From: a virus
DNA length: 25,738 nt
IMG/VR virus record: IMGVR_UViG_3300044985_000154
Location: 1-25,738 of that record
Direction: 5' to 3' (one strand)
The notes below the pieces were generated by a model that ran no database searches, was not told the origin of the DNA, and saw only the letters and a list, made by a program, of their open reading frames with translations. Of the stretch, positions 1-25,738 are shown in pieces. The position numbers and the translations under genes are program-made. How positions within the stretch are numbered: the stretch's first letter is position 1; every line of letters begins with the position of its first letter.

Positions 1-1182
1 CATATGAGCACGGTTCTGAGTTAATCGGGCTTGAGATTCATCAGCGAGACGAAGATATTTTTGATACATCTCGTCCCATACTTCATCACTAATATTATCG
101 AAATCTCTACCAAGCCGTTTCTTTTCAGCAACTAAATATTTAATTCTATCCAGATTTTGTTGACCTAAATAATTACCTTGCTTTTTATATAAGTTATATA
201 ATTTTGTATGTTCATTATTTAATTTATTATATATTTTTGTGTGAATGCCTTGAACACTACCGCCAGGAGCCATCTTTTCAATAGATGATATAGCATGTTG
301 AGTCTCGTGCTGGGCAGTACTCTGCATTTCCTTAGCAAAGTCTGGCCCCCTATTCTGAATTTCAATTACGTCGTCAGTTCTATTATAAGAACCTCTTGGG
401 CCAGGATCAAAAAGAGATCGAATTCCAGTATGTCCCATAGGATCATATTGTTCAGAGTACGGGCTATTGATCATACGCTCATCGTGACGAGTAATACCAC
501 CTCTACCAACTCTGTCGAGCTCTTGTAGATAAGGATCTGTTCTCATAGTATTTTCATATAAATTTATATCACCAGCACTTTCTTTCCATGCACTTGACTC
601 AAGTTGTCGTTGGGCACTAGCTAATTCGTCACTATCAATATATCGTTCAGCACCATGAGCTTTCTCCCAACGAGGTTTTCCATCAGGATGTTCTAACCAC
701 CATTTAGTTCTAGCAAAGATTTGAGCTTCAGTAGCGCCATCTTTCTTCATTCTTTCTGCAAGGTTGAGTTTTGTTATATCAGCACCCTTAGCTCTTAAAC
801 CCATTATATAACCTGATTCAGCAGCTCCAGAAGTTCCTTGCTTGAATAAATCTTTAATGCCTTCTTTAGCCATTTTCTTACCGAGAATAGCACCAGGGAA
901 AGCAATTTCCGCTATGTCCATCATTCTAGGGTCTAACTTGCCTCCATGACCAGTAGGCTGGATCATAGACTTACCCCAGGACATTTCATTAAGCATCTCA
1001 GGAGCCTGCTGAAAGAGTAGTTCACCCAGGCCGACCTTTCCTCCAATATCAGTAAAAGGTATCTCACCTGATATCGTTACATTATCCATAAAGCTACGCG
1101 CTTTACCTGCACCTTTGCCTAGACTGCCTAAAAGACGTTCTATAGATGACTGAGGCTGAGATTCGGCGTAACCGTAACCCAT
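1..1182 (-). CDS. Virion/polyvalent-type protein with zincin-like HExxH motif (3' part beyond window)
   Basis: This reading frame starts with ATG at 1182 and stays open to base 1, giving 394 residues without a stop; the C-terminal part lies outside the window. The start overlaps the terminase stop by one base (TAATG), so the two are probably translationally coupled. Residues 292-296 read HETQH, followed by AI and, about 12 residues on, GG; residues 379-386 read LADESQAR. This resembles the HExQHAI...GG and later E-x-x-AR signature I recall from metallopeptidase-like domains of large phage polyvalent and ejection proteins, with E382 as a candidate third metal ligand. The first part (about 1-130) is Gly- and Lys-rich and resembles phage internal virion proteins. 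Position beside the terminase fits a structural or ejected protein. Peptidase activity is an inference from the motif; the gene itself is well supported. Confidence 0.85.
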   Translation of the reverse strand, partial: MGYGYAESQPQSSIERLLGSLGKGAGKARSFMDNVTISGEIPFTDIGGKVGLGELLFQQAPEMLNEMSWGKSMIQPTGHGGKLDPRMMDIAEIAFPGAILGKKMAKEGIKDLFKQGTSGAAESGYIMGLRAKGADITKLNLAERMKKDGATEAQIFARTKWWLEHPDGKPRWEKAHGAERYIDSDELASAQRQLESSAWKESAGDINLYENTMRTDPYLQELDRVGRGGITRHDERMINSPYSEQYDPMGHTGIRSLFDPGPRGSYNRTDDVIEIQNRGPDFAKEMQSTAQHETQHAISSIEKMAPGGSVQGIHTKIYNKLNNEHTKLYNLYKKQGNYLGQQNLDRIKYLVAEKKRLGRDFDNISDEVWDEMYQKYLRLADESQARLTQNRAHM

Positions 1183-2681
1183 TAGACTATCCCTCTGCGG
1201 GCTTCAGATTGATCTATGGGTTTCGTAGTGTATCCACCTATTACTCGATCCCCACCCACGGCTCCCAGGAAAAGATACTGGCAAGCATCTGCGACGTGGG
1301 AATACCTACCTTTGTCGGGTTTGTCTTGGAATCGTTCTTGTCCGGAGACTTGCATTCTTTTGTACTTATAGCCTCCAGAGCAAGCTTTTCTAAGCATCTT
1401 GGCTTTTGGTCCGAGCATAAATGCTGGACTACCTTTGAAATCGAGCCGTTGCATATAGTCTGCCACTGCTTCTCGACGTATGATAAAATCGTTGGTGTAG
1501 GTAGGCCACGCCTCAATCTGTTGATTCCATAAGATTTGGAAGGGTGTGATTTCGTCAGTCTGAGCTCGCTGCTCTCCTGCGGGGTCAGCATAGATTTCGA
1601 GCTGGCATCCGCAGTATTCTCTGTTAAGTTTTTCATGTAATAGTTTCCCGAAAGACACTGCACCCATATCGAAGGTGCATAATTCGTCGATTATTTGGAA
1701 CTGACCAGACGCCGTAATCTGTCCAATAACTGCGGCAGGGGTAAGACCAAAGTCAATTCCCACGTATATTGTACCAGAGCCTGCGAGTGGGAGTTCCTTT
1801 GAGGTATGATGGATATCATCTTTATACTCAGGCCAAACCGGTTTACCGTCTGCGATGAAGCCGTATTGCCCGTGAACGTAGACATTTATCCACTCCTGGT
1901 CTTTACCTTGAACAATATTGTTATAATAGCCTGGTACTAAATTGCGGAGGTTTTCCGCTTGATCTGATTTCGCCGACGGTTGGTGATAGAGACTGAACCC
2001 GCTTGGTTTGGTTTCTTCGAATAGTGTATACCACCAATGGTCAGAATCTGGCGGATTAGAATCGAGGATGATTCCAATCCAAGGTAAGTAAGCCTTAAGT
2101 CTGTCGGGAAGGTCGGCAAAGGTACAGTCTCCGTCCATAAGCATATAGACTTCATCTAAGACTTCCTCCGGGATGTCGAATTCGGTAAATGCTGGATATC
2201 TCCCAACACGTCCTTGTAACATATCAAGTACTTGCTTCGGGATCTCCCTACCTTCATTGATCCACCCACCAGTAAGTTCAAGGCTAAGGAGTTTCTTGAT
2301 GTCGTCTGGGCGATCCAACGCTCTAAACAAGACTTCAAGATAGAGTTGCGTGCCGTCATCTAATTTCCTGTCAAGGGTCCACTTCATATCCATGGCTCGA
2401 TAATGACCAATATCTCTAGGAAACCAATCGAACCAGGTTTGCATAGTGGTATCAATCAATTCTCGATATGTATTACGAATAATTGCCCATCTTGATTTTC
2501 GGATACCATCAGGGTATTCATCATTATAAATGATTTTCTGTTCGCAGCTCCGCTTCATTACGTCCGCGCAGCAAGCAACAGATTTCCCGCTTCCGATTGG
2601 TCCAATCAAACCTCGAACAAAATCGTCCGAGGCATGAAAGTTCTCCATGGTATAAGAAGGAAGATAGACGACTTCACCCAT
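1182..2681 (-). CDS. terL: Terminase large subunit (ATPase/nuclease)
   Basis: The 499-residue product is the DNA-packaging motor and headful/terminus nuclease, acting at the procapsid portal. Walker A is GPIGSGKS at 27-34. The Walker B/catalytic region is ELTGGWINEGREI, around 135-147, with the glutamate in WINE (140-143). The C-terminal RNase H-like nuclease shows the expected acidic residues: D310 in YVGIDFG, D366 in IYADPAG and D465 in SHVADACQYL. The length is normal for the family. It starts one base after the stop of the upstream small gene, and its stop overlaps the next gene's start (TAATG), so it belongs to a leftward packaging/virion operon. No key residue is missing. The family assignment is firm; the packaging type (cos or pac) cannot be read from it. 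Confidence 0.97.
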   Translation of the reverse strand: MGEVVYLPSYTMENFHASDDFVRGLIGPIGSGKSVACCADVMKRSCEQKIIYNDEYPDGIRKSRWAIIRNTYRELIDTTMQTWFDWFPRDIGHYRAMDMKWTLDRKLDDGTQLYLEVLFRALDRPDDIKKLLSLELTGGWINEGREIPKQVLDMLQGRVGRYPAFTEFDIPEEVLDEVYMLMDGDCTFADLPDRLKAYLPWIGIILDSNPPDSDHWWYTLFEETKPSGFSLYHQPSAKSDQAENLRNLVPGYYNNIVQGKDQEWINVYVHGQYGFIADGKPVWPEYKDDIHHTSKELPLAGSGTIYVGIDFGLTPAAVIGQITASGQFQIIDELCTFDMGAVSFGKLLHEKLNREYCGCQLEIYADPAGEQRAQTDEITPFQILWNQQIEAWPTYTNDFIIRREAVADYMQRLDFKGSPAFMLGPKAKMLRKACSGGYKYKRMQVSGQERFQDKPDKGRYSHVADACQYLFLGAVGGDRVIGGYTTKPIDQSEARRGIV

Positions 2682-2682
2682 T

Positions 2683-3054
2683 TTAATTTATCGTCTTACC
2701 AGCTGATTCCTTGCCGAATGAGAAAGAGAATGAGCCTGAAGAATCACCTTCAACTTCGCCCTCAAATTCTTTCGCGAATCTGCGCAGATATGCCATGGCC
2801 GCCGCTTGTCCCTGCCTTCCTTTGGTAGATTCAACCAAGTTATCTATGACTGTTTTAACCGTCATCCCGCGCCCATAGGCATAAAATTCCGCGAAGTAAG
2901 TCAGCTCAGTATCAGACAAATCTTTCTCACGGATAGAGAGTGTTGCCAAGATTTCTTCCTTGCTCATACCAGCGGCCATCTCTTTGATAGTCATAAGCGT
3001 GGTATAATCAAGAATATCCATCTTTGGTACATCACGTGGTAGAGATTTAAGCAT
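2683..3054 (-). CDS. Probable terminase small subunit
   Basis: The 123-residue protein lies directly upstream of the large terminase, with a single base between stop and start. The start is supported by an AAGGA ribosome site about 8 bases upstream on the minus strand. Residues about 20-75 look like packed helices (TIKEMAAGMSKEEILATLSI, then a Leu/Thr-rich helix), as expected for the DNA-binding part of small terminases. The C-terminal tail is low in complexity, with alternating Ser and Phe (GSFSFSFGK). I do not see a diagnostic family motif. The assignment rests on position, size and the helix-turn-helix-like N-terminal half. It is the first gene of the leftward operon and faces the structured non-coding region at 3055-3820. 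Confidence 0.65.
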   Translation of the reverse strand: MLKSLPRDVPKMDILDYTTLMTIKEMAAGMSKEEILATLSIREKDLSDTELTYFAEFYAYGRGMTVKTVIDNLVESTKGRQGQAAAMAYLRRFAKEFEGEVEGDSSGSFSFSFGKESAGKTIN

Positions 3055-3364
3055 TACTTTATCCTTTATTAGGAAACTCTAATATACTTTTGATAGTACC
3101 TGAAAAATTCAGGAAAGTCTAGTAATTTCGAAATTTTTTAAAAAATAATTTCAGTGCTTAAGAGAGTCAAAGATGTTCTGAGAGGAAGAACAAGCAGTGG
3201 GAAAAAGTGGGAGAATTGTGAGAGCAAGCCCTCAATCTCTTTTCCTTTTTCATTCACCCCCACCCCATGCGATGTTGCGCATTAACAGAGTTAATGATGT
3301 AGCTGAATGCTTTGTTCATAAGCCTGGTTAATGATCGAGAACAAAGAGAGAACCAAGCTGAGGT

Positions 3365-3401
3365 ATAGGCTGCGCCTATGTTATCTATAGGCTGCGCCTA
3401 T
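3365..3401. repeat. Tandem identical 15-bp hairpins (ATAGGC-TGC-GCCTAT)
   Basis: Two identical copies at 3365-3379 and 3387-3401 lie with starts 22 bases apart, about two helical turns. Each can form a 6-bp stem with a TGC loop, as DNA cruciform or RNA. The flanking T before and G after each copy are also shared. Their identity and phasing suggest binding sites for a protein, or small functional hairpins. Confidence 0.8.
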
Positions 3402-3700
3402 GGCTGGACAAGCAGGGGATGGGTGGCGATAGCTATAAGCTATAGATAAAGGACAGTTGATAGTCATTAGCTATTGGATACCCAGGTCGCGAATAGGTAA
3501 GTAAGTGTCGCACTTAGGATAGGATAAATTAGACATCTGCGTAAAAAAGGTTTATCCTTACTGCTCGCAGGATGCGGAGAAGGAAGGAAGCGAGGGAGGC
3601 GAAGGACTCGCATAGTTTCCGCAGGCAGGAAGGTCAGCTTTGACCGCGCAGAAAATACTAGGGGATAGGGAATCCAGAGGCTAGTACAGGATAGGCGCGA

Positions 3701-3813
3701 TAGCTCGAACCTCTAGCGCGAGCTAGGTATAAAATCCCCTCATGGAACGGGTATACATTTAATACCCTAAACCCGTTAGCAATCCTGTTAGCGGTAATTC
3801 CTTACTAGGGAAT
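3701..3813 (+). promoter_or_regulatory. Structured leader before the gene at 3821
   Basis: A 7-bp stem TAGCTCG/CGAGCTA (3701-3707/3719-3725) is followed by an AT-rich TATAAAA at 3728-3734, a possible -10 element without a clear -35. Downstream, AACGGGT (3746-3752) can pair with ACCCGTT (3771-3777), or GGGTAT (3749-3754) can pair with ATACCC (3762-3767). These two stems are mutually exclusive. The hexamer GTTAGC repeats at 3775 and 3787. A last hairpin, ATTCC/GGAAT (3797-3801/3809-3813), buries the AGGG ribosome site of the next gene. Together these suggest structure-controlled expression; the control itself is inferred. Confidence 0.5.
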
Positions 3814-3820
3814 ATATATC

Positions 3821-4258
3821 ATGTCAGAAGCAAAAGAAGTAAACGTACTCCACGGAGTCAAGCGTAGCGAGATAGTTAATCTCGACAAAAACCAGGCGTT
3901 CAAATTCATGATGATCGAAAAAGATCTCGAACATGATGTTGCGAACAAAGTCTGGGCTTTATTCGGTACAAAGAATAAAGGCGGAGTTTTTGGTGTCTTC
4001 CTCAAGTTTTGCGAGGAAAAGCCACAAACAGCGTACGATCTCGCAGAGTTCGTGATGAGCGATAAAAGCTCACCAAATGAAGTTCGGTGGTTCAATCAGC
4101 GGGATTCTATCCGCAAATTAGCGGTAGCGGTATTTGTTAAACTCGGTCAAGAGTTTACCGAAAAGGCCGTTACAGAAGCCCAGGTCAAGAAAATGGAAGC
4201 AATCGTTAAAAAGGTTGCGGAAGTTAACAAAGCCAAGAAAGCTGCTAAGGCCAAGTAG
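3821..4258 (+). CDS. Lysine-rich early protein with RWFNQ..xIRK motif
   Basis: The 145-residue protein is of unknown function. It starts at ATG 3821 after an AGGG ribosome site, at the end of a long structured leader, and heads a short operon. Most of the chain looks helical, and the last about 25 residues are Lys/Ala-rich, ending KKAAKAK like a histone- or nucleic-acid-binding tail. Residues 89-100 read RWFNQRDSIRKL. The protein encoded at 14504-15109 has RWFNQQNAIRKM at a comparable C-terminal position (8 of 12 identical), so the two are probably related. Its codons appear more GC-rich than those of most neighbours, consistent with high expression or a different origin. A role in coating or organising DNA is only a suggestion from the basic tail. 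Confidence 0.9.
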   Translation: MSEAKEVNVLHGVKRSEIVNLDKNQAFKFMMIEKDLEHDVANKVWALFGTKNKGGVFGVFLKFCEEKPQTAYDLAEFVMSDKSSPNEVRWFNQRDSIRKLAVAVFVKLGQEFTEKAVTEAQVKKMEAIVKKVAEVNKAKKAAKAK

Positions 4259-4318
4259 ATGTTTACGGCGATACTTGTAATCGTCTTAATCATCGCAATT
4301 ATCTTATTACCGGACTAG
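4259..4318 (+). CDS. 19-aa hydrophobic microprotein
   Basis: The ATG follows the preceding TAG stop with no gap (TAGATG), so translation would be by coupling. An AAGG lies 8 bases upstream inside the previous gene. The peptide MFTAILVIVLIIAIILLPD is almost entirely aliphatic and long enough to span a membrane once. A second similar peptide lies at 4479. Together with the hydrophobic peptide at 12450 this suggests real small membrane proteins rather than chance, but there is no homology evidence. Confidence 0.55.
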   Translation: MFTAILVIVLIIAIILLPD

Positions 4319-4362
4319 TAAATAATAGGGAGCAAGGACGCTCCCGCCAATAGGAAATAGAC

Positions 4363-4482
4363 ATGAAAACAGAACAAACCGAAGTAACAGAAACCCTTCA
4401 AGTTTGGGCTATTCCGAAAGCATCATGGACTATGGAGCAAGATCCACATCAGCTTCCATTCCGCTATGAAGCGAGAAAGTGA
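4363..4482 (+). CDS. 39-aa hypothetical protein
   Basis: The frame starts at ATG 4363 with AGGAA at 4352-4356 as a ribosome site, 6 bases upstream. The peptide is polar, begins MKTEQTEVTETLQVW, and has two Trp and several Pro residues. It shows no recognisable domain. Its stop overlaps the GTG start of the next microprotein (GTGA), so the two are coupled. It lies between two hydrophobic microproteins in a unit closed by a strong terminator. Confidence 0.6.
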   Translation: MKTEQTEVTETLQVWAIPKASWTMEQDPHQLPFRYEARK

Positions 4483-4544
4483 GCATTGTATTTATAGTGC
4501 TCATCGTAATGCTGTTGGCTCATATCGCATCAGTATTTTGGTAA
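4479..4544 (+). CDS. 21-aa hydrophobic microprotein (GTG start)
   Basis: A GTG start overlaps the preceding TGA by four bases (GTGA), the classic arrangement for reinitiation. The 21 residues begin MSIVFIVLIVMLLAH and form one potential membrane helix. It ends seven bases before a strong intrinsic terminator, as the last gene of the unit. There is no family assignment. Confidence 0.5.
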   Translation: MSIVFIVLIVMLLAHIASVFW

Positions 4545-4550
4545 CAAACC

Positions 4551-4588
4551 GACCCGTTCAGCCGAGAGGTTGAGCGGGTCTTTTTTTT
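4551..4588 (+). terminator. Rho-independent terminator
   Basis: A 13-bp stem (4551-4563 paired with 4568-4580, with two G-T pairs) is capped by a GAGA tetraloop and followed by eight T residues at 4581-4588. The outer stem is GACCCG/CGGGTC. It ends the rightward unit begun at 3821 and precedes the convergent RusA gene. Confidence 0.95.
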
Positions 4589-4656
4589 GTTCCTGGCTGG
4601 CCGATGTAGTAGCGCCTGATACTAAATTGACATTATGAAATTTTTCTGTACGTGAC

Positions 4657-5037
4657 TTAAATTGGCATTATTGGTCCAGCCTCACTTATCTCAATTCTAA
4701 CACTTCCTAATTTAACAACCTCACCTCTGTAAATATGTAGCTGATCTATTAGTACATCATCGGTCCAAAGGCCGGCCTCAGTTAGTGCATCAAGTAGCCC
4801 CTTCATATAATTATCCAAATCCCGCTTTCTTCTATCCGGTGGGTACAGATATACCTCCATAAATATTGGCTCATCTATTGTGTCCAGATTAGCAGCCTGA
4901 ACCATCAAACAGTCCTCTACATCCTGCCGGAACACTCTCACTCTCTTATCCAAATACCGCTGTCCTTGTCTGGTCATCTTATAATAATTATTGATAGTTG
5001 GTGGCCAGGGTAAATGTAATACTATATCTTCTGTCAT
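4657..5037 (-). CDS. rusA: RusA-family Holliday junction resolvase
   Basis: The 126-residue protein matches the RusA endodeoxyribonuclease family, which cuts Holliday junctions as a dimer. The N-terminal PWPPTINNYYK (10-20) is the typical RusA opening. The core at 67-101 (PPDRRKRDLDNY...GLLDAL...GLWTDDVLIDQL) contains the acidic catalytic set, likely D73, D75 and D94, with K79 in the conserved KGLLDAL segment. The length is normal (E. coli RusA is about 120 residues). The start at 5037 has GAGG about 11 bases upstream. It is transcribed leftward, downstream of a repeat-rich region that may be an origin, and is convergent with the unit ending at 4588. It probably resolves recombination or replication intermediates before packaging. 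Confidence 0.95.
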   Translation of the reverse strand: MTEDIVLHLPWPPTINNYYKMTRQGQRYLDKRVRVFRQDVEDCLMVQAANLDTIDEPIFMEVYLYPPDRRKRDLDNYMKGLLDALTEAGLWTDDVLIDQLHIYRGEVVKLGSVRIEISEAGPIMPI

Positions 5038-5083
5038 ACTCGTTTTACCTCATGTTGTGTTAATAAGGATTATTTTGATTGCA

Positions 5084-5124
5084 TCCTTAGCTAATCCTTA
5101 GCTAATCCTTAGATAGATCCTTAG
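5084..5124. repeat. Direct array of four TCCTTAG repeats
   Basis: Copies of TCCTTAG start at 5084, 5095, 5106 and 5118, at spacings of 11, 11 and 12 bases, so all lie on about the same face of the helix. The second and third copies share the longer unit CTAATCCTTAG. This is typical of iterons or operator arrays. The array lies just upstream of the RusA start (5037, minus strand) and mirrors the inverted array at 5272-5309. Confidence 0.85.
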
Positions 5125-5271
5125 TAAATATATATATATATCATACACTTACGTAAGTTTTAGTCAAAGTAAGGATTAGTTGAGTGTGGGGACAGCCAAG
5201 CGAGCACACCCGCGCCGATCCGTCCTAAAATCCTTAAAGTACCTTAAGTTACTGAAATCTATAAGAAAAGA
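5125..5271. other. Candidate origin core: AT tract, palindrome and GC block between inverted iteron arrays
   Basis: Between the two repeat arrays lie an alternating (AT)7 run at 5128-5141, a perfect 12-bp palindrome ACTTACGTAAGT at 5147-5158, a GC-rich block at about 5187-5224, and a CTTA-rich segment around 5225-5250. No open reading frame of note is present. An easily melted AT tract flanked by phased repeats, next to a primase-helicase gene, is the usual layout of a phage or plasmid origin. The assignment is an inference from layout. Confidence 0.55.
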
Positions 5272-5322
5272 CTAAGGATTTACTAAGGATAGCTAAGGAC
5301 TACTAAGGATTTAGATCCTTAG
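5272..5322. repeat. Inverted array of CTAAGGA repeats (complement of TCCTTAG)
   Basis: CTAAGGA starts at 5272, 5283, 5293 and 5303 (spacings 11, 10 and 10), the reverse complement of the left array. One TCCTTAG copy follows at 5316-5322. The last two copies form an 8-bp hairpin, CTAAGGAT/ATCCTTAG with loop TTAG, at 5303-5322. The array ends three bases from the stop codon of the primase-helicase gene (5326), so the hairpin could also act on the 3' end of that mRNA. Confidence 0.85.
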
Positions 5323-5325
5323 AAG

Positions 5326-7533
5326 CTATCCATTCATCATGTGTTCAAAGTCTTTAGTTATCTGATACATCTTTTGTGCTTGTCCCTTATACTCTTTAAG
5401 AAGGCCAGCAGTCTCCATATACTGAATAACCTTAATCAATCCATCTACTGGCCTGGATTTAATAACATTATCATCTGCTATTCTACCCAAAGCCGGATTT
5501 TTACGGCACACGGCGCGGAGTCCACCAAAAAAGAAGATACCTTGCTTGCTCTGCTTAGCATTAGGTTGGCTAACCTCTTTACTGTACTTCCTTTGTATGA
5601 GCTTAATAATACTTTTACCAACAAAACCGCGGGCTAACTCATCCATAACACTATTGGAGGAACCGTCGAAGAACATAGCTAGGCCTGCTATTTCATACTC
5701 TATCATAGCCTCAGCCCAGTCTACCGCTTCACGAGTTAGCATGAGTTTCTTTTCATTAATCGCTGTAACTAGTGCAGCATATTTAATCATTTTGACCCAA
5801 CAACGTCCATACATAGCACTAGCAAGCGGGTCGCTTTCTGATAGACTATTATGCTTATTAGTATATTTCTCGCTTAATAAATGTATCCTTTCTTCCATAG
5901 GCCCAAACTCTATATTCCAAACATCATGTACTTCAGCCGTCTGAGCAGAATAACAATCATGCACAAGCTCCTTAATCCTGTCCTTAACAGATTGAGGTAT
6001 AATAGATTGATATGCATTAAAGTTCAGCGGAGGTCTGTCACCAAATATCCTAAATATACTCTGCCGAGGTAATGAACCATTTTCCAGACTACCAGAATTA
6101 TGAATAACATCTATTAAAGTCTCTGGCGTACTCTCATATATAATACTCATGGCCGGAGAAGATAAAGCGGGAATGCAGTCTTCTTGTTTACTATACGTTT
6201 CACCCATAGTATACTGACCAGCTCCACTTCGTCCATAAGCATTAAGTAGCATCCTAGTAATGCCCTTAGTATCTCCAGCAGTACTCTGCATCAATAGTCC
6301 CGCTTCTGATAAGATATTGATCTGGCTTCTAGCTGGTATCATCTGATTGATAATACCTTTTGGCCCAGTGAATCTACCCGAGCCAAGATGAGTAATAGCT
6401 TTAGTACTATCATTTAAACTATAAAATAGTTTCTGTATAAACGTAGGTATAGCATCCTTACCTGTACCAGTCTTAGCAACAAGTAGTGTATATGTATTTA
6501 GGCCGGTTCCATGTATATTAAACTTACGGCCACAAATTCCGCTTAAGACTCCTATTGTACTTACTATTGCAATCTCCTTGCGCGGATGATTAGCGGCATC
6601 TAGAGCAGCCTTTGCTAACTCTCCCATAAGACCAGGAGGCCAGGGCATATCACCTATATCAACCTTTTCATCTATTATATCAGGAAGATCAACACTTCTA
6701 TCTTCAGCGCCATTCCATGACCTTTCCAGTTCCTCTCTACTAAACCTATTCTTGATCCTATCATTATTCATTTCTTCAGGTATAGCAACGGCCATGCCCA
6801 TCAGAACCTGGATTGCTGTCTCTTTAGGTAATCCGTCCCGTTTCCAGCCCAACATGCGTTTATTTATAGCTTGGTGCAGTCCGTGACCACCACTCTTAAT
6901 AATCTCATTTATATCTTCTTCAGTCTGATGCGAGGATAGCTCAGTCAGGTTGCCATTACTAGCCTTCTCAGGCTTACTTTCCATACTAGGAGGAAATGCT
7001 TCTACTAACTCTCCCCAACTGTATCTCTGCCCTTTGCCGGCAGCAGTTACCTTAAACGGTGCAGTTGGATCTTTAAGATGATTATAACCAGGAAGTCTTA
7101 ATACTCTGGTAAGATCCTTAGCATTATCATCTCCATTATATTTAGCAATCAGCCCTCTTTGTACTAAGTTCCATGTCTCTAGATCGTCTGTCATTCCATC
7201 TATCAGCCAATAGTAATGATACTTACCTGGGCTGCTATTTACAATAAGACTTGGCACAAGCGGGAAATCACTCAACGGTGCGGCTTGCGGGTCATCAGCA
7301 TCCATAAATACAGCGCGTGCCGCGGTAACCATTTTCTTAGTTCGATGCCGGCCAGGATCTTTCGCCCTGTCTAAAAGATTAACCGTAAAATATATTGCTC
7401 GATCTTTATTTTCTTTTCTTAATTTGATCCTATTATATCCATCGTGATGATGCCAAGGTGTGCCATCTACTTCCAAGTTTGTCATAAAGATTGTATGCCC
7501 AGGGAAGTAGCTAAGGAACTTCTTTGTTTCCAT
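5326..7533 (-). CDS. RepB-like primase fused to a DUF3987-like helicase ATPase (replication initiator)
   Basis: The 735-residue protein has two modules. The N-terminal part (about 1-185) looks like a RepB-type archaeo-eukaryotic primase: RAVFMDADD at 73-81 carries the metal-binding acidic motif, SSPGKYHYYW at 100-109 the central motif, and RVLRLPGYNHLKDP at 143-156 the conserved third region. The C-terminal part (about 290-640) has Walker A AKTGTGKD at 353-360, a Walker B-like strand NILSEAGLLM, and a later SSPAMSIIYESTPETL segment, as in DUF3987 and superfamily 3-like helicases. Such fusions start and prime phage or plasmid DNA replication. The start has AGGA about 9 bases upstream. It runs leftward, opposite to the other replication genes, and iteron-like arrays begin three bases after its stop. 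Domain assignments rest on motif recognition. Confidence 0.9.
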   Translation of the reverse strand: METKKFLSYFPGHTIFMTNLEVDGTPWHHHDGYNRIKLRKENKDRAIYFTVNLLDRAKDPGRHRTKKMVTAARAVFMDADDPQAAPLSDFPLVPSLIVNSSPGKYHYYWLIDGMTDDLETWNLVQRGLIAKYNGDDNAKDLTRVLRLPGYNHLKDPTAPFKVTAAGKGQRYSWGELVEAFPPSMESKPEKASNGNLTELSSHQTEEDINEIIKSGGHGLHQAINKRMLGWKRDGLPKETAIQVLMGMAVAIPEEMNNDRIKNRFSREELERSWNGAEDRSVDLPDIIDEKVDIGDMPWPPGLMGELAKAALDAANHPRKEIAIVSTIGVLSGICGRKFNIHGTGLNTYTLLVAKTGTGKDAIPTFIQKLFYSLNDSTKAITHLGSGRFTGPKGIINQMIPARSQINILSEAGLLMQSTAGDTKGITRMLLNAYGRSGAGQYTMGETYSKQEDCIPALSSPAMSIIYESTPETLIDVIHNSGSLENGSLPRQSIFRIFGDRPPLNFNAYQSIIPQSVKDRIKELVHDCYSAQTAEVHDVWNIEFGPMEERIHLLSEKYTNKHNSLSESDPLASAMYGRCWVKMIKYAALVTAINEKKLMLTREAVDWAEAMIEYEIAGLAMFFDGSSNSVMDELARGFVGKSIIKLIQRKYSKEVSQPNAKQSKQGIFFFGGLRAVCRKNPALGRIADDNVIKSRPVDGLIKVIQYMETAGLLKEYKGQAQKMYQITKDFEHMMNG

Positions 7534-7864
7534 ATTCTGTAGTCCTATGTTTAGGTTAAATGTCGAGGGACGTACTATTGTAACTCATCCAAATATAGAT
7601 AGCTAATTAATTTTAACTATCGATTTTTACGTTTCAATAGTTAAATACTATTAGACAGCCAAGCCTTAATAATATACAATAGACTGTACTTAAAACGAAA
7701 AAGGAAAAGCAACGAAGATTAACAATTTAGCCATTAAATTTACTTATACCCCTATAAAGACACTCTATTCGCTATTCGCGCAAGATAGGAGTATAATTGT
7801 AGTGTAGGTTAAGTTTAAGTTGCATTTTAACTTACATTAATTCTCTCACTAAGGAGTAAATGTT
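7534..7864. promoter_or_regulatory. Divergent promoter/operator region
   Basis: This 331-base gap lies between the leftward primase-helicase and the rightward early operon and holds no credible gene. On the left it has a dyad TTAACTAT/ATAGTTAA (7613-7620/7637-7644) overlapping a second, AATAGT/ACTATT (7636-7641/7647-7652), likely operator or leader sites for the leftward gene. On the right it has a rightward promoter candidate and a leader dyad TAAGTT/AACTTA (7816-7821/7829-7834). I found no clear leftward -35/-10 pair. Confidence 0.6.
7765..7797 (+). promoter_or_regulatory. Candidate rightward early promoter
   Basis: A perfect -10 TATAAT lies at 7792-7797. The -35 position (TTCGCT, 7768-7773, 18-base spacer) is poor but sits in a tandem repeat CTATTCG-CTATTCG at 7765-7778, which may bind an activator. 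A second -10-like TATAAA lies at 7753-7758. Transcription would enter the operon starting at 7865. Confidence 0.55.
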
Positions 7865-8008
7865 ATGTACGAAGTCTGGAACAACGGAGTTTTGGAAGTA
7901 ACTACTGATAGCTTAGAGATCGCAAAACGATTCCTCAGCTTTTATAAAGGTCGCTCTTATATTCAATATACCGCAGAAGGAATAAGGGAGTATTGTCATG
8001 CCGCGTAA
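7865..8008 (+). CDS. 47-aa hypothetical protein
   Basis: This is the first gene of the long rightward operon. ATG 7865 is preceded by AAGGAG at 7851-7856, a strong ribosome site 8 bases upstream. The product begins MYEVWNNGVLEVTTDSLEIA and looks like a small mixed alpha/beta protein; no family is recognised. Its 3' end overlaps the next gene by 11 bases. A competing ATG at 7860 gives only 13 codons and was not chosen. Confidence 0.75.
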   Translation: MYEVWNNGVLEVTTDSLEIAKRFLSFYKGRSYIQYTAEGIREYCHAA

Positions 8009-8219
8009 ACTCAGTAATAAGCTCAAAGTAAGTATCCATAAAGACGAGCCGTCAGCGGCTAACTCTTATATGTTATCTAACGATAAAGGATATATTTGTG
8101 GTGGTAACGCTATGATCTTTATCCCTAATGCATTTATGACTAAGATCTGTTATCCTACTCGCTTTAAATCTCGCCGCTCAGCAGAATCCATGATCTCACT
8201 ACTACAAGGTAAAATATAA
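7998..8219 (+). CDS. 73-aa hypothetical basic protein
   Basis: ATG 7998 has AAGGGAG about 8 bases upstream, inside the preceding gene, which it overlaps by 11 bases. The product is basic at both ends (MPRKLSNKLKVSIHK, then RFKSRRSAESM). Its centre is Gly/Ile-rich with two Cys residues about 17 positions apart. I recognise no family. Its stop overlaps the next start (TAATG). It belongs to a cluster of small early genes that may act on the host. Confidence 0.8.
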   Translation: MPRKLSNKLKVSIHKDEPSAANSYMLSNDKGYICGGNAMIFIPNAFMTKICYPTRFKSRRSAESMISLLQGKI

Positions 8220-8389
8220 TGAAAACTATTGAAATCAATATGACTCTTAAAAAGTCAACTAAAGGAACCCATGTTTATGAATGTGAAGGTTCCGCTGTCC
8301 CTACTATCTATATTCGCAAGGAAGCCTTTGATGGAGAAACTCCTGAGAAGATTTTCCTAACCATCGAAGATAACTCGGAGAAAAGATAA
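8219..8389 (+). CDS. 56-aa conserved-looking small phage protein
   Basis: The start overlaps the upstream stop (TAATG) and the stop overlaps the next start in the same way. The product begins with a beta-rich segment (MKTIEINMTLKKSTKGTHVY), followed by TIYIRKEAFDGETPEKIFLTIE. The last segment resembles a family of small phage proteins with a YIRK..F.GE.P pattern that I recall only as hypothetical. Function is unknown. Confidence 0.75.
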   Translation: MKTIEINMTLKKSTKGTHVYECEGSAVPTIYIRKEAFDGETPEKIFLTIEDNSEKR

Positions 8390-8589
8390 TGATTGCATCC
8401 TCTGATGGATATACGGCCTTCCTAAACGAAATAGACAGCTATCTGATGGCTAACTTCGGGATGACACATCGGGATTTTGAGGATTATAACTGGAAGGACG
8501 AGTTTGATTCCGAGGTTCCTGCTGAAGACGCTTTCGAGGAATGGAGAATCCATACTGAAGAAGGTACTCGCTCTCCGGCTAATATGTAG
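8389..8589 (+). CDS. 66-aa acidic hypothetical protein
   Basis: This strongly acidic protein is coupled by TAATG to the upstream gene. The pattern FLNEIDSYL...GMTHRDFEDYNWKDEFDSEVPAEDAFEEW resembles a widespread group of small phage proteins with an aromatic and acidic 'DY-W-x-FD' core and no known role. It is followed by a stem-loop at 8603-8628. Such acidic early proteins can mimic DNA or bind host proteins, but nothing here shows that. Confidence 0.8.
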   Translation: MIASSDGYTAFLNEIDSYLMANFGMTHRDFEDYNWKDEFDSEVPAEDAFEEWRIHTEEGTRSPANM

Positions 8590-8602
8590 TTTTGTTAACT
8601 TT

Positions 8603-8628
8603 AAGCCGCTTCGATGTTGAGGCGGTTT
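8603..8628 (+). terminator. Stem-loop, weak terminator or processing site
   Basis: A 10-bp stem, AAGCCGCTTC with GAGGCGGTTT (two G-T pairs), closes a six-base loop. Only three T residues follow, so full termination is doubtful. It fills the gap before the gene at 8663. Confidence 0.5.
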
Positions 8629-8662
8629 ATGGGTAATAAAGCCAACTACTAGGAGCATAATA

Positions 8663-8851
8663 ATGCAAGTATATTACACTACAATTAACGGCGAACGCTC
8701 AGGTCGTGCAAGCCGTGCTTTTCGCGATCAAGCGAAAGCAGTTGAGTTAGCCCAGGTTCAAAACGGAAAGGCTGAAGCTATGGGTCTTGACGTTCGTTAC
8801 ACCTATGTTGATGGTGACGAAGCTGACTTTGATCGTAAAGATATTCGTTAG
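8663..8851 (+). CDS. 62-aa hypothetical protein
   Basis: ATG 8663 is preceded by CAACTACTAGGAG (8643-8655), a strong ribosome site within a sequence repeated before two other genes. The product has a basic N-terminal half (SGRASRAFRDQAKA) and an acidic C-terminal half (YVDGDEADFDRKDIR). No family is recognised. It is isolated from both neighbours by stem-loops and may be translated independently. Confidence 0.75.
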   Translation: MQVYYTTINGERSGRASRAFRDQAKAVELAQVQNGKAEAMGLDVRYTYVDGDEADFDRKDIR

Positions 8852-8865
8852 TAATTAACATGGAG

Positions 8866-8935
8866 CTTGGCCAGAACCAAGTGAAGTCCGGTCTGTCCCA
8901 CTTAGCTTAACCCGCTTTGACGACCGGCATTTTTT
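8866..8935 (+). terminator. Terminator-like stem-loop with T6, possible attenuator
   Basis: A small stem CTTGG/CCAAG (8866-8870/8877-8881) is followed by CCGGTC/GACCGG (8888-8893/8922-8927, 28-base loop), then six T residues at 8930-8935. The T-tract runs straight into CAACTACTAGG and the start at 8955. The same order of hairpin, T-tract and CAACTACT occurs at 14452-14489. The long loop makes it a modest terminator, so it may be a regulated one. Confidence 0.5.
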
Positions 8936-8954
8936 CAACTACTAGGTAACAATT

Positions 8955-9341
8955 ATGACTATTGAAATAGAACATGATCTGCTTGAAGAGCATAGGCTCA
9001 TAGCTATTGAGCTTAAAGAGATCAAAGCTAGAGAACTTGACCTCCGGGCCAAGATTACCGATGTGCTTCTAGAAGGTTTAGATACAGGTACTCATAACTT
9101 CATCCTTCATGATCTTCATGTGAAGGCAGTTAAAGGCGTATCTCATTCTTTTGACCAGGAAACTATCAGCGAGTTAGTTGATAACGGTGATCTATCCAAC
9201 TGGGAGCTTGGTCTCTTAAGGACAAAGTATGAGCTTAGGCTAGCTGACTACAAGATAGCTAACTTTCCAGTAGATGTCCTGGAACAGGCTCTTATTGTTA
9301 AGCCCTCCCTTCCAACTCTTTTAATTACATTAGGAGAATAA
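8955..9341 (+). CDS. 128-aa conserved phage protein (DUF7173-like, tentative)
   Basis: The N-terminal 40 residues are a charged helix (MTIEIEHDLLEEHRLIAIEL), followed by a GT.NF segment, then VKAVKGVSHSFDQETISEL and a C-terminal KPSLPTLLITLGE. The pattern of a leading helix, a 'GT' strand and a late KP.LPTL strand recalls a group of phage replication-module proteins, possibly DUF7173; this is from memory and unverified. The start follows a terminator-like hairpin and an ACTAGG ribosome site. It heads a run of tightly linked genes to 10875. Confidence 0.8.
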   Translation: MTIEIEHDLLEEHRLIAIELKEIKARELDLRAKITDVLLEGLDTGTHNFILHDLHVKAVKGVSHSFDQETISELVDNGDLSNWELGLLRTKYELRLADYKIANFPVDVLEQALIVKPSLPTLLITLGE

Positions 9342-9342
9342 T

Positions 9343-9648
9343 ATGAACTTCACATTTACAATTATGGCTCATGGCTTCGATAAAGCAGCCAAATTAGAAG
9401 CATCACTTAAAGAACTTGGCATACCTTATGATGTAAGTATGGCTAAACCAGTTAATGGCAAAAGAACCCGTAAGCCCAGAGCTGTTATTGATAAGCTCAA
9501 GCTTGGCGTTATCCTCTCCGCTATTGATAAGCACCCGACTTGGAACGCTACGCATATAAGTAAAGATTGCGGTGTAGGAAGGAGTACAGTTGAGCGTATC
9601 ATGGCTGGAAAGCATGTTCTTCAACAACCGGCAACGGAGATACGATAA
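9343..9648 (+). CDS. Small helix-turn-helix DNA-binding protein
   Basis: The start lies one base after the upstream stop. Residues 39-56 are basic (NGKRTRKPRAVIDKLKL). Residues about 57-88 (LSAIDKHPTWNATHISKDCGVGRSTVERIM) have the spacing of a helix-turn-helix like that of resolvase or Hin-type domains: helix, Ala/Gly turn, and recognition helix STVERIM. The 101-residue length suits a phage regulator or an origin/replication accessory protein. Its targets could be the dyads at 7613-7652 or the early promoter, which is speculation. The stop overlaps the next start (TAATG). Confidence 0.8.
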   Translation: MNFTFTIMAHGFDKAAKLEASLKELGIPYDVSMAKPVNGKRTRKPRAVIDKLKLGVILSAIDKHPTWNATHISKDCGVGRSTVERIMAGKHVLQQPATEIR

Positions 9649-9878
9649 TGAGACTTGTATACAAAGAAACGCAAGATGAAGTTCAGCTAGGTGATATGGT
9701 TACCTTATCAGATGGCCAAGAGGTTGAAGTAACATATTTCAGAAAGCCTCACAAGCCTGGCTCTAGCGGAAAGGTTTCAGTTAATTCAAAGTTTGATCGT
9801 ATAGGCTGCGAGTTTTTCGTTGGTGTTATAGGTGCCGAATGGATTGACAGGGAAGATCTGCCGAAGGAAACTCTGTAA
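9648..9878 (+). CDS. 76-aa conserved small phage protein
   Basis: The product is beta-rich: MRLVYKETQDEVQLGDMVT, then KPHKPGSSGKVSV and a C-terminal FFVGVIGAEWIDRED. The HKPGSSGKV and GVIGAEWI..ED segments recall a common hypothetical protein of phage replication modules. Function is unknown. It is coupled at both ends by TAATG overlaps, next to the Sak4-like ATPase. Confidence 0.8.
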   Translation: MRLVYKETQDEVQLGDMVTLSDGQEVEVTYFRKPHKPGSSGKVSVNSKFDRIGCEFFVGVIGAEWIDREDLPKETL

Positions 9879-10558
9879 TGGCGATTAAGATACTCAGTAC
9901 TAAGGACGTCCATACGAACGGGATCAAACTCGTTCTGTATGGAGCGTCCGGCACAGGTAAAACAAGGATGGGTGCTACGGCACCTAATCCTGTTTTTATA
10001 TCTGCTGAGAAGGGGCTTCTGTCCCTTGCTCATCTGGATATACCATATCTTGAGGTAAAGACTCTGAAGTCACTAGATGAAGCCTACAATTATGTAGTTA
10101 AATCTGAGTTCGAAACTATAGTCATAGACTCACTCTCAGAAGTAACGCAGAATATCCTGGATCAGACTAAAAAGACTATGATATCTGAATCGAGTAGCGG
10201 AAAGATAGATGCTCGTCAGGCGTATGGTAAGATAGCTGAATCAGTAGGTAACATGATAAGGAACTTCCGCGATATCGATGGAAAGAATGTAGTGTTCATA
10301 GCAAAGGAACGTAAGGTAGAAGATGAGAGCAGCGGAGTTATTACATTCGAGGCATATTTGCCTGGCCGTGTATTACCTTTCGATTTGCCCTACTTAGTTG
10401 ATGAGGTTCTCTGCTTACAGATAGATCGTAAAGGTGAAAGATTCTTACAAACTCAGCCAGATAGGAAGCGTGTTTGTAAAGATCGCTCTGATCAGCTAAG
10501 TGAGTTCGAACGTCCTGATTTAACCAAGATTTTTAACAAGATAAAAGGAGTAAAATAA
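9878..10558 (+). CDS. Sak4-like RecA-fold ATPase (single-strand annealing/recombination)
   Basis: The 226-residue protein is a single RecA-type ATPase core. Walker A is GASGTGKT at 22-29 and the Walker B strand is TIVIDSLSEV with D84. Its compact size, an AEKGLLSL segment after the first strand and the KNVVFIAKERK strand match the phage Sak4/AAA_24 group. These proteins bind single-stranded DNA and promote annealing and recombination with an SSB partner. The DUF669 gene two positions downstream is the usual partner in such modules. It overlaps both neighbours by one base (TAATG). Family confidence is good; exact biochemistry is inferred. Confidence 0.85.
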   Translation: MAIKILSTKDVHTNGIKLVLYGASGTGKTRMGATAPNPVFISAEKGLLSLAHLDIPYLEVKTLKSLDEAYNYVVKSEFETIVIDSLSEVTQNILDQTKKTMISESSSGKIDARQAYGKIAESVGNMIRNFRDIDGKNVVFIAKERKVEDESSGVITFEAYLPGRVLPFDLPYLVDEVLCLQIDRKGERFLQTQPDRKRVCKDRSDQLSEFERPDLTKIFNKIKGVK

Positions 10559-10875
10559 TGGAACATCAATGGCCAGCAACAAATAGAACAATAACGATAG
10601 AAGAAGGAGATTATGTAGCAGAATTAAGGACTATTAATCCAGGTGGCGCTATGATATTTATGGTCCCAAATGTTGGGCTAATAAAAGGTGCTTCGAATAC
10701 TGAGTTTTTTGAAAGAAAGAAACTTACTAAGCTAATAAATGAGTTTGGTGCTCATGCAGACACTAAGGAAGAAACATTGGAATTAGCAGAGCAGCTAATT
10801 GGTACATTAATGTGGGTTGAATGTAGAGACTATGGAAAGTTTGTAGACATTCAGGATTTCAGAAGAATCTATTAG
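10558..10875 (+). CDS. 105-aa hypothetical protein in the recombination cluster
   Basis: It is coupled to the Sak4-like gene by TAATG. The N-terminal half looks beta-rich (ITIEEGDYVAELRTINPGGA...IFMVPNVG) and the C-terminal half is helical, ending in a strand VECRDYGKFVDIQDFRRIY. This could be a small OB-like or accessory fold related to single-strand DNA handling, but I see no diagnostic motif. It is the last gene before a long stem-loop at 10899-10975. Confidence 0.75.
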   Translation: MEHQWPATNRTITIEEGDYVAELRTINPGGAMIFMVPNVGLIKGASNTEFFERKKLTKLINEFGAHADTKEETLELAEQLIGTLMWVECRDYGKFVDIQDFRRIY

Positions 10876-10898
10876 GAAAGGGGTCGTGTGCTCCACCA

Positions 10899-10975
10899 GT
10901 GTCCACCTCCCGTACGATCTCGAAATAGCTAGGGGATAGTATACCTTGAATCGAGATCGTCGCTTAGGTGGACAC
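10899..10975 (+). promoter_or_regulatory. Long two-part stem-loop before the DUF669 gene
   Basis: GTGTCCACCT (10899-10908) pairs perfectly with AGGTGGACAC (10966-10975). After symmetric 5-base internal loops, ACGATCTCGA (10914-10923) pairs perfectly with TCGAGATCGT (10951-10960), leaving a 27-base loop. The loop contains CTAGGGGATAG (10929-10939), an 11-mer also found in the leader at 3658-3668. No T-tract follows, so it is not a simple terminator. It may be a processing site, an RNA stabiliser or a regulatory leader. Confidence 0.75.
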
Positions 10976-11051
10976 CTACGAGGTCTCAAAAGCAAGCAAT
11001 TAGGTGAATAACGCTACCTTAAAGTGCGTTAAAATTTTTGGAGAAAATAAA

Positions 11052-11504
11052 ATGGCAGAACTACCTGGCGTATTTAACGCAAAGGAAAATGAGAAGATGG
11101 GTGGGTTTGATCCCGTTCCAGCTGGTTGGTATATAGCAGAAGTAGTTAAATCTGAGATGAAAAATACCGCTGCTAAGACTGGCAAATACCTGAACCTTCA
11201 GTGGAAGATTACTCAGGGTGAGTATAAAGGGCGTATGTTCTTTACTCTCATGAACCTGGTCAACAAAAACCCGATAGCAGTAGAGATTGCTCAAAAGGAA
11301 TTGGCATCAGTCTGTGAAGCAATGGAGATTGATGAGCTTGAGGATTCAGTGGAGCTTCATGATATTGAAATTGGCGTTCGCTTGTCAGTAAAGGCTGGTG
11401 ATGCTAACTGGCCACCAAAGAATGAAGCTAAAGGATATAAGCCTGCTTCTGAGGTTGAAACTGAAGACGAGGAGGGTGACAAATTCCTGGATGAAGCTTC
11501 TTAG
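11052..11504 (+). CDS. DUF669-family protein, probable single-stranded DNA-binding protein
   Basis: The product is 150 residues when started at ATG 11052, which has GGAG about 9 bases upstream; an in-frame GTG at 11004 lacks a good site. The core FDPVPAGWYIAEVVKSEMK...GKYLNLQWKITQGEYKGRMFF is typical of DUF669, a phage family in recombination modules often taken as the SSB that works with Sak4 or Redβ-like proteins. The C-terminal tail is acidic (ETEDEEGDKFLDEAS), as in SSBs that recruit partners. It has its own structured leader, consistent with separately tuned, high expression. Confidence 0.85.
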   Translation: MAELPGVFNAKENEKMGGFDPVPAGWYIAEVVKSEMKNTAAKTGKYLNLQWKITQGEYKGRMFFTLMNLVNKNPIAVEIAQKELASVCEAMEIDELEDSVELHDIEIGVRLSVKAGDANWPPKNEAKGYKPASEVETEDEEGDKFLDEAS

Positions 11505-11516
11505 GAATCTATTGCC

Positions 11517-11591
11517 ATGGACGGCCTAATTGAATTCCCTGCTGTACAGGGGTTACACGGCGCCCTCTGGGCTGTACAGCAGATTACCTAG
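11517..11591 (+). CDS. Possible 24-codon leader peptide
   Basis: ATG 11517 with AGGA about 10 bases upstream opens a 24-codon frame ending TAG at 11589-11591. It runs through the left arm (11559-11569) of the stem described next and stops in the loop. A ribosome at the stop would keep the stem open just before the ribosome site of the nuclease gene. The sequence contains AVQ twice, from a GCTGTACAG repeat (11541-11549 and 11571-11579). Function is speculative. Confidence 0.3.
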   Translation: MDGLIEFPAVQGLHGALWAVQQIT

Positions 11592-11607
11592 TGACTCAGA
11601 GGGCGCC
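11559..11607 (+). promoter_or_regulatory. GC-rich stem-loop before the Cas4-like nuclease gene
   Basis: GGCGCCCTCTG (11559-11569) and CAGAGGGCGCC (11597-11607) form a perfect 11-bp stem with a 27-base loop. The loop includes the 10-bp palindrome GCTGTACAGC (11571-11580). The stem ends 8 bases before the AGAGG ribosome site of the gene starting at 11626. No T-tract follows. Confidence 0.75.
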
Positions 11608-11625
11608 ACCAAATTAGAGGATGTT

Positions 11626-12453
11626 ATGGCTAAAATACCAAAACAAGATACGTTAAAAGAGTTCTTTGAAGAGGGGCTTGTATTACAAGACTTCCGGCCA
11701 TACATAGGTATGTCCAGTTTAATGAGTGCATGCAAGAGACGCATCTGGTATGACTTCCGCTGGTCATGCGACCGTTATATAGACAAGCGCATAGCTCGTA
11801 TATTTGAGCGAGGCAACCTGGAAGAAGAAAGGGTTGTTCGTGATCTACAGGCAGCCGGCCTAAAGGTAACTGATGCCCTAGATGAACAAGTAGAACTAGT
11901 TGATGATACTGGTCATATCAAAGGTCACCCTGATGGTAAGGTATCTAAGCTGCCTAATGCTCCGGTCAAAATTCACTGTCTGGAGATAAAAACTAAAAAG
12001 GCCAGCCTTTATGCTAAGTACCTCAAAGAAGGTTTGGAGAAGAGTGATCCAGCTTACTGGGGTCAGATTCATACCTATATGGGAGAGCAGAAACTAACAA
12101 GAGCACTCTTCATAGTTACTAACAAAGACACAGAGGAGCGGGACTATAAGCGAATAGAGTATGATGCTACCGTCCATCGAGACTGTATGAGTATAGGGAT
12201 GGATGTCCTGACCTCAGAAGCTCCACCAAAGAAGATTGGAACTCATACTTGGTTCGAATGTAAGATGTGCTCGAACATGGGTATCTGCCATAAGGATGAA
12301 TCAATCAAACGTACCTGTCGTTCTTGTAAGCACGTTAATATTGAGATGGAAGGCAAGTGGTCTTGCGGATATCATGATGATTTAATCTTGATGCCGGCTA
12401 ATCAAATGGCAGCTTGTCCTGATTATGAACTAGATGAGGTATTTTTACAATGA
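11626..12453 (+). CDS. Cas4/RecB-like PD-(D/E)XK nuclease with candidate Fe-S cysteines
   Basis: The product is 275 residues from ATG 11626 (AGAGG ribosome site 5 bases upstream); an upstream TTG start would lie before the leader stem and was rejected. The nuclease core shows GHPDG at 100-104 (D103), the ExK motif LEIKTK at 119-124 (E120, K122), and Q147. C36 in SACKRRIWY plus C212, C215 and C221 match the one-plus-three cysteine pattern of Cas4/AddB iron-sulfur nucleases. A further set, C231, C234, C247 and C264 with nearby His, suggests an extra metal-binding tail. It probably resects DNA ends in phage recombination. The cluster itself is inferred. Confidence 0.88.
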   Translation: MAKIPKQDTLKEFFEEGLVLQDFRPYIGMSSLMSACKRRIWYDFRWSCDRYIDKRIARIFERGNLEEERVVRDLQAAGLKVTDALDEQVELVDDTGHIKGHPDGKVSKLPNAPVKIHCLEIKTKKASLYAKYLKEGLEKSDPAYWGQIHTYMGEQKLTRALFIVTNKDTEERDYKRIEYDATVHRDCMSIGMDVLTSEAPPKKIGTHTWFECKMCSNMGICHKDESIKRTCRSCKHVNIEMEGKWSCGYHDDLILMPANQMAACPDYELDEVFLQ

Positions 12454-12539
12454 CTGCAGTATTATTGACATTAATAGGGGCTACAATCTTTTGGGTTGTA
12501 TTTAAAATTATCTTATATATTTGGTGGAAATTATCATGA
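12450..12539 (+). CDS. 29-aa hydrophobic microprotein
   Basis: ATG 12450 overlaps the nuclease stop (ATGA) and its own TGA overlaps the next ATG (ATGA at 12536-12539), so it fits exactly between two genes by four-base overlaps. The product starts MTAVLLTLIGATIFWVV and ends in a Trp-Trp-Lys segment. It is a single predicted membrane span with a short basic end. No family is recognised. Its exact fit in the operon makes it credible despite its size. Confidence 0.65.
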   Translation: MTAVLLTLIGATIFWVVFKIILYIWWKLS

Positions 12540-12784
12540 ATAACACCGACGAGCTGATAAAACATTCTTACGGATGCGGGGCTATTGGATTCCAGAACGC
12601 GCCTAACAAGGATAACAGGTGCACATGTGGAGCAACAATTGAAGCCCTGCAAGCCAAGCTACGGGAGCAGCATCGGACTTGTGAAGAGGGTCGTCTTGCC
12701 CTCGAAGCACTGCAATCCAAGGTCGATAAACTGGAAAATGAGTTATCAGAAGTGAAACGGATTACGGGGTATTTTGCACCATAA
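12536..12784 (+). CDS. 82-aa coiled-coil protein with N-terminal Cys residues
   Basis: The chosen start is ATG 12536, overlapping the microprotein stop (ATGA); an in-frame TTG at 12521 would overlap more and is unlikely. The first 35 residues contain C14, C29 and C31 with His and Gly around them (YGCGAIGF, CTCGATIEA), possibly a small metal site. Residues about 35-75 form a charged heptad-like coiled coil (EALQAKLREQ...LEALQSKVDKLENEL). It resembles small phage proteins of unknown role. The stop overlaps the helicase start (TAATG). Confidence 0.75.
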   Translation: MNNTDELIKHSYGCGAIGFQNAPNKDNRCTCGATIEALQAKLREQHRTCEEGRLALEALQSKVDKLENELSEVKRITGYFAP

Positions 12785-14355
12785 TGTTTAAACTCCGTCC
12801 TTATCAAGAGCCTGTTGCTGATCTAGTCTTCGCTTATATGAAGGAGAAGAAAGGGCATCCACTAGTTGCTATTCCTACGGGTGGTGGCAAGACAGTGATC
12901 CTGGCAGAGCTGATAAAAGAATCTATCAAAAGATGGCCTAGCACTAAGGTTTTGATCCTATCCCATGTTAAAGAGATACTATATCAAAATTATGATGCAA
13001 TTGAGAAGCACACACAAATGTCAATTGGGATGTATTCGGCAGGAGTAGGCAAGCGAGAGATAGAGCAGGTAACTGTAGCTGGTATACAGTCTGTCTTTCG
13101 TAAGCCTGAGCTATTCGCAGACTTTGATTTAATTATCATAGACGAATGCCATCGTATACCTCTTGGTGATGATACTATGTATTTAAAGTTCTTTGCTGGT
13201 TTAAAGAATCCTAAATACTTCGGACTAACTGCAACTCCATATAGACTCGGAAGCGGCCTAATATACGGTGATGAAGAGAAGCATCTATTTTCTCATTTAA
13301 TATACGACTTAACAAGTAAAGAAAAATTTAATAAGCTCATAGAAGATGGTTATCTCTGTGACCTTAAAGTACAAGCTACGAATATGGAACTTGATCCTGA
13401 TGGTGTTAAGACGACTGCGGGAGACTACGACAACAAGGAGCTTTCTGAGAAGTTTGATGTCAAGATGATTACTAAGCTAGCAGTCAAAGAGATAATTAAA
13501 TCAGGAGCTGCTTACAAGAAGTGGCTCGTATTTGCAATAGATATAGAACATGCTGAAAATATAGCAGAGGAGTTAGCAAAAAATGATATCCCGACTATGG
13601 TCATCCATTCTAAGATGGAGTTTGATCGTGATACTGTTATTAGGCATTATAAGCTCGGTACTTTTAGAGCTATTGTTAATGTCAATGTCCTTACTACTGG
13701 ATTTGACGATCCAGAAATTGATCTCATTGCTCTCCTCAGGCCTACTAAAAGCCCGGTTATTCATGTACAAACAATTGGACGAGGACTTCGGATCGCGGAT
13801 GGCAAAGATCACTGCCTCATTCTTGACTTCGCGGGAAATACCGAAAGACTAGGCCCAATAAACGACATACGCATTAAGAAGAAGGGCAAAGGTCAGAAAG
13901 GTGGCGAAGCAATAACAAAGAGATGCCCAGAGTGTAATACCATACACGCTCCCGCTGTCCGTATCTGCCCTCACTGTGGCTATAAGTTTGAGTTCAAAAG
14001 TAACCTTGCTGCTAAGTCTGGCAGTATAGAAGTCATAGCTAAGAAAACAAAACCCTGGGTTAAAGTAGATAAGGTAACATATGCTATTCATCAAAAGAGA
14101 AACTCCCCAGATATGATTAAAGTTAGTTATCACTGTGGATTAAGGATGTTTCAAGAATATATATGTATACAGCACAAGCAAGGATCTTGGGCACATCGAA
14201 GAGCTGTTAACTGGCTACAATATCGAGGACTGGAAGATGCGAGATATGCTGACGTTCATGCTGTCATGGATAAATCTCATATGATAAATACACCAAAACA
14301 AGTTAAGTTAGACAAGAATGGTAAATATACTAATATTGTTGATTATAGTTTTTGA
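12784..14355 (+). CDS. SF2 DEAD/DEAH-type helicase with C-terminal zinc ribbon
   Basis: The 523-residue protein has a complete set of superfamily 2 motifs: the RPYQ entry motif (5-8), Walker A PTGGGKT (31-37), DECH (120-123), TATP (149-152), NVLTTGFDDP (301-310), and motif VI QTIGRGLR (329-336). A zinc-ribbon pair CPEC/CPHC lies at 381-384 and 395-398, followed by about 120 residues of unknown C-terminal domain with conserved-looking Trp and His. Phage relatives (SSL2/COG1061 type) act in replication or recombination, often beside RecB-like nucleases as here. It is probably a translocase that works with the Cas4-like nuclease. It ends the cluster before a promoter/leader region. Confidence 0.93.
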   Translation: MFKLRPYQEPVADLVFAYMKEKKGHPLVAIPTGGGKTVILAELIKESIKRWPSTKVLILSHVKEILYQNYDAIEKHTQMSIGMYSAGVGKREIEQVTVAGIQSVFRKPELFADFDLIIIDECHRIPLGDDTMYLKFFAGLKNPKYFGLTATPYRLGSGLIYGDEEKHLFSHLIYDLTSKEKFNKLIEDGYLCDLKVQATNMELDPDGVKTTAGDYDNKELSEKFDVKMITKLAVKEIIKSGAAYKKWLVFAIDIEHAENIAEELAKNDIPTMVIHSKMEFDRDTVIRHYKLGTFRAIVNVNVLTTGFDDPEIDLIALLRPTKSPVIHVQTIGRGLRIADGKDHCLILDFAGNTERLGPINDIRIKKKGKGQKGGEAITKRCPECNTIHAPAVRICPHCGYKFEFKSNLAAKSGSIEVIAKKTKPWVKVDKVTYAIHQKRNSPDMIKVSYHCGLRMFQEYICIQHKQGSWAHRRAVNWLQYRGLEDARYADVHAVMDKSHMINTPKQVKLDKNGKYTNIVDYSF

Positions 14356-14358
14356 AGT

Positions 14359-14404
14359 TGGCTATAAGTTTTACTTATATCGTTATAAGAAAACGCTATA
14401 GCCA
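14359..14404 (+). terminator. Nested stem-loop after the helicase gene
   Basis: TGGCTATA (14359-14366) pairs with TATAGCCA (14397-14404), with an inner stem CTTATA/TATAAG. It begins four bases after the helicase stop. No T-tract follows, so it is more likely an mRNA 3' stabiliser, processing site or weak terminator. Confidence 0.45.
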
Positions 14405-14411
14405 GAACAAG

Positions 14412-14446
14412 ATTTTACTTTACTTTTACACTAAAAAGAGTAAAAT
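14412..14446 (+). promoter_or_regulatory. Candidate promoter within an 8-bp dyad
   Basis: The -10-like TAAAAT (14441-14446) lies 16 bases after TTTACT (14419-14424), a poor -35. The dyad ATTTTACT/AGTAAAAT (14412-14419/14439-14446) spans both elements and could be an operator. Transcription would start near 14453, at the foot of the next hairpin. Confidence 0.45.
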
Positions 14447-14451
14447 ACACG

Positions 14452-14481
14452 GGTATCTTAAATAAAGAGATACCAATTTTT
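14452..14481 (+). terminator. Terminator-like leader hairpin with T5 (possible attenuator)
   Basis: GGTATCT (14452-14458) pairs with AGATACC (14468-14474) and is followed by T5 at 14477-14481, then CAACTACTGGAG with the ribosome site and ATG 14504. The order matches 8888-8946. If the promoter just upstream is real, this hairpin would form at the very 5' end of the transcript. Confidence 0.5.
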
Positions 14482-14503
14482 CAACTACTGGAGCAGTAAA
14501 GAA

Positions 14504-15109
14504 ATGGCAAAAGCACAAGAAGCAACTGAAGTAACCGAATCAGCTGATGAGATCAGTGAAATTCTCAATTCATTTAATGCCGGTGTCGATTCTGACAAAG
14601 GTGAAGATGAAGTGAAGATGGATATGATCGGAGCTGGAGCTACGTTTAAGAACGTAACTCGTTTGTATAACCAGTACATGATTGACACTGGTCGCTCAAT
14701 GTCCAAAGAAGCGAAAACCACTCTCCTGGATGACAACCTTAATGATGCTCCCCTGGATACAGAAGAAGGGTTTAAGGCAGCAGTAGCTGTTGTAGTCAAG
14801 AAAGGCAAGAACGTTACGGATGGTTCAGCAGCCTCATTGATTCGTGCCTGGGCGAAAAAGAATGAAACTGAGTGCTACAAAGCTCCGGCTTCTGAAGGTA
14901 CTCGTAACCCATTCGTTCCGAACTATCACAAGGCACTTATTGCTAATCCTGCAATGACCGAGCAAGGATTGAAGGACGTGATTGAAGCCCTGGAAAAAGA
15001 TGAGTGGAAAGTTAATCCTACTCGCTGGTTCAATCAGCAAAACGCTATCCGTAAGATGGTAAATGCGGTTAACGCCAAGCTGACTGGAGCAGAAGCAGAA
15101 GCAGCATAA
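14504..15109 (+). CDS. 201-aa early protein with RWFNQ..xIRK motif
   Basis: This protein of unknown function starts at ATG 14504 with GGAG 10 bases upstream. The N-terminal 40 residues are acidic; a middle part around 45-125 looks helical and includes VTRLYNQYM and SLIRAWAKK. The C-terminal part contains RWFNQQNAIRKM at 174-185, shared with the protein at 3821-4258 (RWFNQRDSIRKL), preceded in both by a helix and an Asn/Pro turn. It ends in an Ala/Glu-rich tail, opposite in charge to the Lys-rich tail of its relative. It has its own candidate promoter and leader, is flanked by non-coding structure on both sides, and its codons look more GC-rich than those of nearby genes. Abundant expression is likely; function is unknown. 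Confidence 0.9.
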   Translation: MAKAQEATEVTESADEISEILNSFNAGVDSDKGEDEVKMDMIGAGATFKNVTRLYNQYMIDTGRSMSKEAKTTLLDDNLNDAPLDTEEGFKAAVAVVVKKGKNVTDGSAASLIRAWAKKNETECYKAPASEGTRNPFVPNYHKALIANPAMTEQGLKDVIEALEKDEWKVNPTRWFNQQNAIRKMVNAVNAKLTGAEAEAA

Positions 15110-15133
15110 CACCCGGTCAAGGTGAGTCCTTTA

Positions 15134-15296
15134 GAGGTGTGGACAAAAATACAACCTCAGAATGGGTGGGAATCCCTACTGGGACACCGGTGTTTATGTG
15201 GAGTTTTCCCCGGTGCTCCCAGTTCATCTTCCGCCTAGGTAAGCTCACGGGAAACTGCCTTTGCACCTAAGCATGTGCAAGAGATAAACTGCTCTT
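15134..15296 (+). promoter_or_regulatory. Structured RNA leader between 15109 and 15311
   Basis: Three or more stems can form: GAGGT/ACCTC (15134-15138/15154-15158); a strong 12-bp stem with one bulge, CTGGGACACCGG (15179-15190) with CCGGTG-C-TCCCAG (15210-15222); and TTGCAC/GTGCAA (15261-15266/15275-15280). The last overlaps AAGAG/CTCTT (15279-15283/15292-15296), so those two compete. The final stem ends about 5 bases before the GGAGG ribosome site of the gene at 15311. A folded leader controlling that gene is plausible. No known riboswitch class is recognised. Confidence 0.55.
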
Positions 15297-15310
15297 TTAC
15301 TGGAGGCATT

Positions 15311-15529
15311 ATGCCCAATAAAACACCGATGGATACTCAAGTTGGAGGTGGTCACTATAAAGATATGGCCATACAGCCGTTTGAGTATTGTATGAAGAAC
15401 AAAATGAATGCCGGACAATCATCCGCGATCAAGTATATCTCACGCTATCCTTTCAAGCACGGGAAGGAAGATTTAGAAAAAGCAATCCACATCCTTCAAA
15501 TGACCATTCAACTGGAGTATCCTGAATGA
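15311..15529 (+). CDS. DUF3310-family protein (T7 gp1.7-like)
   Basis: The product is 72 residues from ATG 15311, with GGAGG about 6 bases upstream; an in-frame GTG at 15275 lies inside a stem and was rejected. The sequence QVGGGHYKDMAIQPFEY...AIKYISRYPFKHGKEDLEKAIHIL is the DUF3310 signature. This family includes T7 gp1.7, reported as a nucleotide kinase acting on dGMP and dTMP. The protein is little more than the bare domain. It overlaps the exonuclease start by four bases (ATGA) and opens the polymerase cluster, fitting a role in nucleotide supply, though the activity of this short form is unproven. Confidence 0.9.
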   Translation: MPNKTPMDTQVGGGHYKDMAIQPFEYCMKNKMNAGQSSAIKYISRYPFKHGKEDLEKAIHILQMTIQLEYPE

Positions 15530-16080
15530 ATATAATTGTATTTGATACAGAGACTACAGGCCTATTACAGCCTGAAAACTCTGATTTAATTATGCAACCT
15601 AAGATCACAGAGATCTATGCAGTTAAGATTAATGAAGAGTTCGAAATGTTAGATGAGTATAGTCAGCTGATTAATGTAGGTGAGCCGTTGACTAAGGAGA
15701 TAATCAGAATAACTGGAATCACTGATGATATGCTAAAGAACGAACCTCCATTTGTAGAAGTCGCAGATGATATTATGAACTTCTTTGAGGATTCAACTTT
15801 AGCAGTAGGCCATAATCTAGCGTTTGATAATGGAATGTTAGATGTAGAGTACAAGCGGATAGATAGAGCAAGGCCAATCCTTATGCATAACCTTTGTACA
15901 GTAGAGGCTACTATGGGTATGACTGGGCATCGCCTATCCTTGACCCGCTTGCACTGGATGCTAATGCAAGAACAGTTCAAGGCTCACAGAGCTAAGGATG
16001 ATGTATTTGCCTTAGTCCGTTGCCTTCACCAACTTACTGAAAAGGGGATTGTCAAGTTCAATGAATATAAAGAAAATTAA
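15526..16080 (+). CDS. DnaQ-like 3'-5' proofreading exonuclease
   Basis: The 184-residue protein has a complete DEDDh set: D7 and E9 in VFDTETTG, D101 in GHNLAFDNGML, and H154 with D159 in HRAKDDVFAL. This is the polymerase III epsilon-type exonuclease that removes mispaired 3' ends. It lies just upstream of the DnaE-like polymerase, with one small gene between, so it probably proofreads for that polymerase. Size and motifs show no damage. The start overlaps the upstream stop (ATGA), and its last 20 bases overlap the next small gene. No clamp-binding motif or C-terminal alpha-binding tail is evident. Confidence 0.95.
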   Translation: MNIIVFDTETTGLLQPENSDLIMQPKITEIYAVKINEEFEMLDEYSQLINVGEPLTKEIIRITGITDDMLKNEPPFVEVADDIMNFFEDSTLAVGHNLAFDNGMLDVEYKRIDRARPILMHNLCTVEATMGMTGHRLSLTRLHWMLMQEQFKAHRAKDDVFALVRCLHQLTEKGIVKFNEYKEN

Positions 16081-16267
16081 TTTAAAAGGAGTTGGTGATA
16101 ATGACGGATATTTCGAATATACATTTCCTATTATCAAAAGCGAGCTTCAGAAAAAATTAGAACGACAAGGCTGTGCTTTTAAAGGGCAAGAATTATTAGC
16201 TAATCATGAAGCTGATCCAGAAAAACCTTGTTATTGTGGAAGACCAAATGAATATAATTCAGACTGA
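16061..16267 (+). CDS. 68-aa hypothetical protein between exonuclease and polymerase
   Basis: ATG 16061 starts inside the exonuclease gene (20-base overlap), and the frame ends 20 bases into the polymerase gene. The product is mixed in charge, with a C-terminal CYCGRPNEY motif that could bind metal. The ribosome site is weak. A competing ATG at 16101 has a better SD (AAAGGAG) but gives only 19 codons. The first ten bases, ATGAATATAA, also start the exonuclease and polymerase genes. Function is unknown; a small linker or accessory factor is conceivable. Confidence 0.55.
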   Translation: MNIKKINLKGVGDNDGYFEYTFPIIKSELQKKLERQGCAFKGQELLANHEADPEKPCYCGRPNEYNSD

Positions 16268-18956
16268 GTATTCCTTTAAGCAAGTCTTTTATCACCTGGA
16301 GCAAGCCATTGATGATTCTATTAATTCTGGCCATGATAGCATTTGCATTATGGATAACACGACCTTCGGTTATGTCAAATTCGAGAAGATCTGCCGGGAG
16401 AAGGGCATTCGACCCATATTTGGACTTAGAGCCATTATGTGCGATACCCAGCTTAAGACCCGCTCAAAATACGAAACGTGTAATGAATCGGAGGAAGTCT
16501 ATTTAATAGCAACTTCTCAAAGAGGTATCTCTGAGCTTTATAAGATTTATACAAAGAGTACAGAGCAGAAGTATTACTTCAATCGTATCTATCCAGAGAA
16601 TCTGGAGGGGACTAATCTATATGTTATATCCAATAAGTTTCCAGCTAATTGTAAGAGAGACGATATTTGTATTCCGTTCGCTAAGTATTCCAGCCCTGAT
16701 CATATATCTACTTATCAGTGTATCTCTGGGTCACGTGGAGTTCCAACTCGCGAAGAACAATACCTTAGTGATCTGGGTTTACTCAGATATTGGACTCCCT
16801 CGCAGATAGACAAGAAGAATGCTATCCCTCATATTATTGATGATTACGAGCTTCCAAGAGCAGGGATGATCAAGTACAATGGAAAACGTAACTTTATGTT
16901 AGCTTGCTGGAGTGGCTTTACTGAATTAGGATTTGATGAAGATGGTGAATATGGTGATCGCCTTAGTTATGAAATAGATATGATCATGAGCAAGAACTTT
17001 CAAGATTACTTCCTAATCGTATCAGATATGATAACAAAGGCCAGAGAAACTATGATTACTGGCCCTGGCCGGGGCTCATCAGGAGGTTCTCTTGTATGCT
17101 ATTGTTTGGGTATTACTAATATTGACCCGCTCAGGTTCGGTCTTATCTTCGAGAGATTCATTGATATTAACAGGAGTGATTTCCCTGATATTGATACCGA
17201 TTATCCAGATACAACCCGGCCAGAGGTTCTAAAACAGGTAGCTAGGCAATATAAATCAGCTGCTCAGCTTTGTACCATTACTACCTATCAGCCTAAGACT
17301 GTAATCAATGACTTTGCTAAAGAGTATCATATCCCGGCCTATGAACTGAATGAGCTTAAAGACTCTATAATTGAACGTAGTTCAGGGGATGCTCGTGCTA
17401 AGGCTTGTCTAGCTGATACATTCGAAGGTACAGAGATAGGAAAGAAATTCCTGGAACAGCACCCATATATGATATCAACCACACCAGCGGAAGCCCACGC
17501 CAGGCACTCTGGAAAACATCCCGCTGGTATTATCGTTCTTGATGAGGATATTAATCACTATGCAGCCTATGATCATAATTCTAATAACATCTGTATGGAG
17601 TATGCTGATGCTGAATCCATAGGTCTTCTGAAGATAGATGTCTTAGGATTGCGAACTCTATCAGTTATACAAAATTGCTTAGAACTATCTGGAGTAGATA
17701 TAAATGAAATATATACTATTGATTTGGAAGATAGCAACGTACTCGATGTTTTTAATACTATGGACATGTCTGATATTTTCCAATTCGACGGTGACGCTAT
17801 TCGAATGGTCAATAGCCGTATATGTGTCAGTAATTTTTCTGATTTGGCGGCTATCACCGCTTTGGGTAGACCAGGCGCACTTAACTCAGGAGGAACGAAC
17901 CGATACATTAAGGTTGCTTCTGGTGAAGAAGAACCAATCTATTATGGAGAACTCTACGAAAGAGTAACTAAGCCAACCCACGGGATTGTAGTCTATCAAG
18001 AGCAGACCATGCTCTTACTTAAGGAATACGGTGATCTATCCTGGAATGATGTTAATATCATGAGAAGGATTATATCCAAATCTAGAGGCAAGGAATTCTT
18101 CTCCAAGTATATGGACAAGTTTATAGCTGGAGCAATTAAGCTTGGTCACGCTAAGGATGAAGATGAGGCAATGATAGTCTGGACTGCTGTATCAGAGATG
18201 GGGTCTTACGCTTTTAATAAATCCCACGCAGTAGGTTACGCTATGATCTCTTATTGGTGTGCTCACTGTAAGCTCGAATATCCGCTTAACTGGTTAGCAT
18301 CTAATCTTAATAATGCTAAGGACTCCGGCCATGGGCTCAGAATGCTTCGTAAGTACGTCGAGATACATCCTGAGTTAGAGTATGTTCCGGTCGATCCAGA
18401 TACTTCTGAGATAGGTTGGACAATCCAGGATGGAGTTCTAATAGGTGGCCTAACCAATATCCACGGGATAGCAGAGATAAAAGCCAAGGAGCTTATAAAC
18501 AAGCGAGAGATGGGGATTATGCCAACTCCGGCTATGTTCGAGAAGCTATGTAACCCGATTACAGATTATGATGAGCTTTACCCTATGGCTAAGAACTATA
18601 AGCATATCTATGACAAGTGGGATATAACAAAGATAGAAGATCTATCCCCAGGAGCATTAGCTGTTACTATAGGTCGGCTTACCATGAAGGATCTGCGTGA
18701 CCGGAATGATGTTCAGTCTCTTATGAAGAGAGGAGGCAAGCGGGTAGAGGAAAATACACATTATCTTAACTTGATTATCGAAGATGATACAGGAGCAATT
18801 AAGTGTACATTAGCACCTTTCGATATGGATCAGCTAGAAGGATTAAGACTCGCGGAAGAATTAGTTGTTGGGTCTGTTGTAGCTGTCCATGGTCAAATCC
18901 GGGAGGGTTGGCAAACTATATCAATTAAAGGGGTTAGCCCCATAGAGGATTTATGA
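16248..18956 (+). CDS. dnaE: DnaE-like DNA polymerase III alpha subunit (phage C-family replicase)
   Basis: The product is 902 residues from ATG 16248, supported by GGAAG 6-7 bases upstream; ATG 16206 would add 14 residues without a good site. The polymerase core is clear: TGPGRGSSGGSLVCYCLGIT at 271-290, catalytic aspartates D314 and D316 in PDIDTDY, and D464 in KIDVLGLRTL. Later segments LGRPGALNSGG, VYQEQTMLL and FNKSHAVGYAMISYW follow in order. A C-terminal OB-fold (YLNLIIEDDTGAIKCTL...) is present. The PHP domain is short and lacks the expected N-terminal His, reading QTEYSFKQ. The protein is shorter than bacterial DnaE (about 1160 residues). It is the phage's main polymerase, with proofreading supplied by the exonuclease upstream. 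Confidence 0.96.
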   Translation: MNIIQTEYSFKQVFYHLEQAIDDSINSGHDSICIMDNTTFGYVKFEKICREKGIRPIFGLRAIMCDTQLKTRSKYETCNESEEVYLIATSQRGISELYKIYTKSTEQKYYFNRIYPENLEGTNLYVISNKFPANCKRDDICIPFAKYSSPDHISTYQCISGSRGVPTREEQYLSDLGLLRYWTPSQIDKKNAIPHIIDDYELPRAGMIKYNGKRNFMLACWSGFTELGFDEDGEYGDRLSYEIDMIMSKNFQDYFLIVSDMITKARETMITGPGRGSSGGSLVCYCLGITNIDPLRFGLIFERFIDINRSDFPDIDTDYPDTTRPEVLKQVARQYKSAAQLCTITTYQPKTVINDFAKEYHIPAYELNELKDSIIERSSGDARAKACLADTFEGTEIGKKFLEQHPYMISTTPAEAHARHSGKHPAGIIVLDEDINHYAAYDHNSNNICMEYADAESIGLLKIDVLGLRTLSVIQNCLELSGVDINEIYTIDLEDSNVLDVFNTMDMSDIFQFDGDAIRMVNSRICVSNFSDLAAITALGRPGALNSGGTNRYIKVASGEEEPIYYGELYERVTKPTHGIVVYQEQTMLLLKEYGDLSWNDVNIMRRIISKSRGKEFFSKYMDKFIAGAIKLGHAKDEDEAMIVWTAVSEMGSYAFNKSHAVGYAMISYWCAHCKLEYPLNWLASNLNNAKDSGHGLRMLRKYVEIHPELEYVPVDPDTSEIGWTIQDGVLIGGLTNIHGIAEIKAKELINKREMGIMPTPAMFEKLCNPITDYDELYPMAKNYKHIYDKWDITKIEDLSPGALAVTIGRLTMKDLRDRNDVQSLMKRGGKRVEENTHYLNLIIEDDTGAIKCTLAPFDMDQLEGLRLAEELVVGSVVAVHGQIREGWQTISIKGVSPIEDL

Positions 18957-19159
18957 TTGAGCTACGTTGGTTTAATAAAGAGCATTATCATGCTGTTAGT
19001 GATGGCCCTTATGATACTGCTAGAGCGGAGACGATTAGCAAAAGAGTTTTACAGATTAGACAAATCAAATGGAGAGTTGATGCGTCAGGAGCTGTAAATG
19101 TATTCCCTGCTCCAATAGAATGGACAGAGTGGGAAGATGTTCCTGAGGTATTTATATGA
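18953..19159 (+). CDS. 68-aa conserved small phage protein
   Basis: It overlaps the polymerase stop by four bases (ATGA) and the HD gene start likewise. The N-terminal ELRW and C-terminal WTEWEDVPEV are Trp-rich. The pattern ELRW...(basic)...W.W.DVP is one I recall from many small phage hypothetical proteins. Residues 23-42 are rich in Arg and Lys (AETISKRVLQIRQIKW). Function is unknown. Confidence 0.8.
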   Translation: MIELRWFNKEHYHAVSDGPYDTARAETISKRVLQIRQIKWRVDASGAVNVFPAPIEWTEWEDVPEVFI

Positions 19160-19716
19160 AGATCTTTAAATTCATTAATGATATGTCCAACGTAAGACGT
19201 TGGTCTCACGCCTATTGCCATAAGGAGGAAAGTGTGCTAGAACATACAGCTGTAGTATCAATCCTAGCTTTAGCCATGGGATCAGAAGTAGGAGCGGATA
19301 TGGCTACTTTACTGGAAAAGGCTTTGCTTCATGATATGGAGGAGGTTATCACAGGAGATATACCAAATCCTACTAAGTATCATAATCCAAAAATAACTAA
19401 AAAAATAAAACAGTTTGAGGATATTGCTGCCTCTGAAGTTGCTGATAAATATTTTGGAGAATGGGCTAAGGCAACTTGGGCTTGTTCTAAAGATGGTACA
19501 TTAGAAGGTGAGATTATAAGAATAGCTGATATAGGTGCAGTAGCATATAAAATTCAGCAGGAGATTGCCCTTGGGAATAATTCATTTTCAAAATATGAAG
19601 AAAATGTTTGGAACTCTCTCCATGATATAAAGTATAATTTAAAGAATGATTGTTTATTAATCTATATTCATGATATTATGGATATTGTAACAGGAGCAAA
19701 AAGTGAAAACAGCTAA
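19156..19716 (+). CDS. HD-domain 5'-deoxynucleotidase, YfbR-like
   Basis: The 186-residue protein is an HD phosphohydrolase of the YfbR type, which removes phosphate from deoxynucleoside monophosphates; close relatives in some phages act on dATP (DatZ). Visible landmarks are VRRWSH at 13-18, the first metal His in VLEH (H30), the HD pair at 59-60 with EEVITGDIP at 62-70, and D125 in RIADIGAVAYK. All four metal ligands are therefore present. It is in a nucleotide cassette with an unknown 384-residue gene and a deoxyribosyltransferase-like gene. The probable role is reshaping the dNTP pool or degrading host nucleotides. Substrate cannot be told from sequence. Confidence 0.9.
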   Translation: MKIFKFINDMSNVRRWSHAYCHKEESVLEHTAVVSILALAMGSEVGADMATLLEKALLHDMEEVITGDIPNPTKYHNPKITKKIKQFEDIAASEVADKYFGEWAKATWACSKDGTLEGEIIRIADIGAVAYKIQQEIALGNNSFSKYEENVWNSLHDIKYNLKNDCLLIYIHDIMDIVTGAKSENS

Positions 19717-20857
19717 ACCACATGTTAAATTAATTACACTGATGGATGGAAGGGAATCCGCATGGATGGCAAGTAGACCAAAGTTCTCAAAGGAGAACCT
19801 ACATCTAGGAGAAATTGGAAAGATGGATTTGAGCTTAAACTCAATGAAGGCTTATACCCTGGAGTTCCGCTCAAGTTCGTTCTTCCGTGATCTAGTCTTC
19901 TCTCTGCGTCCAATCTCTGGATGGGCTTTATCAATCCGATCTATGCCTATTAGCAGAGATACCTTACGAACTAGTGAGGAGTTTAGACATCTACACGATG
20001 ATGATAAGCAGATAGATGATATGCTAGTATATTTGGAGGAAGGAGGCGAGAGGGATAATGTACGTGGGATGCTACGTATGTCAATATCAACCGTCTATAC
20101 AGTTACTCTAGATCACAGGGTTCTACTTGGATTCTGTAAGGCTATGGATAGATTAAACCGTGATCTTTTTAATATATATGGAGTTCTTATTCTTAATGCA
20201 GTCAATGGATGGGATGATTACGATTCTTGTAATTACGCCGATGTAGGTAAGTACTATGAAATTAATGATGATGAGCGTCAAGGAGGTGAAAGAACAGAGA
20301 GAGTTGGAGGGATGATATTTGGTTATTATAATATGAAGGTCGCCTTAGCATCTCAATTTTTACGTCAGCATTACTCTAAGATCAAGATTGGCTTTTGGAA
20401 TAAGATACCAAACTATTTCAATGAGTCTATCTCTCAGTCTGATAATATAGAAGTTGCCTTCTATATAGATAAGCAATCATACGCAGGGTTGATGTCTCTC
20501 CGCTCGCATTGGGTCATAGATTGGTCTATGGATATGTGGGGAGGAATTGTATCTGATTATATAAAGGGTATGCCTACAGAAGATTTCTGGGAGTTTATCC
20601 CAAATGGAGCTGGCAAAGAAGACCCTTACTATGCCGATGTTTACAATAGAATACTAGGTGAAGATCCAGGGCTACCTTGCCCAATCATGTGTCAATGGCC
20701 GGAAATGCTTGATAGGAAGAAAAAGCAAGTTGGAGACTCTCCTCTTATACAGAAGTATTACGATCTATTTGCAGAAGGATATGTATTAGATAATCCTGAT
20801 AATGAAAACCGTGTGAAGTATCTTAAACTACAGGAGGAACAAATATGTACTATATAG
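19703..20857 (+). CDS. 384-aa unknown protein in nucleotide cassette (possible divergent ThyX-like)
   Basis: A GTG start at 19703 has AGGAG 6 bases upstream and overlaps the HD gene by 14 bases. The protein is soluble and rich in Arg and aromatic residues. The segment around 110-170 (LRMSISTVYTVTLDHRVLLGF...MDRLNRDLFNIYGVLILNAV) weakly recalls flavin-dependent thymidylate synthase, but the diagnostic RHR..S motif is absent. Other segments (SSSFFRDLVFSL, SIRSMPISRD, LPCPIMCQWPEMLDRKKK) do not match a family I know. Its place between an HD nucleotidase and a deoxyribosyltransferase-like gene suggests nucleotide chemistry, possibly a base-modifying enzyme. The gene is certain; the function is not. 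Confidence 0.9.
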   Translation: MKTAKPHVKLITLMDGRESAWMASRPKFSKENLHLGEIGKMDLSLNSMKAYTLEFRSSSFFRDLVFSLRPISGWALSIRSMPISRDTLRTSEEFRHLHDDDKQIDDMLVYLEEGGERDNVRGMLRMSISTVYTVTLDHRVLLGFCKAMDRLNRDLFNIYGVLILNAVNGWDDYDSCNYADVGKYYEINDDERQGGERTERVGGMIFGYYNMKVALASQFLRQHYSKIKIGFWNKIPNYFNESISQSDNIEVAFYIDKQSYAGLMSLRSHWVIDWSMDMWGGIVSDYIKGMPTEDFWEFIPNGAGKEDPYYADVYNRILGEDPGLPCPIMCQWPEMLDRKKKQVGDSPLIQKYYDLFAEGYVLDNPDNENRVKYLKLQEEQICTI

Positions 20858-21279
20858 CCGCACCAATATTTAAGCCCGAGCATATCACAACCGTTAAAGC
20901 AATAGAGGATCTTTTGGATCGTCTAGGCAAAAAGTACTTCAGTCCTAGAGAATATGGAGTTATTGCTAATGAAGCTATGACTCCTGAAAGAATGGAACGC
21001 ATATATGATATGAATATTTTAATGCTAATCCAGTGTGATATAATGATAGCCGTAATAGATGACAAGGATGCTGGTACAGTATTTGAAATGGGATTTTTTG
21101 CTGCTAAACAAGTAGAATACTATCCTCAGGAACGACATCTTATTATAACTTATTCTGCCAATGATCATGGAGTTAATGTAATGTTAAAGCATGCTACCGG
21201 AGCACATTGTAAGAACATGAAGCAGCTCAATCTAGCAATAGAAGGTGAAGGTCATGTTGATCTGGAGGTATTAGAATGA
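20845..21279 (+). CDS. Nucleoside 2-deoxyribosyltransferase-like protein
   Basis: The 144-residue product matches the nucleoside 2-deoxyribosyltransferase fold (related to dNMP glycohydrolases). It opens with YYIAAPIF (2-8), has FSPREYG around 32-38, and carries the active-site region CDIMIAVIDDKDAGTVFEMGFFAAK (64-88) with D72, D75 and the likely nucleophile E81. N111 in GVNVML fits the C-terminal substrate loop. Enzymes of this fold swap or cleave bases from deoxynucleosides or dNMPs. ATG 20845 has AGGAGG upstream and overlaps the previous gene by 13 bases; the stop overlaps the ligase start. The exact reaction is unknown. Confidence 0.88.
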   Translation: MYYIAAPIFKPEHITTVKAIEDLLDRLGKKYFSPREYGVIANEAMTPERMERIYDMNILMLIQCDIMIAVIDDKDAGTVFEMGFFAAKQVEYYPQERHLIITYSANDHGVNVMLKHATGAHCKNMKQLNLAIEGEGHVDLEVLE

Positions 21280-22340
21280 ACGAAACAATTCTATATATGA
21301 AAGACAATAAGGGCACTATGCGCGAATGGGGAATCTCCGCTGATGGGGATATGATCACTATGCGCTTCGGGCAAATGGGTGGATCAATGCAATATCGGAC
21401 TGAGCAGGTAAATGAGGGTAAGCAGTCTAGAGATATCGAGGAGCAAGTACAGTCACGCATCGATAGCCGGATCTCTAAACAAATGGATAGAGGATATATC
21501 TATAGCTTTGATGAAGCATTCCTCCGGCCTCATGCTCTAAATGCTTTAGGTCTTCGTAAGCCTATGTTAGCCCAGAAGATTGATAATGTCAAGAATATTG
21601 ATTATACCGATGCAATTGCTCAGCCTAAGTTCGACGGCAATCGTTGTATGATATATTGCGAGAACGGAATCAACAGAGCATACTCTCGGAATGGTAAACC
21701 GATAGAGGCAATAGATCATATTCTTGCTGACCTTCCGATACTAGGGAATACGGTTTTAGATGGTGAGCTCTATTGCCACGGTTACACTTTACAAAGCATA
21801 GTATCCTGGATTAAGCGTAAGCAAGAAGATACTCTCAAATTAAAGTATCATCTATATGATATTGTAGCTCCTACGATCCCGTATAAGCGACGATCTATGA
21901 TGATAAGGGGTCTACCTATAGGTCAATCGATATCGCCGGTCTACGGCGATCCTATAGCCTCTGAGAGCGAGCTATATAGTCGTTTTAGGGAATATCGACA
22001 GGATGGCTACGAAGGTGCTATTCTGCGTTGGGGGAATTCAGGATACGAAGACGGCAAGCGGAGTAAATCATTAGTCAAAGTCAAGGAGTGGGAGTCAGAA
22101 GAATTTACAGTTGCTAGTGTAGTGCCATCATCGGACGGATGGGGTATATTAATTTGTCATCTTCCGAATTTTGAAACATTTCGAGTCAGTGCTCCAGGAT
22201 CAATTAATGAGAAAATTAAAATCTTAGAGAATAAATATCAATATATAGGAAAACAAGTAACAATAGAATTTGCCAACTATACTAAAGATGGCAAACCCTT
22301 TCACCCAGTAGCAATTAACTTCAGAGACGAAATACAATGA
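21276..22340 (+). CDS. ATP-dependent DNA ligase with N-terminal WGR-like domain
   Basis: The 354-residue protein has two parts. Residues about 1-72 (LYMKDNKGTMREWGISADGD...MRFGQMGG...) resemble a WGR domain, a nucleic-acid-binding module of PARPs and some bacterial proteins; here the triad reads WGI. The remainder is a compact ATP-dependent ligase: motif I KFDG with the adenylated lysine K118, R123 in GNR, motif III LDGELY (161-166), motif IV DGYEGAILR (243-251), motif V SLVKVKEW (265-272), then an OB-fold to the end. It seals nicks after replication or recombination. It is coupled to both neighbours by ATGA overlaps. The WGR assignment is by pattern and less certain than the ligase. Confidence 0.93.
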   Translation: MNETILYMKDNKGTMREWGISADGDMITMRFGQMGGSMQYRTEQVNEGKQSRDIEEQVQSRIDSRISKQMDRGYIYSFDEAFLRPHALNALGLRKPMLAQKIDNVKNIDYTDAIAQPKFDGNRCMIYCENGINRAYSRNGKPIEAIDHILADLPILGNTVLDGELYCHGYTLQSIVSWIKRKQEDTLKLKYHLYDIVAPTIPYKRRSMMIRGLPIGQSISPVYGDPIASESELYSRFREYRQDGYEGAILRWGNSGYEDGKRSKSLVKVKEWESEEFTVASVVPSSDGWGILICHLPNFETFRVSAPGSINEKIKILENKYQYIGKQVTIEFANYTKDGKPFHPVAINFRDEIQ

Positions 22341-22654
22341 TCCCAGATCAACCAAAATATGAAAGTTCAATAGGTGGTTCGGCACAGTTAGGGCCTGAAC
22401 CAACTTCTTCCCGCTTAGATCGGCATGTAAATATGCTTCATGAAATATTAAACGGACTTGATAAAGCAAACCTACAAAGTGAAAATCTTTTGACTAAACT
22501 CCGAGGGAGTTTAGAATCAACTATAGACCCTACACCTAATAAAATAACAGAACAACAATCTGTGATGACTTCTCTAGAATCGCTTGGTGATGAAATTCTT
22601 GGTAAGATACATCGATACAATAATATGATCGATGAGATCAAGGAGCAAGTATAA
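22337..22654 (+). CDS. 105-aa helical hypothetical protein
   Basis: It starts by ATGA overlap with the ligase stop and ends by TAATG overlap with the next gene. The first 25 residues are Pro/Ser-rich and flexible (MIPDQPKYESSIGGSAQLGP). The rest forms two long amphipathic helices with leucine spacing (VNMLHEILNGLDKANLQSEN, then SLGDEILGKIHRYNNMIDEI), suggesting a coiled-coil oligomer. No family is recognised. Confidence 0.75.
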   Translation: MIPDQPKYESSIGGSAQLGPEPTSSRLDRHVNMLHEILNGLDKANLQSENLLTKLRGSLESTIDPTPNKITEQQSVMTSLESLGDEILGKIHRYNNMIDEIKEQV

Positions 22655-22797
22655 TGAAGGATAAAATCAGAAAATTTACGTGTATGATATTAGGTCATAC
22701 CTGGTTTATTATTTTTAGTGCGCCGTCTGATACGGGTTATGTAGCAGGATATAACTGTTTTCGATGTGGTGAAGATAAAGCAATTGAATGGAGATAA
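22654..22797 (+). CDS. 47-aa zinc-ribbon-like protein (DUF1660-like)
   Basis: The start overlaps the upstream stop (TAATG). The pattern KFTCMILGHTW...NCFRCGED resembles DUF1660-type small phage proteins: an N-terminal Cys...Gly-His-Trp and a C-terminal CxxCG, together a likely one-zinc fold. It is followed directly by a second protein with a similar pattern, so the two may be diverged copies. Function is unknown. Confidence 0.7.
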   Translation: MKDKIRKFTCMILGHTWFIIFSAPSDTGYVAGYNCFRCGEDKAIEWR

Positions 22798-22798
22798 A

Positions 22799-22933
22799 AT
22801 GAAAAAATTATGGTATAAATTAATGGCTGTAATTTGCGCCCTTCAGGGAGGGTGCAATTTTGTTAACATTGGATCTCAGTTAAGGTGCAAAACTTGTAAT
22901 AGATTATGGCTAACGAACAAAGGTGATCAATGA
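22799..22933 (+). CDS. 44-aa Cys-rich small protein, last gene of the rightward operon
   Basis: ATG 22799 has GGAG 5 bases upstream. The product has Cys at 13, 19, 30 and 33 with CKTCN near the end, a possible zinc site similar in layout to the preceding protein, and a hydrophobic stretch near the N-terminus (KLMAVICAL). Its TGA ends at 22933, immediately next to the last base of the convergent gene. Confidence 0.65.
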   Translation: MKKLWYKLMAVICALQGGCNFVNIGSQLRCKTCNRLWLTNKGDQ

Positions 22934-23203
22934 TTACTTAAGCTGACGTAACCTTTCTTCAAATACGGCTTTGTCAACCATATCATCTTGGGTGGCAGTG
23001 CCGTTTTTTATTTTGCGGTTTATCTTACGTAATCGATCTTCAATTTCAAACATGAGCTTTTTGTTTTGGCTGGCAATAGTCACCCATCGTTCGTCACCTT
23101 GCTCAATTAAATAAGTAGTGGTAACTTCAAATACAGTATAGCCGCCACCACCTGAAAATAGTGAAAATATTACTGCCCACATACCCATTTCTTTTTTCTC
23201 CAT
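22934..23203 (-). CDS. Small membrane protein, possible lysis-related (spanin/holin-like)
   Basis: The 89-residue protein has one likely N-terminal membrane segment with a Gly run (MWAVIFSLFSGGGGYTVF, about 8-25), then a charged helical part (SQNKKLMFEIEDRLRKINRK, and a final EERLRQLK). This topology suits an inner-membrane spanin or another small late membrane protein. The annotated ATG overlaps the upstream stop (TAATG). An internal ATG at residue 6 has GGAG 9 bases upstream and may be used as well or instead. It lies at the end of the leftward late unit behind the ejection-like protein. The lysis role is inferred from size and topology only. Confidence 0.75.
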   Translation of the reverse strand: MEKKEMGMWAVIFSLFSGGGGYTVFEVTTTYLIEQGDERWVTIASQNKKLMFEIEDRLRKINRKIKNGTATQDDMVDKAVFEERLRQLK

Positions 23204-24876
23204 TAGTCTGCAACTGACGCGGAAACAGAAGCAGCAATACCACTAGTAACAGGTTGATATTTAGTAACAAGTTTTGTTATTAATTGCTCTAATGATTCAT
23301 CACCCTTATTTAAAATAGCATATTGTATTGCATCTATTTCTGCTTTAGTAATTTTATTTGCAATTTTCTTAGCAGACTTACCAAGTGCTGGAGGAATCTG
23401 TCCTAAAATTGCACCTAATATTGCTCCAATGCCGGCACCAGCTGGGCCACCAGCTATAGCACCAGTAATAGCACCAGTGCCAGTAGTACCAGCAGCTAAT
23501 GCACCACGAGCAGTTCTAGCACCTGGATCAATTTTACCAACATTTCTTGCCAATTGTTTTCCTTTAGATCCAACTATCATTTTTTCTAAATTAGTAACTG
23601 TTTCTGGCGTATGTCCTAATAGTTTTCTGTCTGAATTGAGAATATTATTTGCTCGTCCTCTCATTGCTTTATCAAAATCTCCTTCAATATTTGAAATATC
23701 TGATAGTCTTGCTGTTTTTTCAGCTTGTGTTAAGGCTTTACTTTGTTGATGTCTAGAGTACAAATCCCTAGCTTTTCTTAAATTCTTTTGCATGCCTATT
23801 AAAGTGCCTTTGCCTCTATCAACCTGGCCTTTCTTTAATCCTTCTAAGAAATCATTAATTCCATTATATACAATATTAGCAGAAGCTCTTGGTCTACCTT
23901 TTCCGCTAGTTCTCAAGGCTTCAGTTTTTATAGTAACCCTTTGTAAATTCTTAACAGTAGGATTTTTAATATTAAGCAATCTATTTATTGCTGGTTTTAT
24001 GGCTCCAATATCTTCAGGCCCATGACCTGTGCTATTAAGTTTTTGAATTAATTTATACCTAAATTCATCAAAGACTTCTGGCTTAACTCTAACCATGGAT
24101 TTATCAACTACTCTATAAGCATCCTTATATCCCTGATGTAAATCCTTTAAGGTTGTTTTTACTCTTTTTCCAAATTCTTTTACAGCCTTGCTTTTAATGA
24201 TAGGCTTTGCTATCTTATTAACAGCAAGACCAATGGCCGGAGTTAATATCATAGAAGTTAAGCCAGTAGTTGCTGCTTTTTCTAAGCGATCTTTTCCACC
24301 TTCACCAGAGCCAGCTCCATATATCGCACCTTCTACTCCTGCTACTATAGCAGGAGCAACATACCTTTGTATTATTTTAGGAGCTTGCTTAATAGCTTGA
24401 GTTCCTAAAGCTTTAGCAGCACCTGTACCTCCAGTAACTAAACCTCCTGCAATTTCCAAAGCTATATTAGTTCCAGGATTGCGTGTAGCAAATGCTTCTT
24501 GATCATTACGAATTGATTCCCTAGCTTTTTCTACTGCCGCAGCTTTTTCTACTGAAAAATCATCATATTTTTTACCAGTAACTTCGCTTACATCATCACC
24601 GCTTAATTGGCTCATATACTTAGCAAAGGTAGCAGCAATTGGAGCCATAATTTCATCAGCTGTATTAAAAGTTGCTCCGCTGAGAATGGGATTTAAGAAG
24701 TTACCTGCTTCTTTATCAGTCCAATCATAAGTTTCTGTTTGTTCAATCTTATCAGGTCTGCCATAATTAGGTTGAGATTTTTCCATATCAACATAAGACA
24801 TAATCTCTTCTTCAGAGGCTCCACCAGATTCCATTTTCTGGATATTCCTAGCAATTCTGTCTGTGTTTTCACTCAT
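23203..24876 (-). CDS. Virion/ejection-type structural protein with Gly/Ala membrane-active segments
   Basis: The 557-residue protein starts at ATG 24876 with GGAG 9 bases upstream. Residues about 48-150 (DWTDKEAGNFLNPILSGATF...DEIMAPIAATFAKYMSQL, then AFATRNPGTNIALEIAGGLV) match a pattern I know from phage internal virion and DNA-ejection proteins. Gly/Ala-rich hydrophobic stretches occur near 140-215 and 455-490 (ITGAIAGGPAGAGIGAILGA) and could insert into the host envelope. The middle is basic and helical. It is part of the leftward virion operon. A role in the ejection apparatus is inferred. Confidence 0.85.
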   Translation of the reverse strand: MSENTDRIARNIQKMESGGASEEEIMSYVDMEKSQPNYGRPDKIEQTETYDWTDKEAGNFLNPILSGATFNTADEIMAPIAATFAKYMSQLSGDDVSEVTGKKYDDFSVEKAAAVEKARESIRNDQEAFATRNPGTNIALEIAGGLVTGGTGAAKALGTQAIKQAPKIIQRYVAPAIVAGVEGAIYGAGSGEGGKDRLEKAATTGLTSMILTPAIGLAVNKIAKPIIKSKAVKEFGKRVKTTLKDLHQGYKDAYRVVDKSMVRVKPEVFDEFRYKLIQKLNSTGHGPEDIGAIKPAINRLLNIKNPTVKNLQRVTIKTEALRTSGKGRPRASANIVYNGINDFLEGLKKGQVDRGKGTLIGMQKNLRKARDLYSRHQQSKALTQAEKTARLSDISNIEGDFDKAMRGRANNILNSDRKLLGHTPETVTNLEKMIVGSKGKQLARNVGKIDPGARTARGALAAGTTGTGAITGAIAGGPAGAGIGAILGAILGQIPPALGKSAKKIANKITKAEIDAIQYAILNKGDESLEQLITKLVTKYQPVTSGIAASVSASVAD

Positions 24877-24882
24877 GATTAA

Positions 24883-25738
24883 TTACTCCAAACCATATTT
24901 ACTTTTTGTGGCATCTAATCCACCGCCTTCTACATCAGTATCCCCTGGTCTAACATTGCCTTCAGTAAGCGGAGCTGTTGGTGCCCTAGGCTGATTCTTT
25001 TCATACCATTGAGCTTCTTCCCTATAAGCTTTTTGTAAGGCATTCATTATATTCAGCATAATTTCTTTTCTTACTTCAATGACTTCTTTGATCCGTTCAT
25101 CACTACCGAACTGATCAATTTTGCCCCAACGATTCATCATAGCTTGTAATTCTGCGATGTTGACAGCACCAAATCCAGTTGCTCCAGATGGAGATAATGA
25201 TTTTAACTCTTTCATTGTATCAATAACAGTCTGAGCATTAACTGTATCCATTTGATTTTCCCAATCCCTGGCATCTGATTCAGGCATCCAGGATGTAGCT
25301 GCTGCAGCAAGTCCAGTTGTCCAATAATCGCCAACTCCTTTTTCAAGTCTTATGAGCTCTTCCATAGAAGCATGTAATCCACGAAGGGTTGACTCGGCGG
25401 TTTGCTGAGTTGATCTATGTTCACCCAATCGTTTCATTTTAGTTTCGGCACCTTTTCTTGCCTCTACTTCTCCAGTAATGTCTACATCATATGTAGTTTT
25501 TGGATCACGAAGATCTATAAGTGTAGTTTTTAGATCTCCAATCTGAATTCCTCTAGATGCTTGATCCATCCAAATTCTTCTTTGCTCATCAGAAGCAGTA
25601 GACCAATCTGGTTCTCCAATATATGCTTTAACATATTCTAATCTAGCATTATTAGCTGGCTCAGGATGTTTAACCTTATAATCTTGAAGTTTCCTTTTGT
25701 TCTTTAAAGTCAAATCTTGTTTAAGCTGATCTGCTATA
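24883..25738 (-). CDS. Virion/ejection-associated protein (5' end beyond window)
   Basis: The frame stays open to the right edge: codons before the TTG at 25713 continue without a stop (IADQLKQD), so the true start lies outside the window. At least 284 residues are visible. The C-terminal region reads SLSPSGATGFGAVNIAELQAM...NRWGKIDQFGSDERIKEV, a pattern I associate with phage ejection and internal virion proteins, followed by helix (EEAQWYEKN) and a Pro/Gly-rich tail. The GGAG for the next gene lies inside its last codons. It works with the 557-residue protein in the same operon. Confidence 0.85.
   Translation of the reverse strand, partial: IADQLKQDLTLKNKRKLQDYKVKHPEPANNARLEYVKAYIGEPDWSTASDEQRRIWMDQASRGIQIGDLKTTLIDLRDPKTTYDVDITGEVEARKGAETKMKRLGEHRSTQQTAESTLRGLHASMEELIRLEKGVGDYWTTGLAAAATSWMPESDARDWENQMDTVNAQTVIDTMKELKSLSPSGATGFGAVNIAELQAMMNRWGKIDQFGSDERIKEVIEVRKEIMLNIMNALQKAYREEAQWYEKNQPRAPTAPLTEGNVRPGDTDVEGGGLDATKSKYGLE

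Follow-up and report, generated by a model that had tools for sequence, protein, structure and literature searches.

The 288-bp gap between the primase-helicase gene and rusA in the DNA analyzed here (hereafter the window, an IMG/VR virus record of 25,738 bases that is classed as linear and is probably a fragment) very probably represents the replication origin of a podovirus-like phage, of the P4/PICI type and placed 3′ of its own initiator gene. An origin next to its initiator had already been put forward at this site in a first-pass annotation. Our analysis favors that reading because the architecture is kept while the repeat sequence changes, because the site lies 3′ of the primase-helicase gene, as P4 crr and PICI origins do relative to their initiators, and because a pair of IHF-like sites was predicted here from other loci by a leave-one-out approach. 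The features of the window and the repeats found in its relatives are compiled in Table 1.

Table 1. Features of the origin-like module and its flanking genes in the window, and repeat motifs of the corresponding gaps in related contigs.
Feature	Position or locus	Strand	Remarks
RusA-like Holliday junction resolvase gene	4657–5037	−	Pfam 4.3e-17
Whole origin-like module	5038–5325		288-bp intergenic gap between two minus-strand genes, 3′ of the primase-helicase gene (stop 5326) and upstream of rusA (start 5037); equivalent gaps in relatives
Left iteron array, 4 × TCCTTAG	5084–5124	+	Copies at 5084, 5095, 5106, 5118; steps 11/11/12 bp
(AT)7 run	5128–5141		Between the arrays, near the left one
IHF-like half-site X	5133–5154	+	Core 5139–5151 TATCATACACTTA, one mismatch to WATCARNNNNTTR
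Sigma-70-like promoter match	5140–5167	−	TTGACT-16-TATGAT, 10/12, towards rusA
12-bp palindrome ACTTACGTAAGT	5147–5158		Overlaps half-site X
Central G+C-rich block	5186–5225		Found also in several relatives
IHF-like half-site Y	5242–5263	−	Core 5245–5257; about 106 bp from X and in inverted orientation
Right iteron array, 4 × CTAAGGA on + (TCCTTAG on −)	5272–5309	−	Copies at 5272, 5283, 5293, 5303; steps 11/10/10 bp
Ninth copy TCCTTAG, reversed	5316–5322	+	3 bp from the helicase stop codon
Primase-helicase gene, presumed initiator	5326–7533	−	735 aa; RepB_primase N-terminal part, DUF3987/MCM-like AAA+ core, C-terminal winged helix
AGGGTAG/TACCC repeats	L072, L118, L109, L117		Helicase-rusA gap
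AAAGGTA repeats	L202		Helicase-rusA gap
AGGGAAT repeats	L203		Helicase-rusA gap
GGAGGAA (TGGAGGA) repeats	L201		Helicase-rusA gap
AAAAAGG repeats	L080		Helicase-rusA gap
AGGGTA repeats	L204		Helicase-rusA gap
Degenerate repeat forms	L068, L074, L205		Helicase-rusA gap

All eight repeat copies, their spacing of 10–12 bp, the (AT)7 run and the perfect 12-bp palindrome were found exactly where the first-pass annotation had placed them, and the gene beside the arrays does encode a RepB-like primase-helicase, as it had claimed (RepB_primase and DUF3987, Pfam 2.8e-12 and 7.6e-8). The two inverted IHF-like half-sites and the G+C-rich block come in addition to that description, and imperfect copies of the repeat are also present at 5063, 5169 and 5231. 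TCCTTAG occurred 20 times in the window, compared with 4.4 expected occurrences, a count reached by none of 100 shuffles; at least one of the further matches, at 7849, is Shine-Dalgarno-like. A four-copy array appeared in none of 200 Markov sequences, and no other 7-mer family of the window formed even a three-copy array at steps of 9–13 bp. When the whole window was scanned for mirrored arrays of exact 6-mers, this site was the sole hit (score of 12), and 20 shuffles gave none. The (AT)7 run is likely a DNA-unwinding element, and an AT run beside one array is retained in several relatives. An exact search of IMG/VR for three phased TCCTTAG copies returned 56 stretches, most of them with 12-bp steps; the majority resemble in-frame coding repeats and were discarded.

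The same layout was observed in related phages with other repeat letters. Used as a lone protein query, the helicase of the window retrieved a single near-identical contig, which is partial and ends within the helicase gene, and the DNA of the window region, searched against phage records, gave no match; relatives were instead obtained via alignments of terminase, DnaE and RusA, those of terminase and RusA yielding the contigs with adjacent helicase and rusA genes. In many relatives rusA is the downstream neighbor of the primase-helicase gene, and in the contigs with this order a gap of 220–430 bp is kept; in the Vibrio phage VA-RY-3 and the Cronobacter phage Ss1 the two genes overlap. Within each gap a single short motif is repeated as two inverted sets with steps of about 11 bp, the relative orientation of the arrays varies among phages, and most of the motifs have a GG-rich core despite their differing sequences. 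Conservation of the spacing had been named beforehand as a check, and the spacing was indeed kept across loci: among 80 spacings from 15 loci, a peak was found at 11 bp and a second group at 21–22 bp, with a coherence of R = 0.64 at 10.5 bp for motifs that were chosen per locus. The clusters at 11 and 21 bp place the repeats on one face of the helix. That the sequence diverges within an unchanged layout argues that selection acts on the bound complex and not on an encoded product.

A repeat scan of whole loci allowing one mismatch returned the gap, or its equivalent, as the single best site in 10 of the 16 loci; the module was not top-ranked in L080, L113, L204, L205, VA-RY-3 and Ss1, and in L204 and L205 the pattern is weakly present. 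In the exact mirror scan it was the best site in L080, L203, L117 and L113. The complete cultured phages Vibrio phage PVA7, VA-RY-3 and Ss1 carry the module near the late/early boundary, at 39.9–40.1 kb in PVA7 and 6.8–7.1 kb in VA-RY-3, and in Ss1 it spans the record ends. In these three phages it is beside neither the helicase gene nor rusA, and in L113 it is located 3′ of rusA.

Between their arrays, almost all relatives have a pair of inverted sites of the form CTTATAAATCAAnnACTTAC / TATATATATTAnnAACTTA, which fit or nearly fit the IHF consensus WATCARNNNNTTR. In 15 gaps the consensus was matched exactly 10 times, in relatives, compared with 0.29 expected matches and a maximum of two in 300 shuffles; the gaps of the relatives had been fixed before the motif was seen to be IHF-like, but the regions of L113 and the cultured phages had been picked by their repeats, so that the excess is not wholly independent of how regions were chosen. 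Both half-sites of the window deviate from the consensus by one mismatch. When a matrix derived solely from the other loci was run over the entire window on both strands, the sites at 5133 (+) and 5242 (−) ranked first and second, respectively, and this leave-window-out ranking is the cleanest blind test of the study. An extra IHF-like site of the same form was also found outside the helicase-rusA gap in two of the contigs (L068:4804 and L201:6671).

On the basis of shared genes and their order, the window groups with the Ss1-like podoviruses (Ss1, VA-RY-3), and its nearest cultured relatives are Ss1, VA-RY-3 and PVA7. The order of the terminase, DnaE-type polymerase, Sak4-like, Cas4-like nuclease, helicase and ligase genes is common to the window and this group. 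In the window, the minus strand carries the genes for the terminase large subunit, RusA and the RepB_primase/DUF3987 primase-helicase, and the plus strand those for the Sak4-like protein, the Cas4-like nuclease, a helicase, DnaQ- and DnaE-like polymerase subunits and a ligase. Identity to Ss1 and VA-RY-3 is 56–57% for the terminase and 40–41% for DnaE. The helicase-rusA cassette (4657–7533) is inverted relative to both phages, and its primase-helicase is a distant version, only 22–26% identical to theirs and in the opposite orientation; it looks as if the replication cassette had been swapped in as one unit together with its origin. Directly after the terminase, at the position where Ss1 and VA-RY-3 have a portal gene, a 394-aa ORF (1–1182) remains open at the contig end. 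The ORFs at 3821–4258 and 14504–15109 share a similar C-terminal stretch (WFNQ..SIRK and WFNQQNAIRK, respectively) and are possibly paralogues. The annotation of PVA7 (PQ582223) splits many genes (DnaE into three parts, the ligase into two), which suggests frameshift errors in the deposited sequence.

With regard to the presumed initiator, residues 300–620 aligned (VIA-align) to MCM helicases with a Z of about 12 over 220–240 residues. The full-length model had a low mean confidence (52.7), and its N-terminal part was of low confidence. Folded alone with relatives, residues 600–735 gave a confident winged helix (pLDDT of 85) that resembles MarR-type and other winged-helix proteins (Z of 7–8.6); Foldseek matches were weak, with a best E of 0.012. 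Searched against PDB sequences, the helicase profile gave no match. In 72 of 78 pairs the C-terminal part showed lower conservation than the core, which is expected if the winged helix tracks the changing iterons but is not proof of it. Comparison of this domain with P4 alpha by hhalign revealed no detectable similarity, and the origin-binding domain of P4 alpha was not among the structural matches listed for it, an absence that excludes nothing.

In the mechanism that we propose, the C-terminal winged helix of the 735-residue protein would bind the CTAAGGA sites on one helix face of each array, the DNA would be folded at the two half-sites by IHF or a comparable bending protein, and the AT tract would melt. 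Each array would load one MCM-like hexamer, in opposite directions, for what would be bidirectional replication; the fused RepB-type primase would then prime, and the phage DnaE-type polymerase would extend.

Cumulative GC skew had been suggested as a further check. In the complete, cultured relatives the skew minima lie at the module or within about 2 kb of it, in agreement with the proposal. The minimum of the window (7777) counts against it, being about 2.5 kb away from the module, at a point where gene orientation flips as well. The skew is consistent with an origin at the module, but gene orientation confounds it in both cases.

Several other functions could be considered for such a region. 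A phage regulator could bind the arrays and control rusA and later genes, with IHF shaping the promoter; the first-pass annotation had likewise considered the left array as an operator for RusA. Phased repeats can serve as operators too, a sigma-70-like match points at rusA with the left array lying between this match and the rusA start, and a 101-aa HTH-like protein (9343–9648) would be the candidate regulator. However, promoter matches were not above those of shuffles (3 vs 2.0), the other loci contain no relative of the HTH-like protein, and this reading explains neither the right array, which lies beyond the promoter match where the helicase gene ends, nor the modules that are not beside rusA (VA-RY-3, Ss1, PVA7) or follow it (L113). 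We therefore consider an operator or promoter region unlikely as the main function, while the left array may have a secondary role in this sense. A role in packaging, as a pac start or as the region recognized by the terminase, is considerably less probable still. The terS-like ORF (2683–3054) and terL do lie further along on the same strand as rusA, pac sites are often near terS, and the order from helicase and rusA to terminase is kept in several relatives; yet about 2 kb separate the module from the terS-like ORF, and iteron arrays with an IHF-like pair and an AT run by an initiator-like gene fit origins far better.

An attP-like recombination site, in which the repeats would be arm-type sites, would account for iterated arm sites together with IHF sites, this being the attP layout of tyrosine integrases, and the arm repeats of P4 attP look similar on paper. 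This reading was rejected as highly improbable on the grounds that PF00589 was detected in none of the helicase-rusA clade records searched (three complete genomes included, the window not among them), with all 14 control genomes positive, in a search that covered integrases of the tyrosine type. A functionless chance or low-complexity repeat is just as improbable: an unrelated G+C-rich phage contig (L051:2700–2770) contains three tandem copies of the 11-bp unit ATCCTTAGCTA, the same as in the left array of the window, probably a coincidence, but the mirror layout, the shuffles, the leave-one-out prediction and the layout conserved on diverged sequence speak against it, and the comparative data already contradict it.

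The preferred reading, a replication origin, was also compared with known systems. In PICIs, including SaPIs, the origin is located 3′ of rep, a Rep or Pri-Rep protein is the initiator, and the iterons differ between elements (PMC6092414, PMC7581432), with SaPI Rep recognizing the origin through its C-terminal domain (PMC7581432). The module shares with them, and with P4-type origins, the position immediately 3′ of the initiator gene (in the window and the gapped helicase-rusA contigs, and not in L113, PVA7, VA-RY-3 and Ss1), iterons that are specific to each element within a conserved layout, and an initiator that joins a helicase to a C-terminal DNA-recognition domain, the latter by sequence and prediction only. 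Unlike in PICIs, the module occurs in non-satellite tailed phages with a DnaE-type polymerase and a terminase of their own, the initiator combines RepB_primase with DUF3987, and the module of some relatives lies away from the helicase gene; the inverted pair of IHF-like sites and the G+C-rich block between the window arrays may be a further difference from PICI/SaPI origins. The phage itself was ruled out as a PICI, since it has its own terminase and replication genes and no tyrosine integrase was present in the clade records searched; it is only its origin that would work like that of a PICI.

P4 also has a primase-helicase initiator, crr immediately follows the alpha gene on its 3′ side, and the P4 ori contains 8-bp type 1 repeats in both orientations at steps of about 10 bp, the same repeat type being present in crr. 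In contrast to the module, P4 depends on two distinct regions that lie about 4.5 kb from each other, and the repeats differ. No exact IHF consensus was found in P4 crr and ori, and the P4 genome gave no hit in the mirror scan, which shows that the scan misses known origins with irregular spacing. In pSC101 and R6K, as proposed here, the helical phase of the iterons matters, an AT-rich unwinding region is present, and an IHF site is needed or helpful (PMC4980987); a half-turn separation of iterons abolishes cooperative binding in iteron plasmids, and IHF sites belong to the origins of pSC101, R6K and chromosomes (PMC4980987). These plasmids, however, use small Rep proteins and host helicase loading, whereas the module combines two inverted arrays with a phage MCM-like helicase-primase fusion. 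The earlier description of the site as a standard iteron origin is thus retained as regards an origin, but the type would be that of P4 and PICIs, with a self-loading helicase, rather than that of plasmids. A putative origin of SCCmec is similar in that the self-loading helicase Cch2 binds direct repeats just downstream of its own gene (PMC7581432); there, however, three 5-nt repeats form one set, and the helicase belongs to another subfamily.

The organization of the PICI origin was described by its authors as occurring in no other known bacterial replicon (PMC6092414), and the present reading would extend it to non-satellite phages, which bears on where satellites got their replicons. A description of such an origin in Ss1-like phages was not found in the open literature, which is not proof of absence. 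Probable origins can now be named for a mostly uncultured phage group and for three cultured phages (Ss1, VA-RY-3 and PVA7), in which they are directly testable. Moreover, the fast change of iterons on a fixed layout provides a natural set of matched initiator-origin pairs, useful for understanding how an MCM-like helicase chooses its origin and loads on it.

Finally, a search of IMG/VR with the IHF-like half-site alone gave 80 loci among the matches listed. Mirrored phased repeats were present in 11 of about 82 half-site neighborhoods, compared with one at random positions, with unrelated motifs and gene contexts, which suggests a broader class of phage origins. It is conceivable, if rather less than probable, that two inverted phased arrays with an inverted IHF-like pair form a general class, a dyad of half-origins whose iteron specificity turns over fast together with the winged helix, spanning the Ss1-like and several unrelated phages; in that case, ordinary lytic phages would be where the PICI-type origin arose, or would have shared it. 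Mirrored phased repeats of unrelated phages with the half-site were located at L328:2480–2930, L313:5500–6130, L312:1740–2370, L316:2530–3160, L302:2300–2930 and L322:7700–7900, their motifs being GTGGCACG, AGAACA, GAACATT, TTGTTC and TGACCC. The repeats of L328 lie just upstream of an ORF that, judged by eye, is primase-helicase-like.
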